Assembly (NCBI GenBank): GCA_016786705.1
Contig: JAEUVV010000013.1
Span: forward strand, 186,001-250,000
Direction of reading: 5' to 3'
Length of the DNA stretch: 64,000 bases
Origin: Taibaiella sp.
GTDB taxonomy: Bacteria; Bacteroidota; Bacteroidia; Chitinophagales; Chitinophagaceae
In this document: piece after piece, positions 1 to 64,000 of the stretch
Numbering within the stretch: position 1 is the stretch's first letter
How the letters are laid out: each line of letters starts with the position of its first letter
Made by a program: the position numbers and the translations under genes
Notes under the pieces: model-generated
Database searches by the model: none
What the model saw: the letters and a program-made list of their open reading frames with translations, nothing else
What the model was told of the DNA's origin: nothing

Positions 1-1148
1 TGTCTTAACTGGAAGTCTTTCCAGGTAAAGTCATTGTCTTTTGTTTCCGGCGCATTGGAGCACAATACATAGCGTAGCGTGTCCTGCATATCCGGAAAAT
101 CTTGCAGGTATTCATCGATCCAGACTGCCCAGTTACGGGAAGTGGACACTTTATCTCCTTCAATGTTCAGGAACTCATTGGCCGGGACGTTCTCCGGTAA
201 TACAAAGCCGCCATGCGCTTTCAGCATAGCCGGGAAGATGATACAGTGAAACACGATATTATCTTTCCCGATAAAGTGTACCAGTTTAGTATCTTCTTTA
301 CACCAGTATTCATCCCAGGACGTTGGCAATAATTCCTTTGTAGCGGAGATATAACCAATCGGCGCGTCAAACCATACGTACAATACTTTTCCTTCAGCCC
401 CTTCAACCGGCACCGGTACGCCCCAGTTGCTGTCCCGCGTCATCGCGCGCGGCTGCAAACCATTATCCAGCCAGCTTTTGCACTGCCCGTAGACATTCGG
501 CTTCCATTCGTCTTTTTTACCTTCAACGATCCATTCTTTCAGGAAATCTTCGTAATGGTTCAATGGAAAATACCAGTGTTTGGTCGCCTTTTTTACCGGC
601 TTAGCATTACTTAAGGCAGAACGCGGGTTGATCAGCTGATCGGGTGATAAAGTACTTCCACACTTTTCACATTGATCGCCGTAAGCATTTTCATTACTAC
701 AAATAGGGCAAGTACCTACGATATAACGGTCGGCTAAGAAAGTTTGCTTCTCTTCATCATAATACTGCTCGCTCTCCCGCTCTTCAAACAATCCTTCATC
801 ATATAATTTCTTAAAGAAAGCCTGTGAGGTCTGGCGATGCGTATCTGTAGTAGTACGGGAGAAGATATCAAAAGAGATACCCATTCCGGCAAAGCTATCG
901 CCAATAATTTTATGGTATTTATCGACCACATCCTGTGGCGTAACGCCTTCTTTCATGGCACGGATCGCGATCGGCACGCCGTGCTCATCCGTTCCGCAAA
1001 TAAATTTCACATCACGCTTTTGCGCACGCTGGTAGCGTACATATATGTCAGAGGGTAAATAGGCGCCTGCCAGGTGGCCGATATGCACCGGGCCATTAGC
1101 ATAAGGCAAGGCAGCCGTCACCAGAATTCTGTTAAAATTTTTCTCCAT
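1..1148 (-). CDS. metG: Methionyl-tRNA synthetase, C-terminal part cut by window edge
   Basis: Class I aminoacyl-tRNA synthetase that charges tRNA-Met with methionine in the cytoplasm. The first 382 codons are inside the window; the rest runs off the left edge. Visible: the HIGH motif at residues 22-25 after a Rossmann start ([16 protein letters not shown]), a zinc knuckle near residues 145-161 (CPIC ... CEKC), and the second signature written as GDKVSTSRN near residue 332, where many enzymes have KMSKS. The ATG at 1148 is chosen because a perfect TACCTTTG promoter box ends four bases upstream. The anticodon-binding domain and any tRNA-binding extension cannot be judged. Identity is very secure from motifs and overall sequence. 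Confidence 0.96.
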
Positions 1149-1152
1149 GTGG

Positions 1153-1160
1153 CAAAGGTA
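1153..1160 (-). promoter_or_regulatory. Bacteroidota -7 box of metG (possible leaderless start)
   Basis: TACCTTTG on the minus strand, a perfect TAnnTTTG match, ends four bases before the metG ATG. No clear -33 TTG is visible. The spacing predicts transcription starting at or next to the ATG. Confidence 0.6.
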
Positions 1161-1315
1161 AAGTTTATATTAATTGAGTAAAAATTTCATTAAGCTTTCT
1201 GTCCCTGAGCTTTCTATTTTTATAATAATGATACTGAAAAAAGGTTCCCGGCAATCCAATAAATCTGCTCAAAATCTCCCGGTAAAAAAGTAGCCGCTTT
1301 AAAGTAGTCAAGTTG

Positions 1316-1323
1316 TAAATTTG
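1316..1323 (+). promoter_or_regulatory. -7 box upstream of thiN
   Basis: TAAATTTG matches the TAnnTTTG consensus and lies 59 bases before the preferred ATG at 1383. It overlaps a possible GTG start at 1323, which argues against the longer reading. No convincing -33 element. Confidence 0.5.
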
Positions 1324-1382
1324 TGCAATCATTAACGGGCAGATCGCTAAAAAACAGGTATTTTGCACGCTTATTTCCATTC

Positions 1383-2048
1383 ATGTCATCACATCATTTC
1401 GTAAGAGAAAATCAAGAGCCGGCTTTGATCATCGCTAATGGCGAAGCCTGCAGTATGGACCTGTTGCAGCAGCTGCTGGAGTGGGTCCCGCTGGTCGTGG
1501 TACTGGATACCGCGATGAGCCGGGTTATGGAGCTGGGTATTAAAGTAGACGTGCTCCTGGGTGATTTTGACCGGGATTTTGACCCGGAATATTACCGCAG
1601 CCTGCAATACCCTTTGGAAATCGTCCATACCCCCGACCAGGTGCACACAGATTTAGATAAAGCATATCTATACCTTATCGAAAGGGGGATCAAAGCGGCT
1701 AATGTGGTTTGGGGAACGGGACGCCGGGCGGACCACAGCATTACGAATATGACCAACCTGGTGCGCTACCGGGAACAATTAAAAATTGTTTTATATGACG
1801 ATTATTCCAAGATCTTCCTGCTGCCCCGCCAATTTGAAAAATGGTACCCTAAAGGGTATAAACTGTCACTGATCCCGGTAGGCACAGTGCACCATATAAC
1901 TACCCGGAACCTGGCCTACCCTTTAACCGACGAATCCTTAACGATTGGCTACCGCAGTGGCTCTTCGAACCATGTCAGCGAAGATGGCTTTGTACAGATC
2001 AGCTACAAGGAAGGTGATTTATTAATGATGGAATGTAAAGACAATTAA
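1383..2048 (+). CDS. thiN: Thiamine pyrophosphokinase
   Basis: Transfers pyrophosphate from ATP to thiamine, giving the cofactor thiamine diphosphate. The 221-residue protein has the expected two-lobed layout: an N-terminal catalytic half with the acidic motif DVLLGDFDRD and the second signature RADHSITNMTN, which corresponds to the family's G-x-x-x-DH segment, then a beta-rich thiamine-binding C-terminal half. An in-frame GTG at 1323 would add 20 residues but falls inside the promoter box, so the ATG at 1383 (MSSHHF) is preferred. The next gene, an ABC exporter, begins 15 bases downstream, so the two are probably co-transcribed. No other thiamine genes are nearby. Confidence 0.9.
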   Translation: MSSHHFVRENQEPALIIANGEACSMDLLQQLLEWVPLVVVLDTAMSRVMELGIKVDVLLGDFDRDFDPEYYRSLQYPLEIVHTPDQVHTDLDKAYLYLIERGIKAANVVWGTGRRADHSITNMTNLVRYREQLKIVLYDDYSKIFLLPRQFEKWYPKGYKLSLIPVGTVHHITTRNLAYPLTDESLTIGYRSGSSNHVSEDGFVQISYKEGDLLMMECKDN

Positions 2049-2063
2049 AAACAAATTATTAAG

Positions 2064-3824
2064 ATGAAGCTATTGTACCAATACCTGAGTAAATACAAAT
2101 TACTCATATTTATCGCCCTGATCCTGGCGGCTATTAACCAGGTCTTTTCTTTGCTCAGCCCTTCCATACTGGGTAAAATGATCATTGACCCTTATGCCAA
2201 TAAAGCAGCGGAGTTCCGGAGTGCAGGTGACGCAGAAGGCTTTTATAAAGGCGTCATTATCGGTCTGCTCCTTATTATTGGCACGGCCATGGTATCCCGG
2301 ATCGCCAAGGCCTTACAGGACTATGTCGTGAACGTGATCATCCAGAAATTCGGCGCGGCCTTATATACCGATGGCTTGAAGCACTCCCTGCAATTACCTT
2401 TCCAGGAATTCGAGGACCAGCGCAGCGGCGAAACCCTTTCTGTGCTGATCAAAGCCCGGGCCGATTGTGAGAAACTGATTTCCAGCTTCATCAACGTATT
2501 ATTTGCGACCATTGTCGGTATTGTGTTCGTGACTGTTGTTGCCTTCCGGCTGCACCCGAGCCTGCCGCTGATCTACCTTGTAGGCGCAGTTATCCTCTCG
2601 CTGCTCATCAGTTTCCTGTCAAAAAGAATTAAGGTCATCCAAAAAAATATTGTTAAAGAAACCACTTCCCTGGCCGGCAGTACAACGGAATCGCTGCGTA
2701 ATATAGAGCTGGTAAAAAGCCTGGGCTTAACCGAACAGGAAATAGAGCGCCTGAATAACAATACAATCAAGATACTGAACCTGGAACTGAAAAAAGTAAA
2801 GAGCATCCGCTCGATCAGTTTTGTACAAGGTACTTTTGTCAACTTTTTACAGCAATGTATCATGTTCGCGCTCCTGTACTTCCTGTTCAAGGATACCTTA
2901 ACCCTTGGTGAGCTGATGATGATGCAGTTTTACAGCTTCTTTATCTTCGGCCCGCTGCAGGAACTGGGCAACATCATCCTGAATTACCGGGAAGCTGAAG
3001 CTTCACTGAACAACCTGCAAACTTTACTGAACAAGCCCATTGAACAGGAGCCGGCCAACCCGATCCGTATTGATGATATCCGTAAACTGGAATTCAGGAA
3101 TGTAAGCTTCCAGCACAAAAGCGGTACCCGCCCGGCTTTAGACGGGGTAAACTTTACCGCGCATATCGGCGAAACATATGCTTTCGTAGGGCCTTCAGGC
3201 TCCGGTAAAACCACCATGGTGAAACTCTTACTGGGTTTATACAAACCGAGTACCGGAGATATCATTTACAACAATACGGTTGAAAGTGAAGTATCAATTG
3301 ACAGCATCCGCCGCCAGTTAGGTATCGTAACCCAGGATACGCAATTGTTCTCCGGCACGATCCGGGAAAACCTGCGCTTTGTAAAGCCAGGCGCTACCGA
3401 TGAAGAGATCATGAACGCGGTACAGCAGGCCTCGGGCATGAGCATCCTTAACCGCAGCGAAAATGGACTGGATACGATTATCGGTGAAGGTGGTTTAAAA
3501 CTTTCAGGCGGGGAAAGACAAAGGCTTTCTATCGCGCGGGCACTCCTGCGCCAGCCTAAGTTACTGATCTTTGATGAGGCGACCAGCGCCCTGGATTCTA
3601 TTACCGAAAAAGATATTTCCGCGACCATGGAAAAGATCAGCAGCGATGGCAAGCAGATCTCTATCCTTATCGCGCACCGTCTATCTACCGTAATGCACGC
3701 TGACCGTATTTTCGTATTAGAAAAAGGAAAGATTATAGAAGAAGGCACCCATAATGAATTAGTGTTGAGCAAAGGCCTGTACTATGCGATGTGGCGGCAA
3801 CAGGTAGGCGCAAGCGCAGAGTAG
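2064..3824 (+). CDS. ABC exporter, fused permease and ATPase (MsbA/multidrug type)
   Basis: Half-size ABC exporter of 586 residues, expected to work as a homodimer in the inner membrane and export a lipid or hydrophobic compound. An N-terminal domain of about 320 residues has six hydrophobic segments. The nucleotide-binding domain carries Walker A GPSGSGKT (about 376), signature LSGGERQR (about 480), Walker B LLIFDEATSALD (about 500) and the H-loop AHRLST (about 537). It follows thiN by 15 bases. The substrate cannot be read from sequence; MsbA-like lipid flipping and drug export are both possible. It is a complete gene with all ATPase motifs intact. Confidence 0.93.
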   Translation: MKLLYQYLSKYKLLIFIALILAAINQVFSLLSPSILGKMIIDPYANKAAEFRSAGDAEGFYKGVIIGLLLIIGTAMVSRIAKALQDYVVNVIIQKFGAALYTDGLKHSLQLPFQEFEDQRSGETLSVLIKARADCEKLISSFINVLFATIVGIVFVTVVAFRLHPSLPLIYLVGAVILSLLISFLSKRIKVIQKNIVKETTSLAGSTTESLRNIELVKSLGLTEQEIERLNNNTIKILNLELKKVKSIRSISFVQGTFVNFLQQCIMFALLYFLFKDTLTLGELMMMQFYSFFIFGPLQELGNIILNYREAEASLNNLQTLLNKPIEQEPANPIRIDDIRKLEFRNVSFQHKSGTRPALDGVNFTAHIGETYAFVGPSGSGKTTMVKLLLGLYKPSTGDIIYNNTVESEVSIDSIRRQLGIVTQDTQLFSGTIRENLRFVKPGATDEEIMNAVQQASGMSILNRSENGLDTIIGEGGLKLSGGERQRLSIARALLRQPKLLIFDEATSALDSITEKDISATMEKISSDGKQISILIAHRLSTVMHADRIFVLEKGKIIEEGTHNELVLSKGLYYAMWRQQVGASAE

Positions 3825-3860
3825 GCAGGATGCGAGCATCAATAACAATATTTGATTTTG

Positions 3861-3868
3861 TAGTTTTG
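3861..3868 (+). promoter_or_regulatory. -7 box of uvrA
   Basis: TAGTTTTG matches TAnnTTTG and ends seven bases before the uvrA ATG, predicting a very short or absent leader. No -33 TTG at the usual spacing. Confidence 0.45.
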
Positions 3869-3875
3869 TAAAGAT

Positions 3876-6683
3876 ATGGCAAAGACAAAAGCGGCAGCAA
3901 AAAGTACTCCGGCAGCACAGGAAGAGATCCTTATAAAAGGTGCCCGGATGCATAATCTGAAAAATGTTACGGTAGGTATTCCCCGGAATAAGCTGGTGGT
4001 CGTAACCGGCGTATCCGGTAGCGGAAAATCCAGCTTAACCATGGATACCTTGTTTGCCGAAGGCCAGCGCCGGTATGCCGAAAGCCTGAGTTCCTATGCC
4101 CGCCAGTTCCTGATGCGCATGGACAAACCGGATGTGGACAATATCCAGGGTATCTGCCCGGCTATTGCCATTGAGCAAAAGGTAACCACAAGAACGCCCA
4201 GGTCTACGGTAGGCTCAATGACCGAATTGCAGGATTACCTGCGTTTACTATTTGCCCGCATTGGCCGCACTTATTCTCCCGTTTCAGGTAAAGAAGTTAA
4301 AAAAGACGAGGTAAGTGATGTCATTGATTATATCAACACCCTGCCTGAAAAAACAAGGATACAAGTGATCGTTCCTTTTCTTACTTCAGGCGATCGTTCG
4401 GTAAAAGCAGAGCTGGAATTGCTGCTGCAAAAAGGCTTTACAAGAATATTAGCCAGTACAAAAGAAGAAAATACCGCGCTGCGGATCGAAGAGCTGATCG
4501 AATCGGAAGAAGATATAGTTATTCCTAAAAAAACAAGCTGGTATATCCTGATCGACCGATTTGCGGTCAAAAAATTTGAAGAAGAAGACCTGCACCGTAT
4601 CGCGGACAGTGTTCAAACCGCTTTTTACGAAGGCCACGGCGTTTGTCTTTTAGCGGTAGATGAAAGTATCAAATCCTTCAGCAATAAATTTGAAGCGGAT
4701 GGGATGCCTTTCGAAGTACCGACGCCCAACTTCTTTTCCTATAATAACCCCTATGGGGCCTGCCCGAAATGCGAAGGTTTCGGACAGATACTGGGTATCA
4801 GCAGCACATTGGTATTGCCCAACAGGAACCTGAGTGTCTATGAAGACGCTGTAGCGCCCTGGAAAGGAGAAAAGATGAGCGAATGGAAAGACGCGTTTAT
4901 CCGTGCAGAAGTAAAAAATGGCTTCCCGATCCATAAAGCGATCAAAGACCTGACGGAAGGGCAACTCGATACTTTACAAAAGTGGATCGATGAATTTTTT
5001 GAAATGGTAGAAGATAATCTCTACAAAGTACAGTACCGGGTATTACAGGCACGCTACAGGGGCCGTACTGTTTGCCCTACCTGCAAAGGCACCCGCCTGC
5101 GCCCTGACGCTTTGTATGTAAAAGTAAATAAGACCGACATCGCGCAGCTTTCCGCCATGCCGATCGTTAACCTGCAGGAGTGGTTCAAAAAACTCAAACT
5201 GAGTACCTATGAACAGGAAGTAGCCAAACGTATCCTGATCGAGATTCACCAGCGCCTGGATACCCTGATGGACGTAGGCCTGAGTTACCTGACCCTTTAC
5301 CGGGCTGCCAATACCTTATCGGGCGGGGAAAGCCAGCGGATACAGCTGACTAAATTCCTGGGCAGCAACCTTACCGACAGCCTGTACATCCTGGATGAGC
5401 CCAGTATAGGCCTGCACCCGCGCGACACGGCGAGACTGATCAGTGTATTAAAAAATCTGCGTAACCTCAACAATACCGTTGTCGTAGTAGAGCATGATGA
5501 CATGATGATGGAGGAAGCCGATCATATCATCGACATGGGGCCTTTAGCTTCACACCTGGGCGGTGAAGTCATCGCCGAAGGGGATTATAAAAGTATCCTC
5601 AAGAACCCAAAAAGCCTTACGGGACAATACCTTTCCGGCGAGCTGAAAGTCGATGACTTCTTAAAAAAAGAGCAGAGAAAAATAAAAGCGCCGAAACAGT
5701 TCGTTACTTTAAAAGGCTGCCGCGAAAACAATCTTAAAAATATAGACGTCAGCTTCCCTTTAGGTGTGCTGACGGTAGTTACCGGGGTTTCCGGCTCAGG
5801 CAAAACCACTTTGGTCAAGCAAACGCTCTACCCTGCCCTGCAAAAACACTTTGAAGGCAGTACTACCTTAAGCATTGGGCAGCATGACAGCCTGGAAGGC
5901 GACCTGAAAGCGATCAAACAAGTGGAGATGGTGGACCAGAACCCTATCGGTAAATCCTCCAGAAGTAACCCGGTAACGTATATCAAAGCTTATGATGATA
6001 TCCGGAACCTGTTTGCCAAACAACCGGCATCTAAGCTTAACGGTTTTGAAGCCAAGCACTTCTCCTTTAACGTAGACGGCGGCCGTTGTGATACCTGTAA
6101 AGGGGATGGCGAAGTGATTGTAGAAATGCAGTTCCTGGCCGATGTGCACCTGGTATGCGAGAGCTGTAAAGGAAAAAGATTCAAAGATGAGATACTGGAT
6201 GTACAGTATAAGGGCAAAAATATAGCCGATGTGCTGGATATGGGTGTGGATGTAGCTATTGAGTTTTTTGAAGAAGAAAAAAAGATCAAAGATGCGCTGC
6301 AGCCTTTGTCAGACGTAGGGCTGGGCTATGTAAAACTGGGACAATCCAGCAATACGCTTTCCGGTGGTGAAGCACAAAGGGTAAAACTGGCCTCTTTCCT
6401 GGGCAGGGGAACCGGCAAAGAAAAGATACTTTTCATTTTTGACGAACCCACAACAGGTTTGCACTTCCATGATATCAGCAAACTGCTGAAATCTTTTTAC
6501 GCCCTGATCGACCAGGGCCATTCTGTGCTGGTGATCGAGCATAATACGGAAGTGATCCGGCATGCGGACTGGCTGGTTGATATCGGGCCGGAAGGGGGCG
6601 CCGGCGGCGGGGAATTATTATACTCCGGGGCGCCCGAAGGTTTGAAAAAAGTCAAAACAAGCTATACGGCCCAATATATTTAA
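3876..6683 (+). CDS. uvrA: Excinuclease ABC subunit A
   Basis: Damage-recognition ATPase of nucleotide excision repair; it loads UvrB on lesions. The 935 residues have the normal UvrA plan: first ATPase with Walker A GVSGSGKSS near 44, zinc-binding pairs CPKC (about 294) and CPTC (about 400), first signature LSGGESQR (about 480), second Walker A GVSGSGKTT (about 636), second zinc module with CDTC and CESC (about 738 and 760), second signature LSGGEAQR (about 827). The paired ATPases with zinc modules are diagnostic. It is followed by a strong hairpin. UvrB and UvrC are not in the window. Single-gene transcription unit by context. Confidence 0.97.
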   Translation: MAKTKAAAKSTPAAQEEILIKGARMHNLKNVTVGIPRNKLVVVTGVSGSGKSSLTMDTLFAEGQRRYAESLSSYARQFLMRMDKPDVDNIQGICPAIAIEQKVTTRTPRSTVGSMTELQDYLRLLFARIGRTYSPVSGKEVKKDEVSDVIDYINTLPEKTRIQVIVPFLTSGDRSVKAELELLLQKGFTRILASTKEENTALRIEELIESEEDIVIPKKTSWYILIDRFAVKKFEEEDLHRIADSVQTAFYEGHGVCLLAVDESIKSFSNKFEADGMPFEVPTPNFFSYNNPYGACPKCEGFGQILGISSTLVLPNRNLSVYEDAVAPWKGEKMSEWKDAFIRAEVKNGFPIHKAIKDLTEGQLDTLQKWIDEFFEMVEDNLYKVQYRVLQARYRGRTVCPTCKGTRLRPDALYVKVNKTDIAQLSAMPIVNLQEWFKKLKLSTYEQEVAKRILIEIHQRLDTLMDVGLSYLTLYRAANTLSGGESQRIQLTKFLGSNLTDSLYILDEPSIGLHPRDTARLISVLKNLRNLNNTVVVVEHDDMMMEEADHIIDMGPLASHLGGEVIAEGDYKSILKNPKSLTGQYLSGELKVDDFLKKEQRKIKAPKQFVTLKGCRENNLKNIDVSFPLGVLTVVTGVSGSGKTTLVKQTLYPALQKHFEGSTTLSIGQHDSLEGDLKAIKQVEMVDQNPIGKSSRSNPVTYIKAYDDIRNLFAKQPASKLNGFEAKHFSFNVDGGRCDTCKGDGEVIVEMQFLADVHLVCESCKGKRFKDEILDVQYKGKNIADVLDMGVDVAIEFFEEEKKIKDALQPLSDVGLGYVKLGQSSNTLSGGEAQRVKLASFLGRGTGKEKILFIFDEPTTGLHFHDISKLLKSFYALIDQGHSVLVIEHNTEVIRHADWLVDIGPEGGAGGGELLYSGAPEGLKKVKTSYTAQYI

Positions 6684-6706
6684 TGATTCAACAATGAATC
6701 TATACA

Positions 6707-6765
6707 GAGGCTCCCTTCCTGCTACATTTCGACAAGCTAAATGTAACACAGGAAGGGAGTCTTTT
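6707..6765 (+). terminator. Rho-independent terminator after uvrA
   Basis: A long imperfect hairpin pairs GAGGCTCCCTTCCTG with CAGGAAGGGAGTC, plus an inner ACATTT/AAATGT stem, and is followed by CTTTTA. The loop (TTCGACAAGCT) resembles the interspersed repeat noted elsewhere in the window. Confidence 0.75.
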
Positions 6766-6796
6766 ATGCCATATTGAGCCTGTCGAAGCATGTCCT
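6766..6796. repeat. Fragment of interspersed GAGCCTGTCGAAGCATG repeat
   Basis: The stretch ATTGAGCCTGTCGAAGCATG resembles the short palindromic intergenic phrase CCTTCGACAGGCTCAGG that I know from many Bacteroidota genomes. Related pieces lie near 8609 and 37074. Confidence 0.4.
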
Positions 6797-6797
6797 G

Positions 6798-7253
6798 TCA
6801 AGATGCGTCGGAGGCTTCCTCTTCATGAGCCGACCAATGCGATTTATGGCCAAAACCTTTTGAATTATCCGTGAATTTTACATGCTCCAGGTAGACCGTC
6901 CACATATCACCGGGTACGGCAACAGCCATCGGGTAATGCGCATGGTATTTCATAGAGGCAGCCACATCAAAAATAGAGTTGCGCTTAACCAAACCCTGGA
7001 ATTGTATCCCTTTCACCAGTATTTTATCTAAATTATCTTCCAGTATAGTACCGGCGGCGGCGCCATTGACTTCCAGCAATTGCGCATGCTTTGTATTCAT
7101 CTGTGATTTAAAGTACAGGCAGTGCTGCACCTCATCAAAAACATAAAAGCAGGTAAAGCAATAAGGCTGGTGGTCCACGTCTACACCGCAGATATTGGCA
7201 CAGGTCTGGCCTTTCAGGAAATTGACGATATCAACAGGAATGTGCTTGGGCAT
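6798..7253 (-). CDS. Pyridoxamine 5'-phosphate oxidase-like FMN-binding protein (YhbP-like)
   Basis: A 151-residue protein of the split-barrel flavin-binding superfamily. The opening MPKHIPVDIVNFLKGQTCA and the closing pattern VKFTDNSKGFGHKSHW resemble the YhbP/UPF0306 branch, whose members are thought to bind FMN and whose substrates are unknown. The annotation starts at the ATG at 7253; an upstream in-frame ATG would add 21 residues (MLKFTTLFG...) that do not look like part of the domain. The C-terminal tail HEEEASDAS is acidic and probably disordered. It is divergent from queD, with which it shares a spacer of about 165 bases. Family placement is fairly firm, molecular role unknown. Confidence 0.75.
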   Translation of the reverse strand: MPKHIPVDIVNFLKGQTCANICGVDVDHQPYCFTCFYVFDEVQHCLYFKSQMNTKHAQLLEVNGAAAGTILEDNLDKILVKGIQFQGLVKRNSIFDVAASMKYHAHYPMAVAVPGDMWTVYLEHVKFTDNSKGFGHKSHWSAHEEEASDAS

Positions 7254-7419
7254 ATGGATAAAAGATAAATTATGGCTTGTAAAATTGAATCCAAACAGTG
7301 TAGTAAATTTAAGCAATCTATTTTGCTTTTGCTCTCGGCCAAAGGATGTTTTTTCTTTATATCATAAAAAAGAGCGAAATTTGCAGGCTTGCAGCCGCAA
7401 GTTTAATGTCTCTTCAGTA

Positions 7420-7848
7420 ATGTTACAATTAACGAAAATATTTCCTTTCGAAACGGCCCATGCCGTACACGGTTATGATGGTCCCTGTAAAAACATCCAC
7501 GGTCATTCTTATGAACTCCATGTAACGGTAGCCGCTACAGGCCCTGCTGATGATTTTATAGCCCCACCGGGTTTCTTAATTGATTTTAAAGACATCAAAC
7601 GTATTGTAAAAGCAGAGATCGTAGACTATTTTGACCATAAATTAGTGCTTTCAAAAGCTTACCTGCAGGCGCATCCCGAGATCAGGGAGCATGAGAACCT
7701 GATCGTATGGGAATATGAGCCCAGCGCGGAAAACATACTGTTGTATACCCGCCAGCAATTAAAAAAGATACTCCCGGAACATATCCAGGTCCGCTCTATG
7801 AGGTTGTATGAAACACGTACTTCTTACGCGGAATGGATTGAAGATTAA
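7420..7848 (+). CDS. queD: 6-carboxytetrahydropterin synthase / 6-pyruvoyl-tetrahydropterin synthase
   Basis: Converts 7,8-dihydroneopterin triphosphate into a carboxy- or pyruvoyl-tetrahydropterin; in bacteria this is usually the second step toward queuosine. The 142 residues hold the zinc histidines and catalytic cysteine (HAVHGYDGPCKNIHGHSY), the FDHKLVL segment with the catalytic Asp-His, PSAENILLY, and the terminal pterin-anchoring Glu in YETRTSYAEW. The open frame extends upstream but no family sequence lies there, so the ATG at 7420 is used. queC, queE and queF are not adjacent, so QueD is preferred over biopterin synthase on general grounds only. Confidence 0.88.
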   Translation: MLQLTKIFPFETAHAVHGYDGPCKNIHGHSYELHVTVAATGPADDFIAPPGFLIDFKDIKRIVKAEIVDYFDHKLVLSKAYLQAHPEIREHENLIVWEYEPSAENILLYTRQQLKKILPEHIQVRSMRLYETRTSYAEWIED

Positions 7849-7854
7849 TTTAGA

Positions 7855-7887
7855 AAACCTATAAGGTTTCCAAAACCTTATAGGTTT
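7855..7887. terminator. Perfect palindromic hairpin between queD and ccmB
   Basis: A 15-bp perfect inverted repeat (AAACCTATAAGGTTT, 3-base loop CCA, AAACCTTATAGGTTT). It lies between two convergent genes and probably ends both transcripts. Each arm is itself nearly palindromic, so it may be a copy of a repeated palindromic element rather than an ordinary terminator. Confidence 0.65.
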
Positions 7888-7895
7888 AACGCATT

Positions 7896-8546
7896 TTACT
7901 CTTTCCATAAGAACGGGAACAGTACCATAGCGATGCCGATGATGAGCCCGCACATGGTTAGCATCACGACCAGTAACATGCCAATACCTTCCTGGACTAC
8001 ACTCGATAAAGCCGCATTGGCCAGGCGGCTCAGCATCATCAGGATCACGATCGCGATAGGAAAACCCATAACGGCCATCATCGCGGCATTTTGTTTGGCC
8101 TGCGCAGCAATCGCCGAAAGAAAGGTGAACAATAAGGAAAGGCAGGCAGCCCCCAGGCATACCACCAGAATAAACAAACCCGGCTTCAGTAATTTATAAC
8201 CCAAAAGCAAATTAAACAGCCCCAGGTTGATAAAAGAAATGACCAGCATTAAAATAACGCTGTAGATCATCTTAGCGATCAGGTATTTTTTAGGGCCTAC
8301 CAAAGTATAGTAATACCGGTTGCGCCCCGAAGTTTCCTGCAGGAAGCTTTTAGCCACCGTATTCACCGTTACAAATAATTGGGCGATCCAGAACAGCGCG
8401 TTCCAGACCATGGTCTCGGGCTGGGCCGCCATCATATAGATCACGAATACCGTACAACTCACATAAAGCAGGACGCTGAAGAAAGTATGCTTCTGGCGCC
8501 ACTCTATTAAAATATCTTTTTTGATCAGGGATAAAACAGCCTGCAT
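7896..8546 (-). CDS. ccmB: Heme exporter protein B-like ABC permease (CcmB)
   Basis: Membrane subunit of the CcmAB transporter for cytochrome c maturation. The 216-residue protein starts with the typical cytoplasmic lead IKKDILIEWRQK followed by six hydrophobic segments; the ETSGRNRYYYTL loop after the second segment is characteristic of CcmB. No ccmA, ccmC or ccmE is adjacent, which is common in Bacteroidota where these genes are scattered. The gene stands alone, between the queD hairpin and rseP. Assignment rests on length, topology and the N-terminal motif; a generic ABC-2 type permease is the alternative. Confidence 0.8.
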   Translation of the reverse strand: MQAVLSLIKKDILIEWRQKHTFFSVLLYVSCTVFVIYMMAAQPETMVWNALFWIAQLFVTVNTVAKSFLQETSGRNRYYYTLVGPKKYLIAKMIYSVILMLVISFINLGLFNLLLGYKLLKPGLFILVVCLGAACLSLLFTFLSAIAAQAKQNAAMMAVMGFPIAIVILMMLSRLANAALSSVVQEGIGMLLVVMLTMCGLIIGIAMVLFPFLWKE

Positions 8547-8604
8547 GATTGCGGTATGGTTAGATATTCGTTTGCTGCGAAAGTTAGTGCTATATTTTGA
8601 ATAA

Positions 8605-8640
8605 AGTCAGCCTTCGGCGAGCTCAGGGTGATAGAACAAG
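8605..8640. repeat. Interspersed repeat fragment (CCTTCGGCGAGCTCAGGGTGA)
   Basis: The stretch AGCCTTCGGCGAGCTCAGGG resembles the intergenic phrase CCCTTCGACAAGCTCAGGGT that recurs in many Bacteroidota. It sits in the spacer between ccmB and rseP. No gene is visible in this spacer. Confidence 0.4.
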
Positions 8641-8676
8641 CTCCATTAAGCCTAAGCTCATTAGATAGTTATTTTA

Positions 8677-10053
8677 TCATCGGAAGAAATTCCGGACGAC
8701 ATCATTGACATTGGCATACACCATCAGTACCAGTAAGAATACCAGGCCGATCGTGGTGGCCACTTCCAAAAATTTCTCATTCGGCTTCCGCCCGGTGACC
8801 ATCTCCCACAGGGTAAAGATCACATACCCTCCGTCCAGTCCCGGTATCGGCAAGAGGTTCATAAAAGCCAGGATCAATGATAAGGTACCGGTAATTGTCC
8901 AGAAGCGCAACCAATCCCATTCACCGCCATACACTTTAGCCATAGACACAAAACCGCCCAATCCTTTATAGCCACCGGTTTGCGGGTTAAAGATCGACTT
9001 CATCTGCTTTACATAGCTGTTTAGTTTATCACCCGCCATTGCGACCCCGGCAGGAAATGCTTCACCCACACTATACTTCTGTACCTCAAGCGCATAACCC
9101 AATCGGGCATAATCTTCTTTAGTATCCGGCGCGGCCATCTGGAAGCCCAGCTGCCCCTCTTTATTCACCAGGGCATTGATCGTCACCGGTACGCCTAAGC
9201 GATCAATGACCAGGCTCACTTCTTTCTCTTTATTGGCTTTCAGTATAGCATGCAGGTCTTTAAGGTTAGGAACCGCCTGCCCGTTTACCGAGCGGATGAT
9301 ATCCTTTGCCTTCAAACCGGCTTTTTCTGCATTGCTGTCTTTGGTTACTACACCAATGATCACCGGAATATTAAAACTAAAGATCCGTGCCTGGCGGTTG
9401 GCATCTACCAACTGACCGATCAGGTCTATCGGCAAATCAATGGTCTGCTCTTTACCATCGCGGATCACCTGGACCGTACGCGCCGTAACGAACTCCGCGT
9501 CCAGGTTGTTAAAATAGTGTATCGGCTGCCCATCTACTTTTAATACCTGGTCACCATCTTTCATACCAGCCTTTATGCCTATACTGTCCATGATCACCAC
9601 ACCGCCGTTTTTATTCACTTCACTCATGGGTAGTTTTTCTGTCCCCCAGGTAAACAGGATACCGGCAAAAATGATGAAGGCAAGGAGTACATTAACGATA
9701 ATGCCTCCTAACATGATCAGCAGGCGCTGCCAGGCTTTTTTACTTCTGAACTCCCAGGGTTGTGGTGGCTTGGCCATCTGTTCGGTATCCATGCTTTCAT
9801 CCACCATCCCGGCGATCTTTACATAACCGCCCAAAGGAAACCAGCCTATCCCATATTCCGTATCCCCTTTTTTCTTTTTCCATAAAGAGAAAGGCAGGAT
9901 ATTACTGAAAGGGAACAGGAAATCAAAGAACAAATAGAATTTCTCAACCCGCGTTTTAAACAAACGGGCGAAAAAAAAGTGCCCGCCTTCATGCAAAACG
10001 ATCAGTAAAGAAAGCGCCAGTATAAACTGGGCGATGGTAATTAATATATCCAT
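8677..10053 (-). CDS. rseP: Site-2 intramembrane metalloprotease RseP
   Basis: Membrane-embedded zinc protease that cuts transmembrane proteins such as anti-sigma factors. The 458-residue protein has the HEGGH metal motif at residues 21-25 in the first membrane helix, two PDZ-like domains between about residues 115 and 285, and the third zinc ligand region NLLPIPGLDGG near residue 394, followed by a final membrane helix. It lies 41 bases downstream of dxr on the same strand; dxr and rseP neighbour each other in many bacteria. All catalytic residues are present. Its substrate here is not known; anti-sigma factor cleavage is an inference from the family. Confidence 0.94.
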   Translation of the reverse strand: MDILITIAQFILALSLLIVLHEGGHFFFARLFKTRVEKFYLFFDFLFPFSNILPFSLWKKKKGDTEYGIGWFPLGGYVKIAGMVDESMDTEQMAKPPQPWEFRSKKAWQRLLIMLGGIIVNVLLAFIIFAGILFTWGTEKLPMSEVNKNGGVVIMDSIGIKAGMKDGDQVLKVDGQPIHYFNNLDAEFVTARTVQVIRDGKEQTIDLPIDLIGQLVDANRQARIFSFNIPVIIGVVTKDSNAEKAGLKAKDIIRSVNGQAVPNLKDLHAILKANKEKEVSLVIDRLGVPVTINALVNKEGQLGFQMAAPDTKEDYARLGYALEVQKYSVGEAFPAGVAMAGDKLNSYVKQMKSIFNPQTGGYKGLGGFVSMAKVYGGEWDWLRFWTITGTLSLILAFMNLLPIPGLDGGYVIFTLWEMVTGRKPNEKFLEVATTIGLVFLLVLMVYANVNDVVRNFFR

Positions 10054-10094
10054 CAGGATGTTTATTGTTTAATATTAAATAAAAGCAACTAAAT

Positions 10095-11261
10095 CTAGTA
10101 ATCTAACTTAGCCAGTTCTTTTTGGGTGTAAATTCTGGTTTCCTTATCGGTTTCTACCAATTCCTCCAAAGAAGGATTTTCAATAAAGTTTACATTCAGG
10201 ATAGCCTGCTCGATCAGATCGCTCATCTGCAGGAAACCTACTTTATTATTGATAAAAGCTTCTACCACCACTTCATTGGCCGCGTTTAATACACATGGTG
10301 CGTTCCCCCCTTTGTACATCGCGTCCATAGCGAGCTGCAGGTTACGGAAGGTTTTCACATCAGGCTGTTCGAAGGTCAGTTTGCTGTAATCTTTAAAACT
10401 GAAGCGGGGGAAATCGTTGGATACTCTTTTCGGGAAAGCCATCGCGTATTGGATGGGTAATTTCATGTCGGGCAGGCCCATTTGTGCTTTCAGGGAGCCG
10501 TCGTTAAATTGTACCAGGGAATGGATAATGGACTGCGGATGGATCACGACTTCGATCTGCTCATTCGTCAGGCCAAACAACCATTTGGCCTCGATCATTT
10601 CCAGGCCTTTGTTCATCAAAGTAGCGGAATCAATAGAGATCTTAGCCCCCATAGTCCAGTTGGGATGCTGTAAAGCATGCGATTTTTTTACATTTACCAG
10701 GAAGTTGGGCTTCTTACCTAAGAATGGGCCGCCACTGGCTGTAAGAATAATTTTTTCAATGCTGTTCATTTCCTCGCCCATCAGGCACTGGAAAATAGCG
10801 GAGTGCTCGGAATCTACTGGAATGATAGGAACGCCGTTACAACGGGCCTCTTCCATCACAATAGCGCCGGCTACAACTAATGTTTCTTTATTGGCCAGAC
10901 CTACCGGTTTCTTTGCCCGGATAGCGGCAAGGGTGGAATGTAAACCGGCATAACCTACTATGCCCGCTAACACGAAATCGACGGAATCCCAGCTTACAAC
11001 ATCATTCAAAGCTTCTTCACCAAAAAATACTTTCGTATCGCTGTTGGACAAGGCCTGTTTTACTTTTTCATAAGCCTGCTGTTGCGTTACTACTACCGCA
11101 TTGGGCTGGTGTTGTGCCACTAGCTGCAATAATAAATCAGCATTCGAATGTGCAGATAAGATTTCTACTTTGAATAAAGCCGGGTGAGCAGCTACAATAT
11201 CTAAAGCCTGAGTGCCTATAGAACCGGTAGCGCCAAGTATTGCCAATCTCTTCTTTGCCAT
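10095..11261 (-). CDS. dxr: 1-deoxy-D-xylulose 5-phosphate reductoisomerase
   Basis: NADPH-dependent enzyme making 2-C-methyl-D-erythritol 4-phosphate, the committed step of the non-mevalonate isoprenoid pathway. The 388 residues begin MAKKRLAILGATGSIG (nucleotide-binding loop at 10-16) and include the substrate and metal segment PVDSEHSAIFQCL, the flexible-loop region ASGGPFLGK and PNWTMGAKISIDSATLMNKG. An in-frame upstream TTG would add nine residues but falls in the promoter box at 11286-11293, so the ATG at 11261 is chosen. The gene can be read both from that promoter and from the longer upstream operon. Confidence 0.95.
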   Translation of the reverse strand: MAKKRLAILGATGSIGTQALDIVAAHPALFKVEILSAHSNADLLLQLVAQHQPNAVVVTQQQAYEKVKQALSNSDTKVFFGEEALNDVVSWDSVDFVLAGIVGYAGLHSTLAAIRAKKPVGLANKETLVVAGAIVMEEARCNGVPIIPVDSEHSAIFQCLMGEEMNSIEKIILTASGGPFLGKKPNFLVNVKKSHALQHPNWTMGAKISIDSATLMNKGLEMIEAKWLFGLTNEQIEVVIHPQSIIHSLVQFNDGSLKAQMGLPDMKLPIQYAMAFPKRVSNDFPRFSFKDYSKLTFEQPDVKTFRNLQLAMDAMYKGGNAPCVLNAANEVVVEAFINNKVGFLQMSDLIEQAILNVNFIENPSLEELVETDKETRIYTQKELAKLDY

Positions 11262-11285
11262 ATCTTTTAAAATTTCAAAACATGG

Positions 11286-11293
11286 CAAATATA
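11286..11293 (-). promoter_or_regulatory. -7 box of dxr (internal operon promoter)
   Basis: TATATTTG on the minus strand, a perfect consensus match, 24 bases before the dxr ATG and just after the glycosyltransferase stop. It suggests that dxr-rseP can be transcribed separately from the upstream genes. Confidence 0.55.
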
Positions 11294-11309
11294 AGGATTA
11301 TAAACAGCC

Positions 11310-12263
11310 TCAGAGTCTTAATTTTTCATCAATGGCGTATTGATTCCGCTCCGGCGCATTACGCACCATAAGCTCTGCCAGGAATCCCGCAAGAAAGAAC
11401 ATGGTACCCATTATGACTAAAGTCAGTGCCATATAGAAAGGTGGTCTTGAGGATACGGAGTAGGTATCCCACCAAAGAAATTTACAGATGACCAGGTATA
11501 AAATGAAGCTAAACCCTACCAGGAAGATCAAGGCGCCGAACAGGCCGAAAAAGTGCATCGGTTTTTTACCAAACTTTCCTACAAACTGAACGGTAAGCAG
11601 GTCCAGAAACCCGTTTACAAAGCGGTTCCAGCCGAATTTTGAAACCCCGTATTTGCGCGCCTGGTGTTGCACTACTTTTTCCCCGATTCTTTTAAAACCG
11701 GCATTTTTAGCCAACACCGGAATATAGCGGTGCATTTCTCCATACACCTCGACATTTTTCACTACTTTATTATCATAGGCTTTTAACCCACAGTTGAAAT
11801 CATGCAGTTTAATGCCGGAAACTTTACTGGTAACGCCATTAAAAAACTTAGAGGGCAGGTTTTTCGTCAATGCATTGTCAAAACGTTTCTTTTTCCAACC
11901 GCTTACCAGGTTGTATCCTTCCACATTGATCATATGAATGAATTCCGGAATCTCTTCAGGACTATCCTGCAAATCGGCGTCCATAGTCACCACAACTTTA
12001 CCCTGCGCAGCAGCAAAACCTTCGTTCAAGGCGGCACTCTTGCCATAATTGCGCTGAAATTTTATTCCTTTAACACTGGCATTCTGATTAGCCAGCTCCT
12101 GGATCACCTGCCAGCTATTGTCGGTACTGCCATCATCAACGAATATGATTTCATATTGATATTGGTTAGCCTGGGCGACACGGTCTATCCATGCTGCCAG
12201 CTCCGGCAGGGATTCTTCTTCGTTAAGTAAAGGAACGATTACAGTTAAATCTAACAAGGTCAA
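11310..12263 (-). CDS. Family 2 glycosyltransferase, dolichyl-phosphate-mannose synthase/GtrB type
   Basis: Predicted membrane-anchored glycosyltransferase of 317 residues that would move a sugar from a nucleotide donor to a polyprenyl phosphate. The GT-A fold shows VIVPLLNEEESLPEL at the start, the nucleotide-binding DDGSTD at 43-48, and the metal motif DADLQD at 95-100. Two hydrophobic helices at about 228-255 and 272-298 match the GtrB/ArnC-like topology. It is 13 bases downstream of the DUF4199 gene and 48 bases upstream of dxr on the same strand. Sugar and acceptor are unknown; location beside isoprenoid synthesis is suggestive only. Confidence 0.88.
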   Translation of the reverse strand: MTLLDLTVIVPLLNEEESLPELAAWIDRVAQANQYQYEIIFVDDGSTDNSWQVIQELANQNASVKGIKFQRNYGKSAALNEGFAAAQGKVVVTMDADLQDSPEEIPEFIHMINVEGYNLVSGWKKKRFDNALTKNLPSKFFNGVTSKVSGIKLHDFNCGLKAYDNKVVKNVEVYGEMHRYIPVLAKNAGFKRIGEKVVQHQARKYGVSKFGWNRFVNGFLDLLTVQFVGKFGKKPMHFFGLFGALIFLVGFSFILYLVICKFLWWDTYSVSSRPPFYMALTLVIMGTMFFLAGFLAELMVRNAPERNQYAIDEKLRL

Positions 12264-12276
12264 GAGTTTTTTTGAT

Positions 12277-12840
12277 TTATGACTCGGATTGTTGCGCTCT
12301 TAATGTTTGAATATCTTCGGACTTAAGGCCTGTTTTCATAACATAAGCTATAATTACAGCGAATATACTGTCCAATACAATTCTACTGAAAATACCTAAA
12401 ATGGGCGCCCAGAATTGCTTACTGTCTACTGCGCTTTCTCTTACGGCTTTTGCTTTTTCTTCAATTTGCTCAGCAGGCATATTCCTGCTTTTTGCAAAGT
12501 CAATCAAGCCTTGTTCATAATGTAAATAGAAGTCCGGGTTAATGGCCGTCAGGTAAAAGTAATTATAAACATAACACACCACTTCAACTATAATTATAGC
12601 TACAAACAGGGTTTGAAACAAGTCTTTTATTTCTGCCAGGTTATTCAATTCCTTTTTACGCTGTTTGGCCAATAAGACCAATAATACCACAAAAAGGCCA
12701 AAGCTGATAAAGCTGCTCAATAAAAATACGAAGGGGTTATAGCTAAAATAGGTATAACGGGCCCATAACATGCCTACATAAATCAATGCAATAATCATTC
12801 CGCCGATCAATCCTGTCCTTACTCCTGCTCTTTTTTGCAT
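12277..12840 (-). CDS. DUF4199 domain membrane protein
   Basis: A 187-residue integral membrane protein with four hydrophobic segments (about residues 9-29, 34-58, 73-97 and 147-170) and a charged loop between the third and fourth. The arrangement and the basic start MQKRAGVRTGLIGG fit the DUF4199 family, found mainly in Bacteroidota and without known function. It lies 7 bases after the dihydroorotase-like gene and 13 before the glycosyltransferase, so the three are almost certainly one transcript. Its place beside a polyprenyl-type glycosyltransferase suggests an envelope role; nothing in the sequence defines a reaction. Confidence 0.75.
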   Translation of the reverse strand: MQKRAGVRTGLIGGMIIALIYVGMLWARYTYFSYNPFVFLLSSFISFGLFVVLLVLLAKQRKKELNNLAEIKDLFQTLFVAIIIVEVVCYVYNYFYLTAINPDFYLHYEQGLIDFAKSRNMPAEQIEEKAKAVRESAVDSKQFWAPILGIFSRIVLDSIFAVIIAYVMKTGLKSEDIQTLRAQQSES

Positions 12841-12847
12841 ATCTATG

Positions 12848-14083
12848 TTAAATTAAAACGGCTTTACCTTTCAGTTCAGTATCTAAAAGCGGTATATTAT
12901 AAGCCATACTTTGCACGGCTTCTTTATTCAGCATCCAGCTGGTAGTGTTATCAAATAAAGTAAAGTTGGCTGCTGCACCCTCTTCTATGGTAGCTTTATC
13001 CAGTTTGAAAATACGGGAAATATTATTACTGCAAAGCTGGGCCCAGCGTTCCGGGCTCACATTCGGAGCGGCTTTCAGCAACATTGGCCAGGCCAGCTCC
13101 ATAGCGGCCATCCCTGAAGTGGCATATTCAAATTCTTTTACTTTAGCATCCCAGTCCTGCGGTTTATGATGTACCGCTATACAGTCTATGGTACCATCTT
13201 CCAGGGCTTTGAGGAGCGCCTTACGGTCTTTCTCTGTTCTTAAAGGCGGGTCTACTTTGAATAGGCTATTATAGCTTACCAGTTCCGCATCGGTAAATAA
13301 AAGGTGATAAGGAGTTACGGAGCAAGTTACCTGCACTCCTTCCTTTTTTGCTTTTTTGATCAGGGCAAGGCTATCTGCCGTTGTAATGCCCGAGATATGT
13401 AATTTAGAGCCTGTATACCGGGCCAATTCTATATCACGGTGTACCAGCAGGCTTTCGGCAATATTTGGAATACCTGGCATCCCAAATTTTACGGAATTTT
13501 CGCCTTCATTCATCAGGCCGTCGGCAAGGGATGCCATCAGGGGCAGCTGCACGACCAAGCCGTCAAAAGCTTTTACATATTCCAATGCCTTTTGTAATAA
13601 ACCCGCGTTTTGTACCGGTTTCCAGCCATCTGAAAAAGCCTTAGCGCCCGCATAATACATTTCCATCATCTCCGCGAGGTTTTTTCCCTCTAACTTCTGA
13701 GAAATGGCGCCTAAAACGTTCAGTCGGACTTTATGCCCTGCCGCACGCTGCTGTACAAACTCCACGGTACTTTTATTGGCAATACCAGGATCGGTATTAG
13801 GAACAAGAATTACCTGGCTAAATCCGCCATTGGCAGCAGCGTTCAATCCGGAATCGATCGTTTCCCTGTGCTCGTAGCCAGGTTCCGCAAAATCGGCCAT
13901 CAGGCTGATCCAGCCGGGGCTTAAATATTTACCTTTGGCCTCGATGACCTGTTGCGGTTTTTCTTTAAGCTGTTTCCCGATCTTTTTAATTATTCCTTTT
14001 TCTATATAAATATCCAGCACTTTTCCATTGAATCCGGAATCAGGGTCTGCAATACTTACATTTTTTATGAGCATGGATGACAT
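12848..14083 (-). CDS. Dihydroorotase-like protein lacking the metal-binding residues
   Basis: A 411-residue amidohydrolase-fold protein most like dihydroorotase of the type I/multifunctional-complex branch. The expected D-x-H-x-H metal motif after PGW is replaced by ISLMADFAEPG (residues 59-69). The usual histidine after the beta-4 strand is gone (VVQLPLMASLADG), and the catalytic Asp segment, normally TDHAPH-like, reads AVHHKPQDWD near 303-312. It is therefore very unlikely to hydrolyse dihydroorotate. Inactive paralogues of this kind are known to act as structural partners of aspartate transcarbamoylase in some bacteria; whether that applies here is unknown. ATG 14083 and ATG 14074 (MLIKN) are both possible starts. 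First gene of the operon with DUF4199 and the glycosyltransferase. Confidence 0.85.
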   Translation of the reverse strand: MSSMLIKNVSIADPDSGFNGKVLDIYIEKGIIKKIGKQLKEKPQQVIEAKGKYLSPGWISLMADFAEPGYEHRETIDSGLNAAANGGFSQVILVPNTDPGIANKSTVEFVQQRAAGHKVRLNVLGAISQKLEGKNLAEMMEMYYAGAKAFSDGWKPVQNAGLLQKALEYVKAFDGLVVQLPLMASLADGLMNEGENSVKFGMPGIPNIAESLLVHRDIELARYTGSKLHISGITTADSLALIKKAKKEGVQVTCSVTPYHLLFTDAELVSYNSLFKVDPPLRTEKDRKALLKALEDGTIDCIAVHHKPQDWDAKVKEFEYATSGMAAMELAWPMLLKAAPNVSPERWAQLCSNNISRIFKLDKATIEEGAAANFTLFDNTTSWMLNKEAVQSMAYNIPLLDTELKGKAVLI

Positions 14084-14089
14084 AGGGTG

Positions 14090-14118
14090 CAAAGATACAC
14101 TTTTTAGAAAATTGCCAA
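14090..14118 (-). promoter_or_regulatory. Promoter of the dihydroorotase-like operon
   Basis: On the minus strand: TTG at 14118-14116, an 18-base spacer, then TATCTTTG at 14097-14090. This is a full Bacteroidota promoter. It lies six bases before ATG 14083 or fifteen before ATG 14074. Confidence 0.75.
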
Positions 14119-14120
14119 TT

Positions 14121-15044
14121 TTAAATTACCATAGCCGCGGCACCGAGCACTGCGGCATTCCTGTGCATTAAGCCGGAAATCATCAGTTCAGGTTTACTGT
14201 CTTTATAAACAAATAACAGCTCCTCTTCAAAAGCTTTTCGTGTAGGCACCAGCAAGAAATCGCCCGCATTGGCCAGCCCCCCGAAGAAGATGATCGCCTG
14301 CGGCGACAGTACGGAGTGTACATTTGCCAGCACCTTACCCAGCACTTTACCCGTCTGGTTAAAGACTTCCAAAGCCATAGGGTTGCCGCTCATAGCAGCT
14401 TCTGTTATCTCCCGGGAACTTTGGAAAGGGATCAGGCCGTTCGCCAGCATGATCTTCTGCGCGGTATTTAAGATACCTGTAGCCGAAGCGTAAGTTTCCA
14501 GGCAACCTCTGCGCCCGCAACCGCAAGGCCTTCCATTAGGCTTTGCGATAATATGACCTACTTCCCCCGCCATACCATCATGTCCATAAACCAGTTCCCC
14601 GTTAGACACAATCCCGCTACCTACGCCGGTACCCAGGGTAAGCTGGATAAAATCCTTCATCCCTTTGGCTTTACCAAACAGGAGTTCCCCCTGTGCGGCA
14701 GCTTTTGCATCGTTAGTCACTTTCACGGGCATATCAATAGCTTCCATCAGCACATCCCGCAGCGGGAAATATTCTTTCCAGGGCAGGTTGGCCGAGTTAT
14801 TGATGCCACCGGTATGGTAGTTGGCATTGGGAGCGCCTACGCCAACACCATTAACTTTTGCTTCTGTAGATCCTGTAATTAACTGGACCTGAAGTGCCAA
14901 AGCGGCCACAAAATCCTCAGGGGTTTTATATTGAGTCGTCGTTAATGAGGTTTCCCTGCTTAAATTCCCGTTTTCATCTACCAGCCCGACCTTGGTATAA
15001 GAAGCCCCTATATCCACGCCTATCGCGTACTTTTTCTTAGCCAT
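14121..15044 (-). CDS. ROK family sugar kinase (glucokinase-like)
   Basis: Cytoplasmic kinase predicted to phosphorylate glucose or a related hexose with ATP. The 307 residues contain the phosphate-binding start GVDIGASYTKVGLVD, the ROK signature with GEVGHI and the zinc-binding cysteines CGCGRRGCLE near 175-182, and a C-terminal FFGGLANAGD loop. The ROK zinc motif and absence of a DNA-binding N-terminal domain point to a kinase rather than a NagC-type repressor. It is divergent from a FucP-type sugar transporter across a 52-base gap, which supports a role in uptake and first phosphorylation of a sugar. The exact sugar is not determined. Confidence 0.88.
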   Translation of the reverse strand: MAKKKYAIGVDIGASYTKVGLVDENGNLSRETSLTTTQYKTPEDFVAALALQVQLITGSTEAKVNGVGVGAPNANYHTGGINNSANLPWKEYFPLRDVLMEAIDMPVKVTNDAKAAAQGELLFGKAKGMKDFIQLTLGTGVGSGIVSNGELVYGHDGMAGEVGHIIAKPNGRPCGCGRRGCLETYASATGILNTAQKIMLANGLIPFQSSREITEAAMSGNPMALEVFNQTGKVLGKVLANVHSVLSPQAIIFFGGLANAGDFLLVPTRKAFEEELLFVYKDSKPELMISGLMHRNAAVLGAAAMVI

Positions 15045-15081
15045 ATATTGCTTTAGCTACTTTATATTGTATTTTAGCCCC

Positions 15082-15089
15082 CAAATTTA
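15082..15089 (-). promoter_or_regulatory. -7 box of the ROK kinase gene
   Basis: TAAATTTG on the minus strand, 37 bases before the kinase ATG, inside the short divergent spacer shared with the sugar transporter. The facing + strand promoter is not clear. Confidence 0.5.
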
Positions 15090-15096
15090 ATTATTA

Positions 15097-16353
15097 ATGC
15101 AAAACAATAAAAATAATTACGGGTTTGCCCTTCTTATAATCGGGGTCTTATTTTTCATCTTCGGTTTTATCACCTGGGCTAACAGCCAGTTGATCCCCTA
15201 TCTTAAAGAGGCCTGCCAGCTGAGCGATACGGAATCCTACCTCGTAGGTACCGCATTTTTTGCCGCTTATTTCTTCATGTCTATACCCAGCTCCTATATC
15301 CTGAATAAGGTCGGGTATAAAAATGGTATGTCGATCGGCCTTTTTGTAATGAGTATTGGCGCGTTCTTATTTATCCCGGCGGCAGCGGACCGCAGTTACC
15401 CTTTATTCCTTACCGGATTGTTCATCATCGGTACCGGCCTGGCATTACTGCAAACGGCCTCTAACCCTTATGTAACGGTATTAGGCCCTATAGAAAGCGC
15501 TGCTCAGCGTATCAGCATAATGGGTATTTGTAATAAACTGGCCGGATTTATTGCAGTAAATACACTTGGCTTTTTGTTTTTGGAAAATATAGATGCGATT
15601 GAAGCAAGTGTAAAGATCGCCAGCCCCGAAGAAGCGAATATTATTTTGCAGAACTTAGCCGACAAAGTGATTACGCCTTATAAAGTTATAGGTGGCAGTT
15701 TTGCCGTATTAGGCCTGTTACTGCTTTTCATTAAACTTCCCGAAGTGAAAGAAGGAGCTGAGGAGAATAAAGAAACCATAAAAAGTACCAGTGTTTTCGA
15801 CCATCGTAACCTGTTGTTGGGCGCTTTAGCCATTTTTGCTTATGTAGGCGCCGAGGTAATCAGCTATGATGCCTTTACTACTTTCGGGGTCGAGCAGGGC
15901 TTTACCAAGGTTACCGCTTCCGGCTTTGCCAAATATACCGCGATCACGATGCTGATCGGCTACTTATTAAGTATTGTATTAATCCCGAAAGTGATTAAAC
16001 AAAAACCGGCTTTGATAGGCTCCTGCATTTTAAGCATTCTTTTTCTTGCCGCGGCCTTACTGACCAAAGGCTATACCTCGATCGTTTTCTTTGCCTTACT
16101 GGGTTTGTCCCAGTCTGCAATGTGGCCAACAATATGGCCATTAGCCTTAAATGGCCTGGGCAGGCATACCAAGCTGGGTGCTGCGATCCTGGTGATGATG
16201 ATCGTTGGCGGTGCTGTGGTGATGCCACTAATGGGATTATTAGCAGAGGCCATTCACTCTAATAAAATCGGCTTTATCATTATGATACCTTGCTGGCTTT
16301 TTATCCTGTATTATGCCATGAACGGATACAAATCGAAATATGTAAAAGAGTAA
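15097..16353 (+). CDS. FucP-type sugar:proton symporter (MFS)
   Basis: Inner-membrane major facilitator of 418 residues with twelve hydrophobic segments. The N-terminal segment FIFGFITWANSQLIPYLK and the segment LQTASNPYVTVLGP are characteristic of the FHS family (L-fucose permease, glucose/galactose transporter GluP). It probably imports glucose, galactose or a related sugar with protons or sodium. It is divergent from a ROK kinase that could phosphorylate the imported sugar. The downstream MGCDI-family gene starts 20 bases after its stop and may be co-transcribed. Substrate remains an inference from the family. Confidence 0.9.
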   Translation: MQNNKNNYGFALLIIGVLFFIFGFITWANSQLIPYLKEACQLSDTESYLVGTAFFAAYFFMSIPSSYILNKVGYKNGMSIGLFVMSIGAFLFIPAAADRSYPLFLTGLFIIGTGLALLQTASNPYVTVLGPIESAAQRISIMGICNKLAGFIAVNTLGFLFLENIDAIEASVKIASPEEANIILQNLADKVITPYKVIGGSFAVLGLLLLFIKLPEVKEGAEENKETIKSTSVFDHRNLLLGALAIFAYVGAEVISYDAFTTFGVEQGFTKVTASGFAKYTAITMLIGYLLSIVLIPKVIKQKPALIGSCILSILFLAAALLTKGYTSIVFFALLGLSQSAMWPTIWPLALNGLGRHTKLGAAILVMMIVGGAVVMPLMGLLAEAIHSNKIGFIIMIPCWLFILYYAMNGYKSKYVKE

Positions 16354-16373
16354 CACCTGCATCAAACAATATT

Positions 16374-16946
16374 ATGGGTTGTGATATAAGCGTATTTTTA
16401 GAAATAGACAAAGGAGATGAGGCCCCGTTTTCCTCTCCTTTTACAACAAGTATCGGCTCGGGCGAATTTTTAGCGATCGATCGGAATTATAGCCTGTTTG
16501 CCGCTTTAGCGGGGGTAAGAAATGATGGCAGCATCATTAACCCGGTCAAGCCCAGGGGCATCCCGCCAAACCTGAGCTGGAAACATATACCCTATTTCTT
16601 TATTCCTATAAAAGAGGAAACAGGCCATTTACCGGCCCAATTATGGTATGCCTGGAATCAAAAGGAATATTATTCCCGGAAAGAAGCAGAAAAATATGTA
16701 AAAAATGGATCAGTAAGCTATAACCAGCCCCTGATGGACCAGCAGCTAAAAGCCGGGCAACTGATTACACAATTAGATACGCATAGCTTTAGCTGGCTGC
16801 TTCTGGAAGAAATAAAATCAGCTATTGCCCTAAACGATTTAACAATTAAGGATGAAAATTTACTTATTCTTTTAAGCACAATGGAAATTATTGAGCAAAG
16901 AATAGGTGCGGGAAGGACACGAATGCTCTTTTACTTCAACAACTAA
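16374..16946 (+). CDS. Uncharacterised MGCDI-family protein
   Basis: A 190-residue soluble protein of unknown function. The start MGCDISVFLEI, the RNYSLFAALAGVRND segment near residues 38-52 and KPRGIPPNLS near 59-68 match, from memory, a widely scattered family in phages and bacteria whose members begin MGCDIH and contain a RNY-LF-LAGVRN motif. No function is established for it that I know of. Here the histidine after MGCDI is replaced by serine. The ATG at 16374 is used because it restores the family start; the open frame extends upstream into the transporter gene. It converges with an orphan barstar gene. Possible transcription from the sugar-transporter promoter. Confidence 0.7.
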   Translation: MGCDISVFLEIDKGDEAPFSSPFTTSIGSGEFLAIDRNYSLFAALAGVRNDGSIINPVKPRGIPPNLSWKHIPYFFIPIKEETGHLPAQLWYAWNQKEYYSRKEAEKYVKNGSVSYNQPLMDQQLKAGQLITQLDTHSFSWLLLEEIKSAIALNDLTIKDENLLILLSTMEIIEQRIGAGRTRMLFYFNN

Positions 16947-16980
16947 GTCGCAGCATATTCTCTTCAGGTAAGAGATCGCA

Positions 16981-17015
16981 AAATATCAGGCCGGGATCAG
17001 CCTGATATTTTTATG
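16981..17015 (+). terminator. Hairpin after the MGCDI gene, overlapping the barstar 3' end
   Basis: AAATATCAGGC pairs perfectly with GCCTGATATTT across an 8-base loop and is followed on the + strand by TTATG after five T residues. The 5' edge of the stem overlaps the barstar stop codon, so the same bases encode the barstar C-terminus. Confidence 0.55.
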
Positions 17016-17378
17016 TTCGGCTATTATTTCCAGGATAATCTCAAAATAGGTTTTCCCTGTACCCTTCCTGAGCTCGGCTAAGCGCTCCCGGACCCATTTT
17101 ATATTATAGTGCTGGCTTTGATCCAGCTTCTGCTCATACCAGCGTATGGTAAAGTCTTTACCAAAAAGGCGTTGATTCTGTTCAAAATTCTCCCAGGTAA
17201 TCGTTACCGGTTCTCCCGAAGGAAAACTCCCGATACCACCATAAAACAAATCATTAAGCGCATCCAGGCTTTGAGCGAGCTCCCAATCCTCGTTTTGCAT
17301 AAAGGTTTTGTTGAGTTCCTTATATAGGGTCTCAAGATCGTTTATATTTGCTCCATTGATGGTAAAAGCTTTGCTCAT
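16986..17378 (-). CDS. Barstar-family ribonuclease inhibitor, orphan
   Basis: A 130-residue protein with the barstar plan: an opening beta strand (KAFTINGANI), a helix (LETLYKELNKTF), the conserved central motif SLDALNDLFYGGIGSF near residues 41-56, then TITWENFEQNQ and a C-terminal helix-strand. Barstar proteins block barnase-like RNases and also occur as immunity proteins. No barnase-like gene is next to it; the convergent neighbour is the MGCDI-family protein. The extra C-terminal third (about residues 90-130) is longer than in the 90-residue archetype. Immunity or toxin-binding function is inferred from family only. Confidence 0.75.
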   Translation of the reverse strand: MSKAFTINGANINDLETLYKELNKTFMQNEDWELAQSLDALNDLFYGGIGSFPSGEPVTITWENFEQNQRLFGKDFTIRWYEQKLDQSQHYNIKWVRERLAELRKGTGKTYFEIILEIIAEHKNIRLIPA

Positions 17379-17425
17379 ATCGATATTTTATTTTTTAATA
17401 AAAAATGTTCAGGCGCTTTCCCTGT

Positions 17426-18400
17426 TTATTCATAAACTTCCATATTCACCAGGGTAGGCATGCGCGCTCCTTTTACATAAGCAATCACGTTTTCCGCGAC
17501 TAATCTTGCCATACCATTTCTTGCCTCGACGGTAGCAGAGCCTATATGTGGCAGTACACACACATTCGGCAAGCTCAGCAATTGATTATCCGAAGACATA
17601 GGCTCCGGATCACTCACGTCCAGGCCGGCTCCCCAAATACGCCGACTGCTTAAAGCCTCGTACAGGTCCTGCTCCCGGACAAACCCGCCTCTTGCCGTAT
17701 TGACCAGTATCGCGTTTGCTTTCATTTTCCTGAACGCGGCAGCATCGAACAAATCTTTTGAAGCTGCAGTATAATTAGCGTGCAGGCTTAACACATCCGA
17801 TTGTGCCAATAATTCATCAAATGTAACATAGACGGCATTCAACCCGGCTTCCATATCAGGCCTGCGGTTACGATTGTGATAAATGACCTTCATATCAAAA
17901 GCCGCTTTACACTTCCGGGCCATCTCGAACCCTATACGGCCCATACCGAAGATGCCTAATGTTTTGCCATATAATTCCTGCCCCAGGTGAAGTGTAGGCT
18001 GAAACTGTTGCAACCAGTTGCCCGATTTCACCCGCTCAAAATTAAAAGCAGCCAGGCGGGAAACAGACTGCATCAATAAAAACGCGACATCGGAGGTAGC
18101 CCTGCTTAATACATCGGGTGTATTGCTCACCGGGATCTTTCTTTGTGTAGCGGCAAAAATGTCTACCTGGTCGTACCCTACGGAAAAAAGCGCGATCGCT
18201 TTCACATTCGGGCATTGCCCGAAAAAGGCCGCATCAAAACCTTTAGCCCCTATTCCCACCACTACATCAGCCTGTTGACAGTAAGCTATCCATGCTGCCC
18301 TGGATACGATCTCCTCTTCCGGTAATAAAAGCTCCAGGCCCGCGGCCTTTAATAATTCCATCCCCACATCCGGCAATGGTTTATTCAAAAAAATCTTCAT
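17426..18400 (-). CDS. D-isomer-specific 2-hydroxyacid dehydrogenase (glyoxylate/hydroxypyruvate reductase-like)
   Basis: NAD(P)-dependent dehydrogenase of 324 residues acting on a 2-keto/2-hydroxy acid. It has the dinucleotide loop GIFGMGRIG, the catalytic Arg in NTARGGFV, the catalytic Glu region DVSDPEPM, and the catalytic His in LPHIGSAT. These define the family; sequence style is closest to glyoxylate/hydroxypyruvate reductase or 2-ketogluconate reductase. An in-frame upstream start at 18424 would add eight residues (MRRSNLVC) without family character, so the ATG at 18400 (MKIFLNKPLPD) is used. It lies 37 bases downstream of the AraC-type regulator on the same strand, so a joint transcript is likely. 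Confidence 0.88.
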   Translation of the reverse strand: MKIFLNKPLPDVGMELLKAAGLELLLPEEEIVSRAAWIAYCQQADVVVGIGAKGFDAAFFGQCPNVKAIALFSVGYDQVDIFAATQRKIPVSNTPDVLSRATSDVAFLLMQSVSRLAAFNFERVKSGNWLQQFQPTLHLGQELYGKTLGIFGMGRIGFEMARKCKAAFDMKVIYHNRNRRPDMEAGLNAVYVTFDELLAQSDVLSLHANYTAASKDLFDAAAFRKMKANAILVNTARGGFVREQDLYEALSSRRIWGAGLDVSDPEPMSSDNQLLSLPNVCVLPHIGSATVEARNGMARLVAENVIAYVKGARMPTLVNMEVYE

Positions 18401-18437
18401 ACATACTAAATTTGACCGGCGCACGCCACCATCCTAT

Positions 18438-19277
18438 CTACCCGGCTTTCTTCAATTTATAGTCGGTTGGACTGATATGTCTTAACTTCTTAAAATAATT
18501 GGTTAAATGGCTCTCATCAGTAAATCCAAACTCGTAAGCGATCTGCTTCATCGTCATCTGCCCGGAATCGATACGCTTTTCGATCAACTTTAATTTATAG
18601 TCATTGACATAATCCCGGTAAGACATCTCAAAATTGCGTTTAAAATACGCGCTGAAATAATTACCGGCAATATTAAAATGACTGGCGATCTGCTGCACCC
18701 GGATACGTTCCGGTTCATAAATATGCTGATGCACATAAGAAAGTAAATCCTCTTTGACCAGGTCTTTGCCCTCCAGCCTTACGCCCAGCAAAGCGGACGC
18801 TTCTTTTATCATGCCGAAAATTGATAATATCTGGAAGAATACGATCGGGGAATTAGATACGTCATGCAAATAGTTATAAGCCGTCAGGTTTTCCACCGTT
18901 TTCCGGAGAATCGTTTTGCAGGGTTCTGTAAAAACCAGCTTTAACTCTTTCAATAGAGGGTTCCGCATGATTTCCGTGGGTGAAGTAGTCACCAGCATAT
19001 CCGGAGACAAGTGCTTATTCGCGCTGAAATAGCCGTCATTAAATTTTATAAAACAAAATCCGGAGCTGTGTTTCACATCAAAGTAATGAGTATCTTCAGG
19101 CGAGATCAGGAACAAGTCGCCGGGTTTATAAGGCATGACCAGGTGATTCAGGTGATGCAAGCCTGAGCCTTTAATGATATAAATCAATTCATAATAAGTA
19201 TGGCTGTGTTTTGGCAAAGGATAGGTTGCCGCCTCCATGATCTCGATCACCAGGGGTTCAAACTGGGCTTTCTTCAT
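18438..19277 (-). CDS. AraC-family transcriptional regulator
   Basis: A 279-residue regulator with an N-terminal cupin sensing domain (YPLPKHSHTYYELIYI, then HHLNHLVMPYKPGDLFLISP) and a C-terminal pair of helix-turn-helix motifs at about 180-275, including IASHFNIAGNYFSAYFKR and IAYEFGFTDESHLTNYFKKL. It is divergent from an aldo/keto reductase that begins a run of carbonyl-metabolising genes, and is followed by a 2-hydroxyacid dehydrogenase, so it probably controls one or both sides. The inducer cannot be read from sequence. A perfect promoter box ends four bases before its ATG, suggesting a leaderless mRNA. Confidence 0.9.
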   Translation of the reverse strand: MKKAQFEPLVIEIMEAATYPLPKHSHTYYELIYIIKGSGLHHLNHLVMPYKPGDLFLISPEDTHYFDVKHSSGFCFIKFNDGYFSANKHLSPDMLVTTSPTEIMRNPLLKELKLVFTEPCKTILRKTVENLTAYNYLHDVSNSPIVFFQILSIFGMIKEASALLGVRLEGKDLVKEDLLSYVHQHIYEPERIRVQQIASHFNIAGNYFSAYFKRNFEMSYRDYVNDYKLKLIEKRIDSGQMTMKQIAYEFGFTDESHLTNYFKKLRHISPTDYKLKKAG

Positions 19278-19281
19278 CTAC

Positions 19282-19313
19282 CAAATGTACAACAGAATAT
19301 ATGTTTATTACAA
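19282..19313 (-). promoter_or_regulatory. Promoter of the AraC regulator (possible leaderless start)
   Basis: On the minus strand: TTG at 19313-19311, 21-base spacer, TACATTTG at 19289-19282, then four bases to the ATG. It lies in the short spacer facing the aldo/keto reductase. Confidence 0.65.
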
Positions 19314-19366
19314 GTTAAAAAATACTGACAATACCGACATTTGTACCATTGATTAATTTTTTGACA

Positions 19367-20215
19367 ATGGAATACATTGAATTGAATGATGGATCGCACC
19401 TCCCTATATTGGGTTTTGGCACCTACAAAGCTACCGCAGCAGAAGGCCTCAGCTCAATCAGCGCAGCGCTCCATAACGGTTATCGCCTGATTGATACCGC
19501 TGCCAAGTATGGGAATGAAGCGGAAGTAGGCAAAGCGATACGGGAAAGTGATATACCCCGGGAAGAAATATTGGTCACTACAAAATTATGGCGGGAAAAC
19601 CTGGGCTATGAAAATACCCTGGCCGCTTTTGAACAATCTTTAAACAAGTTAGGTTTAACCTATATTGACCTTTACCTGATCCACTGGCCTGCTAATGAAA
19701 AGAATTATGGCAAATACTGGCAGCAAGCAAATGCAGCAGCCTGGCGCGCCATGGAAACCCTGCAGGCTGAGGGCCGCGTCAGGTCTATAGGGCTTAGTAA
19801 TTTCTGGCAGGAGCACCTCGACGCTTTGCTGCAGACTGCGCAAGTAATTCCTGCGGTCAACCAGATCGAGTTCCACCCGGGATACTGGCAGCCGGACCTC
19901 GTCAATTATTGCCGGGATAAAGGAATCGCGGTGCAATCCTGGTCGCCACTGGCAAGAGGAAGCGTATTCGGTAACGAAGTACTGCGCAAAATCGCTGAGC
20001 ACCACGACAAAAATATAGCCCAGGTATGTTTACGCTGGGCGATACAACATAAAGCCATTGTAATCCCTAAATCAAGCACGCAAGAACGGATCCAAGAAAA
20101 TATGAAAGTTTTCGATTTTGAATTGAGTGCGGATGAGATGACATTGATTGACCGGTTGCCTGCAATGGGCTTCAGTGGCGAATTACCGAATGAATGGCCG
20201 GACAAGGTCCTATAA
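19367..20215 (+). CDS. Aldo/keto reductase (AKR, 2,5-diketogluconate-reductase-like)
   Basis: NADPH-dependent reductase of aldehydes and ketones, 282 residues in a TIM barrel. The catalytic tetrad is visible: Asp and Tyr in LIDTAAKYGNE, Lys in VTTKLW, His in LIHWP. The C-terminal cofactor segment IVIPKSSTQERIQEN is typical of this class. The annotation starts at ATG 19367 (MEYIELNDG); an upstream in-frame TTG at 19349 adds only MINFLT. It is divergent from the AraC regulator and precedes dienelactone hydrolase and alcohol dehydrogenase genes. Substrate unknown; detoxification of reactive carbonyls is a fair guess. Confidence 0.9.
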   Translation: MEYIELNDGSHLPILGFGTYKATAAEGLSSISAALHNGYRLIDTAAKYGNEAEVGKAIRESDIPREEILVTTKLWRENLGYENTLAAFEQSLNKLGLTYIDLYLIHWPANEKNYGKYWQQANAAAWRAMETLQAEGRVRSIGLSNFWQEHLDALLQTAQVIPAVNQIEFHPGYWQPDLVNYCRDKGIAVQSWSPLARGSVFGNEVLRKIAEHHDKNIAQVCLRWAIQHKAIVIPKSSTQERIQENMKVFDFELSADEMTLIDRLPAMGFSGELPNEWPDKVL

Positions 20216-20282
20216 TACTTCCAAAAGATTACCGCGGCTTTTTATTACAATAAAAATAACATCAGTAGAAAAGACGGCAGTT

Positions 20283-20290
20283 TAACTTTG
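20283..20290 (+). promoter_or_regulatory. -7 box of the dienelactone hydrolase gene
   Basis: TAACTTTG, perfect TAnnTTTG match, 36 bases before the ATG at 20327. An in-frame TTG at 20288 lies inside the box and is therefore not the start. Confidence 0.5.
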
Positions 20291-20326
20291 TGCCCAACAA
20301 ACTTACCCTGTCATAAATTCAGCATT

Positions 20327-21070
20327 ATGAGAAGTTTATTAATATTTATCCAGTTATTATTATTTACTGTAACTATGCAGGCACAAAAAATGCAACCGAT
20401 CACTTACCAGGATGGCACGCAAAAGCTAAATGGTGAGCTAACCGGTGATACCGGCAAAAATAAACCGGCGATACTGATCCTTCCGGCCTGGAAAGGTATT
20501 GATAACGAAGCCCGGCAGGCGGCCCTTGACCTCGCCAAAGAAGGTTATGTAGCGTTCATCGCCGACATATATGGTGAAGGTAATATACCAAAAGATAATA
20601 CAGAAGCTTCTAAAATAGCGACCCGATATAAAACAGATTACGCTGCTTACCAGCACCGTATCAGTATAGCGCTGGAAACCTTAAAAAAGCAGGGAGTTGA
20701 TCCGCAGAAAATAGCGGTCATCGGTTACTGCTTTGGCGGTACCGGCGCACTGGAAGCAGCACGTGCAGGCCTTCCGGTACAAGGGGTGATCAGTATACAC
20801 GGCGGATTAGCCAAAGCCGCAGAGCGCCCGGCTACAGCTATTAACACGAAGGTATTGGTAGAGCATCCGGCTGATGACAAATCCGTATCTGCTCAAGATT
20901 ATAATAACTTCATCCAGGAAATGAACGCCGCTAAAGCGGACTGGCAGATCATTACTTATGCGCATTGCGGCCATACCTTTACCAACCCGGAATCCGGCGA
21001 TTATAATCCTTTAATGGCGAAACGGGCCTGGGCACACACCTTATTATTCTTAAAAGAACTCCTGAAATAA
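20327..21070 (+). CDS. Secreted dienelactone hydrolase family protein
   Basis: An alpha/beta hydrolase of 247 residues with a signal peptide (MRSLLIFIQLLLFTVTMQAQ), so probably periplasmic. The nucleophile is a cysteine in GYCFGGTGALEAA, as in dienelactone hydrolase; the acid is in HPADDKSVS and the histidine in HCGHTF. Plain dienelactone hydrolases are cytoplasmic, and exported members are mostly uncharacterised. The zinc alcohol dehydrogenase gene starts 8 bases downstream, so the two are co-transcribed. The real substrate is not known; cleavage of lactones or esters is expected from the family. Confidence 0.88.
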   Translation: MRSLLIFIQLLLFTVTMQAQKMQPITYQDGTQKLNGELTGDTGKNKPAILILPAWKGIDNEARQAALDLAKEGYVAFIADIYGEGNIPKDNTEASKIATRYKTDYAAYQHRISIALETLKKQGVDPQKIAVIGYCFGGTGALEAARAGLPVQGVISIHGGLAKAAERPATAINTKVLVEHPADDKSVSAQDYNNFIQEMNAAKADWQIITYAHCGHTFTNPESGDYNPLMAKRAWAHTLLFLKELLK

Positions 21071-21078
21071 AATACAAA

Positions 21079-22128
21079 ATGAATACAGTGAAAGCTTATG
21101 GCAATCAATCGGCCACCGCACCTTTAGGCGCATTAAACATTGAAAGAAGAGCATTAAATGCGGATGATGTAAGTATTGAAATTTTATATTGCGGCGTCTG
21201 CCACAGTGATATCCACACCGCGCGCAGCGAATGGGGCCCGGCCAGATATCCCGTGGTTCCCGGCCACGAGATTATCGGGAAAGTGACTGCAGTAGGTGAC
21301 GCGGTAAGCAGGTTTAAAACCGGCGATGTCGTTGGTGTAGGTTGCATGGTAGACTCCTGCCAGCACTGCGACGCCTGCGCAGAAGACCTGGAGCAGTATT
21401 GTGAAAACGGGTTTACCGGTACTTATGGTAGCATCGACAAACACCTGGGCGGGCATACTTTTGGCGGTTACTCCGAAGCCATTGTAGTTAAAGAAAAATT
21501 CGTCTTGCATATCCCTGAAAACCTGGATATAGCAAAAGCAGCACCTTTACTATGTGCGGGCATCACAACCTGGTCGCCATTGAAACACTGGAATGTAAAA
21601 GCCGGCGATAAAGTAGGTATTATAGGGCTGGGTGGGCTCGGGCATATGGGCATTAAATTCGCACATGCCATGGGAGCAAAAGTTGTCATGATCACTACCT
21701 CGGCCGCAAAAGGAAACGATGCACGCTTACTGGGTGCTGATGAAGTATTAATCTCCACAGACCAAAGCCAGATGGAACTGCATAAAAATTCATTTGACTT
21801 CCTGCTGAATACCATACCTGTGGGCCATGATGTAGATCCTTACCTTAATTTATTGAAAAGAGATAAGACAATGGTGATGGTAGGCGCTATAGAACCCCTG
21901 GCCAACCTTAACTCCGGTATCCTGGTGCGTAAGCGCAGGAATATTGCAGGATCTCTGATCGGTGGTATCCGGGAAACCCAGGAAATGCTTGACTTTTGCG
22001 GAGTACACAATGTATTGCCTGAGGTAGAAATGATCGATATGCAAAGTATTAATGCGGCCTGGGACAGGGTGGTCAAAGCGGATATCAAATACCGCTTTGT
22101 AATTGATATGGAAAGCCTGAAAAAATAA
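21079..22128 (+). CDS. Zinc-dependent alcohol dehydrogenase (cinnamyl-alcohol/YahK type)
   Basis: Medium-chain dehydrogenase of 349 residues that interconverts aldehydes and alcohols, probably with NADPH. Catalytic zinc ligands are in CGVCHSDIHTA, in GHE, and in the LLCAGITTW segment. The structural zinc cysteines are in CQHCDACAEDLEQYC. The cofactor loop is GLGGLGHMGIKFA. The pattern GTYGS / GGHTFGGYSE is typical of the YahK/AdhC-like broad-specificity aldehyde reductases. It is the last gene of a run with the aldo/keto reductase and dienelactone hydrolase and is followed by a hairpin terminator. Likely reduces small or aromatic aldehydes. Confidence 0.93.
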   Translation: MNTVKAYGNQSATAPLGALNIERRALNADDVSIEILYCGVCHSDIHTARSEWGPARYPVVPGHEIIGKVTAVGDAVSRFKTGDVVGVGCMVDSCQHCDACAEDLEQYCENGFTGTYGSIDKHLGGHTFGGYSEAIVVKEKFVLHIPENLDIAKAAPLLCAGITTWSPLKHWNVKAGDKVGIIGLGGLGHMGIKFAHAMGAKVVMITTSAAKGNDARLLGADEVLISTDQSQMELHKNSFDFLLNTIPVGHDVDPYLNLLKRDKTMVMVGAIEPLANLNSGILVRKRRNIAGSLIGGIRETQEMLDFCGVHNVLPEVEMIDMQSINAAWDRVVKADIKYRFVIDMESLKK

Positions 22129-22153
22129 TCACGTGAAAGATACATTTCTATAG

Positions 22154-22191
22154 CACAAAAGGAGCTACTCTTTTGAGTAACTCCTTTTGTG
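22154..22191 (+). terminator. Terminator after the alcohol dehydrogenase
   Basis: CACAAAAGGAG and CTCCTTTTGTG form the arms, with an inner CTACTC/GAGTA pairing. The T-rich 3' arm lies before a short spacer and then the convergent T9SS gene, so it may serve both directions. Confidence 0.7.
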
Positions 22192-22208
22192 TTTACAAAT
22201 AAGCGGGC

Positions 22209-22958
22209 CTATTGCTTCATCCACTTCTTCTTTATATTAACTTCCGCGCCTTTAACCTGGACGTTATAGATGCCTCCCGGTAAGTTGCCGGCATCATAAA
22301 TATAGGCACTCCGGCCTGATGCGATATCCGCACGATAAACTTCCTGCCCGAGCATGTTAGTCACAATAAATGTGTGCGTTTTACTTAGAGGGCGTGGAAA
22401 ATCCATCCTTAAATCCTTTACTACCGGGTTGGGATAAAGGCGTATGCTATTGGCTTCGGGATGATCACCCGCTATAGAAACAGCATCAGGATTTTTCAGA
22501 TAGGTAATTGAAAAACACACGGTATCATTCAGTGCATTGGTATCGGTATAAAACAAAGAGTCTACAAAATCGTGCAAGAGGTAAAAGCAATATTCATTGG
22601 TAAAGTCTTCTGTAGACAGCGAGTCTGTATTGCCAAATAAAATACCTCCCGCTATGAAAGAGTCGCCTGGCTGCAGGTAGACCTTTTCGCCGGTTAAAGA
22701 ATCAGTTGCTACTAGAGCGTATCCGGGCGGTAGCATATCGATACCATACAATATATAGTCCGAAGTATCGAGATCATCGGTACCATGATTAGTTATTTTA
22801 AAAGAAACCTGTAAGGAGTCGCCATAGGGAATGACATACGCGGCACCGGCTTGCGGCGGATGAGCTAGTTCAAAGGACAGGTCAACGTTCGGCAATGTTT
22901 GGGCGCTTAGTCCTAAACCCATGAATAGCAAAGCAATGAGGGTAAATGTTTTTCTCAT
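22209..22958 (-). CDS. Secreted protein with type IX sorting domain
   Basis: A 249-residue exported protein: signal peptide MRKTFTLIALLFMGLGLSAQ, a middle domain of about 130 residues that looks like a beta-sandwich (CARDB-like, IPYGDSLQVSFKITNHGTDD), and a C-terminal type A sorting tail from about residue 175 (SIRLYPNPVVKDL, then LPGGIYNVQVKG and a basic end). The tail marks it for outer-membrane export by the type IX system and probable surface attachment. No catalytic domain is seen. The promoter overlaps the T-rich side of the tuf terminator. Confidence 0.85.
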   Translation of the reverse strand: MRKTFTLIALLFMGLGLSAQTLPNVDLSFELAHPPQAGAAYVIPYGDSLQVSFKITNHGTDDLDTSDYILYGIDMLPPGYALVATDSLTGEKVYLQPGDSFIAGGILFGNTDSLSTEDFTNEYCFYLLHDFVDSLFYTDTNALNDTVCFSITYLKNPDAVSIAGDHPEANSIRLYPNPVVKDLRMDFPRPLSKTHTFIVTNMLGQEVYRADIASGRSAYIYDAGNLPGGIYNVQVKGAEVNIKKKWMKQ

Positions 22959-22980
22959 AAATGATTTAATTTGTGGAGCT

Positions 22981-23010
22981 CAAATATAACAAAAACATTA
23001 CAAAAACAAA
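22981..23010 (-). promoter_or_regulatory. Promoter of the T9SS cargo gene, overlapping the tuf terminator tail
   Basis: On the minus strand: TTTG at 23010-23007, exactly 18 bases, then TATATTTG at 22988-22981. This is a full consensus promoter whose -33 element starts directly after the tuf terminator stem. The leader to ATG 22958 is about 18 bases. Confidence 0.75.
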
Positions 23011-23035
23011 GAAGCCTCCGTAAAACGGAGGCTTC
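23011..23035 (-). terminator. Terminator of tuf
   Basis: A perfect 10-bp stem GAAGCCTCCG / CGGAGGCTTC with loop TAAAA, followed on the minus strand by TTTGTTTTTG. It lies 31 bases downstream of the tuf stop. Confidence 0.85.
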
Positions 23036-23065
23036 TTATTTATAAGTTTAATCTTTTGGATTATC

Positions 23066-24253
23066 TTATTTAACGATCTCAGTAACCTGACCAGCACCTA
23101 CTGTACGACCACCTTCACGAATCGCGAATTTCAAACCTTTTTCCATTGCGATAGGAGCGATCAATTTAACGAATAAGTTAACGTTATCGCCAGGCATTAC
23201 CATTTCAGTACCTTCTGGTAACATACACTCACCAGTGATGTCAGTAGTACGGAAATAGAACTGAGGACGGTATTTGTTAAAGAACGGAGTGTGACGACCA
23301 CCTTCTTCTTTAGACAATACATAAACTTCACCTCTGAACTCAGTGTGTGGAGTGATAGATTTTGGCGCACAGATAACCATGCCACGACGGATATCTTTCT
23401 TATCGATACCACGTAATAAGATACCAGCGTTATCACCAGCTTCACCACGATCCAATAATTTTTTGAACATCTCAACACCTGTACAAGTAGAAGTCAGTGG
23501 AGACTCATTGAAACCAACGATTTCAACGTTGTCACCTACAGTGATCACACCACGCTCGATACGACCAGTAGCAACTGTACCACGACCAGTGATAGTGAAT
23601 ACGTCCTCTACAGACATCAGGAATGGTTGATCAACAGCGCGCGGAGGCAATGGAATCCACTCATCCACAGCAGCCATTAATTCTTCGATTTGAGCTACAC
23701 CAGTTGGTTCGCCGTTCAAACCAGATAATGCAGAACCTTTGATGATCGGAGTGTTATCTCCATCATAATCGTATTTAGATAATAATTCCCTAACTTCTAA
23801 TTCTACTAATTCTAAGATTTCAGGATCGTCAACTAAGTCAACTTTGTTCATGAAAACTACGATACGAGGTACACCTACCTGGCGAGCCAAAAGGATGTGC
23901 TCTTTAGTTTGAGGCATCGGACCATCAGTAGCAGCTACTACCAGGATAGCACCGTCCATCTGAGCAGCACCAGTGATCATGTTTTTTACATAATCGGCGT
24001 GACCCGGACAGTCAACGTGTGCATAGTGACGATTTGCAGTTTGGTACTCCACGTGAGCAGTGTTGATCGTGATACCACGCTCTCTCTCTTCTGGAGCTCC
24101 GTCAATTTCATCATAACCTTTCTTAGCAGCCATACCTTTTGTTGCCAAAACGGATGTGATTGCAGCTGTTAAAGTTGTTTTACCGTGGTCAACGTGACCA
24201 ATTGTACCAATGTTTACGTGGGGTTTCTCCCTGCTAAAGGTCTCTTTTGCCAT
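23066..24253 (-). CDS. tuf: Elongation factor Tu
   Basis: GTPase that carries aminoacyl-tRNA to the ribosome. The 395 residues include G1 GHVDHGKT near 19-26, the effector segment [37 protein letters not shown] and SALSGLNG, then the two beta-barrel domains ending [11 protein letters not shown]. It is the last gene of a four-tRNA operon with the same gene order as the E. coli tufB operon. It has its own upstream promoter besides the tRNA promoter. Base composition is softer and more A/T-rich at third positions than in neighbouring genes, as expected for a highly expressed gene. Only one tuf gene is visible in this window. Confidence 0.99.
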
Positions 24254-24315
24254 TGTTATTTTTTTTAAAGAGTTGTTTTAAACTAAATTTTAATTGCTTT
24301 TTTCAAAACAGATTG

Positions 24316-24348
24316 CAAATGTACGCATATTATTTTTATTTGTACAAA
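24316..24348 (-). promoter_or_regulatory. Promoter directly upstream of tuf
   Basis: On the minus strand: TTTG at 24348-24345, 21-base spacer, TACATTTG at 24323-24316, then 62 bases to the tuf ATG. It lies between tRNA-Thr(GGT) and tuf and would allow tuf transcription independent of the tRNAs. Confidence 0.65.
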
Positions 24349-24443
24349 AAAAATTGCAGACAAAACGTTTGCAATCCGTATTATTTGCTAATAATAACAA
24401 ATCGCCAACAAAAAATGCTGACGAAGTTCATTAATTAAGCCTT

Positions 24444-24518
<75 letters not shown>

Positions 24519-24586
24519 TGATAATTACTTATTTTAAAAAACAATAGCCAACCAGCGGAACCGATTAGCTATAATTTACTTTTAAG

Positions 24587-24659
24587 AGCGGGAGACGAGG
24601 CTCGAACCCGCGACCTACAGCTTGGAAGGCTGTCGCTCTACCAACTGAGCTACTCCCGC
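24587..24659 (-). tRNA. tRNA-Gly (anticodon TCC)
   Basis: Cloverleaf on the minus strand: acceptor GCGGGAG/CTCCCGC, anticodon stem ACAGC/GCTGT with loop CTTCCAA (anticodon at 24626-24624), T-loop TTCGAGC. CCA is not encoded. It corresponds to glyT of the E. coli tufB operon. Confidence 0.96.
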
Positions 24660-24686
24660 AGAAAATATTTGCTTTTTAAAAAAATG

Positions 24687-24769
24687 TGGGCAGGGAAGGA
24701 TTCGAACCTCCGTACACTTGCGTGAGCAGATTTACAGTCTGCCGCCTTTAACCACTCGGCCACCTACCC
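24687..24769 (-). tRNA. tRNA-Tyr (anticodon GTA)
   Basis: Class II tRNA with a long variable arm. Acceptor GGGTAGG/CCTGCCC, anticodon stem GCAGA/TCTGC with loop CTGTAAA (anticodon at 24735-24733), T-loop TTCGAAT. CCA is not encoded. It corresponds to tyrU of the E. coli tufB operon. Confidence 0.96.
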
Positions 24770-24780
24770 TTTTTAAATCT

Positions 24781-24843
24781 TGAATTTTGAGTTATGAATT
24801 TTGAATTCCATCTAAAACTCAAAATCTAAAATCAAAAACTCAA
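24781..24843. repeat. A/T-rich direct and inverted repeats inside the tRNA operon
   Basis: TGAATTTTGA recurs as TGAATTTTGAATT 14 bases later, and the complementary-type AAACTCAAAATC / AAATCAAAAACTCAAC follows. It can fold on itself between tRNA-Tyr and tRNA-Thr(TGT). Possibly a slippage product; no gene. Confidence 0.5.
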
Positions 24844-24855
24844 CATTAAAAAGTG

Positions 24856-24928
24856 AGCCGCTTGCCGGACTTGAACCAGCGACCTGCTGATTACAAATCA
24901 GCTGCTCTACCAACTGAGCTAAAGCGGC
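24856..24928 (-). tRNA. tRNA-Thr (anticodon TGT)
   Basis: Cloverleaf on the minus strand: acceptor GCCGCTT/AAGCGGC, anticodon stem GCTGA/TCAGC with loop TTTGTAA (anticodon at 24895-24893), T-loop TTCAAGT. CCA is not encoded. First gene of the operon; corresponds to thrU of the E. coli tufB operon. Confidence 0.96.
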
Positions 24929-25005
24929 GCAAATATTTTTATTAGTAATAAAATTAAGAACTTCTTTTCCCTTTACCGGAGCTGCTTTCGTTCCGTTTGG
25001 GATTG

Positions 25006-25036
25006 CAAAGGTAGAAAAGAATTCTTTCCTGCCAAA
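25006..25036 (-). promoter_or_regulatory. Promoter of the tRNA-tuf operon
   Basis: On the minus strand: TTTG at 25036-25033, 19-base spacer, TACCTTTG at 25013-25006, about 77 bases before tRNA-Thr(TGT). Full consensus. Confidence 0.75.
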
Positions 25037-25126
25037 TTTTTTTTAAGCTTTTTTCAAACTTTTTTTTTCTTCATATTTTCCACTGATTTTATCCTGGTAG
25101 CAATGCCCTTTAAAAGCCGCAGATCA

Positions 25127-25160
25127 TTGTGCGTTTACCGTCATATTTTTGCTACTTTTG
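25127..25160 (+). promoter_or_regulatory. Promoter of serS
   Basis: TTG at 25127-25129, 23-base spacer, TACTTTTG at 25153-25160, with a leader of about 25 bases to the ATG at 25190. The -7 box is perfect; the spacer is at the long end. Confidence 0.6.
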
Positions 25161-25189
25161 TGAACTAATTTTCATACTCAAAAACAATT

Positions 25190-26467
25190 ATGTTACCGAT
25201 TACACTATTTAGAAATGCGCAGGAAAAAGAGCGCATTATCGCAGGATTGAAAAAGAAACAGGTACAGAACCTTGAAATCGTGGACGAGATCATCTCATTA
25301 GACGAGCAAAAAAGACAGGTACAGTCCCAATCCGAATCGTTAACAGCGAGTATGAACCAGGCTTCAAAATCGATCGGTGCTTTAATGGGCCAGGGAAAGA
25401 AAGAAGAAGCCGAAGCTGCGAAAAAAGAAGTAGCTGCGAAAAAAGAGGAAGCAGCGCAACTGCAACAGCAATTAGCTGCCCTGGAAAAAGAGCTGGAAGA
25501 CAAGCTCATTAGCCTGCCTAACCTGCCCCACAGCAGTGTGCCGGAAGGGAAAACCCCGGAGGAGAATGAAGTGGTGCGCAGCGGCGGAACTATGCCCGAT
25601 CTAAATGCGGAAGCTCTGCCCCACTGGGAGCTGACCTCGAAATATGATATCATCGACTTTGAACTGGGTAATAAAGTGACCGGTAGCGGCTTCCCATTCT
25701 ACAAAGGGAAAGGCGCCCGCTTCCAGAGAGGCCTCGTACAGTATTTCTTAGACTTCAATACGGATGCCGGTTTCCTGGAAGTACAGCCTCCGCTTATGGT
25801 CAATGAAGCTTCTGCTTACGGTACCGGGCAGCTTCCTGATAAAGAAGGCCAGATGTACCATGCGACGGAGGATAATTTCTACCTGATCCCTACCTCCGAG
25901 GTCCCGGTAACCAATATCTACCGGGACGAGATCCTTAAAGCAGAACAATTACCGGTTAAATTCACTGCATTCACCCCGTGTTTCAGAAGGGAAGCGGGTA
26001 GCTATGGTAAGGATGTAAGGGGGTTGAACCGCCTGCACCAGTTTGACAAAGTGGAGATCGTACAACTCGTAAAGCCGGAAACTTCTTATGAAGCATTGGA
26101 AGGCATGGTAAACCATGTAGAAAAACTGATCCAGTCTTTAGGATTACCTTACCGTATATTAAGACTTTGTGGCGGTGACATGAGCTTTACTTCTGCCCTG
26201 ACCTATGATTTCGAGGTATACAGCGCGGCGCAACAACGCTGGCTGGAAGTGAGCTCTGTATCTAACTTTGAGAACTACCAGACCAATCGCATGAAGATCC
26301 GTTACCGTAATGAAGAAGGTAAAGTAGAGCTGGTGCATTCCCTGAACGGAAGTTCCTTAGCGCTGCCGAGAATCATGGCCTGCCTGATCGAAAACAACCA
26401 GACGCCTGAAGGCATTAAATTACCGGAAGTATTGCGCAATTATATTCCTTTTGAATACATCAACTAA
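25190..26467 (+). CDS. serS: Seryl-tRNA synthetase
   Basis: Class II synthetase charging tRNA-Ser. The 425 residues start with MLPITLFRNAQEKERI and a long antiparallel coiled coil of about residues 30-105 that contacts the tRNA long arm. The catalytic core has motif 2 CFRREAGSYGKDVRGLNR and motif 3 with GSSLALPRIMACLIE, plus the serine-binding TSEVPVTN. Length and layout are normal. The DUF4293 gene follows 12 bases downstream on the same strand and is probably co-transcribed. The gene is divergent from the tRNA-tuf operon. Confidence 0.97.
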   Translation: MLPITLFRNAQEKERIIAGLKKKQVQNLEIVDEIISLDEQKRQVQSQSESLTASMNQASKSIGALMGQGKKEEAEAAKKEVAAKKEEAAQLQQQLAALEKELEDKLISLPNLPHSSVPEGKTPEENEVVRSGGTMPDLNAEALPHWELTSKYDIIDFELGNKVTGSGFPFYKGKGARFQRGLVQYFLDFNTDAGFLEVQPPLMVNEASAYGTGQLPDKEGQMYHATEDNFYLIPTSEVPVTNIYRDEILKAEQLPVKFTAFTPCFRREAGSYGKDVRGLNRLHQFDKVEIVQLVKPETSYEALEGMVNHVEKLIQSLGLPYRILRLCGGDMSFTSALTYDFEVYSAAQQRWLEVSSVSNFENYQTNRMKIRYRNEEGKVELVHSLNGSSLALPRIMACLIENNQTPEGIKLPEVLRNYIPFEYIN

Positions 26468-26479
26468 AATCAATTTTAT

Positions 26480-26935
26480 ATGATCCAACGCATTCAATCT
26501 GTATGGCTTTTACTGGCAGCTATTGTCATGTCCGCCCTGTTCTATACCAGTGTTTACAAGGTCATCGTCCCTTCTGCGGTAGATATGCCTGCAAAAATGG
26601 TTTATGATTACACTTCGGTCGTGTCGATCAAGAATAATTTTTTAGCCCTGGGCCTTGCCGGTGCCAGCACTCTGCTCAGCCTGGTAACAATCTTCCTGTT
26701 TAAGAACAGGAAACAGCAGGTGAGCCTGACCTGGCTCAACATTTTACTGTGCATTGCCCTGTTATTCTGGTTGTATATGGGCCTGAATAACTTCTGGAGC
26801 AATTATCCTGAAAATGGCGGCAATATCTCCATAGGCTTATTTCTTCCGGTAGTTACGGTATTCCTTCTGTTACTGGCTTTAAGGGGTATCCGTAAGGATC
26901 AAAAGCTGATCAAATCGCTGGACCGCCTGAGATAA
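26480..26935 (+). CDS. DUF4293 family membrane protein
   Basis: A 151-residue protein with four hydrophobic segments (about 7-24, 51-72, 82-100 and 113-132) and a basic C-terminus. The opening MIQRIQSVWLLLAAI is the hallmark of DUF4293, a family restricted in my knowledge to Bacteroidota and without known function. It follows serS by 12 bases and is followed by a perfect 28-base palindrome acting as terminator. It likely sits in the inner membrane. Nothing suggests an enzymatic role. Confidence 0.85.
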   Translation: MIQRIQSVWLLLAAIVMSALFYTSVYKVIVPSAVDMPAKMVYDYTSVVSIKNNFLALGLAGASTLLSLVTIFLFKNRKQQVSLTWLNILLCIALLFWLYMGLNNFWSNYPENGGNISIGLFLPVVTVFLLLLALRGIRKDQKLIKSLDRLR

Positions 26936-26973
26936 AAAACAAAGTTAAAAAAAATGCATTAGCATCAAAAAGC

Positions 26974-27001
26974 AAGGCTTTGAGGAATTCCTCAAAGCCT
27001 T
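26974..27001. terminator. Perfect palindrome ending serS-DUF4293 and the facing peroxidase operon
   Basis: AAGGCTTTGAGGAA joined directly to TTCCTCAAAGCCTT, a 28-base perfect palindrome, then TACTTAATTTT. It lies between convergent genes and probably works on both strands. Confidence 0.75.
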
Positions 27002-27026
27002 ACTTAATTTTGTAACCGCTATATCT

Positions 27027-28844
27027 TTAAAACTGTATTTTTTTATAAGAAACGGTATCGGTAAGCGCGCCTATAAAAGCTTCGATATTTTTCTTTTCCT
27101 GCTCGGTAAGCAGCAAAGGATCTCCCGGCAGGGTCTGGTGCTCCAGTTCAAAACCCAATCCTTGTCCGCCGCCCCGGTTATAAAAATCAATCAGCTCCCT
27201 TAAGGTTTTTAAAGAGCCGTTATGCATGTAGGGCGCTGTTACCGCCGCATTGCGTACTGTAGCTGTTTTAAAGGAATAAAGGTGATGCGGCATACCATAC
27301 ACATGGTATTTCCCGGAATCGAGATCCATTTTAGGGTTGATCGTATCATTGCTTTGGGGCACTCCTAATACCTCACTTTCCATCTTCTCATAGTAAGGTG
27401 GGGCAGCACCTGTAAAGGTGGGCATAAAGTGGCAGGTACCACATTTAGCTTTGCCCATAAACAGGTTAAAACCATTGAGCTGCTCCGCGGTCATGGCGGT
27501 TTTATCGCCCTGCATAAAGCGGTCAAATGAGCTGTTGAAGCCACTAAGCGTACGTACATAAGCCGCCAGGGCTTTCTTCACCTCATCAGCGCCTGGCTTT
27601 TTACCGGAGAAAGCCGCTTTATAGGATTTCATGAATGCTTTATCTTTCGCCAGTAAACTCTGGATCTGCTCAAATTTTCCACCCATTTCTTCCGGGTTCG
27701 CGATTACGGCATGCACCTGGTCTTCCAGGAAAGTAATACGGCTATCAGAAAACTGTACGGGTTGATAGGCCGCATTGATCAGGCTGGGCGTATTGCGCAT
27801 CAGCTTTTTCCCGCCAACCAGGCTTTCATTCAGAGCAAGGCCGTCGGTAAAGGCTTTTGAGGGGATATGACAAGTCGCGCAGCTCCTGTTATTAGCCACC
27901 GACAAGCGTTTATCTTCAAACAGTATTTTCCCGAGAGCTGCCAGCTCTTTACTATTCAATTCGGCACCTGCAGGAGCATAAAAAGAAAGATCTATAGCTC
28001 CCGGGCTGAACAAATGCGGGATATTGGCCGGGATGGCCCTGTTGGGCGCCTGGGCAAAAGGTATCTTATGCGCCAGTTGATAATCATATACCAACACACA
28101 AAGCGGGTTGATATAATCCGCTATAAAGGTTGCCCGGTCGAAGCCGTCAAAATCACCCTGGTGTTCCTGTAAATACTGTAATGCCGCCGTGGTAATTTTC
28201 AGCAGCTCACCCGATTGCGGGAAATAATTAAAAAGCTTTTGCGTAGCTTCCAGGCTGGCAATAGCTTCCGGCAAGCTATTGAGCGCTACAGGCGCGTCGA
28301 AGCCGCTAATCCCTTTGGTGATCAAACGATACAAATTCAGCTTTAAGGCGTCCAGGATATTTGTTTCTGTAAATTCAATATTGGCCCCTAAAACTTTTGC
28401 CCTGTTGCAGGCAAAAGCAAGGCCGTCTGTTTCCATTTTTGCCGCCTGCCGGTCTAGCGGCTCTTCGCTGTACACCACTTCTTCCAGCACCTGGAAGCCA
28501 GTTGGCAATATAGGCTCTTCGGGTAAGGAAGGCTCACTTTCAACGAGGTTGGGGCCATTAATTTTCAATGCCGATTCCGGCAGGTGATATTCCACAAATG
28601 CTTCTATGCGCTTGTAATATACCCTGGCTTTCTTAAAATCTTCCTGCAGGCTTGCCTGCCCGGCTCCTGTTGCCAGGTGCTGCTGCATTTGCTGCACACT
28701 ACTGTTCAGGCTATCTACATTCAGGTCATAATAGCGCTTTACCTGTGTTTCTATTTCACTTTTCTTATTGGCACTCATACCTGCCGCCAGTGCCACTACA
28801 GCGCTGGTGAACAGCAGTACTTTTGTTTTTAATTGATGCTTCAT
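27027..28844 (-). CDS. Di-heme cytochrome c peroxidase (MauG/CcpA family) with long N-terminal domain
   Basis: Exported di-heme protein of 605 residues. Two heme c sites are visible: CATCH near residue 320 and CGTCH near 468, within the usual peroxidase core (residues about 280-600), including LFEDKRLSVANNRSCATCH and the C-terminal PYMHNGSLKTLRELIDFY. The first 280 residues, after a signal-like start, form a mostly helical domain of unknown type that standard 330-residue peroxidases lack; an imelysin-like relation is possible but unproven. It removes peroxide with electrons from cytochromes, or acts like MauG on a protein. It is the last gene of an operon with an LRR protein and a PhoX-like phosphatase (9-base gap). 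Confidence 0.88.
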   Translation of the reverse strand: MKHQLKTKVLLFTSAVVALAAGMSANKKSEIETQVKRYYDLNVDSLNSSVQQMQQHLATGAGQASLQEDFKKARVYYKRIEAFVEYHLPESALKINGPNLVESEPSLPEEPILPTGFQVLEEVVYSEEPLDRQAAKMETDGLAFACNRAKVLGANIEFTETNILDALKLNLYRLITKGISGFDAPVALNSLPEAIASLEATQKLFNYFPQSGELLKITTAALQYLQEHQGDFDGFDRATFIADYINPLCVLVYDYQLAHKIPFAQAPNRAIPANIPHLFSPGAIDLSFYAPAGAELNSKELAALGKILFEDKRLSVANNRSCATCHIPSKAFTDGLALNESLVGGKKLMRNTPSLINAAYQPVQFSDSRITFLEDQVHAVIANPEEMGGKFEQIQSLLAKDKAFMKSYKAAFSGKKPGADEVKKALAAYVRTLSGFNSSFDRFMQGDKTAMTAEQLNGFNLFMGKAKCGTCHFMPTFTGAAPPYYEKMESEVLGVPQSNDTINPKMDLDSGKYHVYGMPHHLYSFKTATVRNAAVTAPYMHNGSLKTLRELIDFYNRGGGQGLGFELEHQTLPGDPLLLTEQEKKNIEAFIGALTDTVSYKKIQF

Positions 28845-28853
28845 TACTTGATT

Positions 28854-29777
28854 TTAGAAAACGATATTCGTATTGGGCAAGGCCTGCTTTAAAGCCTTGA
28901 CTTCAGCGGCAGGAATTGGATTACCTACCAGTACCAGGTTACGCAGATGGCTCATTTTATAGAGCGCAGCAGGCAATTTACCGATCTGGTTATAGCTCAG
29001 GTAAATGGACTCCAGTTCTTTTAAGGCACTGATGCTTTCCGGCAATTGTGTCAGCTTATTATTCGTTACAATAATTGATTTGAGCTTTTTTAATTTACCG
29101 ATATTCCGGGGCAGCTGTTCGAGCTCGTTATTCGCCAGGGCCAATCTTTTCAGGCTGCTCATCCGGATCACTTCATCAGGGATCGCTTTCAGCTTATTAA
29201 AAGACAGGTCCATTTCCTGCAAAGCTTTCAGCTTGCCTATTTCCTTCGGCAATACCAATAAACTATTATGATTCAGGTCCAGGATTTTCAATTGGCCCAG
29301 GCTACCGATCCTACTATTTAAGGAAGCAAAATTGTTCCAGGACAGGTCCAGGGTATTTAATTTTTTCAACTTAAAAAGGCCCAAAGGAAGATCCGATAAA
29401 CTATTATTGTCTAACTGCATAAAGCGGACCGACTGCCAGCCTTCAATAGTTTCCGGCAAACTCTTCAAATGATTTTCACTTATGATGACCTGCTCCAGTT
29501 TACTTAACGCGCCGATACTTGCAGGGAGCTCCCGCAGGCTGTTGCTCTTCAGGTCCAGGTAGGTAATGGCTTTCAGGTTGCCGATCTGCTCACTTACTCT
29601 TTCAATTTTAGCTACGCGCATAGAGAGTTTTGTGGCGCAATCTTTATACTCCAGGGCTTCGGGGATCGTCTTGAATACATGTGCGGCACAGTCTATTTTC
29701 CCTTCTTGTGTAAATGCAGAATAGCCTTTCGTTAAAAGAAAGGCTATTACTACACTCATTTTAATGTTGAGTTTCAT
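28854..29777 (-). CDS. Secreted leucine-rich repeat protein
   Basis: A 307-residue protein with a signal peptide-like start (MKLNIKMSVVIAFLLTKGYSAFTQ), a short cysteine-containing cap and about nine to ten leucine-rich repeats of 23 residues (for example LKILDLNHNSLLVLPKEIG and LQEMDLSFNKLKAIPDEVI). Such solenoids bind proteins; no catalytic part is present. It sits in the middle of a three-gene operon, 8 bases after the PhoX-like gene and 9 before the di-heme peroxidase. Spacing implies linked expression. The ligand is unknown; binding one of the operon partners is a speculation. Confidence 0.88.
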   Translation of the reverse strand: MKLNIKMSVVIAFLLTKGYSAFTQEGKIDCAAHVFKTIPEALEYKDCATKLSMRVAKIERVSEQIGNLKAITYLDLKSNSLRELPASIGALSKLEQVIISENHLKSLPETIEGWQSVRFMQLDNNSLSDLPLGLFKLKKLNTLDLSWNNFASLNSRIGSLGQLKILDLNHNSLLVLPKEIGKLKALQEMDLSFNKLKAIPDEVIRMSSLKRLALANNELEQLPRNIGKLKKLKSIIVTNNKLTQLPESISALKELESIYLSYNQIGKLPAALYKMSHLRNLVLVGNPIPAAEVKALKQALPNTNIVF

Positions 29778-29785
29778 TATTCAAT

Positions 29786-31996
29786 TTATTGCTTAATTAT
29801 TTTGCTTTGTAATGTACTACCGTTAACGTTGATCACACTTTGATAAATACCTACCGGTAAATTACCCAGTTCTATCTGGAATTTGTTGTTACCGGTTCTG
29901 ATGGCTCTTTCTTCTGTAAACAGTAATTTACCGTCTACACTATACAGCATCAATTGTGCTTTGCCATTTACCTTACTGCTCAGCTCGATGGTCGCTTTAC
30001 CGGAAGTAGGGTTTGGATAAACGCTTACTAAAGACAGCTCATTGATCCGGCCGATAGAAGTAGTCGTATCAATAGGAGTAGTGGTTGTATCTACGAAGGA
30101 TATGCCTAAGAATTCTTTACGGGCAATTACTACCGCCGCTTCTTTATTGATCCTTACAGTATCACCATTAGCATCGATACCAACGCCATTAGTACCATCC
30201 GGGTGCTGGAAGGAAACAAACATGTATTTGTAGTCAGGAGTAAAGGTCATACCTGTCGGCTCACAACCTGCCGGAGTTACCGCGAACAGTTTAACCGCAG
30301 GATTCGTTTGCGTGTGACAGGGAGGGACCATATAGATGTGGTTACGACCACCATCCTGGAGTACATAAAGGTTACCGGCATCATCAAAAGTCAGGTTATC
30401 TACACCACCGCCCCATTGCTCAGATACGATCGTTCCGTCTTCCATTTCGTAGTTGTAGACAGTTGCTGTATTCCCTACAAAAATCTGCGCTTCACTTACA
30501 GTTAAACCGTCATCCTGGAAACGATAAACGCGGCTGGTAGCTTTTGAAGTAAAATAGATCTTACCATCCAATGGGCTGATCTCAACATCTTCTACCGCAT
30601 TAAAGTTAGTCGCACCTACCGCTTGCGCATAGGTCCTTACATTGTTACAATCTTCAGGGGTGTAGTTAGGAATACCGATCCACTGACCTGTAGTTACAGA
30701 ACCGATAGGACCATCCAGCTTCAATACATATAAGTTACCGGCGCTCATATCCTCTTCATTGTGCGCAACGTATTTCCATACATAACCGTAGGAGCTTTCG
30801 TCTGCGCCTTCATAAACGGTTTTACGGTCAGCCGCAGCCACACAGTTTTCATGGCTCATTCTGCCCATTCCCCAGATCTTATCCGGTGTACCATCACCGT
30901 CATAATCTTTGATCTTTGCGGTTACCGGGTCGATCTCGACCATCCAGCCCACATCCTGGTAGCCGTCACCATTGGCATCCGCGGTCGGTAAGGTTTCTTC
31001 AGAAGTGATGATCGTATTCCAAGGTGTTACGGCTCCGGAACAGTTTCTTCCCGTACCCGCGATACCTCCAAAATCAACCGGCACGCTCTTATCTACTTGC
31101 CATAAGTGAGTAGTATCGTTGAACGCAATATCCAGCATGGAAACACCCGCAGCCGGCCAGCTGCCCAATTCGTGGTTTATCGATAAATAACCTTTTGTAC
31201 TGCTGCTGTCTTTAGGTACATAACCCGTGAAGTCAAACAAACCTTTTACCAAGCCATCAGCAGCATTGGTGTAAGGATCGCCTTCCATAGCGATGATCTG
31301 GTAAGCATGTGTCGGAGGAATACGTAATGTATCTACCTGCACGCCCGGCATTACTGAATAGAACCTGGAAATATGTAAAGAATCCAGCCCTGCATCACAA
31401 ACAACAGGCGGTTTAGGCTCTACATAATCCAGCTTCAGGGCAAAAGAAAGATCAGAGCTGCTGAGGTCGCATTGGTGTATTTCAACCGCAAAGGTATTCT
31501 CACCTAACTGTAAGGCGGATGCAGGAATTGTGTGTAATCTGAAATCGTTTTCCGCAGATGTGTTGGAACTGGCGAAAGTAGTATAAGTGCTTGTAGCAGG
31601 CATATTATCTCTTACTACCTCATTACCGTTCAGGTACACCACGGCACCATCGTCTCTTCTCAGGCTTAATCTTACCACCTGGTTAACCGTAGGTAGCGCG
31701 GTAAGGTTAAATTTAACCCTGAAATAAGTGGTCGTATACTTTTGCTGGCTGTTAGTACCGAAACCTACTATAGTAGCTTCGTCTCCATCACCATAGCCTA
31801 ATTCGGCAGCGCCGCTCACCCAGCTGCTGTCGTTAAAACCTGGAGCGAACCAGGCAGTGCCCTGGTCGGTACCATTGTCCAGGAACTTCCATACCGTTGC
31901 TTCCGGAACGATAGGGGTAATAATGTTCTGCGCCTTTGCATTTAAGCCCAGTCCCATAAGCGCCAGCGCGCCTAACAAGGTAAATTTTTGTTGCAT
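29786..31996 (-). CDS. PhoX-like (DUF839) secreted phosphatase with type IX sorting tail
   Basis: Exported protein of 736 residues. A signal peptide (MQQKFTLLGALALMGLGLNAKA) is followed by a beta-sandwich domain of about residues 30-190 (WKFLDNGTDQGTAWFAPGF, then ELGYGDGDEAT), a DUF839/PhoX beta-propeller of about 200-640 with GYLSINHELGSW and NAVEDVEISPLDGKIYFTS, and a type A sorting tail from about 655 (VSVYPNPTSGKATIELS). PhoX enzymes are calcium/iron alkaline phosphatases, usually Tat-exported; here a Sec signal and type IX tail are used. Phosphatase activity is inferred. First gene of the operon with the LRR protein and di-heme peroxidase. Confidence 0.85.
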   Translation of the reverse strand: MQQKFTLLGALALMGLGLNAKAQNIITPIVPEATVWKFLDNGTDQGTAWFAPGFNDSSWVSGAAELGYGDGDEATIVGFGTNSQQKYTTTYFRVKFNLTALPTVNQVVRLSLRRDDGAVVYLNGNEVVRDNMPATSTYTTFASSNTSAENDFRLHTIPASALQLGENTFAVEIHQCDLSSSDLSFALKLDYVEPKPPVVCDAGLDSLHISRFYSVMPGVQVDTLRIPPTHAYQIIAMEGDPYTNAADGLVKGLFDFTGYVPKDSSSTKGYLSINHELGSWPAAGVSMLDIAFNDTTHLWQVDKSVPVDFGGIAGTGRNCSGAVTPWNTIITSEETLPTADANGDGYQDVGWMVEIDPVTAKIKDYDGDGTPDKIWGMGRMSHENCVAAADRKTVYEGADESSYGYVWKYVAHNEEDMSAGNLYVLKLDGPIGSVTTGQWIGIPNYTPEDCNNVRTYAQAVGATNFNAVEDVEISPLDGKIYFTSKATSRVYRFQDDGLTVSEAQIFVGNTATVYNYEMEDGTIVSEQWGGGVDNLTFDDAGNLYVLQDGGRNHIYMVPPCHTQTNPAVKLFAVTPAGCEPTGMTFTPDYKYMFVSFQHPDGTNGVGIDANGDTVRINKEAAVVIARKEFLGISFVDTTTTPIDTTTSIGRINELSLVSVYPNPTSGKATIELSSKVNGKAQLMLYSVDGKLLFTEERAIRTGNNKFQIELGNLPVGIYQSVINVNGSTLQSKIIKQ

Positions 31997-32117
31997 GATA
32001 TGTTTTTAGGTTAACGTTGCAAAAGTGCCGCTTGAATGTTAGCAAAACGTTACCGTACCATGAACATATAATTACAATTCTCTGACAAATTAAAAACAAA
32101 ACAGATATCAGGATACG

Positions 32118-32154
32118 AAAAAGCCGGTTATCTGCTCTGGACAACCGGCTTTTT
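32118..32154. terminator. Terminator of RNase G gene
   Basis: A perfect 12-bp stem AAAAAGCCGGTT / AACCGGCTTTTT with a 13-base loop; T-runs on both strands are supplied by the stem ends. It lies downstream of rng and upstream of the phosphatase operon. Confidence 0.85.
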
Positions 32155-32174
32155 CCCGTATTTTTCACTGTTTA

Positions 32175-33731
32175 TTAAAGCTTGATCTCATCATCTGTAT
32201 TACGATCAACAAAGGTATATTTTGTGATCGGGTAATCATTATTAGGCTTTATTTTAAGCCATACGTTATGCTGTCGGTACCATTTCCACTGCAGCGAGCG
32301 GAACAGGCCTCCATATTTGATATAAGACTGCAACATCGGGTGACAAACCAAAGCCAGTTTTTTATGGCCCTGGTTGATCAGGTAATTCAGGTCTTTTTCT
32401 ACCTCATCCGTGATCAGGATACTCGCCTCGATCTTGCCGGTACCTTTACAGGTAGGGCAGACTTCGGTAGTGGTAATATTGATTTCCGGTCTCAGGCGCT
32501 GGCGCGTGATCTGCATCAGGCCAAACTTGGAGATCGGCAAAACAGTATGGCGCGCCCGGTCATTTTTCATGAATTCCGACATGGCTTCCAGGAGCGTTTT
32601 CCTGTTGTCCGGGTGCTTAAGGTCAATAAAATCGACAATAATAATCCCGCCGATATCTCTTAACCTGAGCTGGCGGGCTATTTCTTCTGCCGCTTCCAGG
32701 TTGGTCTTCAAAGCACTTTCTTCCTGATTACTATCGGCCGCCCTGGTACCACTGTTTACATCGATCACGTGCATCGCTTCGGTATGCTCGATGATGAGGT
32801 AGGCACCGCTATTCATATTTACCGTTTTCCCGAAAGAGGATTTCACCTGGCGGGTAATACCGTAATTATCAAATATGGGTTGGTTATGATGGTAAAACTG
32901 GACGATATCTTCTTTTTCAGGAGCAATACGCGCGATATAATCTTTGGTTTCGTTAACGATAGCTTTATCATTAACTACAACTTTAGAAAAACTATCGTTC
33001 AGCAAATCCCTGAGAATAGAGGTTGTTTTTGTCTGCTCGCTCAGGATCCTTTGCGTTGGCACCGCCCCTTTAAGATTGGTCTGGATATTTTGCCAGGTGG
33101 TTGCTAAATCGGTCAGGTCGGCATGCAGTTCCGCTGTATTTTTACCTTCGGCAGCCGTACGCACGATAACACCGAAGTTTTTAGGCTTGATGCTTTCTAC
33201 GATTTTCTGCAGGCGCTTGCGCTCTTCGGCAGAATGTATTTTGCGGGAAACCGAAACGAAGTTGTTGAAAGGAGTGAGTACAACAAATCTTCCCGGGAGC
33301 GACAATTCACAGCTCAGCCTGGGCCCTTTAGAGGAGATCGGCTCTTTCAGTATCTGAACCAGTATTTCCGGTTTCGGGTTAAGGACTTCCGTTATCTTAC
33401 CGGTTTTTAAGATTTCCGGTTCATTTTTAAAATTGCCGAAATCGAATCCGTTAGGATTGGTATCGAATCGGGCTGCGTGTGTAAATTTGATGAGCGAGCG
33501 CACATACGGGCTCAGATCGGTATAATGGAGAAATGCGTCTTTCTCGTAGCCAACATCTACAAATGCGGCATTAAGGCCTGGCATCAGCTTTTTCACTTTG
33601 CCAAGATATAAATCGCCTACGGCAAAAGCAGTATTGCTTTGCTCGTAATGTAATTCTACAAGTTTCTTATCTTCTAATAACGCTATTGCTACTCCGTTAT
33701 CCGATGCTTCTATCACCATTTCTTTGTTCAT
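32175..33731 (-). CDS. rng: Ribonuclease G/E family endoribonuclease
   Basis: Single-strand-specific endoribonuclease for rRNA processing and mRNA turnover. The 518 residues have an N-terminal S1-like RNA-binding domain (AVGDLYLGKVKKLMPGLNAAFVDVG split over residues 37-61), the DNase-I-like catalytic core with metal-binding aspartates in HVIDVNSGTR and IIIVDFIDLKH, and the zinc-link CPTCKGTGKI near 438. The length fits RNase G rather than full RNase E, which has a long scaffold tail. It is flanked by hairpins on its 3' side. No clear promoter box was found upstream. Confidence 0.94.
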   Translation of the reverse strand: MNKEMVIEASDNGVAIALLEDKKLVELHYEQSNTAFAVGDLYLGKVKKLMPGLNAAFVDVGYEKDAFLHYTDLSPYVRSLIKFTHAARFDTNPNGFDFGNFKNEPEILKTGKITEVLNPKPEILVQILKEPISSKGPRLSCELSLPGRFVVLTPFNNFVSVSRKIHSAEERKRLQKIVESIKPKNFGVIVRTAAEGKNTAELHADLTDLATTWQNIQTNLKGAVPTQRILSEQTKTTSILRDLLNDSFSKVVVNDKAIVNETKDYIARIAPEKEDIVQFYHHNQPIFDNYGITRQVKSSFGKTVNMNSGAYLIIEHTEAMHVIDVNSGTRAADSNQEESALKTNLEAAEEIARQLRLRDIGGIIIVDFIDLKHPDNRKTLLEAMSEFMKNDRARHTVLPISKFGLMQITRQRLRPEINITTTEVCPTCKGTGKIEASILITDEVEKDLNYLINQGHKKLALVCHPMLQSYIKYGGLFRSLQWKWYRQHNVWLKIKPNNDYPITKYTFVDRNTDDEIKL

Positions 33732-33976
33732 GTAGAAATATGTTTTAAAAGTACATCGACCCCGGGCGTTTTCACCTGCCGGGTTTCGGTTTTTTGAACA
33801 GCAATAAATAATACATACAATCAGGTTCCCGGGTAACTAAAGGCCCGGAAGAAATGACTTAATGCTGCTATTCAAAAAAGCAATCAATATTTAATTCTGA
33901 TAAAATATTTTTCTTAGGAAGCAGCTGTTTTTTACGCTGCATCATCCCGTCTCTTTTTCCCCAATAGATAAAAAGA
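33732..33976. other. Intergenic stretch with no recognisable gene
   Basis: Between the rng start and the terminator of the small basic protein gene. I see no gene or promoter box here; only A/T-rich sequence and a weak GCAGC/GCTGC stem near 33922. The rng promoter should lie here but is not recognisable. Confidence 0.5.
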
Positions 33977-34016
33977 GAATACAGATACCGGCATCAGAAG
34001 TCCGGCATCTGCATTC
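33977..34016 (-). terminator. Terminator of the small basic protein gene
   Basis: On the minus strand GAATGCAGATGCCGG pairs with CCGGTATCTGTATTC across a 10-base loop. Two positions pair as G-U only when read on the minus strand, and a T-run (TCTTTTT) follows. Strand asymmetry shows it serves the leftward gene. Confidence 0.75.
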
Positions 34017-34060
34017 TTATATTTTGTGTCTAAATAAGTTTCAAGCTTTAAAGGGCTTAC

Positions 34061-34156
34061 TTATTTTTTCTTGCTTTTATGACGGTTTTTTCTCAAACGT
34101 TTTTTACGTTTGTGCGTCGCAATCTTATGACGTTTTCTTTTTTTACCACAAGGCAT
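34061..34156 (-). CDS. 31-residue highly basic protein (AURKAIP1/COX24-like, putative ribosomal)
   Basis: Encodes 31 residues starting MPCGKKRKRHKIATHKRKKR and continuing with LRKNRH and a lysine-rich end; over half the residues are Lys, Arg or His. I recognise the pattern from Bacteroidota proteins annotated as AURKAIP1/COX24 domain, related to mitochondrial small-subunit protein mS38. A ribosome-bound role is therefore likely but inferred. It is too short for usual gene finders. Support for being real: a conserved-looking sequence, an in-frame ATG, stop at 34061 and a strand-specific terminator just downstream. It lies 79 bases after the TPR gene on the same strand and has no promoter box of its own. 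Confidence 0.8.
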   Translation of the reverse strand: MPCGKKRKRHKIATHKRKKRLRKNRHKSKKK

Positions 34157-34235
34157 AATCTACTAATTTAATTAAGTTAATAATATATATATAGACAGAG
34201 TAAAATACTCCTAACAATATACGAAATTTTAAATA

Positions 34236-35147
34236 TTACTTTTTGAATGTAGCAATGTAAGCATCCATTTCTTTATCGAAATCCGGGTTCTTAATAATTT
34301 TCTTGGCCTGGTTAAACAGCTCGATGGCTTTCTCCGTATTGCCCATCTCTTTATAAGCTTCGCCCATAAAAAGGTGTGTTTCAAAATTATCTTTATCCAG
34401 TGCCAGGATGATCTTACCTCTTTCAATAGCTTTATCAAACTGTCTTGATTGCAAAGCCATTTTACCCAGGGTAACCTGTGCTCTGAGATTTTTCGGGTTT
34501 TTCTCTGCAAAGTCGCGGAGTTTAAATACCCCGTTCATTACATCGCCCTGGTCGATCATCGCCAGCGCCAGGTCCAGCGTAGCTGTATCGTTGGCCGGGT
34601 TGATGCTGATCACTTTATTCAAAGAAGCTACTTTCCCATCTGCAAAAAGCCGGCGTATAGCAGGATCTTCCGAGGCCTTCATACCTTCTTCATACAAATG
34701 GGCGGCAAAGTTCAGAATTTTTTCCGAATTTTCCAAATCTCCGGCTTTAGCAAAATAATTTGCCGCAATTCCCTTCTGCCCGATGGCCTGCCAGCGCTTG
34801 CCCAGGGCCTCGTAAGCCAGGAATTTTTCTTTAGGATCTGTAGCTACGGTAGCCTTATGCTCAAAATTTTCGATCTCAGCCTTCACCTGTGGAGACAACA
34901 AACGTTTCTTTACATCTGCCTGCAGGGAATCGAAATCGGCAGCCTGTACCATCATGGCGCCGCCCATCATTGGCCCCGCCGCAGGTTTAGACTCATGATC
35001 ATGGTCATGCTCCTCGCCGGGTGCATGATTATGACCGGCATGTGCATCCTCCTGTTGCTTCCCGGGTTTAACGTTTGTAGTACCAAAGTAAATACCTGCT
35101 GTGGCAACCAAAGCTATGGCTATAGCAATAATCTGTTTAGAATTCAA
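34236..35147 (-). CDS. Membrane-anchored TPR protein with His-rich linker
   Basis: A predicted 303-residue protein with an N-terminal membrane anchor (NSKQIIAIAIALVATAGIYF), a histidine- and acid-rich linker (HAGHNHAPGEEHDHDHE, residues about 36-52) and tetratricopeptide repeats over the C-terminal half (LAYEALGKRWQAIGQKGIAA, then LRAQVTLGKMALQSRQFDKA). The repeats should face the periplasm. No ATG fits the start: the open frame begins with a TTG at 35168 inside the promoter box, and a second TTG at 35147 lies 18 bases after it and is preferred. The His-rich stretch could bind metal. Function unknown; probably a scaffold. Confidence 0.75.
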   Translation of the reverse strand: MNSKQIIAIAIALVATAGIYFGTTNVKPGKQQEDAHAGHNHAPGEEHDHDHESKPAAGPMMGGAMMVQAADFDSLQADVKKRLLSPQVKAEIENFEHKATVATDPKEKFLAYEALGKRWQAIGQKGIAANYFAKAGDLENSEKILNFAAHLYEEGMKASEDPAIRRLFADGKVASLNKVISINPANDTATLDLALAMIDQGDVMNGVFKLRDFAEKNPKNLRAQVTLGKMALQSRQFDKAIERGKIILALDKDNFETHLFMGEAYKEMGNTEKAIELFNQAKKIIKNPDFDKEMDAYIATFKK

Positions 35148-35165
35148 GGCTTTGAAAATTTTTCG

Positions 35166-35173
35166 CAAAGTTA
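35166..35173 (-). promoter_or_regulatory. -7 box of the TPR gene; decides the start
   Basis: TAACTTTG on the minus strand. The TTG inside the box at 35168 would be the longest start, but transcription should begin below it, so the TTG at 35147 is favoured. Confidence 0.5.
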
Positions 35174-35231
35174 ATCAACTATTTGAGTCGAAAGGTTAAA
35201 GGCGGGACAAAAAAGCCGGTAGTCCGAACGC

Positions 35232-35465
35232 CTAAAGACCATTCTTCGCCCTTTTGTGCCTGTATTGCTGTACGAACAGCACAGCTTCCCGCATAGTTTC
35301 CGGGCAAGCCGCAAAACATGCTACGGTACCGCTACCGGGAATATACTCCAGCCTCAGCAATAGCTTCTGGTAATAAAAGCCCTGTTCTGCCAAAAATCTT
35401 ACCACGGCCCATTTCCGAAGATCTGTTTTAACACGTGGCCGGAAACGATGCGGATAAATCTTCAT
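35232..35465 (-). CDS. Hypothetical small basic protein
   Basis: A 77-residue open frame with an ATG start (MKIYPHRFRPRVKTDLRKWA) and a basic composition, predicted soluble, with a central LLLRLEYIPGSGTVACFAAC strand-like segment. I do not recognise a family. It occupies the otherwise empty stretch between the TPR gene and ridA, on the same strand as both, and its codon use resembles the neighbours. No promoter box is visible. It could be a real small gene or a chance frame. Confidence 0.4.
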   Translation of the reverse strand: MKIYPHRFRPRVKTDLRKWAVVRFLAEQGFYYQKLLLRLEYIPGSGTVACFAACPETMREAVLFVQQYRHKRAKNGL

Positions 35466-35574
35466 TGTAACCTGACGGAAGGACAGGGGTAAGGTAAACC
35501 ATACCCCGAATCAAAGGGCCGGTTAAATGCTATCCGGCATTCCAGGCAGACTTTCTTATCTCCCCATACCAGTT

Positions 35575-35988
35575 TTAATCAATCGTAGCAATACACTTCA
35601 GCTCGATAGCAATCGGAGTAGGTAAAGAGTTGATCTCTACTGTGGTACGACAAGGTTGATTGTCTTTAAAATATTCGGCGTAAATACGGTTATAGGTAGC
35701 GAAATCGCGCTTCATATTCACCAGGAAAACGGTTACGTCTACCAGCTGGTCCCAACTGCTGCCGCTTTCTTCCAATACGATCCGCACATTATCAAACACG
35801 TTACGACACTGCGCCTCAAAATCAAAACTCAGGAAATTGCCGTTTTTATCCAGTTCCAGGCCGGGGATCTGGTTATCTACCGTTCTGGGACCGATACCGG
35901 AAAGAAACAATAAGTTACCTACTTTGCGGGCATGCGGATAAAGGCCTACCGGGGCCGGAGCTTTGTTCGTTGAGATTTTTTCTGACAT
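35575..35988 (-). CDS. RidA family enamine/imine deaminase
   Basis: Small trimeric enzyme of the YjgF/YER057c/UK114 family, 137 residues. It hydrolyses reactive enamines released by PLP enzymes. Features: HARKVGNLLFLSGIGPR at the N-terminal third, the substrate-binding arginine in QPCRTTVEINSLP near 115-127, and a closing IELKCIATID strand. The divergent neighbour is an aminotransferase-IV-type PLP enzyme, which is a sensible partner because such enzymes release enamine intermediates. The family is broad, so deaminase activity is likely but not certain. A perfect promoter box lies four bases before its ATG. Confidence 0.88.
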   Translation of the reverse strand: MSEKISTNKAPAPVGLYPHARKVGNLLFLSGIGPRTVDNQIPGLELDKNGNFLSFDFEAQCRNVFDNVRIVLEESGSSWDQLVDVTVFLVNMKRDFATYNRIYAEYFKDNQPCRTTVEINSLPTPIAIELKCIATID

Positions 35989-35992
35989 AAGG

Positions 35993-36000
35993 CAAATATA
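35993..36000 (-). promoter_or_regulatory. -7 box of ridA-like gene (possible leaderless start)
   Basis: TATATTTG on the minus strand, then CCTT, then ATG. The four-base gap predicts an mRNA beginning at the start codon. Confidence 0.65.
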
Positions 36001-36058
36001 TTGAAAATATCAAAGACCACTTGTATTTCCCGCTATAGTTTCTCTTGTCAAAAAAAAT

Positions 36059-36066
36059 TACATTTG
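36059..36066 (+). promoter_or_regulatory. -7 box of the aminotransferase IV gene (possible leaderless start)
   Basis: TACATTTG, then AAGC, then ATG at 36071. It is divergent from the ridA-like promoter, only 58 bases away, and has the same four-base gap. Confidence 0.65.
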
Positions 36067-36070
36067 AAGC

Positions 36071-36724
36071 ATGGAAAACACGACCGGTTTAATCGAAACC
36101 ATGTATGTACTGGACCAGCAGATCGCCCTGGAAACCTATCACAGGAGCCGCCTGCAGGCAGGACTGGAAAAGTACCGCATAAAACTAAGTGCGGAAAAAA
36201 TTTTCAGAGAACTCTACAAATCCATTGAAAGACATGCGGCGGAAGGACCGGAACTGAAAGTAAGGTTCGAAATTTTCCCGACCCCTACGGCCAGCGCGAT
36301 GCAAATAAAGGTATCCGCGTTTAGCCGGAAGGCGTTGAAGCCCGTAAAACTGGGCTTTGCCGGTGATTTACGGGTTAACGCAAGCCTGGCAGACCATTTA
36401 AAAACTACGGAGCGGGATGTTTATGATGCCGCATTGGCGCAGGCAAAAGAACAGGGAATGGATGACCTTGTGCTCTGTAACGAACACGGAGCTGTGGCTG
36501 AAACCGGCATTTTCAACATCCTCTGGTACGAAGAAGCTGCCCGGCAATGGTTCACCCCCCCCCTTTCTTCCGGCTGCGTGGCCGGTGTGCAGCGGGCTTA
36601 CTTACTGGACTCCGGCAATCTGCAGGAAAAAATCTGTTACCCGGAAGACCTGTTGAATGCTAAATCGATCATGGTCTGTAATGCCCTCAGAGGGGTTTTA
36701 AATGTTGCGGAGCTGCAGTATTAA
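36071..36724 (+). CDS. Class IV aminotransferase (4-amino-4-deoxychorismate lyase-like)
   Basis: PLP-dependent enzyme of 217 residues with the fold-type IV signature. The PLP lysine is expected in HLKTTERDVYDAA (near residue 117), the conserved Glu and Asn in GAVAETGIFNILW near 150-162, and the phosphate-binding loop in PPLSSGCVAGVQRAYLL near 170-186. In size and loop pattern it is nearest to PabC, which makes 4-aminobenzoate for folate, but branched-chain or D-amino-acid aminotransferases share these motifs. The protein is shorter than typical PabC (about 270). A ridA-like deaminase is divergent. pabB is not in the window. Confidence 0.8.
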   Translation: MENTTGLIETMYVLDQQIALETYHRSRLQAGLEKYRIKLSAEKIFRELYKSIERHAAEGPELKVRFEIFPTPTASAMQIKVSAFSRKALKPVKLGFAGDLRVNASLADHLKTTERDVYDAALAQAKEQGMDDLVLCNEHGAVAETGIFNILWYEEAARQWFTPPLSSGCVAGVQRAYLLDSGNLQEKICYPEDLLNAKSIMVCNALRGVLNVAELQY

Positions 36725-36890
36725 TAGTTAATTGTTATTGTGAATGGTTAATGATTAATGGACGATGAATGATGAATAATGGGAGATTGTTAATGGTCAA
36801 TGATTAATTGTTAATGGGTGATGAGTGGTAGTAGGTGTTGATGGGTGATGGGTGATGGGTGATGGGTGATTGTAAATAATTAACGACAGT
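36725..36890. repeat. Low-complexity A/T-rich stretch with TTAATG runs and a tandem ATGGGTG repeat
   Basis: After the aminotransferase gene come many degenerate TTAATGATTAATGG-type units, then four tandem copies of ATGGGTG (36841-36868). No open frame of note and no promoter box. It looks like slippage-expanded intergenic sequence. Confidence 0.7.
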
Positions 36891-36954
36891 AGCCGGGTTG
36901 AAGTATATCATCATCTCCGGCCAGACACACTTACGAACCATCAAGCCGTCTTTT

Positions 36955-37100
36955 CTACTGTAGCGTAGCGAAGACATCTCTTTGCTCTATCGTTGAGACT
37001 GCTTCGCTTTATCAATCTCTTCGTTCCTCTAAATTCCTTGTGGTCAAAATGACGCAAGGTACGAGTAGGCTTCACCCTTCGACCTACTTAGGCTGACAAA
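36955..37100. repeat. Degenerate copy of the CATTTCGACC...GAACGAAG...CTTCGCTACGCT repeat
   Basis: Read on the minus strand, the stretch contains TGCGTCATTTTGACCACAAG, GGAACGAAGAGATTG, GCGAAGCAGTCTC and GTCTTCGCTACGCTACAG, and a separate CACCCTTCGACCTACTTAGG half. I recognise these as decayed pieces of widespread intergenic repeats seen in many bacterial genomes, including Bacteroidota. No gene is visible. Confidence 0.55.
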
Positions 37101-37113
37101 AGTTTTTAAAACA

Positions 37114-37145
37114 ACTAATGGCGGGCCATACGGCCCGCCATTAGT
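37114..37145. terminator. Terminator of the OmpA-like gene
   Basis: A perfect 14-bp stem ACTAATGGCGGGCC / GGCCCGCCATTAGT with loop ATAC. It lies 19 bases after the OmpA-like stop; on the minus strand it is followed by a T-rich stretch (TGTTTTAAAAACTTTTG). Confidence 0.85.
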
Positions 37146-37164
37146 CAATATACTATACAGATCT

Positions 37165-39489
37165 TTAATCTCTCAATTTCAGGTCCATTTCCACGCGACG
37201 GTTTTTCGCTCTTCCGGCCGCAGTTTTGTTATCAGCTACAGGTTCCACCTGGCCATGACCCACTGCAGTCAAACGGCTGGCATCAATACCCTTACTTACG
37301 AAGTAAGCTTTCACTGCATCAGCCCTTTCCTGCGAAAGTATCATATTGCGTTCTGCTTTACCCGTAATATCGGTATGACCGTCAATCGTCATATCATAAT
37401 CCACATATTCGTTAAGGATAGCTACGATCTCATCCAGCAGTTTGTGCGATGTTTTCTTGATCACTGCTTTCCCGGTTTCAAACTGGATCGCTGTAGCAGC
37501 AAAGGCCAGGCGTTTTTTCACTTCAGCCCTCACTTCAGGACAACCCTGGTTTTCACGCGTTCCCGGCACTTTAGGACATTTATCCAGGTGGTCCGGAATA
37601 CCGTCATTATCGGAATCAGGACAACCCTCATTCGCACGCGGACCGGCATGTTCCGGGCATTTATCTTCCCAATCCGCGATACCATCTCCGTCACTGTCAT
37701 TACAACCCTGGAATTCCGCTCTACCCGGGATATCCGGGCATTTATCATCCATATCGGCAATACCATCTCCATCACGATCAGGGCAGCCTTTGGTCGCTAC
37801 GGTTCCCGGAATATCCGGGCACAGGTCTTCGTTATCGGCGATACCATCCCCATCACGGTCCGGGCAACCCTGGGCACTGGCCACACCCGGTACATCCGGG
37901 CATTTGTCCAGGCTATCCACAATGCCATCTTTGTCTTTATCCAGCGGCGGGCAGCCTTTATCTTCCCAGGTACCTGCTACCCCATTACATTGGTCATATT
38001 TGTTAGACACTTTATCGCCGTCTGTATCTTTCAGCTTACGCTTCATGATGGGTACCATCGCGCCGAAGTACAGGTTAACGCCTTTGGCCTGGTTAGTAGC
38101 CATAAAAGCCAACGCGTCATCCGTCCCGAAATACAGGCCTGCCACCCGCAAGCCAAGGCCGGCCTTTAAACTTTGTGTAAAGAAATTATAAGTGATGGGC
38201 AAGCCTACTGTAAGTATTTTATTTTCATACCTTGGAGTTAAAGTCAGTTGCGAAGCCGTAAAAGGCGCAAAGCTCTCGGTACCGGGAATGAAGCCCTGGA
38301 TATAGGTAGCATTCGCATAGAACTTATCATTGATGTTATAGTCAGCCCCTAACACGATAGAAGTAGGCAGCATGATACGCTGTTTCCCGGTACCCTCTTC
38401 ATAAGTATTACTGATTCCCTGGCGGGTCAGGTAATCTCTCAGTTTAGGAATATCGCTCTGGTATTCCCTGATCGTATCATTAGATAAAGTACCGGAACCA
38501 TTAACGTTCAGGTTCGTGGTATTTTTATAAGTGATCCTGCCGAAATCGGTCAATGCAGCAGAGAAACGCCATTTGTAACGACTGGCTTCCGGATTGATAT
38601 TATCGGTCCTGCCATTCATTTCATAAGTAAGATCAGATTTATTTTTCTTGATCTCGTAAGTTACTCCAAGGTCGGCGCCAATACCTGCCGCGGAACCGTC
38701 GAACATCGCTTTGGCCCTGCTGGACAAGTAATCCACGATGCTGTTTTCATTATCCAGGCTTGATTTCTCAGCGCTGGTAGAGCCATTCATACGGATAGAG
38801 GTCGCCTCTATAGTTCCTCGACTATTACCGGAGGGATCAGGACGGTATTCCCCGTCCAGCTCTATGATATTGGTACCGGCATAACTGAAGCCGCCCAGGT
38901 ATTTTGCCGTGATCCCCAAGGACAAGGCATTTTTTTCATTTTCCCATAAAGTGGTGGCATAGGTCAATGCCAGCTCACTCCAGCCATTCACATTTACCCG
39001 CATATTGTTGACATTAATATCGGTTACGGAATTGGAGCTGTTGAAAAGGGTACTGAAGAATTTGGAATCGTAACCACGGATACCGGCTGTAGTACGGATC
39101 CGGTTGGTTAGTGCAAAATTATGCTTGTTGTTGAAGCTGGCGTAGATATTAAACAGGCTTACGTCCAGCCCCCCGGCAAGATCAAACTTATCTTTATTGC
39201 CCCGGGTAAGTATCTGGTCCATATCGGCCACACTCAGGCCTTTCCCAGAGGTAAGATTATCAAAAATACCCCTTGAGTTAATGGTACCATAGCTTTGATC
39301 CAGCCCCGCATTAAAGGAAACGATGTCTATAGACCATTTCACTTTGGAGTCGGCGATCAATGCCGGGTTTAAATAAATGGATTTTGTAGGAAGATAATTG
39401 CCGGTGGCAACACCAAAAAATCGCTGGGCATTCGCCGAAGCTGTCAAGGCCAGTAGCGCGGTAGTAAATAGTGTACATTTTCTTATCAT
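37165..39489 (-). CDS. Outer-membrane DUF5723 beta-barrel fused to TSP3 repeats and OmpA domain
   Basis: A 774-residue outer-membrane protein. Signal peptide MIRKCTLFTTALLALTASANA; a beta-barrel of about residues 22-480 resembling DUF5723 (FGVATGNYLPTKSIYLNPAL); six to seven thrombospondin type-3 calcium-binding repeats at about 488-645 (DRDGDGIADNEDLCPDIPG and variants); and a C-terminal OmpA peptidoglycan-binding domain at about 660-770 (IDGHTDITGKAERNMILSQ). It probably spans the outer membrane and anchors it to the wall. It is flanked by a repeat-rich gap and an orphan response regulator. The repeats create long false frames on the other strand. Confidence 0.88.
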   Translation of the reverse strand: MIRKCTLFTTALLALTASANAQRFFGVATGNYLPTKSIYLNPALIADSKVKWSIDIVSFNAGLDQSYGTINSRGIFDNLTSGKGLSVADMDQILTRGNKDKFDLAGGLDVSLFNIYASFNNKHNFALTNRIRTTAGIRGYDSKFFSTLFNSSNSVTDINVNNMRVNVNGWSELALTYATTLWENEKNALSLGITAKYLGGFSYAGTNIIELDGEYRPDPSGNSRGTIEATSIRMNGSTSAEKSSLDNENSIVDYLSSRAKAMFDGSAAGIGADLGVTYEIKKNKSDLTYEMNGRTDNINPEASRYKWRFSAALTDFGRITYKNTTNLNVNGSGTLSNDTIREYQSDIPKLRDYLTRQGISNTYEEGTGKQRIMLPTSIVLGADYNINDKFYANATYIQGFIPGTESFAPFTASQLTLTPRYENKILTVGLPITYNFFTQSLKAGLGLRVAGLYFGTDDALAFMATNQAKGVNLYFGAMVPIMKRKLKDTDGDKVSNKYDQCNGVAGTWEDKGCPPLDKDKDGIVDSLDKCPDVPGVASAQGCPDRDGDGIADNEDLCPDIPGTVATKGCPDRDGDGIADMDDKCPDIPGRAEFQGCNDSDGDGIADWEDKCPEHAGPRANEGCPDSDNDGIPDHLDKCPKVPGTRENQGCPEVRAEVKKRLAFAATAIQFETGKAVIKKTSHKLLDEIVAILNEYVDYDMTIDGHTDITGKAERNMILSQERADAVKAYFVSKGIDASRLTAVGHGQVEPVADNKTAAGRAKNRRVEMDLKLRD

Positions 39490-39691
39490 ACAAAGAGGAA
39501 ATTTTAGACCAAGACGAAGTTACTATAAAGAAAGACAATATGTTAATGTTTTCTATAAAAACAATATATGTTTTTAACCACAGCCCGCAATCGCCTGATT
39601 AACCCTCCCCGGTCAATAATTACCTCTAGGTCCCCTCACACATTAGTATTGAAAAAATCGCCGCAAACTTAGGTGGATAGCTAATTTTAAT

Positions 39692-39699
39692 TAAATTTG
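39692..39699 (+). promoter_or_regulatory. -7 box of the response regulator gene
   Basis: TAAATTTG, 25 bases before the ATG at 39725. No -33 TTG at normal spacing. Confidence 0.5.
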
Positions 39700-39724
39700 C
39701 TACAAACATCAATACTAATATTAT

Positions 39725-40417
39725 ATGAGCGTGAAAGCAAAGATCCTTTTGGTTGAAGATGATGCTTCTCTCGGATTTGTAGTGAAAGACAGCCTGGAAG
39801 ACAGTGGATATGAAGTATTACTTTGCAATGATGGCGAAAGCGGATGGCAACAGTTCATGCGCAACAACGTGGATATTTGCTTGCTGGATGTAATGCTTCC
39901 GCGTAAGGATGGCATGACACTGGCCACACAGATCCGTAAAAAAAATGAAAAGGTCCCCATCATATTCCTGACGGCCCGGAATATGGACGAAGACAAGATC
40001 GCCGGTTTTAAAGCCGGGGGCGACGACTATATCGTGAAGCCCTTCAATATGGAAGAGCTGCTTTTGCGCCTGGAAGTATTCCTGAAGCGTACCAAAGAGG
40101 ACAAAGTGCTGAATGAACAGGTCGTTTTCGGTACAGACAGCTTCTTTGATTATGATAATTTATTATTAATGAACCAGAATAACCCGCTGCAGCTGACCCA
40201 GAAAGAAGCGGACCTGTTCCGGTACCTCATTCAAAATAAAAATACCGTACTCAAGCGCGAAGACATCCTGATCAATGTGTGGGGAAAAGATGACTATTTC
40301 CTGGGCAGGAGCATGGACGTTTTCATGACCAAAGTAAGAAAATACATAAAAGACATCAATGGTTTGGAGCTACAAACTATTCATGGGGTTGGATTTAAGC
40401 TGATTTTGGAACAATAA
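39725..40417 (+). CDS. OmpR-family response regulator, no adjacent kinase
   Basis: A two-domain transcription regulator of 230 residues. The receiver domain has the acidic pair E11-D12-D13, the phosphoacceptor Asp55 in LLDVMLPRKDG, Thr83 in FLTARN and Lys105 in IVKPFN. The C-terminal winged helix of about residues 130-228 includes LTQKEADLFRYLIQNKNTV and the DVFMTKVRKYIKD recognition helix. All phosphorylation residues are intact. No histidine kinase gene lies next to it, so its partner is elsewhere. Target genes are unknown; the downstream accD has its own strong promoter, so they are not clearly an operon. Confidence 0.92.
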   Translation: MSVKAKILLVEDDASLGFVVKDSLEDSGYEVLLCNDGESGWQQFMRNNVDICLLDVMLPRKDGMTLATQIRKKNEKVPIIFLTARNMDEDKIAGFKAGGDDYIVKPFNMEELLLRLEVFLKRTKEDKVLNEQVVFGTDSFFDYDNLLLMNQNNPLQLTQKEADLFRYLIQNKNTVLKREDILINVWGKDDYFLGRSMDVFMTKVRKYIKDINGLELQTIHGVGFKLILEQ

Positions 40418-40418
40418 G

Positions 40419-40448
40419 TTTGGCACAAATTCAAAAGTACTATCTTTG
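40419..40448 (+). promoter_or_regulatory. Promoter of accD
   Basis: TTTG at 40419-40422, exactly 18 bases, TATCTTTG at 40441-40448, leader of about 22 bases. A textbook Bacteroidota promoter; its -33 box begins just after the response regulator stop. Confidence 0.8.
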
Positions 40449-40470
40449 TCCCCCTTAAAATTAGAAATTT

Positions 40471-41322
40471 ATGAGTAGTTGGTTTAAAAGAATATCAAAA
40501 AGTATTTCTACCGAAACCAAAGAAAAGAAAGAAGTGCCGGATGGCCTTTGGCATAAATGTAGTTCCTGTAAAGAGACCTACACTACAGACACTTTAGTAG
40601 CCAACCTCTATGTTTGTCCTAAATGTAATTTTCACAACAGGATCAACTATAAAGAGTATTTCGACATCGTTTTTGATGATGGGCAATACGAAGAGCTTTT
40701 TGCCAATATCGTACCTAAAGACCACCTGGAATTCGTAGACGTAAAACCCTACAAGAACAGGCTGGAAGCGGCCCAGAAACAAACAGGGCTTAAGGATGCG
40801 ATGACTGTAGGTTATGGTAAGATCAACGGCCGGCAACTGGTAATAGCCTGCATGAACTTTAACTTCATCGGCGGCTCTATGGGCTCTGTAGTAGGTGAGA
40901 AAATTTCGCGTGCGATCGATTACGCGATCAAGCATAAATCGGCATTTATGATCATCAGCAAATCAGGTGGCGCCCGTATGATGGAAAGTGCCTTCTCCCT
41001 GATGCAAATGGCTAAAACATCAGCCAAACTAAATCAACTGGCAGATGCCAAACTTCCGTATATCTCTTTCTTAACCGATCCTACTACCGGCGGGGTAACC
41101 GCTTCATTCGCAATGCTGGGTGATATTAATATTGCCGAGCCCAATGCTTTGATCGGTTTTGCAGGCCCAAGGATCATTAAAGAAACCATCCGTAAAGACC
41201 TGCCGGCCGGCTTCCAGCGCTCTGAATTCCTGCTGGAACACGGGTTCCTGGATTTTATAGTAGACCGTAAAGAACTGAAGAGCAAACTTAGTGATGTGAT
41301 TCAATGGTTTGGCGTTAAATAA
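40471..41322 (+). CDS. accD: Acetyl-CoA carboxylase carboxyltransferase subunit beta
   Basis: Transfers the carboxyl group from biotin to acetyl-CoA to make malonyl-CoA, with AccA. The 283 residues carry the N-terminal zinc ribbon (Cys30, Cys33, Cys49, Cys52 in HKCSSC and YVCPKC) and the crotonase-like core with [31 protein letters not shown] and [13 protein letters not shown]. Length and zinc motif are normal for bacterial AccD. accA is not adjacent. It ends at a hairpin shared with the convergent 3-hydroxyacyl-CoA dehydrogenase gene. Confidence 0.97.
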
Positions 41323-41340
41323 GTCCATTCCATTAGTATA

Positions 41341-41374
41341 AAAAAAGCCCACGTTATAATAACGCGGGCTTTTT
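41341..41374. terminator. Shared terminator between accD and the 3-hydroxyacyl-CoA dehydrogenase gene
   Basis: AAAAAGCCCACGTTA pairs with TAACGCGGGCTTTTT. The single imperfect pair is A-C on the + strand but G-U on the minus strand, so the leftward gene has the better hairpin. T-runs on both sides. Confidence 0.8.
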
Positions 41375-41398
41375 CCGTTTAAAACAATTATCAGGAGC

Positions 41399-42367
41399 TT
41401 AAGCGTTCCATTTTTTATCCGCGAAACGCTCGCTGATCACTAACTCTTTACTGCCGGCAGTGTATTTGTAGAATCCTTCGCCGGATTTAACACCATAGTA
41501 GCCTGCCTGAACCATATTGGCCAGCAAAGTAGCCGGGGCATACTTTTGATTGCCGAAACCCATATGTAATACATTCATAATAGACAAGCAGGTATCCAGG
41601 CCGATAAAGTCTGCCAGTTGTAATGGCCCCATCGGGTGTGCCATACCTAATTTCATGATCGTATCGATCTCCTCCACACCGGCAACACCTTCCTGTAAGC
41701 TGGTGATCGCTTCATTAATCATCGGCATCAGGATACGGTTAGCGATGAATCCGGGATAATCATTAACGACGCAAGGTACTTTACCGATAAATGCCGTTAA
41801 TTCATGGATCACTTTAGTTACCTCTTTCTTAGTCGCGTAACCATTGATGATCTCGACCAGTTTCATTACCGGTACCGGGTTCATAAAGTGCATACCGATC
41901 ACCTGGCCGGGTCTTGAAGTATGAGAGCCGATACGGGTGATGGAGATAGAAGAAGTATTGGTCGCCAGGATAGCATGCGCAGGTGCCAGGCGGTCAATAT
42001 CTTTGAAAATACGTAACTTAAGGTCAATGCTTTCTGTAGCCGCTTCAACGATCAGGTCCGCGTCCTGGATACCCTCACCCAGGTCAGTGAACGTGGTAAT
42101 ATTTGCTAAAGCTTTTTCTTTTTGCTCTTCGGTTAAGGAGCCTTTTGCCATCTGGCGGTCCATATTTTTGGTAATGTTACCGATCGCTTTATCCAGGGCA
42201 GCCTGGGCGATATCGATCATGTGTACTTTAAACCCGTTTTGAGCAAACACATGCACAATACCATTTCCCATTGTACCCGCACCGATTACAGATACTGTTT
42301 TAATTTCATTAATACTATTGATCACTTTTGCTGCTTCCATAGTATCGCTTGTTAATACATCTGACAT
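41399..42367 (-). CDS. 3-hydroxybutyryl-CoA dehydrogenase
   Basis: NAD(P)-dependent dehydrogenase of 322 residues oxidising 3-hydroxyacyl-CoA in beta-oxidation, butyrate-type or polyhydroxybutyrate-linked metabolism. The dinucleotide loop GAGTMGNG is at residues 29-36; the catalytic His is in GMHFMNPVPVMKLVEI and the Glu-containing NRILMPMINEA lies later. An in-frame TTG at 42391 falls in the promoter box, so the ATG at 42367 (MSDVLTSD) is used; an internal ATG at 42340 (MEAAKV) is possible. It stands alone, converging with accD. Acyl-chain preference unknown. Confidence 0.92.
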   Translation of the reverse strand: MSDVLTSDTMEAAKVINSINEIKTVSVIGAGTMGNGIVHVFAQNGFKVHMIDIAQAALDKAIGNITKNMDRQMAKGSLTEEQKEKALANITTFTDLGEGIQDADLIVEAATESIDLKLRIFKDIDRLAPAHAILATNTSSISITRIGSHTSRPGQVIGMHFMNPVPVMKLVEIINGYATKKEVTKVIHELTAFIGKVPCVVNDYPGFIANRILMPMINEAITSLQEGVAGVEEIDTIMKLGMAHPMGPLQLADFIGLDTCLSIMNVLHMGFGNQKYAPATLLANMVQAGYYGVKSGEGFYKYTAGSKELVISERFADKKWNA

Positions 42368-42390
42368 TTGAAAATTTTTAAAAAAACACA

Positions 42391-42398
42391 CAAATATA
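42391..42398 (-). promoter_or_regulatory. -7 box of the 3-hydroxybutyryl-CoA dehydrogenase gene
   Basis: TATATTTG on the minus strand, 23 bases before the preferred ATG. No obvious -33 element. Confidence 0.5.
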
Positions 42399-42540
42399 AC
42401 GTAAATCCGGATAAATATTTACATAAATAGTTGTATTTTAACCTGCTTTTACCGGTAATTTTGTATAGCTGAATCCCTTCTGACATTTTATGTTTATCTT
42501 CGCGCCTTGCCTACGCAATTAATTTAGAGATAAAGATTAT

Positions 42541-43233
42541 ATGCCGCAATCGCATTTAAAAGTAGAACAGCTTACCCAGAATAAATTCCTAAGGGCTTGC
42601 GCCAAGGTAATTTCCATTATTTGCCACCCGGTATTCATGCCAGTAGTAATGGCCTATGTGTTGTTTTTAATCAACAGGACCAGCTTCGGCGGGGTTTCAC
42701 CGGAAAAAATGTATGAGTGGCTGGGCATTTTAGCTCTTAACACCATTTTCTTTCCTTTGGTAACCGTGTTCTTATTAAAAAGGCTGAATTTCATAGACAG
42801 CATTTACCTGCATACTTCAAAAGACCGTATCATCCCGCTGATCGCTACGATGACTTTTTACTTCTGGGCCTACCTGGTGTTCAAAAATTTCAAGCCGCCC
42901 ACTGTAAGCCCGCAGATCCTTAAGATCTTCCTGTTAGGCAATTTCTGGGGCATCATTTGCGTGTTTATGGTGAATATTTTCAAAAAAGTAAGTATGCACA
43001 CTGCCGGGGCCGGCAGTATGATAGGTATACTGATCGTGGTGATGATCACCAGCAGGGTAGATATTTTTGGCGCACTGATGATATCGCTGTTAATTGCCGG
43101 GCTTATAGGCACCTCCAGGCTAGTGTTAAGGGCGCATACCCGTGGTGAAATAGGCCTGGGTTATATCCTGGGCATTGTCTCCCAGCTGGGCGCTTATATT
43201 TACCTTACGCGATTGATCAATATCTTCGACTAG
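42541..43233 (+). CDS. PAP2-superfamily-like membrane protein
   Basis: A 230-residue integral membrane protein with six hydrophobic segments. It shows a weak PAP2 phosphatase pattern: KDRIIPLI (for K-x6-RP), VSMHTAGAGS (for PSGH) and SRLVLRAHTRGEIGLGY (for SR-x5-H-x3-D, with Glu at the last place). Members in Bacteroidota are common but mostly uncharacterised; lipid phosphate or undecaprenyl phosphate phosphatase activity is possible. Because two of three motifs deviate, catalysis is uncertain. It stands alone, divergent from the dehydrogenase and convergent with an alpha/beta hydrolase at a long perfect palindrome. Confidence 0.7.
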   Translation: MPQSHLKVEQLTQNKFLRACAKVISIICHPVFMPVVMAYVLFLINRTSFGGVSPEKMYEWLGILALNTIFFPLVTVFLLKRLNFIDSIYLHTSKDRIIPLIATMTFYFWAYLVFKNFKPPTVSPQILKIFLLGNFWGIICVFMVNIFKKVSMHTAGAGSMIGILIVVMITSRVDIFGALMISLLIAGLIGTSRLVLRAHTRGEIGLGYILGIVSQLGAYIYLTRLINIFD

Positions 43234-43261
43234 GCTTGCTTTTATCGATATTTCAACAGCA

Positions 43262-43310
43262 TTTTATCAATAATAATGGCCGCAGATTGCGGCCATTATT
43301 ATTGATAAAA
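43262..43310. terminator. Long perfect palindrome between convergent genes
   Basis: Arms of 23 bases starting TTTTATCAATAATAATGGCC and ending in the exact complement, separated by GAT. It serves the PAP2-like gene and the alpha/beta hydrolase in opposite directions. Confidence 0.85.
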
Positions 43311-43320
43311 AAGTAGTTTT

Positions 43321-44085
43321 CTAGACCAATTGCCGGTTAATGAATGCAGCAACGGCTTCCAATACCTTTGCCGGCGCTTCTTTATGCGGCGTATGGCCGA
43401 TACCGGGCAGGATAAACTGTTCTGCAAGCCCTTTTGGTTTATTGATAGTTTCTGCCACCTGCTTTAAGGAACCATACTCGTCATCTGACCCCTGTACAAA
43501 TAAGAGCGGGGACTGTATGTTGCCCAGCAGGTATTCAATATTCCAGTCCCGGAAATCGGGCCTGGTCCAGGTAAGCGTCCAGGCCTTGAATAAAGTGTCC
43601 ACTTTATCGCCATGGTACTTTTGCAGGCGCTCAGCGAGATTGGTCGTTTCATAAGCTACCATCGCTTCTTCCACTCCCTGCAAGGTCACCGGCTCAACAA
43701 AAATATGTGCCGCTTCCGCGATAGTAAGCAAAATACTGCCCGGGAACAGGCTAGCTAAGGTCAGCGCTATTGTTCCGCCATCACTATGCCCGAAAAGGAT
43801 GCGCTGCGCTACCTGGTAATGCGTCAATAATTCATCCAACAGCAGGGCTTCCAGCTCCATGTAGTTCACCGGTCTTATATAATCTTTCATAGGCGCCGAT
43901 AAGCCATAACCCAGGCGGTCATACATCAATATATTACATTGTGTGGCTTTTGCCAGCAACTCGGGAAAACTGCGCCACAGCTGTACACAGCCTAAGGAAT
44001 CATGGAGGAAGATCAGCGTAGGACGACCTTCGAACAGCTGGTGCTGCTCTACATACATTCCTTTAAAATAGCTCTTTGTGATCAT
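43321..44085 (-). CDS. Alpha/beta hydrolase
   Basis: A 254-residue hydrolase. The oxyanion region is FLHDSLGCVQLW, the nucleophile elbow GHSDGG is near residue 98, and the histidine lies in PGIGHTPHKEAP; the catalytic acid is probably in VQGSDDEYG. The expected active site is therefore complete. Substrate unknown; carboxylesterase, proline-iminopeptidase-like or haloperoxidase-type members share the fold. Its ATG at 44085 overlaps the end of the upstream GNAT gene by 23 bases. A second ATG at 44058 (MYVEQHQ) would avoid overlap. Either way the two genes are translationally close and share a transcript. Confidence 0.85.
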   Translation of the reverse strand: MITKSYFKGMYVEQHQLFEGRPTLIFLHDSLGCVQLWRSFPELLAKATQCNILMYDRLGYGLSAPMKDYIRPVNYMELEALLLDELLTHYQVAQRILFGHSDGGTIALTLASLFPGSILLTIAEAAHIFVEPVTLQGVEEAMVAYETTNLAERLQKYHGDKVDTLFKAWTLTWTRPDFRDWNIEYLLGNIQSPLLFVQGSDDEYGSLKQVAETINKPKGLAEQFILPGIGHTPHKEAPAKVLEAVAAFINRQLV

Positions 44086-44530
44086 TATTTGCGTCTAAAA
44101 GATATTGCAAATGTAACAAAGGATAAGCTTTTCCCATCCCATCTCTTTCAGAGCGGCCTGTTTGCCGGTAGCCCATTTTCAGGTAAAAATCCACCGCCTG
44201 CTGATTCTGCTCATTCACATCCACCTTATACACCTTTAACCGCTCCAGTATATAAGAGATAGCCAATCTCCCAATACCTTTCCCTCTTGCCGTATCATGC
44301 ACAAACAGCATCTCGAGGTTATCGGCAGATACGCTGAAAAAAGCCAGCATATTACCTTTGGCATCTTCTATCGCGAAAACATCCAGTTGCGGCAGGAAAT
44401 TTTCCGGGATCAGGGTCTTGAATAAATTAAAGTCGGCAGGGTCCAGGAAATCATGAGTAGCGGCTACCGCGGATTCCCAGACAACCATGATGGCCGTGTA
44501 ATCAACAGCGCTTGCAGGTCTTATAACCAT
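44063..44530 (-). CDS. GNAT family N-acetyltransferase
   Basis: A 155-residue acetyltransferase: opening VIRPASAVDYTAIMVVWE, the acetyl-CoA loop in HDTARGKGIGRLAI near 86-99, and a C-terminal VNEQNQQAVDFYLKMGYRQ segment. The pattern MLAFFSVSADNLEMLFVHD is typical of the PhnO/RimI-like group. The substrate cannot be inferred. It overlaps or abuts the downstream alpha/beta hydrolase gene. Its own promoter box lies 74 bases upstream. Confidence 0.87.
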   Translation of the reverse strand: MVIRPASAVDYTAIMVVWESAVAATHDFLDPADFNLFKTLIPENFLPQLDVFAIEDAKGNMLAFFSVSADNLEMLFVHDTARGKGIGRLAISYILERLKVYKVDVNEQNQQAVDFYLKMGYRQTGRSERDGMGKAYPLLHLQYLLDANNDHKELF

Positions 44531-44604
44531 TCAATTATTTTTTTGAAGCATATGAATGAAATATTCCGCACTATTCAGGCATTAAAAGCCGGTTTATATC
44601 CCCG

Positions 44605-44612
44605 CAAAAGTA
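44605..44612 (-). promoter_or_regulatory. -7 box of the GNAT-hydrolase operon
   Basis: TACTTTTG on the minus strand, 74 bases before the GNAT ATG. No -33 element at usual spacing. Confidence 0.4.
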
Positions 44613-44695
44613 ATTAAAAGCAAGTTTGCCGGCATTTTAAGAATTAAATTTTGGCATCTGTTGTCCCGGGAAGCCAAGCTGACAGGTGCTACATT

Positions 44696-45640
44696 TTAGT
44701 TACTTACTTCATCCAGCAATGCCACATCTTCCCGCTCCAGCTGCAGTGTCGGGGCATCCAATAAGGTGTTCAACTGGCTTTCGCTCGTAGCGCTTACAAT
44801 AGGCGCTGTGATCAATGGCCGGGCCAGCAACCAGGCCAGGGCAACAGTAGCTACCTCTGTATGATGCTTTGCGGCCACCTGGTCTAAGGCGTTTAATACT
44901 GCGAGCCCTTTTGCATCCAGGTATTTTGCCGCACCGGCACCTCGCGGGCTTTTAGAAAAATCCGCTTCAGTCCTGTATTTACCGGTCAAGAAACCTGCCG
45001 CCAGCGACCAGTAAGGAAATACACTTAAGTCATATTTTTCTGCCAGGGGCGCATAATTCTTTTCAAAAGTGGTCCTTTCTACCAGGTTGTAATGCGGCTG
45101 TAAGGCGACATACCGGGCAAAGTTATTCGCTTCCGCCACCTCGAAAGAAGCCTGCAATCTTTCCGGGCTTAAATTGGAAGCCGCTATATAGCGCACTTTA
45201 CCGGCTTTAATAATTTCATTATAAGTCGCCATTACTTCTTCCATAGGCGTTACCTTGTCGTCAAAGTGGGTATAATACAGGTCGATATAATCAGTGCCCA
45301 ATCTTTGCAGCGACTCATCTACAGACTTTAAAATATGCTTACGACTGATATCAAATCCATGTTCCTTCGTTTCAGACCCTACTTTTGTAGCGATCACCAG
45401 ATCTTTACGATTGTTGCGCGCCTTCAGCCATTTACCAATGATCGTTTCCGACTGGCCGCCCACGCCATTCACCCACCAGGCATAAGTATCAGCGGTATCT
45501 ATAAAATTGAACCCGGCCCCGGCAAATTTGTCTAAGATATCAAACGACTGTTGCTCATCCAATGTCCAGCCAAATACATTGCCTCCGAAATTAATGGGCG
45601 CAACCGATAAATCCGTGTGTTTAATGAATACTTTATCCAT
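44696..45640 (-). CDS. Aldo/keto reductase (YhdN/voltage-channel-beta-like type)
   Basis: NADPH-dependent reductase of 314 residues. The tetrad is visible: Asp and Tyr in NFIDTADTYAWW, Lys in VIATKVGSET, His in YYTHFDDKV. The C-terminal cofactor segment TAPIVSATSESQLNTL is in place. The presence of the flexible insertion WWVNGVGGQSETIIGKWLK matches the AKR11/12-like subgroup. It is the second aldo/keto reductase in the window and not closely similar to the first. Substrate unknown. It is a single gene with its own promoter box. Confidence 0.9.
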   Translation of the reverse strand: MDKVFIKHTDLSVAPINFGGNVFGWTLDEQQSFDILDKFAGAGFNFIDTADTYAWWVNGVGGQSETIIGKWLKARNNRKDLVIATKVGSETKEHGFDISRKHILKSVDESLQRLGTDYIDLYYTHFDDKVTPMEEVMATYNEIIKAGKVRYIAASNLSPERLQASFEVAEANNFARYVALQPHYNLVERTTFEKNYAPLAEKYDLSVFPYWSLAAGFLTGKYRTEADFSKSPRGAGAAKYLDAKGLAVLNALDQVAAKHHTEVATVALAWLLARPLITAPIVSATSESQLNTLLDAPTLQLEREDVALLDEVSN

Positions 45641-45662
45641 GCTTTATTATTTTTGAATCCTA

Positions 45663-45670
45663 CAAATTTA
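45663..45670 (-). promoter_or_regulatory. -7 box of the second aldo/keto reductase gene
   Basis: TAAATTTG on the minus strand, 22 bases before the ATG. No -33 element at usual spacing. Confidence 0.45.
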
Positions 45671-45822
45671 GCGGCTCTGCTACAGTATTACTTGTAATTA
45701 AAATACATTCTCTTGTAAAAATAGTACCGTGTTCATTAAGCTTTTGTTAGCGCCCGGCAGGATTTTTCGTTACCTTTAACGATTGCTGTAACAGCTTCCA
45801 TTTATTCAATCATTTTCTATTC

Positions 45823-46314
45823 ATGTCTGAACGCAATCAAAATACATCTTCTCCAATAAATATCAATTCAGTTCACATACGTTTAGCCCAACCGGAAGAC
45901 TGTCCCGCTATGATGGAGCTCATACGGGAGCTGGCTATTTATGAGCAGGCGGAGCATGAAGTAAGTGTCAGCCTGGAAGCATTCAGGGACGCGGGTTTCG
46001 GCACCCAAGCAGTATGGACGGCTTTTGTAGCGGAAGCAGAAGGCCATATTGTGGGCCTGTCTTTGTTTTACCCCAGGTATTCCACCTGGAAAGGCAGAAA
46101 ACTATACCTGGAAGATATTGTTGTGAAAGAAGCCCTGCGTGGGCAGCAGATCGGCCGGCAACTATTTGACCGCACACTGGCTTATGCCAGAGAGCACCGG
46201 TACCACAGTTTATATTGGCAGGTACTGGACTGGAATGAACCGGCTATTAATTTCTATAAAAAATACAATGCTACATTTGACGCCGAGTGGCTGAACGCGC
46301 ATATAGATTGTTAG
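45823..46314 (+). CDS. GNAT acetyltransferase, diamine acetyltransferase-like
   Basis: A 163-residue acetyltransferase. The acetyl-CoA loop is in VKEALRGQQIGRQLF and the C-terminal WQVLDWNEPAINFYKKY is characteristic of spermidine/spermine or thialysine acetyltransferases (SAT1/SAT2 type), as are LFYPRYSTWKGRKLYLED upstream. Polyamine or lysine-analogue acetylation is therefore plausible. The first 18 residues (SERNQNTSSPININSVH) are outside the domain and may be disordered. It stands alone. No perfect promoter box was found; TACCTTTA at 45771 is a one-mismatch candidate. Confidence 0.85.
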   Translation: MSERNQNTSSPININSVHIRLAQPEDCPAMMELIRELAIYEQAEHEVSVSLEAFRDAGFGTQAVWTAFVAEAEGHIVGLSLFYPRYSTWKGRKLYLEDIVVKEALRGQQIGRQLFDRTLAYAREHRYHSLYWQVLDWNEPAINFYKKYNATFDAEWLNAHIDC

Positions 46315-46378
46315 CCTATTTAGTGGCCCATTGCCAACATAGCTTTAGTAAACTTTATTCAACCTAAAAACAACGATT

Positions 46379-46612
46379 ATGAACAACTCCGAAAAAAGTA
46401 ATGATAACCACCCGGGGCTGATTTGTCCGACGCCGGGCTGCGGTTTCAAAATAAAATTTACGATGCAAGACCTGGTCACAAAAGAAAAGGTCGTTTGTCC
46501 TTCTTGTAACCTGACCTTGGACATGACTATCCCAACGGAAATGAAAAAACACCTGGAAGAAATTAGACTTACTGAAGGAGTGATCAAGAACTCCGATAAG
46601 GGTTCTCAATAA
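46379..46612 (+). CDS. Small zinc-ribbon protein
   Basis: A 77-residue protein with two CxxC-type knuckles, CPTPGC (residues 17-22, spaced CxxxxC) and CPSC (about 40-43), typical of a zinc ribbon, followed by a charged helical tail (PTEMKKHLEEIRLTEGVIK). It could bind nucleic acid or a protein. I do not recognise a named family. It follows the GNAT gene by about 65 bases and may be on the same transcript. The start ATG at 46379 is preceded by an A-rich leader as is common in this genome. Confidence 0.65.
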   Translation: MNNSEKSNDNHPGLICPTPGCGFKIKFTMQDLVTKEKVVCPSCNLTLDMTIPTEMKKHLEEIRLTEGVIKNSDKGSQ

Positions 46613-46705
46613 TTTACCTGATTAGAATACGCATTCAAAAATATTTTAACGGGTACAGATTATAGCATGCCCTTCTGGAAACAAAAGATCATCAGGCTTA
46701 GCTCC

Positions 46706-46737
46706 TTTGCGTAAACGGTGTACAAAGCTTACCTTTG
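46706..46737 (+). promoter_or_regulatory. Promoter of the CynX-like transporter
   Basis: TTTG at 46706-46709, 20-base spacer, TACCTTTG at 46730-46737, then 24 bases to the ATG at 46762. The in-frame TTG at 46735 lies inside the box and is not the start. Confidence 0.7.
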
Positions 46738-46761
46738 CCCCCATTTTACAGTACAAAAAAG

Positions 46762-47964
46762 ATGGACCGGGAGCTAGCGCGTAACTCATCAAGAGTTTTA
46801 TTTTTAATCAATATTTTAGTAGTATTATGGGTATCGGGAAATTTACGCTCCCCTATAACTTCTGTAGGGCCGGTACTCACCGAAATCAGCCAGGCACTTG
46901 AGCTGAGCAATTTCCAGTCCAGCCTGCTCACTTCTATCCCCCTTCTGATGTTTGCGGCCTGCTCTATAGTCATCAGCAGGATCGCTGCCGGGCGCAATAT
47001 CAGCTATATTTTACTCATGGGCCTGTTTATACTGGGTGCAGGTACATTATTGCGTATCTATGGCAATGTATTCACCTTACTATCGGGTTCTGTGCTGGTG
47101 GGGTTGGGCATCTGTATCGGCAATGTGGTTACCCCCGGATATATCAAAAGCAATTTACCGGGCCATATCGGTTCTATGACCGGCCTCTTTGCTGTAGCCA
47201 TGAACCTTACAGCCGCCTTTGCGTCCGGCTTTAGTATCAGCATCGGGCAATGGACGGGCCTGGGCTGGCGTGGCTCTATAGGTATCTGGATCTTCCTGGT
47301 AGCTATATCTGTGATCATCATTTTAATAGAGCAGGGATTTAAAAAGAGAAAGACGCTGGAAACCTTACAAACTGAACGCTCCAATTTTAATATGTTCCGT
47401 TCCCGGCAGGCCTGGCAGATCAGTATTTTCATGGGCCTGCAGTCTGTTATTTATTACAGCATCGTGTCCTGGCTACCTGCGGTACTCGTGCATTACGGCA
47501 TGCCTGAGTCCGAAACGGGATGGGTTTTGTTTACTTTCCAGATCGCCTCTTTACCGCTTACGTTCATCGGACCGGTGATTGCCAACAGGATGAAGGATCA
47601 GCGGGGCCTGATCATTTTTATTACCATAGTGATGATGAGCAGTGTATTACTGTTTGCTTTTGCAGGCCTGCACTATGCCTATGTAGCGGCAATTTTGCTC
47701 GGTATTTCCAACGGTATGTCTTTCAGCCTGTCTTTATTCTTTTTTTCTATCCGGACCCGTAGCAGTGCCAATGCGATCAAACTATCGGGCATGGCACAAT
47801 CCATCGGTTATTTTATAGCCGCTTTCGGGCCGGCAGTTTTCGGAGCGCTACATGATGCAGATGCTTCCTGGAAGAGCTCTTTCTATTTCCTGGCCTTAAG
47901 CGTAATATTACTTTTGTATTTCGGCCTGAATGCCGCGAAGAACCGGTTTGTAGAAGATCATTAG
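46762..47964 (+). CDS. CynX/NimT-family MFS transporter
   Basis: Inner-membrane major facilitator of 400 residues with twelve hydrophobic segments. The motif LRSPITSVGPVLTEISQ in the first loop and SFQSSLLTSIPL-like segment (NFQSSLLTSIPLLMFAACS) define the CynX/NimT (cyanate, nitroimidazole) family. Family members have been linked to cyanate uptake or to export of drugs; the role here is unknown. A cyanase gene is not next to it. ATG 46762 is preferred over an upstream TTG. It ends at a clear hairpin terminator. Confidence 0.87.
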   Translation: MDRELARNSSRVLFLINILVVLWVSGNLRSPITSVGPVLTEISQALELSNFQSSLLTSIPLLMFAACSIVISRIAAGRNISYILLMGLFILGAGTLLRIYGNVFTLLSGSVLVGLGICIGNVVTPGYIKSNLPGHIGSMTGLFAVAMNLTAAFASGFSISIGQWTGLGWRGSIGIWIFLVAISVIIILIEQGFKKRKTLETLQTERSNFNMFRSRQAWQISIFMGLQSVIYYSIVSWLPAVLVHYGMPESETGWVLFTFQIASLPLTFIGPVIANRMKDQRGLIIFITIVMMSSVLLFAFAGLHYAYVAAILLGISNGMSFSLSLFFFSIRTRSSANAIKLSGMAQSIGYFIAAFGPAVFGALHDADASWKSSFYFLALSVILLLYFGLNAAKNRFVEDH

Positions 47965-48004
47965 CCCGTGATCTCGATCATTTTAATTGTTAATTGTTAA
48001 TAAT

Positions 48005-48040
48005 AAAACAGCCTGTTTGTGATCACAAACAGGTTGTTTT
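48005..48040 (+). terminator. Terminator after the CynX-like transporter
   Basis: AAAACAGCCTGTTTGTGA pairs with TCACAAACAGGTTGTTTT; the single non-Watson-Crick pair is G-U on the + strand, showing that the + strand is the working one. It also faces the LysM gene. Confidence 0.8.
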
Positions 48041-48072
48041 ATTATATCGAATATTCAATGCATTATAATGTA

Positions 48073-50022
48073 TTATTTTAGCTTCAGTTTCATTCCGGGC
48101 TTTACCGCACCGTTCGCCGACAGCTTGTTCAGTTTAATGACTTCTTTAGGAGTCAAATTATACTTATCCGCGATCGCTGTTACAGTTTCCCCTTTCTTCA
48201 CTGTATGAGAAGTGGGTTTTCCTGTTTTTGTAGCCTTAGCAGTTTTCTTATCTGCTGTCTTTTTATCGCCGCCCTTCTTATCCGCTACTTTTTTATCTGC
48301 CGCCTTTTTATCAGCTCCTTTCTTATCGGCGATTTTCTTATCTTCTGTTTTTGGCTTTGCTTTAGCCGGCATAGCAGCAACCTGGGCTTGCACTTTTACC
48401 GGTTCAGGTTTAGCAAGCTCTGCACCCGACCGATTAGCTACTACAGGTGCTTCCCGCTCCGCTCTCCTATTCGCTTCAATCCTTTTTTTAAGGTCATCCT
48501 GGCTCAGGGGTTTACCACTACTCGTGGTGTTTGCCGTATAGGCAGGGGCAGCCGGTCTTGTTGCAGTTTGCGCGGCTGGGCGGGTTTCATAAGTTGTTTC
48601 TTCAATTACCGGCTTTGTAACGGCCTGATTATTTGCCGGCCTGGATTGAGCCTGGTTGTTAGTAGTGGCTTGATTGCCGTAGACAGAACGGTCCAGTTTG
48701 GCCTTCAGCTTATCCAGCTCGCTCATTTCTTCATCAGTCTCTTCTTCGGCTTCATTACTTACCCCCGACTCTTGTGCTACAGGAGTTGTGCTGTTTTGCT
48801 CTGCCGCGATTTGTTCTTCTACCGCAGGCTCATCCGCGATATTGTAGGTTTCGTCCTGGCTTTCGCTTTCTGCCGGTGCGGCAACTTCAGCTACCGTATT
48901 ATCCACCTCTGTTATTATTTCTTGCGCTTTGGACCCGGCCTCAGTTGCTTTCCTGCCACCAGTAATATAGCCCGGGTCGTTCTCATTGCCTTTTGTGAAC
49001 TCTGGATTAGGTTTGTTACCAAACAATGGTGTCCTTAATAACGGCTTCTTAGGCGCGCTGTTTTTCAGGTATAATACCGTTCCCGCTTCCGGTTCTTCTG
49101 TGCCTTTCAGGTGATTATATTGCCTTAATTCCTTCATTCTTATACCCTGCTCCTGCGCAACACTATGCAAAGACTCTCCCGCACCGATCTCATAAGTATC
49201 CGCTTTACCTTCTTTATTCTTTTTTTCCAGGTAGATGAACATGTCTGCAGGCAATGGTTCATCGGCAAGATCATTCAGGTCCAGGAGTTTGGCATAACGG
49301 ATATTGTTCTGGTAAGCCGCGTTCAGCAGCAGGTCTCCTTTGCGGGCATAGAATCCTTTCTTACCATTCTTCACAGAAGGCATATAATAGGTTCTTTCCT
49401 CAGACTGCGCCACGGATGCCATAGCCGGTTTACTTTCAGGCAGTGCAACCGGGGTAGCTGATGCCAACAGGGCATCAGCCCCTTCTTCATCACCAAAACC
49501 ACCCCGCTCTTCCAGGAGCGAGTACTGGTTTAATTCATACTTTTCAATAAGGTCTACGATTTTTTGCGCATACTTAGGATTGGTAGCATAGCCACATTTC
49601 TTCAACCCGTAAGCCCAGCCTTTATAATCGCTCACATCAAGCGTAAACAATGCGGCATAACGGGCATTGTTCCTTAAAAAGTCGGAGTGATCGATATAGG
49701 AGTTTTTATCATTGTCGTATTTCCTGAAACACTCATTTTTCGCATCGTCGGTATAAGTATAAGTCTGGCCGGTCCAGCTCGTTTTACATTTAATACCGAA
49801 ATGATTACGGGCATTAAGACTGAGTTCACTTTCTCCACAACCGGATTCATGGATACCCTGGGCCAGTTTAATGGCGGCCGGCACGCCGGTCCTTTTTTGC
49901 TCAGCGATAGCCAGGTCCTTATACTTGGCAATATAGGCGTTCACACTACTTGCCGGTTGCGCAAAAGCCAGGCCGCAGCTAAGGCTTAAAAGTGAGGCAG
50001 TAAGAATAAATTTAAAATTCAT
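48073..50022 (-). CDS. Glucosaminidase with LysM domains and ADKK-repeat linker
   Basis: Secreted cell-wall hydrolase of 649 residues. Signal peptide MNFKFILTASLLSLSCGLAFA, a glucosaminidase domain at about 28-165 with the catalytic Glu in LAQGIHESGCGESELSL and NHFGIKCK, a LysM-like module near 275-325 (IGAGESLHSVAQEQGIRMKE), a long low-complexity stretch, and a C-terminal LysM at about 602-649 (VKKGETVTAIADKYN). The linker near 548-592 contains repeated ADKK units, very lysine-rich. It should cleave N-acetylglucosamine bonds in peptidoglycan. It follows the O-methyltransferase by 52 bases and no promoter box is seen. Confidence 0.88.
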   Translation of the reverse strand: MNFKFILTASLLSLSCGLAFAQPASSVNAYIAKYKDLAIAEQKRTGVPAAIKLAQGIHESGCGESELSLNARNHFGIKCKTSWTGQTYTYTDDAKNECFRKYDNDKNSYIDHSDFLRNNARYAALFTLDVSDYKGWAYGLKKCGYATNPKYAQKIVDLIEKYELNQYSLLEERGGFGDEEGADALLASATPVALPESKPAMASVAQSEERTYYMPSVKNGKKGFYARKGDLLLNAAYQNNIRYAKLLDLNDLADEPLPADMFIYLEKKNKEGKADTYEIGAGESLHSVAQEQGIRMKELRQYNHLKGTEEPEAGTVLYLKNSAPKKPLLRTPLFGNKPNPEFTKGNENDPGYITGGRKATEAGSKAQEIITEVDNTVAEVAAPAESESQDETYNIADEPAVEEQIAAEQNSTTPVAQESGVSNEAEEETDEEMSELDKLKAKLDRSVYGNQATTNNQAQSRPANNQAVTKPVIEETTYETRPAAQTATRPAAPAYTANTTSSGKPLSQDDLKKRIEANRRAEREAPVVANRSGAELAKPEPVKVQAQVAAMPAKAKPKTEDKKIADKKGADKKAADKKVADKKGGDKKTADKKTAKATKTGKPTSHTVKKGETVTAIADKYNLTPKEVIKLNKLSANGAVKPGMKLKLK

Positions 50023-50074
50023 TTTGCTGTCGTTTATTGATGCAATACTGTTTTATGATGATTAAAGCTTTCGC

Positions 50075-50734
50075 TTATTTTATTTTCCGGATGATGCTGA
50101 TGCCGTCTCTTACGGGTAGCATCACTGTGGCTACACGATCGCTCGCCTGCACATGATCATTGAAGGCCTGTATATGTTTGGCCGCTTTACTTTGCTCTTC
50201 CTCCGGCTTCAGCACATCGCCATGAAACATCACGTTATCCGCTAAGATCACGGCGCCCACTGGCAAGACATCCATCAAAAGATCAAAATAATTAATATAA
50301 TTACCTTTATCGGCGTCCAGGAATACCAGGTCAAAGGTGTCCTCCAATGCCGGGACGACTTCTAAAGCGGGGCCTATGTGCTGGATAATTTTAGCCTGGA
50401 GGCCGGCAGCTTCCCAATATTGAATACGCATCGGGTTCAGTCGTTCATCGATATCAATAGTATGCACCTTGCCGTCTTCCTGCAGGCCCTCAGCCAGGCA
50501 GATTGCCGAATACCCGGTGTAAGTCCCCAGTTCCAGGACATTACGGGGGTTGATCAGCGCGCTCAGCATCTTTAAAATAGCGCCCTGGTGTGCCCCGGAA
50601 AGCATTTGCGCGCCTTTTACACTTTCATTGGTTTCTTTATTGAGCGCCAGCAGCACTTCCGTTTCCGGTATGGAGTAGCGTTGTACATATTGATGTACCT
50701 CTTCTGAAGTGATCCAATTGTGTTCGTGTTCCAT
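50075..50734 (-). CDS. O-methyltransferase, caffeoyl-CoA/catechol type
   Basis: A 219-residue class I SAM-dependent methyltransferase. The SAM site is VLELGTYTGYSAICLAEGL near 60-78, followed by HTIDIDERL, the metal-binding DLVFLDADKGNY and ILADNVMFHGDVL. This is the family 3 layout (catechol or caffeoyl-CoA methyltransferase), needing a divalent metal. Substrate unknown. It begins two bases after the LOG gene stop, so the two are translationally coupled. Its stop is 52 bases before the glucosaminidase gene. Confidence 0.9.
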   Translation of the reverse strand: MEHEHNWITSEEVHQYVQRYSIPETEVLLALNKETNESVKGAQMLSGAHQGAILKMLSALINPRNVLELGTYTGYSAICLAEGLQEDGKVHTIDIDERLNPMRIQYWEAAGLQAKIIQHIGPALEVVPALEDTFDLVFLDADKGNYINYFDLLMDVLPVGAVILADNVMFHGDVLKPEEEQSKAAKHIQAFNDHVQASDRVATVMLPVRDGISIIRKIK

Positions 50735-50736
50735 GA

Positions 50737-51432
50737 TTAGAAGTTTGGCATGATTCTTTTATTGGTATAAAACTCATTAATATAGTCGACCACTTCATCC
50801 GCGGTATCATATATCTTGATCAGGTCCAGGTCATGCGGGTTAATGTTGGCAAAGCCATCCAGCATAGTGTTCTTCATCCAGTCAAATAATCCCTGCCAGT
50901 ATTCCCGGCCCACACATACCAGAGGCAGGTTGATCGATTTCTCGGTCTGTACCAGCGTGGCGATCTCAAAAAATTCGTCCATAGTACCAAAACCGCCCGG
51001 CATCATAATAAAGCCCTGGGCATACTTGGTGAACATGAGTTTCCGCGTAAAAAAATAATCGAAATTCAGGCTTTTATCGGAATCTATATAGGGATTATTA
51101 TGTTGTTCAAAAGGCAAAAAGATATTCAGTCCTACCGATTTTCCACCCGCTTCAAAAGCGCCTTTATTGGCCGCTTCCATAATGCCCGGGCCGCCACCAC
51201 TGATGATGCCGAAACCGATCTGGGAAAGTTTCTGTGCTATTTCAACCGTTAATTTATAATACTTCTGGTCGGGCTTGGTCCTTGCAGAACCGAAAATAGA
51301 AATACAGGGCCCTATCTTATTTAATTTTTCGAATCCGTCTACGAATTCCGCCATGATCTTAAAAATCTGCCAGCTCGAATGGGCCTTAGATTCTGTCCAG
51401 TCTCTCAGTTTTACTTTTTTCAAATACTCCAT
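50737..51432 (-). CDS. LOG family nucleoside 5'-monophosphate phosphoribohydrolase
   Basis: A 231-residue Rossmann-fold protein of the LONELY GUY/TIGR00730 family, which cleaves nucleotide monophosphates (including cytokinin ribotides) to base and ribose phosphate. The defining motifs are ISGGGPGIMEAANKGA (near 77-92) and MMPGGFGTMDEFFE (near 142-155), both intact. Bacterial members probably act in purine nucleotide turnover. It is the first gene of a pair with an O-methyltransferase two bases downstream. A perfect promoter box lies 31 bases upstream. Confidence 0.9.
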   Translation of the reverse strand: MEYLKKVKLRDWTESKAHSSWQIFKIMAEFVDGFEKLNKIGPCISIFGSARTKPDQKYYKLTVEIAQKLSQIGFGIISGGGPGIMEAANKGAFEAGGKSVGLNIFLPFEQHNNPYIDSDKSLNFDYFFTRKLMFTKYAQGFIMMPGGFGTMDEFFEIATLVQTEKSINLPLVCVGREYWQGLFDWMKNTMLDGFANINPHDLDLIKIYDTADEVVDYINEFYTNKRIMPNF

Positions 51433-51463
51433 GCATCCGTAAATTAGTGCTTTTTACAATCCC

Positions 51464-51471
51464 CAAAGATA
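51464..51471 (-). promoter_or_regulatory. -7 box of the LOG-methyltransferase operon
   Basis: TATCTTTG on the minus strand, 31 bases before the LOG ATG. A TTG is found only 12 bases further upstream, so the -33 is not convincing. Confidence 0.5.
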
Positions 51472-51614
51472 GTTTTTTATACGCAATCGCTCTCCATCAC
51501 GCTACATTTTAAGTTTTTCTTTATATACAGCAATGTCGCTGCCGCCATTGATTTTTGTCATTGTTATGTAATATCGTCTTACCTTAGTGTCCTATTTGGA
51601 ACATTGATCAATAA

Positions 51615-52994
51615 ATGGGTAATCTTAAAACAACATTCTTAGAAAAAAGTGAAGCAAAGGTGTTTGATGATAAGCACAGGCGCACTATTGCCTTCAATAT
51701 CGACAAATACAATGCAGCGGTTGTAAATGGCAAAATGCAGTACAGCCACCTGGACTATGCGCGTAAGAAAGCTAAGAACCTGAAGTGGAAAGCGATTGAG
51801 TCCCTGGACAAGAACCTGGAGGCATTTGAGAAAAAGTTTACGGAACATGGCGGAAAAGTGATCTGGGCCGAGGACGCGGAAGATGCCCTGCGTGCCATAG
51901 CGGAGATCGTGGATAAAGTGAAAGCGAAAACTGTGGTAAAATCCAAGTCAATGGTTACTGAAGAGCTGCATTTAAATGCTTTCCTGGAGAAATTAGGCGT
52001 TAGTTCTATTGAAACGGACCTGGGGGAATATATACAGCAGCTGGACGGTGAGCCACCTTACCATATCGTAACACCGGCCATGCATAAAAGCAAGGAAGAT
52101 ATCGCTGAACTGTTCACCAAAAAACTGGGGACTCCGCCAAACCTGAGTCCTACAGCGCTAACTTTAGTAGCCCGTGAAAAACTCCGGGAGGCCTTCCTGA
52201 ATGCCGATATAGGCATTACAGGGGCTAATTTTATCGTTGCCGACTCGGGTGCGATAGCGCTAACGGAAAACGAGGGTAATGTAAGGCTGACGACAGCCCT
52301 GCCTAAAGTACACATAGCGATCGTAGGGATTGAAAAGGTGATTCCTTCCCTTAAAGACCTGGCCCATTTCTGGCCTTTGCTGGCCACTTTCGGTACCGGG
52401 CAAAAGTTAACGGTCTACAACTCTGTCTTTTTTGGTCCTAAATCGGGAGGAGAAAGTGATGGGCCTGAGGAAATGTACGTCATCCTGCTGGATAACGGCC
52501 GCACCCGCCTGCTGCGTAAAGAAGTGCGGGAAAGTATGTATTGCATCCGTTGCGGCTCCTGCCTGAATGCCTGCCCTGTCTATAAAAACATTGGCGGTCA
52601 TGCCTACGGCACTACTTACAGCGGGCCTATTGGTGCTGTTATCACCCCACATTTGAAATCCATGTCGGAATTCGGGCACCTTAGCTTTGCTTCAAGCCTT
52701 TGTGGTAACTGTACAGAGGTATGCCCGGTGAAGATCAATATACATGAAATGCTTTTGGAAAACAGGGCCATTTTCGTAGATGAAGGGAATGCGGATGTGA
52801 AAGAGAAGCTAAGCTGGAAATTATTCAAGATCGGCACTTCTTCAAAGATGTTTTTGGACATAGCGCCCGCATCTATAAAGAATAAGGCTTTCCATAAATT
52901 CTTTGAGCCGCTTTGGGGCAGCCACAGGGCCCCGCTTGTTTTCCCTAAAAAGAATTTCGCGAAGCTATGGAAAGAAAAAAATAAGTCTAATTGA
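51615..52994 (+). CDS. Iron-sulfur lactate utilisation protein LutB (LldF)
   Basis: A 459-residue ferredoxin-like component of the LutABC lactate dehydrogenase system. Two 4Fe-4S motifs are visible, CIRCGSCLNACPVYK near residues 309-323 and CGNCTEVCPVKINIHE near 360-375. The upstream part holds the DUF162/LUD domain, shared with LutC, including NFIVADSGAIALTENEGN. All cysteines are present. lutA and lutC are not adjacent in this window, which differs from the usual three-gene operon. Electron transfer from lactate to the respiratory chain is inferred from the family. Transcript ends at a long perfect palindrome. Confidence 0.9.
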   Translation: MGNLKTTFLEKSEAKVFDDKHRRTIAFNIDKYNAAVVNGKMQYSHLDYARKKAKNLKWKAIESLDKNLEAFEKKFTEHGGKVIWAEDAEDALRAIAEIVDKVKAKTVVKSKSMVTEELHLNAFLEKLGVSSIETDLGEYIQQLDGEPPYHIVTPAMHKSKEDIAELFTKKLGTPPNLSPTALTLVAREKLREAFLNADIGITGANFIVADSGAIALTENEGNVRLTTALPKVHIAIVGIEKVIPSLKDLAHFWPLLATFGTGQKLTVYNSVFFGPKSGGESDGPEEMYVILLDNGRTRLLRKEVRESMYCIRCGSCLNACPVYKNIGGHAYGTTYSGPIGAVITPHLKSMSEFGHLSFASSLCGNCTEVCPVKINIHEMLLENRAIFVDEGNADVKEKLSWKLFKIGTSSKMFLDIAPASIKNKAFHKFFEPLWGSHRAPLVFPKKNFAKLWKEKNKSN

Positions 52995-53005
52995 ATGAAT
53001 ATATA

Positions 53006-53046
53006 AAAACATGTGCGCCGGCTGTAGCAGCCGGCGCACATGTTTT
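53006..53046. terminator. Perfect 19-bp hairpin between LutB and the MCE gene
   Basis: AAAACATGTGCGCCGGCTG pairs with its exact complement across the loop TAG. T-runs come from the stem ends, so it can end both convergent genes. Confidence 0.88.
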
Positions 53047-53063
53047 ATAGAACTTATAAGATA

Positions 53064-54041
53064 CTATTCTTTTCTCGCTTTCGAAGGGAATATAGAAATA
53101 TTAATATAGCGTCCCGGATGTTCTTTCAGGTCTTCAGATAGTTTTCCAAGCTCTGTAACCGTCTGGTTTAAGCTGTTGTATAATTTAGGATCATTAACCA
53201 GTAAGCCTAAGGTACCTTCATTTTTATCCAGTTTACTCATCAGCGCGTTCAGCTTTTGCGTCGTGGTTTCCAGGTTATTAATGGTTTGTTCAATCTTTGC
53301 CTCTGAGAATTGGTGCGTCGCCTGCTCTGCATTGCCCAGGATACGGTCTACACGGCCATCATTCAGGCTATTACTTACGCGCTGCAGGTTACTGATCGTT
53401 CCGTTCGCGTTCGTCATTAAAGAATTAATGTTCCCGGATTGCCTGGCCAGGGATTGAGAAAGTACCTCGATCTGTTTCATAGCCAGCTCTATGGAGGTAA
53501 GGATCTGCTCAATATGTTTGCCGGTATTATCACTGACCACACCTCTCAGGTTAGTCATTAAGGTATCTGCATTACTCGTTACCCGGGTCAGGTTGTCCAT
53601 AACACCCGGAACTCCTTTCGTAATACCGTCCATCAAACCTACTGCTTCAACACCAGGGAGCACCGTACCTTCTTTAGCGGGAGTCTTGCTCGTAGAGGGC
53701 ACCATGCCTATGTTCTTAGCGCCGGACAACAGGTCGGAACCTACCTGCTCTACCACGGTACCTTCTGTCACCGTAAATTCATGATCTACCAGCATAAGCA
53801 CTTTAAAGCGGTGATCGGGCTGCATTTCCACTTCAGCAACTTTCCCGACCTGGTAGCCGTTAAGCATTACTTTCGAAGATGTGCTCAAGCCTTCTACATT
53901 GTCAAAATAAGTGATGTATTCTTTTTCCCTGGAGAAAAGGTTATTGCCTTTAAAAAAATTGAACCCGAAGAAAAGGGCCAGTATCGAAACTAAAGCTAAT
54001 ATACCTATCTTAATCTCATATCTTTTCTTACCTTCTGCCAT
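53064..54041 (-). CDS. MCE/MlaD family protein
   Basis: A 325-residue protein that is anchored in the inner membrane and probably binds lipid in the periplasm. After the basic start MAEGKKRYEIKIGIL there is a single membrane helix (residues about 11-29), then an MlaD/MCE domain of about 38-115 (YFDNVEGLSTSSKVMLNGYQ, then GSDLLSGAKNIGM), then a long helical tail of about 150-290 in which coiled-coil-like segments pair (IEQILTSIELAMKQIEVL). MlaD proteins move phospholipids between membranes with an ABC transporter; no mlaE or mlaF gene is adjacent here. The family is secure, the partner unknown. Confidence 0.88.
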   Translation of the reverse strand: MAEGKKRYEIKIGILALVSILALFFGFNFFKGNNLFSREKEYITYFDNVEGLSTSSKVMLNGYQVGKVAEVEMQPDHRFKVLMLVDHEFTVTEGTVVEQVGSDLLSGAKNIGMVPSTSKTPAKEGTVLPGVEAVGLMDGITKGVPGVMDNLTRVTSNADTLMTNLRGVVSDNTGKHIEQILTSIELAMKQIEVLSQSLARQSGNINSLMTNANGTISNLQRVSNSLNDGRVDRILGNAEQATHQFSEAKIEQTINNLETTTQKLNALMSKLDKNEGTLGLLVNDPKLYNSLNQTVTELGKLSEDLKEHPGRYINISIFPSKARKE

Positions 54042-54070
54042 AATCTTTGCGTAATTTTAGTTATATGCTG

Positions 54071-54078
54071 CAAAAATA
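54071..54078 (-). promoter_or_regulatory. -7 box of the MCE gene
   Basis: TATTTTTG on the minus strand, 29 bases before the ATG; TTG elements occur 16 and 22 bases further upstream, so the -33 choice is ambiguous. Confidence 0.5.
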
Positions 54079-54122
54079 GCTTCAATTATGATTGCAACAG
54101 CAATTTGCGAAAATATTTTGAT

Positions 54123-55232
54123 TTACCAGTTGGGGTAATTGTTGTTCCAGTGCCAGGATTCCGTTTTGCTGCCCACTTTAAAGAACTTATCCAGGCTGAT
54201 ATTGATTCCCAATTCATTATATGCCCCGGCTGTAGCCATCACAGAACGGCCGTAATGGACCTGGAGCTTATTAAGGTATAAACTACCGCCAAAACTGAAG
54301 CCGGCCATCCCTTTCATCTCCACTGTACTGAGCTCGGAACGGCGCAGGTGACTGTAAGCTACCATAATGCCCAGCCGCTTGCCTAAAGTCAGTTCCGCCC
54401 CCAGGTTAATATGCCGGAACAGTTTATCCGCAAAATTGCTCTTATCGTCTGTTACTGTAGTATCGTTATCAAAGAAATTCTTCTTTTTATCTGCCGGGTT
54501 ATTATAGCGGATATCCCATTTATATAAGTGATGGGCCACTACAAAGATCTTCAGGGGTAGATTTTTCAATTCTTTAGTAATACCGATATTCAGGTCGAAA
54601 GGTAAAGGTTCGGCCTGGTTATCGGGGTTGTAGCGCTTGGTCATTACGCCCATATTACGGCCTACAATGCCAAGAGTGATTTTATTAACTGTATCCATGT
54701 AGGTTACCCCCACATCTGCCAGCAGGGCACCTGCACTCCGGTCTGCCAGTACCGAATGGGCATATTTCAGCGTGGCGCCATAACGCCAATGCTCACCGTA
54801 ACTCCTTGACGCGGAAAGGTTGACTACCATATCATTGGCCCTTACTTCGCCCATTGAGTTGCCATAGATATCAGCCGCCTGGAATTTACCATAATTCATG
54901 CTCTGCACCCCACCACCAAAAGTGGTATTCCACTTCGGCACATGGTAGGCATATTGCAGGTTCAGGGCTTTTATATCGGCATAGTACATATTATAATTAA
55001 AGGAAAGCTGGTTATGCAGTCCCGGACGGTATAGGGAAGGGTTTTGCCAGGCCAGGCTAACGTCCTGTGTAGGCATAGCCGGTGTCAGTCCGCCTAAAGC
55101 GGTAACATGAGCGCTATTGGCCACATTCAGGAACTCCATGGCGTGCGTACCGCCCAGTACCTGTGCGTAGCCGGTAGCTCCACACGAAATAAAGACTGTA
55201 GCTCCTAACAATAATTGTTTAAATAATCTCAT
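54123..55232 (-). CDS. porQ: Type IX secretion system protein PorQ
   Basis: Outer-membrane beta-barrel of 369 residues. A signal peptide (MRLFKQLLLGATVFISCGATGYA) is followed by GGTHAMEFLNVANSAHVTALGG, DVSLAWQNPSLYRPGLHNQ, and FNYNMYYADIK, the PorQ family start. PorQ helps anchor the PorU/PorV/PorZ attachment complex that processes the sorting tails of T9SS cargo. In this window two cargo-type proteins (249 and 736 residues) carry such tails. It lies 82 bases downstream of the MCE gene start on the other side and no box is perfect; TACTTTG near 55278 is one base short. Confidence 0.85.
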   Translation of the reverse strand: MRLFKQLLLGATVFISCGATGYAQVLGGTHAMEFLNVANSAHVTALGGLTPAMPTQDVSLAWQNPSLYRPGLHNQLSFNYNMYYADIKALNLQYAYHVPKWNTTFGGGVQSMNYGKFQAADIYGNSMGEVRANDMVVNLSASRSYGEHWRYGATLKYAHSVLADRSAGALLADVGVTYMDTVNKITLGIVGRNMGVMTKRYNPDNQAEPLPFDLNIGITKELKNLPLKIFVVAHHLYKWDIRYNNPADKKKNFFDNDTTVTDDKSNFADKLFRHINLGAELTLGKRLGIMVAYSHLRRSELSTVEMKGMAGFSFGGSLYLNKLQVHYGRSVMATAGAYNELGINISLDKFFKVGSKTESWHWNNNYPNW

Positions 55233-55382
55233 AAAATAGCTAACGTAAAAGCCTAAAATTTAGGTATAATTCCATGCAAAGTACGTTAATTTACACTAAT
55301 GCCTTACAAGTAGCCTTCATTCATTTCGCTCAATACAAAGTTAAATTTAGCATTTAAGGCACCTTAATCAGGCATTTTTAGT

Positions 55383-55413
55383 CTGTAAAATGCATAGATT
55401 CTGTATTTTACAG
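55383..55413. repeat. Inverted repeat upstream of the 485-residue secreted protein
   Basis: CTGTAAAAT and ATTTTACAG, nine perfect bases each, 13 bases apart, 31 bases before the ATG at 55444. It could be an operator or a chance event in A/T-rich DNA. Confidence 0.35.
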
Positions 55414-55443
55414 CTTTAAAATAATTTTACCCGGAGCATTTAG

Positions 55444-56901
55444 ATGAAAAACATACTTACTACTCTACTGCTGTTACTTTCAGTGATCACTGGATATGGA
55501 CAATCTTTAAGCTTTTCCAAAGCCCAGAAATTCAATCCTAAAAAAGAATTATTTTCTATAGGGGGCTGGGTGCAGGATCATCTGATGGTTTTTTATACCG
55601 AGAAAAGCAAATCCTACCTTGACCTCTATGATGCCAATATGGAAAGAAAGGCTATAGTCTCCCTTAATTTCATGCCGGATGCACCCAACCAGGTACAGCT
55701 GTTGCCACAAGCGAACCAAAGCCTGTTGATCTACAGCGCTCAATTGAACAGTAAGGAATTTTTCTACGTTTCCAGGCTGGACAAAGACGGGAAAATAGTA
55801 GGCCGTCCCAAAAGCATAGATACTGCTACTCAGAACTTCTTTGGCAATACTAAATTCAGTTACCAGTTTATCCATTCAGAAACCAACGATAAAGTAGGCG
55901 TTTTCAGTTACCGGATCAAGGACAGCAAATTGTCTTTTCAGCTGACCCTGGTGGATGACTCCTTAAATGTCATTCACAGCTCGGCACATACCGTACCCAC
56001 GAAAAGCTTTTTTGATATCGCCCAGGTGGTATTGAAAGAGGATGGCCGTGTGGTTATATTGACCACAGACTTATCTACTAATAAAAATGATGAAGTAGCC
56101 GAAGCAATGGTCTACGTAGTAACACCCGAAGATAAAAGAAAGGCGGACATCAAGGCCCACCCATTTGATTTCGGCGATGTGTTTGTCGCCAATATCTTTT
56201 TGAAAGAAGACATAAATAACACCAACCAATTGCATTTCGCTGGTTTGACGAAAGGGAAAATGGGCTCGCTGGATGGGATATTTTCCGGTAAAATTGACCT
56301 GAATACTTTAAATAATGAACCTATTACCGGAAAAACTGTGCAGTTAGACAAAAATATGGGTGGAGCCGGGCTTAACCAGAGAGGCATTATCCGCAATTTT
56401 GTGATCCAGGACATCATCGTAAAAAATGACGGCGGACTAGTCCTGATTGCGGAAGCTTTTGCAAAAATTATAAAAACCAATTATACAGGCCCGGGCTATT
56501 ATAATTGGGGTTACGGCAGTATGGGCACTACCAGGTATGTGGAGTATTATTACGGTAACATATTATTATTAAACCTGGATGCCGGCCAGCATTTAATCTC
56601 CTTTAGTACCATTCCCAAATGGCAAAAATCAGAAGATGATTATGGCATTTACTCCTCTTACAGCCTGCTGAATACTGGCGCTAATATGGCTTTTGTCTAT
56701 AATGACCTGCTCAACAGGGGTTACAAAGTAAACAGCACGGTCGCTAACCTGGACGGGCAGCAGGAAACCGCGGAGATCAATACCCAGATGAAAGGAGATA
56801 ATAAATGGGTCCCTAAAATGGGTAAGCAGACCGGTGCAAAAGAAATGCTGATCCCCGTGCTTGGCGGCAATAAATTGCAATTTGTAAAGATTAACTTCTA
56901 A
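55444..56901 (+). CDS. Secreted protein of unknown function, beta-propeller-like
   Basis: A 485-residue protein with a signal peptide (MKNILTTLLLLLSVITGYGQ) and an all-beta appearance: repeated short strands with turns such as LYDANMERKAIVSLNF and VSRLDKDGKIVG that look like propeller blades. A Gly/Tyr-rich stretch (PGYYNWGYGSMGTTRYVEYY) lies near residues 345-370. No catalytic motif, lipobox or sorting tail is found. I do not recognise a family. It is directly upstream of the CDP-alcohol phosphatidyltransferase gene, 17 bases apart, so the two share a transcript. Function unknown. Confidence 0.7.
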   Translation: MKNILTTLLLLLSVITGYGQSLSFSKAQKFNPKKELFSIGGWVQDHLMVFYTEKSKSYLDLYDANMERKAIVSLNFMPDAPNQVQLLPQANQSLLIYSAQLNSKEFFYVSRLDKDGKIVGRPKSIDTATQNFFGNTKFSYQFIHSETNDKVGVFSYRIKDSKLSFQLTLVDDSLNVIHSSAHTVPTKSFFDIAQVVLKEDGRVVILTTDLSTNKNDEVAEAMVYVVTPEDKRKADIKAHPFDFGDVFVANIFLKEDINNTNQLHFAGLTKGKMGSLDGIFSGKIDLNTLNNEPITGKTVQLDKNMGGAGLNQRGIIRNFVIQDIIVKNDGGLVLIAEAFAKIIKTNYTGPGYYNWGYGSMGTTRYVEYYYGNILLLNLDAGQHLISFSTIPKWQKSEDDYGIYSSYSLLNTGANMAFVYNDLLNRGYKVNSTVANLDGQQETAEINTQMKGDNKWVPKMGKQTGAKEMLIPVLGGNKLQFVKINF

Positions 56902-56918
56902 GTGAGTTTATTTCAAAT

Positions 56919-57530
56919 ATGCCTATAAAGCATCAAATACCTATGGCGCTTATCTTGTCCCGCTTAGTGACAGGTATCGTTTTAGCCGTACTGAGTTTCC
57001 TTGCCCCGCCTTATTTCAATTGGATTGCGATCATATTGATCAGTTATGGCCTGTTAAGCGACATTTTTGATGGCATTATTGCCCGACAAGTGAATGTTTC
57101 TAATGAAAAACTCCGGCGGCTGGACTCCAGCGCCGACCAGTTCTTTTTTATTTGTACGGCAGTAGCAGCTTATATTTACGTTCCATCCTTTTTTGAGAAT
57201 AATTGGCTCAAAATCTCTTTGTTACTTGGTGTTGAAGCGCTATGCTACCTGGTAAGTTTTATAAAATTCAGGAAAGAGGTAGCCACACACTCTATTGGCG
57301 CCAAGATATGGACCTTGTTCCTGTTTGCCACATTGGTACAGGTGATCGCACAAGGCCAATCAATTTTATTGTTTGAAATTTGCTTCTGGACCGGCATTCT
57401 AAGCCGGGCAGAAATCATCGCCATCCTTTTAACACTGAAAAAATGGACCAATGATGTTCCCAGTATTGTCCACGCCTTTCAATTAAGGAAAGAAAAGCCG
57501 ATCAAACGCAATAAACTTTTTAACGGCTAA
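56919..57530 (+). CDS. CDP-alcohol phosphatidyltransferase family protein
   Basis: A 203-residue inner-membrane enzyme with about five to six hydrophobic segments. The CDP-alcohol motif is present as SDIFDGIIARQVNVSNEKL followed by RLDSSADQ, which gives the DxxDGxxAR and DxxxD parts; the conserved glycine four residues before the third Asp appears as leucine. Members make phosphatidylglycerol phosphate, phosphatidylinositol-like or cardiolipin lipids. The leucine substitution leaves activity slightly uncertain. It is 17 bases after the unknown secreted protein and its stop overlaps the stop of convergent murB. Confidence 0.83.
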   Translation: MPIKHQIPMALILSRLVTGIVLAVLSFLAPPYFNWIAIILISYGLLSDIFDGIIARQVNVSNEKLRRLDSSADQFFFICTAVAAYIYVPSFFENNWLKISLLLGVEALCYLVSFIKFRKEVATHSIGAKIWTLFLFATLVQVIAQGQSILLFEICFWTGILSRAEIIAILLTLKKWTNDVPSIVHAFQLRKEKPIKRNKLFNG

Positions 57531-58543
57531 ATAATCTGTACTTCCCGTTCCAGGGTAATGCCGAATTTTTTGTTTACCGATTCTATGATTTGTGTAGAAA
57601 GCAAGAATATCTCCGATCCGCTGGCATTACCATAATTCACCAATACCAAAGGTTGTTTAGGATGCACCCCGGCATCCCCCTGGCGAAACCCTTTCCAGTT
57701 ACACTGCTCGATTAGCCAGGCAGCAGGTATCTTTGTCTTATCAGCCCCTGCTTTATAACCCGGAGCTTCAGCATAATTAGCCTTGATGGCAGCATATATT
57801 TCGTTATCCACTTCGGGATTTTTGAAAAAGCTGCCGGCATTCCCCACCACTTTAGGATCAGGTAGTTTTGCTGACCTAATGGCGATTACCGCATCGGCCA
57901 CGTCTTTTATTCCCGGGTTTTCGATACCCATTTTTTCTAATTCTTCTTTAATATTGCCGTATGAAGTATTTAAAGCCGGTGTTTTTGACAATTTCCATTC
58001 TACCGCAGTGATAATATATTTGCCTTTAAGTGTTTGCTTAAAGATACTGTCCCGGTAACCAAACCGGCAATCTTCATTATCCAGGTAAGCAAAACTGCCA
58101 TTTTCAATATCCCAGAAGTGCACGCGGTCAATCAATTGCTTTACCTCTACCCCATAAGCGCCTATATTTTGTATGGGTGCGGCACCAACTGTTCCCGGTA
58201 TGAGGGCCAGGTTCTCAATACCGCAATATTGCCGGCTAATGCAATACAATACAAATTCATGCCATACCTCTCCGGCACCAACGCTTAGCCAGACATGCGT
58301 AGCATCTTCGCGGATCAGCTCTATCCCTTTTACCTCATTTTTGATCACCCATTGATCGGGTTGGCGGGTAAACAGCATATTGCTGCCACCGCCCAATATA
58401 AGCAAGGACTTGCTTTCCGGGGCAGCCGAGGCCAGTACTGTACAGTCTTCCTTTTGTCGCAGCACCGAAAACCAGGGCGCCTTTACGGACATGCCAAAAG
58501 TGTTGAGCCGGTCTAAAGGATAGTCTTTTTCAATATTTATCAT
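57527..58543 (-). CDS. murB: UDP-N-acetylenolpyruvoylglucosamine reductase
   Basis: FAD enzyme that makes UDP-N-acetylmuramate, the second step of peptidoglycan precursor synthesis. The 338 residues show the FAD-binding LLILGGGSNMLFT, the segment IPGTVGAAPIQNIGAYGVEV near 116-135, and the catalytic Ser loop VVGNAGSFFKNPEV near 230-243. Length and motifs match the E. coli-type (type I) enzyme. Its stop codon overlaps the stop of the convergent phosphatidyltransferase gene by three bases, leaving no room for a shared terminator. It is the only other peptidoglycan gene in the window besides the glucosaminidase. Confidence 0.96.
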   Translation of the reverse strand: MINIEKDYPLDRLNTFGMSVKAPWFSVLRQKEDCTVLASAAPESKSLLILGGGSNMLFTRQPDQWVIKNEVKGIELIREDATHVWLSVGAGEVWHEFVLYCISRQYCGIENLALIPGTVGAAPIQNIGAYGVEVKQLIDRVHFWDIENGSFAYLDNEDCRFGYRDSIFKQTLKGKYIITAVEWKLSKTPALNTSYGNIKEELEKMGIENPGIKDVADAVIAIRSAKLPDPKVVGNAGSFFKNPEVDNEIYAAIKANYAEAPGYKAGADKTKIPAAWLIEQCNWKGFRQGDAGVHPKQPLVLVNYGNASGSEIFLLSTQIIESVNKKFGITLEREVQII

Positions 58544-58588
58544 GAAACGCGCAATGTAATGTTAATTAAAAATAGTATGGCTGATGCA

Positions 58589-59662
58589 TTAAAGCCGGTC
58601 TATACCGAATTTATCGGCCAGGCTGTCCAGATCTGCAAGCACCTCTTCATGAAGTGGGATCCCTTTTTCAGTCCTTTCCTTTTCGTACGCCCGCTCAGGA
58701 TCACCAGGTATCAGCACTTTGTGAGCCGGATCAACCGGTTCCGCATCCCGGAAACGCCCGATCCAACGGTCCATCTCTTCTAAAAAGCTTTCTTTTGAAC
58801 GAAAAGCATCTACGCGCATGGCGCCCAGGAAGTGGCCTAAACCCTCTCCGGGCATATTTTGCGGCAAGGGCACATAAGCCGGGAAAGGTGGCGCCCAGGG
58901 GCCATAGGAAGCCCCCCCTAACACACCGGAAAGAATATCAACGACGCTGCCTAAGGCATAGCCTTTGTGGCTGCCATGCACCCGGTCCCCGCCCAGGGGC
59001 AATAAGGCACCCTGTTGTTTTAATATGTTAGCGTCCCGGGAACCTAAGCCATCTTTATCCTGGACCCAGCCCTCAGGGGTATCTTCTTTTTTTCTCTGGA
59101 GGATCTCCAGTTTGCCATTGGCAGCGGTTGTAGTAGCCATATCCGCTACAAAAGCCGGCTGATTTTTTGCCGGGATCGCTACTGCGATAGGATTGGTACC
59201 CAACATCCGTTCTTTAGAAAAAGTAGGTGCGACGAGCGCACTTGCGTTCGTCAGCGCGATACCTATCATATCTTCTTCCAGGGCCATCATGGCATGAATA
59301 CCGGCTATACCGAAATGATTACTGTTCTTAACCGCTACCCAGCCGGTACCTGCTTCTTTTGCTTTTTTGATAGCCAGTTCCATCGCGTAAGGCGCAACCA
59401 CAAGCCCCAGCCCACGGTCGCCATCTACGGTAGCCGTCGATGGAGTTTCATGCACAATACTTACCTGTGGCACTGCATTGACCCGGCCGGCTTCCCATAA
59501 GCGTACATAGCCGATCAGGCGCGCGATACCATGACTGTCAATACCGCGCATATCCGCGCTGAGTAATACTTTGGTAGCGACAAGCGCATCTTCTTTAGGG
59601 CAGCCTATTTTCAAAAATATAGTATGGGCAAAATCAAATAGAGCCTGGTAACTGAAGGTCAT
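58589..59662 (-). CDS. Malate/L-lactate dehydrogenase family (Ldh2) oxidoreductase
   Basis: NAD(P)-dependent oxidoreductase of 357 residues in the malate/L-lactate/ureidoglycolate dehydrogenase family, unlike classical LDH. Visible: ADMRGIDSHGIARLIGYVR near residues 31-49 with the catalytic His, VKNSNHFGIAGIH near 109-121 with the second catalytic His, TNPIAVAIPA and GSHKGYALGS. Substrate could be malate, lactate, ureidoglycolate or sulfolactate. It stands alone between murB and the YtxH-like lipoprotein, divergent from the latter. No perfect promoter box was found. Confidence 0.9.
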   Translation of the reverse strand: MTFSYQALFDFAHTIFLKIGCPKEDALVATKVLLSADMRGIDSHGIARLIGYVRLWEAGRVNAVPQVSIVHETPSTATVDGDRGLGLVVAPYAMELAIKKAKEAGTGWVAVKNSNHFGIAGIHAMMALEEDMIGIALTNASALVAPTFSKERMLGTNPIAVAIPAKNQPAFVADMATTTAANGKLEILQRKKEDTPEGWVQDKDGLGSRDANILKQQGALLPLGGDRVHGSHKGYALGSVVDILSGVLGGASYGPWAPPFPAYVPLPQNMPGEGLGHFLGAMRVDAFRSKESFLEEMDRWIGRFRDAEPVDPAHKVLIPGDPERAYEKERTEKGIPLHEEVLADLDSLADKFGIDRL

Positions 59663-59771
59663 AATATAAAATTCTTTCGTTCCGGTATTCAGCGGTGAAA
59701 TTAGTTATTTTTAGGGTAGTCCATTACGAAAACTTTATACCGGGCTTATGCCCTGTAAAAAATCATTCCCT

Positions 59772-59779
59772 TAAATTTG
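59772..59779 (+). promoter_or_regulatory. -7 box of the YtxH-like lipoprotein gene
   Basis: TAAATTTG, 24 bases before the ATG at 59804. Confidence 0.5.
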
Positions 59780-59803
59780 TAGGAATTAAAAACATACATA
59801 AAA

Positions 59804-60247
59804 ATGATGAAACGGATATTGCTCATCGCCGGAACAGCGACTTTTTTATTAAGCGCCTGTGGCAACGAAGACAACAAGACACCGGGGCAGCACCTGGACG
59901 CCGCAATAGACAGTACTAAAGAATTCGGCAAAGAAGCCGCAGAAGCCACCGGCAAAGCCGCAACAGAGTTAGGAGAAGACGTGAAAGCAGGTACGCAATC
60001 AGCGGCGCATGAAATAGAAGCGGGCGTAAAGCAGCTGGATAAGGATGCCAAACAAGCGGGAGCAGAAGTTGCGGAAGGCGCTAAAAACCTGGCCAATGAC
60101 GCCAAACAGGCAGGCAAAGAAGCTGCTGCCGGGGTCAAAGAAGTGGGTAAAGACATAAAAGACGGCACCAAAGCCGCGGGAAAAGAAATCAAAGAAGGCG
60201 CAATAAATACTAAGGAAGCGGTAAAAGAAGCCGTAAGAAAGAATTAA
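59804..60247 (+). CDS. Lipoprotein with LEA/YtxH-like amphipathic repeats
   Basis: A 147-residue lipoprotein: signal with lipobox LLSAC (MMKRILLIAGTATFLLSAC), then a highly charged, alanine-, lysine- and glutamate-rich helix with 11-residue-like repeats (KEAAEATGKAATELGEDVK, then DAKQAGAEVAEGAKNLAND). This resembles group 3 LEA, YtxH and apolipoprotein-type helices. Such helices often protect against desiccation or coat membranes. Function here is inferred only. A clear hairpin terminator follows. Possible alternative: structural periplasmic spacer. Confidence 0.75.
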   Translation: MMKRILLIAGTATFLLSACGNEDNKTPGQHLDAAIDSTKEFGKEAAEATGKAATELGEDVKAGTQSAAHEIEAGVKQLDKDAKQAGAEVAEGAKNLANDAKQAGKEAAAGVKEVGKDIKDGTKAAGKEIKEGAINTKEAVKEAVRKN

Positions 60248-60265
60248 TGCGCAAAAGAATATAAC

Positions 60266-60300
60266 AAGCTGCGGTCCCGGCGTAGCCGGGGCCGCAGCTT
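60266..60300 (+). terminator. Terminator after the LEA-like lipoprotein
   Basis: AAGCTGCGGTCCCGGC pairs with GCCGGGGCCGCAGCTT across loop GTA with one U-G pair that favours the + strand. Confidence 0.8.
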
Positions 60301-60315
60301 TAAATTAAAATAGGT

Positions 60316-60323
60316 TAATTTTG
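60316..60323 (+). promoter_or_regulatory. -7 box of the 120-residue lipoprotein gene
   Basis: TAATTTTG ends 21 bases before the ATG at 60345. It begins 15 bases after the preceding hairpin. The in-frame TTG at 60321 lies inside the box. Confidence 0.5.
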
Positions 60324-60344
60324 CTGTTCTCAAACAGTCATAAA

Positions 60345-60707
60345 ATGTATTTCATTAAGTCAGCTTTATATTTTTCCCTTTTCTCCCTCGCTCTGTCTTC
60401 CTGCGGTAATCAACCCCAACATCAGGAAAAGAAGGCCTGGACCGACGCTCAAAGGAAAGAGTTTAAAGACAACTGCTTTACCTCTACCCGCTTCAGTTTT
60501 GAGCAAATGGGTAAGCCGCTGGACGCTGCCCGTATCAGCACGATCTGTGACTGTACCGCCCAGCAGCTGGAAAGCCAGTACAGTTATGATGCCGCTAAGC
60601 GCATCCCTAAAGCCAAAGTCCAGGACATTTTAAAGACAGCGCTTGAAAAATGTGCCCCCGGAGTAATGGACACACTGGATACAACTGGATTGGCACCGAA
60701 AAAGTAA
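60345..60707 (+). CDS. Small lipoprotein of unknown function
   Basis: A 120-residue lipoprotein with signal and lipobox (FSLALSSC) and a cysteine-containing mature part: a helix (WTDAQRKEFKDNCF), FSFEQMGKPLDAARISTICD with CDCTAQQLESQYS, and KALEKCAPG-like ending (LKTALEKCAPGVMD). Cys residues suggest disulfides (NCF, ICDC, KC). I do not recognise a named family. It ends one base before the stop of the convergent DUF2480 gene. ATG 60345 restores the signal peptide; the upstream TTG does not fit. Confidence 0.75.
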   Translation: MYFIKSALYFSLFSLALSSCGNQPQHQEKKAWTDAQRKEFKDNCFTSTRFSFEQMGKPLDAARISTICDCTAQQLESQYSYDAAKRIPKAKVQDILKTALEKCAPGVMDTLDTTGLAPKK

Positions 60708-61214
60708 TTATCTTTTTTTATAAACCGGTACGGTAGAGCAAGGCTCCCCGTACATCAAACTTTTTACCGTAGGTATCAGTCGTTCACTGATCGCAAGAAA
60801 AGCGCTCTCAGGCAAGGGAATATCCCCGCAGCCTTTGATCACTACCCTTCCATCGGCATAAGGGCTAACATCAAGAGCGGCTATATTCTGCAACATTAAT
60901 TTTTCTTCCAGCTGTACCAGGGAGCAATGATGCGCCATGGCATTGCATTGCTGCAGATAAACCGCCAGGAGCATATAGGCCCACATAGGAATGATCGCAT
61001 CTGCCGAACAATAGACCGCCACTTGCTTACCCTCATAAACGGACCAGTCGAATTCAGGCAAAGCTGCCCTGAAATCCTTTTCCCTAAGGATCATACCTTT
61101 AAACAAAAAAGGCGCTATATCTAATCCCGCATAACTTTCCTTCTGCGGCAAAAACTGTTCTAAATTCAAAGTCACCAGACCACTCTGCGCCACTTTATTC
61201 ACAATTGTTTCCAT
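60708..61214 (-). CDS. DUF2480 family protein
   Basis: A 168-residue soluble protein matching DUF2480, a Bacteroidota family of unknown function. Typical features: the start IVNKVAQSGLVTLNLEQFLP, DIAPFLFKGMILREKDFR, WAYMLLAVYLQQCNAMAHHC in the middle and VVIKGCGDIPLPESAFLAI near the end. No enzyme motif stands out. It converges with the small lipoprotein gene (one-base gap). A perfect promoter box ends four bases before the ATG, suggesting a leaderless mRNA. Confidence 0.85.
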   Translation of the reverse strand: METIVNKVAQSGLVTLNLEQFLPQKESYAGLDIAPFLFKGMILREKDFRAALPEFDWSVYEGKQVAVYCSADAIIPMWAYMLLAVYLQQCNAMAHHCSLVQLEEKLMLQNIAALDVSPYADGRVVIKGCGDIPLPESAFLAISERLIPTVKSLMYGEPCSTVPVYKKR

Positions 61215-61218
61215 AATA

Positions 61219-61226
61219 CAAATTTA
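61219..61226 (-). promoter_or_regulatory. -7 box of the DUF2480 gene (possible leaderless start)
   Basis: TAAATTTG on the minus strand, then TATT, then ATG. Same four-base gap as metG, the AraC regulator, ridA and the aminotransferase IV gene. Confidence 0.6.
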
Positions 61227-61281
61227 CGATTCCTTCCGGCAATACAGGCTTCACTATTCAAGATAGCCTTATTGTTTCTTT

Positions 61282-62082
61282 TTATTTCCTTTTAAGCAGG
61301 GCCTTCATGGGATGTTTCAGGCCGGAATAACCCATCATGTCTACTTTTATGCTCCCTACCAGGATAGGGCTATTGATCCGCACCGGGACCAGGTTTTCAT
61401 CATCCGTCACGTAAATATCCATCTTCTCGCCCCCCTTAAAAATAGTGCCTTCTACCAGTAGCGGCCGTATCTTAATCGTTTTAAACGTACCATATTTGGT
61501 AGAGATCGTTTCCCGACCCATATAACGAATGTATAAGTGGTGTACTTCTCCGTCTATAAACATGTCGAAAGGAATTTTTTCCCCGGGTTTATAATTATTA
61601 TAATTGATATTACGGGCATGATAGATGGCCGATAAAACATCCTGGATACAGGCCGGCACAGCATATTGCCGGTTGCCGGAGAAAGCCAGTTTCCGGGGGT
61701 GCGCAAATTTTATTAACTCAAATTTAGTGCTTCCATTCTCATTCACCGCTCTCTGGAAGCGTTTCGGTAGCATTGTGACCGTATCTATATAGGATTCATA
61801 ACGGTCGTCTACCTTATAGATCCAGTCATAAGACCTGTAAGTCTTGCCGGCACCCACAACATGAAATACCGGTTGCCCCTCTAGTGTTTCCAGCCGGGTG
61901 GTAAAACTGGCCTGGCCGGCGGCTACCCATACGGCGCTGAGATTGTAGTAAACGGTAAAATTAACTACTTCTCCATCCCTGACCACCTTATTGTTCAAAC
62001 CACAAAAGTCTGCCTGCGCCTTTCCATAAAAGGGCAGCAAAAGCAACAATAAACACCATTTCCATCGCCACATGCCTTTCAT
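61282..62082 (-). CDS. DUF3108 domain protein, secreted
   Basis: A 266-residue exported protein with signal peptide (MKGMWRWKWCLLLLLLPFYG, cleaved near KAQA), then a beta-rich domain matching DUF3108 (VVRDGEVVNFTVYYNLSAVW, VGAGKTYRSYDWIYKVDDRY, and the C-terminal VPVRINSPILVGSIKVDMM). The family is thought to sit at the outer membrane and is of unknown function. It follows the large TPR gene by 14 bases and is probably co-transcribed. It may be a lipid or protein carrier in envelope assembly; nothing in sequence decides this. Confidence 0.85.
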   Translation of the reverse strand: MKGMWRWKWCLLLLLLPFYGKAQADFCGLNNKVVRDGEVVNFTVYYNLSAVWVAAGQASFTTRLETLEGQPVFHVVGAGKTYRSYDWIYKVDDRYESYIDTVTMLPKRFQRAVNENGSTKFELIKFAHPRKLAFSGNRQYAVPACIQDVLSAIYHARNINYNNYKPGEKIPFDMFIDGEVHHLYIRYMGRETISTKYGTFKTIKIRPLLVEGTIFKGGEKMDIYVTDDENLVPVRINSPILVGSIKVDMMGYSGLKHPMKALLKRK

Positions 62083-62096
62083 CTTCGTATACTAAT

Positions 62097-63932
62097 TTAG
62101 GTCTTCGGGTTGGATAAGGCCTCGAAACGTGCCCGCGCCTGCTGTACAAAACTGCTACCCGGATATTTAATGATCAGGTTTTCATACTCCGCCCTGGCCT
62201 TTTCCTTGTCTTTATATCTTTGCTCAAATATCTCTGCCAGGCGCATACAGGCATCATCGGCCAATACGTCATCTCCATATTTATCCCGGATGATCTTTAA
62301 TTGGGCGACTGCTTTATCGTAATCCTGCATTTTCATAGCGATGCCAGCCCGCTGCAGGTGAATGTCATCCTGGAGGTCATTGTCCGGAAAGGCTTTGGCC
62401 AGACTGTCCAGCAGTTGGTCGGCTTCGGCATATTTATGCTGGAATTGCAAGAGGTCGGCTTTGGCAAAACGCCCCAAGGCTTCAAAATTTTTATCCTCCG
62501 GTGTATTTTCCGTGATAAGGACAGAAAGATATAAGGCGTCATTGGCAATAAGTTCTGTGGTAGAAGCTTTCAATACCGAAAGCTGCCCCTGGGCATATTC
62601 AAAATCGCCGCGGTAATAAGATAGCTTGGCATTCCGGAAGCGGGCCTCCTCGCCCAGCATATCCTCTTTAAAAGACTTATCGACCTGGCTGTACAGTAAA
62701 GCGGCCTGCCAAATGTTGCCCAACAGGATTTGATAGTCACCCATATCCAGTTGTGCCGCGCCTTTTATTTCAGCAGGTATATAAGGTAAATTAATGCAGG
62801 CCTGCAAAGTATCTATAGCTGCCTGCGGCTGATCGGCGTATAAAGCAAGAGTCTTAGCATAGCCCAGGATTGCCTTCCCGTTTTTCAGGTCGGGGTATTC
62901 AGAAAAAAAAGTATAGTATTCGCCCAGTATTTTCTTCACATTTTCTGCTTCTACCGGGAAAGTCTGTTCCAGTTTCTTTTGCCGGATATCGAGCCTGGCC
63001 TGTAAGGCCGAAGGGCGAAGCGGGTTTTGCACCGGTAAGGTACCCAGGTAATCGAGTCCCTGCAGGGCATGTTCCCACTCCTCTTTCTGGTATTGCTCGG
63101 CCGCCCAGTTAAAGACCATTTTCCCGTCCTGCCCTTGTTCTATATCCAGCTTGATGATGTCTTTCAGCTGTTCCGACTTGTCCCCTTTACCGGATTGCAG
63201 CCAGGTAAATAGCTCCTTCCAGAGATAATTCCCGGGTTCTTCTTTCAATTTACGGGCAATGACCGTTTCCGCTTTTTTTTGTTTTTTAGGGTTATTGTCA
63301 ATTACCTTTTCCATTGCCTGCTTGGCATTTTCCATACCATAGGGCCTGGCCACCAGGGATAAGAGGAGCATATCAAATGCTTTATCGGTTTCGCCTTTAG
63401 CATCATAAAGTATAGCCAGCTCATAGGAAAACGCATAGGGATTACCTGATTTTTGCTGATAGGTTTCATAGGTACTGATCTCATAATCAGGATAGTTCAG
63501 GAAACGGAAAGCTGTAGCCAGCCCGGCGGTCTGGAATTCATTGCCCACCTGTAAACCAATAGCTTCCCGGAAAGTTTGATCCGCTAGCTTTTTGTTCCCA
63601 TTCAAAAGCTGGGCCTGCCCCTTGTCCACCCAGATTGAAAGATCTTCCTTCCTGATCCGGGTCATATATTGACTCAAAGCAATGGCCGTATCGTAAGACT
63701 TGACTTCGATCAATGCTTTATAATAGCTATCATAGTACTTTTTATCATAAGGCGCCATCTGGAAAAGCTGGTTCAGCAGGGGCATGGCACTTTTATAGTC
63801 TTTCAGGGCGAGAAAAGAGAACGCGTCTTTTTCCAGCTCCTGGATACCACCCTGCGCATAGCTTTCACCGGTAGCACATAGTAGACCGGTAAAGAACAAG
63901 CCTGTAATTATTTTACGGAGTGCTTTCATCAA
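62097..63932 (-). CDS. Secreted tetratricopeptide-repeat protein
   Basis: A 611-residue protein with a signal peptide (MKALRKIITGLFFTGLLCA) and many tetratricopeptide and Sel1-like helical repeats from about residue 35 to the end, including FLALKDYKSAMPLLNQLFQ and MRLAEIFEQRYKDKEKARAE. Two blocks (about 30-200 and 340-600) are separated by a less regular stretch. It should be a periplasmic or outer-membrane scaffold, perhaps for envelope or secretion assembly. It is followed by the DUF3108 gene (14 bases). The start is 68 bases from the right edge; no promoter box is visible in that space. Confidence 0.8.
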   Translation of the reverse strand: MMKALRKIITGLFFTGLLCATGESYAQGGIQELEKDAFSFLALKDYKSAMPLLNQLFQMAPYDKKYYDSYYKALIEVKSYDTAIALSQYMTRIRKEDLSIWVDKGQAQLLNGNKKLADQTFREAIGLQVGNEFQTAGLATAFRFLNYPDYEISTYETYQQKSGNPYAFSYELAILYDAKGETDKAFDMLLLSLVARPYGMENAKQAMEKVIDNNPKKQKKAETVIARKLKEEPGNYLWKELFTWLQSGKGDKSEQLKDIIKLDIEQGQDGKMVFNWAAEQYQKEEWEHALQGLDYLGTLPVQNPLRPSALQARLDIRQKKLEQTFPVEAENVKKILGEYYTFFSEYPDLKNGKAILGYAKTLALYADQPQAAIDTLQACINLPYIPAEIKGAAQLDMGDYQILLGNIWQAALLYSQVDKSFKEDMLGEEARFRNAKLSYYRGDFEYAQGQLSVLKASTTELIANDALYLSVLITENTPEDKNFEALGRFAKADLLQFQHKYAEADQLLDSLAKAFPDNDLQDDIHLQRAGIAMKMQDYDKAVAQLKIIRDKYGDDVLADDACMRLAEIFEQRYKDKEKARAEYENLIIKYPGSSFVQQARARFEALSNPKT

Positions 63933-64000
63933 AAAATTCTGTTAGGATTTTTCCTATCCGTTAAAAATACCAAGATTTCAGCTTTTTACGCTTAAACCGG

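Follow-up and report, generated by a model that had tools for sequence, protein, structure and literature searches.

A di-heme peroxidase with an EfeO-like domain is encoded beside secreted phosphatases of unrelated families in Bacteroidota in most cases

Why should a secreted phosphatase, a leucine-rich repeat (LRR) protein and a long di-heme peroxidase be encoded together? The question is raised by three ORFs in the window, a 64,000-nucleotide stretch of a Taibaiella sp. genome (contig JAEUVV010000013.1, positions 186,001 to 250,000). They lie on the minus strand in the transcription order PhoX, LRR, peroxidase (hereafter PER; Table 1), and the gaps of 8 and 9 bp, reproduced from the ORF calls, support the three-gene operon which an earlier note had proposed from spacing. 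The hairpin that separates the operon from the convergent gene is weak evidence for a terminator, because the scan found 7 such sites in comparison with 6.9 in shuffled sequences.

Table 1. Features of the operon (span 31996-27027, minus strand) in window coordinates
Feature	Position	Strand	Basis or detail
PhoX-type secreted phosphatase (putative), first gene	29786..31996	-	736 aa; ORF, Pfam, structure model
PhoX beta-propeller domain, residues ~205-630	30107..31384	-	Cys319 = iron ligand Cys179 of PhoX; Ala467 = Arg385 position
T9SS C-terminal sorting domain of PhoX, residues 659-734	29795..30022	-	PF18962, TIGR04183 above cut-off
LRR protein	28854..29777	-	307 aa; ORF, LRR_8; putative signal peptide judged by eye from sequence
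PER, long di-heme peroxidase	27027..28844	-	605 aa; ORF, Pfam, AlphaFold2 model
PER N-terminal EfeO/imelysin-like helical domain, residues 26-265	28050..28769	-	Lys78, Gln118 at metal-ligand positions
PER MauG/MbnH-type di-heme domain, residues 298-597	27054..27953	-	CXXCH 322-326 and 468-472, Gln376, Glu386, Tyr555
Pho-box-like array	32016..32052	-	TAAC 32049-32052 and 32038-32041 (11-bp period); CAAC 32016-32019, 22 bp further
Terminator-like hairpin, 12 pairs, between operon and convergent gene	26974..27001	. (+ in scan listing)	consensus scan only

The first gene product matches the PhoX family PF05787 at 146.6 bits (gathering cut-off, 24), and its C-terminus matches the type IX secretion (T9SS) domains Por_Secre_tail PF18962 (42.4 bits; cut-off, 27) and TIGR04183 (36.9 bits, above cut-off), in agreement with the T9SS-type phosphatase of the earlier note. 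In its structural model, predicted with moderate confidence (mean pLDDT 70.7; the first 200 residues are poorly modelled), residues 199-630 align with 382 residues of P. fluorescens PhoX 4a9v (Z 27.5, rmsd 3.5). The structural matches are mostly propellers in general, with PhoX at the top of the list, set off by a clear step (27.5 and 27.2 versus 21.8). In the alignment, the iron-ligand Cys is present in 119 of 120 PhoX-like proteins, the remaining one having a gap. The equivalent of catalytic Arg385 is present in 97 of 98 PhoX-like proteins of other subtypes and in none of the 22 proteins of the window subtype (one has Lys); the window protein is therefore classed as a PhoX-like subtype and a putative phosphatase. 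The same caution applies to the remote PhoX type, as one of two adjacent Glu positions is Gly or Ser in 79 of 81 proteins and two more ligand columns could not be placed. The subtype borders, 300 and 60 bits, were set by us. Compared with P. fluorescens PhoX (3zwu), the window protein shares the propeller fold and the Cys and Glu metal-ligand positions, but differs in the Arg385-to-Ala467 replacement, an additional N-terminal domain and the T9SS tail; characterised PhoX enzymes are described as Tat-exported.

In PER (AlphaFold2 model, mean pLDDT 94.4), Pfam detects CCP_MauG at residues 300-448 (147.9 bits). All 79 PER proteins compared have both CXXCH motifs, with both haem histidines, as well as Gln376, Glu386 and Tyr555; the equivalence of Gln376/Glu386 to BthA Gln267/Glu277 is based on an equal spacing of ten. 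Tyr555 aligns with a Tyr of 6e1c and, judged from the end coordinates of the alignment, with MauG 294. The two CXXCH motifs and the predicted Tyr axial ligand of the second haem place PER in the MauG/MbnH/BthA group, its scores against the MbnH and MauG models being under cut-off (TIGR04039, 195.6 bits versus 362.85; TIGR03791, 157.1 bits versus 443.85). In structure, the haem domain comes closest to 6e1c (Z 33.5), which we take to be an MbnH-type enzyme, and to MauG 3l4m (Z 29.2). PER shares with both the fold and the Tyr at the axial position, but differs in its clients, and the aligned chains lack an N-terminal domain of the PER type.

The 280 N-terminal residues of PER, in which the earlier note recognised no domain, are seen by structure prediction and profiles to contain an EfeO/imelysin (M75-like) two-bundle helical fold. 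Residues 26-265 of the model match 3at7, 7wgu, 5y4c, 7q1g and 3pf0 (Z 23.8 to 25.2), and an N-terminal profile search gives EfeO/imelysin matches with E values of 1.4e-4 to 4.1e-4. The NCBIfam EfeO model matches 5 of 18 PER proteins, all far below cut-off, and a PDB search with a single N-terminal PER sequence gave nothing useful. The idea of a new domain was rejected on the profile and structure matches. Whereas the fold over these residues is that of EfeO, EfeM and Algp7 (7wgu, 7q1g and 3at7; Z 24.7 to 25.2), PER differs in its fusion to a di-heme domain and in two metal-ligand positions replaced throughout: the first Glu of ExxE is Lys78 and the His of HxxE is Gln118, each in 79 of 79 PER proteins. 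HxxE and ExxE are the positions proposed as metal-site ligands of EfeM/EfeO. These replacements weaken the metal-handling role suggested in the earlier note; the extracytoplasmic phosphate-related task that it also suggested is supported.

The ligand columns also bear on the possibility that PER is an iron chaperone, with iron bound by the EfeO-like domain, oxidised by the di-heme domain and loaded as Fe3+ into PhoX and PAP-like enzymes. Such a role would accord with the modelled EfeO/EfeM fold, with known imelysin-peroxidase links (PMC3143127) and with partners that belong mostly to families described as iron-dependent (PhoX and PAP). As the proposed ligands are replaced, and as some partners are PF04185 enzymes (see below), iron loading by this domain is improbable, although some metal binding by the N-terminus may persist because other acidic positions of the EfeO-like domain are kept.

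Across Bacteroidota, a secreted phosphohydrolase is encoded in the fetched stretch at 148 of 162 PER loci (including the best 80 of at least 581 confirmed stretches), with a median gap of 44 bp, versus 0 of 22 single-domain peroxidases with a phosphatase within three genes, these controls being order-level relatives. Of the 146 loci whose partner was assigned by gene order, 111 have it directly upstream of PER, in the same orientation and no more than 150 bp away. No phosphatase neighbour was found at five PER loci with full flanks, nor at L142, which has about 960 bases upstream. Genes were called as naive longest ORFs; before the six-frame search, which corrected the miscalled Hymenobacter loci L145 and L147, the gene-order count was 146 of 161 within three genes (17/20, 54/62 and 75/79), L214 at a contig edge not being called. 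The order-level set was picked by eye among the matches listed, with omission of the haem-part fragment L081; 5 of 67 rows were omitted from the second set (three from genomes that the order-level set already covered, one identical duplicate and one further piece of a gene already represented); and the named set comprises the best 80 among at least 581 confirmed stretches.

The partners at these 148 loci are PhoX-like (119), PAP-like (15) or PF04185 proteins (14), which are unrelated Pfam families, and at least five fold-level partner switches are found on the PER tree (FastTree with SH-like support only; gene-order labels before the six-frame search). All 16 PAP-like proteins contain the motif GDNxY, the Tyr of which is presumably an iron ligand. 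PAPs are described as tyrosinate-iron enzymes in the literature. Partner switching is pertinent to a classical MauG-like maturase, which would build one protein-derived cofactor at one fixed PhoX residue. This is suggested by the MauG-type haem residues of PER, and related proposals are in print for Flavobacterium PhoX (PMC8812569) and, as partner oxidation, for BthA (PMC6405878). Since unrelated partner families appear to have replaced one another, a single fixed residue in a single fold is quite unlikely.

Absence of the trio from relatives had been set beforehand as the refuting result, and the trio (PhoX of the window type, LRR and PER) is present at 20 of the 162 loci in several families, and also on a Hymenobacter plasmid where the genes are annotated as PhoX, LRR protein and cytochrome c peroxidase. 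In the window's own genus, four of the five genomes seen have the trio; in the remaining one (G003), PER adjoins a PAP-like phosphatase. We rejected the reading that only this genus has the trio: the LRR gene goes with a single PhoX subtype, but members of that subtype are spread over several families. In the six-frame-supplemented set of 162 loci, the LRR gene stands beside 20 of 22 PhoX genes of the window subtype, as against 0 of 140 other PER loci. The LRR protein matches LRR_8 (112.8 bits), and Pfam/NCBIfam profile searches gave no match to a T9SS tail; it might be an extra subunit or binder particular to this PhoX subtype. Three PhoX genes of the window type stand without PER or LRR within 1.5 kb on each side, in genomes without full-length PER among the matches listed, suggesting that the helper is not always needed.

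Upstream of the window operon is a direct repeat with an 11-bp period, which resembles a Pho box. Among 122 regions upstream of these operons, 71 contain TAAC-N7-TAAC with at most one mismatch, versus 167 of 1512 others, and a similar spacing peak is seen around pstC genes in 80 genomes of the phylum, pstC having been used because a TIGR00975 search for PstS in the window's own genome gave no match. The evidence lies in these spacing statistics: the exact motif TAACNTTNNNNTAACNTT has two sites only in this genome, the second one, in our reading, upstream of a PHP-type phosphatase gene, and proves nothing alone because the backward control gave three. Control of the operon by a PhoB-type regulator in this organism is predicted from the repeat. 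PER and its neighbours might then be regulon mates only, both under PhoB, with PER meeting another need of phosphate starvation such as peroxide removal or handling of iron released with phosphate. The repeat itself, the window-type PhoX genes found without PER, and the five loci with full flanks where no phosphatase neighbour was found would fit; retention of a phosphatase neighbour through at least five fold changes is not readily predicted, and we regard mere co-regulation as unlikely.

The occurrence of PER usually beside a phosphate-releasing enzyme, even one of an unrelated family, suggests a general helper under phosphate scarcity. The explanation that we favour, with about even chances of being correct, is that PER activates secreted phosphatases by oxidation in the periplasm and that the operon supplies a phosphatase along with a helper dedicated to it. 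In phosphate-starved cells, the operon would be turned on through the PhoB-type repeat and PhoX exported to the periplasm, where PER would mature it before type IX secretion takes it to the surface. PER might dock or position its client via the EfeO-derived helical domain, and the MauG-type haem pair (Tyr-His haem and Gln/Glu peroxide pocket) might oxidise either the active-site iron of the client, making it ferric, or a residue close to that iron. Because one helper family pairs with unrelated folds, oxidation would be aimed at something that the clients have in common, namely an active site that is ferric or can be oxidised, rather than at one fixed residue. PF04185 enzymes are not known to use iron, and literature searches gave no support for it. 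PlcH is insensitive to chelators according to a review, and a ferric site common to all partners is therefore putative.

A more far-reaching version is tentative and rather doubtful as a whole. PER would be a fold-blind activator, formed by fusion of a MauG-type haem pair to an EfeO domain that once bound iron and whose metal site has been remodelled by the invariant Lys and Gln. In the periplasm it would dock phosphatases of three or more unrelated folds and activate them oxidatively on their way to the surface, and this step in acquiring phosphate would be common to the phylum; the PhoX subtype without the catalytic Arg would have the LRR protein as an added subunit. Bacteroidetes are described as prominent in phosphorus mobilisation around roots (PMC8115612). 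If phosphatases must be activated by a dedicated haem enzyme, heterologous expression would need the partner gene, and MauG-type enzymes would gain a general role. The swapping of partner folds makes the oxidation target of such enzymes testable, as it would be a feature common to PhoX, PAP-like and PF04185 clients.

The earlier note knew of no description of the trio. This stands for the LRR member, for which a full-text search of open-licence papers found no fitting publication among the matches listed; the peroxidase-phosphatase pair is in print (PMC8812569; PMC8115612), with a relative in Burkholderia (PMC6405878). According to the former two papers, the Flavobacterium phoX-mauG-like operon (Fjoh_2478-Fjoh_2477) encodes a PhoX-like lipoprotein and a MauG-like c-type peroxidase, and both genes are induced on phosphate depletion (PMC8115612). 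F. johnsoniae PhoX made in P. putida had no detectable activity, for which the authors' first reason is incomplete folding or mislocalisation; absence of the MauG-like operon partner is one possible reason given, and a cofactor or maturation hypothesis is thus already published (PMC8812569). Activation by a dedicated haem enzyme would explain this failure in a foreign host of PhoX, a main starvation-induced phosphatase of Bacteroidetes. Flavobacterium loci (e.g., L154, L155 and L168) fall within the same PER family as the PER of the window, but lack the LRR gene and have a remote PhoX subtype that retains the Arg385 equivalent. The words leucine-rich, LRR, imelysin, EfeO and purple acid are absent from the main texts of both papers.

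BthA of Burkholderia is a Tyr-His di-heme enzyme gene-linked, in every case according to PMC6405878, to an adjoining putative secreted purple acid phosphatase, whose oxidation has been proposed. PER resembles it in the adjoining secreted phosphatase gene and in the haem-domain fold (Z 27.6); the sequence match is weak (E 4.5e-12). PER differs in that BthA is absent among the matches of its N-terminal profiles, and in having partners of at least three folds, whereas PMC6405878 names one; the main text of that paper contains none of the terms PhoX, Bacteroid-, imelysin and EfeO. As far as these papers show, the swapping of partner folds, the identity of the PER domains, the link of the LRR gene to one PhoX subtype and the Pho-box-like repeat are new with respect to the literature examined.

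The earlier note had placed three genes, encoding a PhoX-like protein, an LRR protein and a long di-heme peroxidase of 605 residues (PER), 8 and 9 bases apart; this arrangement was borne out, with all three on the minus strand. Pfam analysis confirms a PhoX domain and a T9SS tail in the first product, LRRs in the second, and CCP_MauG in the second half of PER. A search of the window's own genome gave one PhoX match. NCBIfam models of type III effectors, XopAC among them, match the LRR protein far under their cut-offs and reflect only the common LRR repeats.

Features of the trio and its upstream region (window coordinates)
Feature	Position	Strand	Remark
PhoX-like gene	29786-31996	minus	first of trio
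PhoX N-terminal domain	31406-31948		residues about 17-197
LRR gene	28854-29777	minus	middle of trio
LRR protein	28857-29777		type III effector matches
PER gene	27027-28844	minus	last of trio
TAAC repeat, TAACGTTTTGCTAACATT	32035-32052		upstream of trio

PER loci were drawn from three samples: 20 from the order that includes the window, 62 from a search of 395 phylum genomes (domain present in 60), and 80 named records, the best 80 of 581 confirmed stretches. A six-frame search found PER in 162 loci and a phosphohydrolase in the same fetched stretch in 148, comprising PhoX-like proteins (119; 80 remote, 17 middle and 22 of the window's type), purple acid phosphatase-like (PAP-like) proteins (15) and members of PF04185 (14), a third, unrelated family. 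The gap between nearest frames has a median of 44 bp, with 90% within 510 and a maximum of 5428 (locus L125). Representatives of the classes were confirmed by Pfam; since six of ten scanned neighbours of about 500–650 residues had no Pfam match at E 0.01 (four matched PhoX), the evidence for the remote class comes from iterated profiles, and these reached convergence at 120 PhoX-like proteins. The six-frame search of fetched stretches found no phosphohydrolase in 14 loci. In eight of these a contig ends at PER or no more than about 330 bases from it, on the upstream side (L113, L127, L128, L143, L193, L214) or the downstream side (L080, L140); L142 has about 960 bases upstream of PER, and five loci (L070, L079, L105, L107, L191) have full flanks yet no partner. 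No phosphohydrolase lies within three genes of 22 single-domain di-heme peroxidases (19 stretches, order-level relatives), and only 2 of 931 distant genes of PER loci encode one, of which one is the true partner in L145, displaced by the gene caller.

A PER tree of 156 sequences (FastTree, SH-like support), labelled with partners by gene order before the six-frame search, requires the partner to have changed among the PhoX, PAP-like and PF04185 classes at least five times. The 14 PF04185 loci cluster together (support 100), enclosed by a 45-row group (support 99) that otherwise holds 30 PhoX loci and one unassigned locus. Likewise, the Mesonia locus L221, with a PAP-like partner, lies inside a 31-row group (support 97) of otherwise 27 PhoX and three unassigned loci. 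The PER–partner pairing thus persists even where one partner fold has given way to an unrelated one. Such swapping is hard to square with a MauG reaction on one fixed partner residue, and mere co-regulation of PER and phosphatase does not readily explain their lasting adjacency.

The N-terminal 280 residues of PER, described in the earlier note as lacking a recognisable domain, proved to be EfeO-like. A profile of 18 relatives found the EfeO-family protein Algp7 (E 1.5e-4), and one of 79 found Algp7, EfeO and EfeM (E 1.4e-4 to 4.1e-4); NCBIfam EfeO matched 5 of the 18 members, far under its cut-off. In an AlphaFold2 model (79 sequences, mean pLDDT 94.4), re-examination of Foldseek's 420 best chains aligned about residues 16–265 with Algp7 (Z 25.2, 226 residues, rmsd 2.3), EfeO (Z 25.2), EfeM (24.7) and an imelysin-like protein (23.8), and the haem part with 6e1c (Z 33.5), MauG (29.2) and BthA (27.6). 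PER thus combines an EfeO-like domain and a MauG-like di-heme domain in one chain. A passage of PMC3143127 mentions a small group of imelysin–peroxidase fusions.

Metal ligands proposed for EfeM, in the relevant passage of PMC9174327, are Tyr82, His126, Glu129, Glu189 and Asp190 (Site III) and Glu90, Glu93, Glu97, Asp103 and Asp107 (Site IV). In the alignment from the 79-sequence profile search, Glu90 and His126 are replaced by Lys78 and Gln118, both invariant in PER (79/79), Asp103 by position 91 (mostly Thr, Val, Ser) and Asp190 by position 184 (mostly Ser, Thr), while Asp107 falls opposite a gap. Four of the ligand positions stay acidic, namely Glu93 (Glu81, 73/79), Glu97 (Glu85, 55/79), Glu129 (Glu121 in 74, Asp in 5) and Glu189 (Asp183, 79/79). 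These replacements suggest that the metal site is remodelled with a buried-site lysine, which would speak against plain EfeO-like iron binding, although a metal may still be bound. An iron chaperone role, in which PER supplies iron to the phosphatase, is weakened by the changed ligand positions and by the PF04185 partners.

The haem domain shows full conservation (79/79) of both CXXCH histidines, Gln376, Glu386 and Tyr555. Tyr555 aligns with Tyr in 6e1c, whereas Met occupies this position in the canonical peroxidases 1iqc and 2c1u; Tyr-His ligation is given as the hallmark of MauG and BthA in a passage of PMC6405878. The inter-haem Trp position of canonical enzymes varies in PER (Tyr 38, Trp 22, others 19; n=79), and is Ser366, located by spacing, in the window's PER.

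Of the 22 loci whose PhoX is of the window's type, 20 carry the LRR gene, against none of 140 others. These 20 come from four genomes of the window's genus, Lishizhenia, Pedobacter, four Hymenobacter, a Cesiribacteraceae strain, Aequorivita and eight other genomes. Record annotation places PhoX, LRR and PER on a further Hymenobacter replicon, a plasmid of Hymenobacter sp. NBH84 (L276, 37385–49115), typed as non-mobilizable, beside transposase genes and near a Na/Pi symporter and a phosphonate-degradation gene, a candidate phosphorus-acquisition island. The equivalent of Arg385 (numbered after a published PhoX passage) is absent from all 22 window-type proteins and present in 97 of 98 other PhoX-like proteins; 119 of all 120 retain the iron-ligand Cys. 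Three further window-type PhoX genes (L036, L039, L040) have no PER or LRR within 1.5 kb, and the two with a readable motif have Arg and Gly at this position.

Remote PhoX-like proteins (81 of 120) mostly adjoin PER (L082–L097, L154–L170 and others), have about 500 residues and often lack a Pfam match; a simple pattern finds a lipobox-like start in 65 of 81. At one Glu position 79 of 81 carry Gly or Ser, and two further ligand columns are unalignable. The window's PhoX shares its N-terminal domain (38–45% identity) with large PAP-like phosphatases that neighbour PER in related genomes (L066_5, L067_5, L069_8); one accessory domain is therefore fused to two unrelated phosphatase folds. In L077 (4799–8569), a gene upstream of a long PER encodes a 1256-residue protein with phytase-like, PhoX-like and Ig-like domains and a T9SS tail.

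Upstream of phosphatase–PER operons, exact TAAC pairs at 11-bp spacing occur in 16 of 122 regions versus 9 of 1512 others (p 4e-13), and pairs with one mismatch in 71 versus 167 (p 4e-32); because both sets contain related sequences, these p-values are not for independent events, and the evidence is the periodicity. One-mismatch pairs peak again at spacings 22 (70/122) and 33 (44/122), against 13 to 37 of 122 at other spacings from 6 to 32, the operon set being somewhat richer at many spacings. Around 30 pstC genes (L246–L275), 13 exact sites at spacing 11 lie in 9 loci (one palindromic site is scored on both strands) and 6 at spacing 22, while no other spacing from 6 to 35 exceeds 5 sites, a count reached at 10 and 33. 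The 11-bp TAAC direct repeats are thus a candidate Bacteroidota Pho box, for which a literature search found no fitting paper.

We propose, with about an even chance of being right, that PER is a periplasmic oxidative activator, which would activate its phosphatase partner by oxidation. By term look-up, the main texts of PMC8812569 and PMC8115612 lack imelysin, EfeO and leucine-rich, and that of PMC6405878 lacks PhoX, imelysin and EfeO; other literature searches covered open-licence papers. According to passages of PMC8812569, all Flavobacterium genomes have phoX and a MauG-like peroxidase gene in one operon, and PhoX expressed in P. putida showed no detectable activity; the reasons suggested there are misfolding or mislocalisation of the protein, or a requirement for the partner. 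Both Flavobacterium genes are strongly induced by phosphate depletion, according to a passage of PMC8115612, and a putative purple acid phosphatase always adjoins bthA, according to one of PMC6405878.
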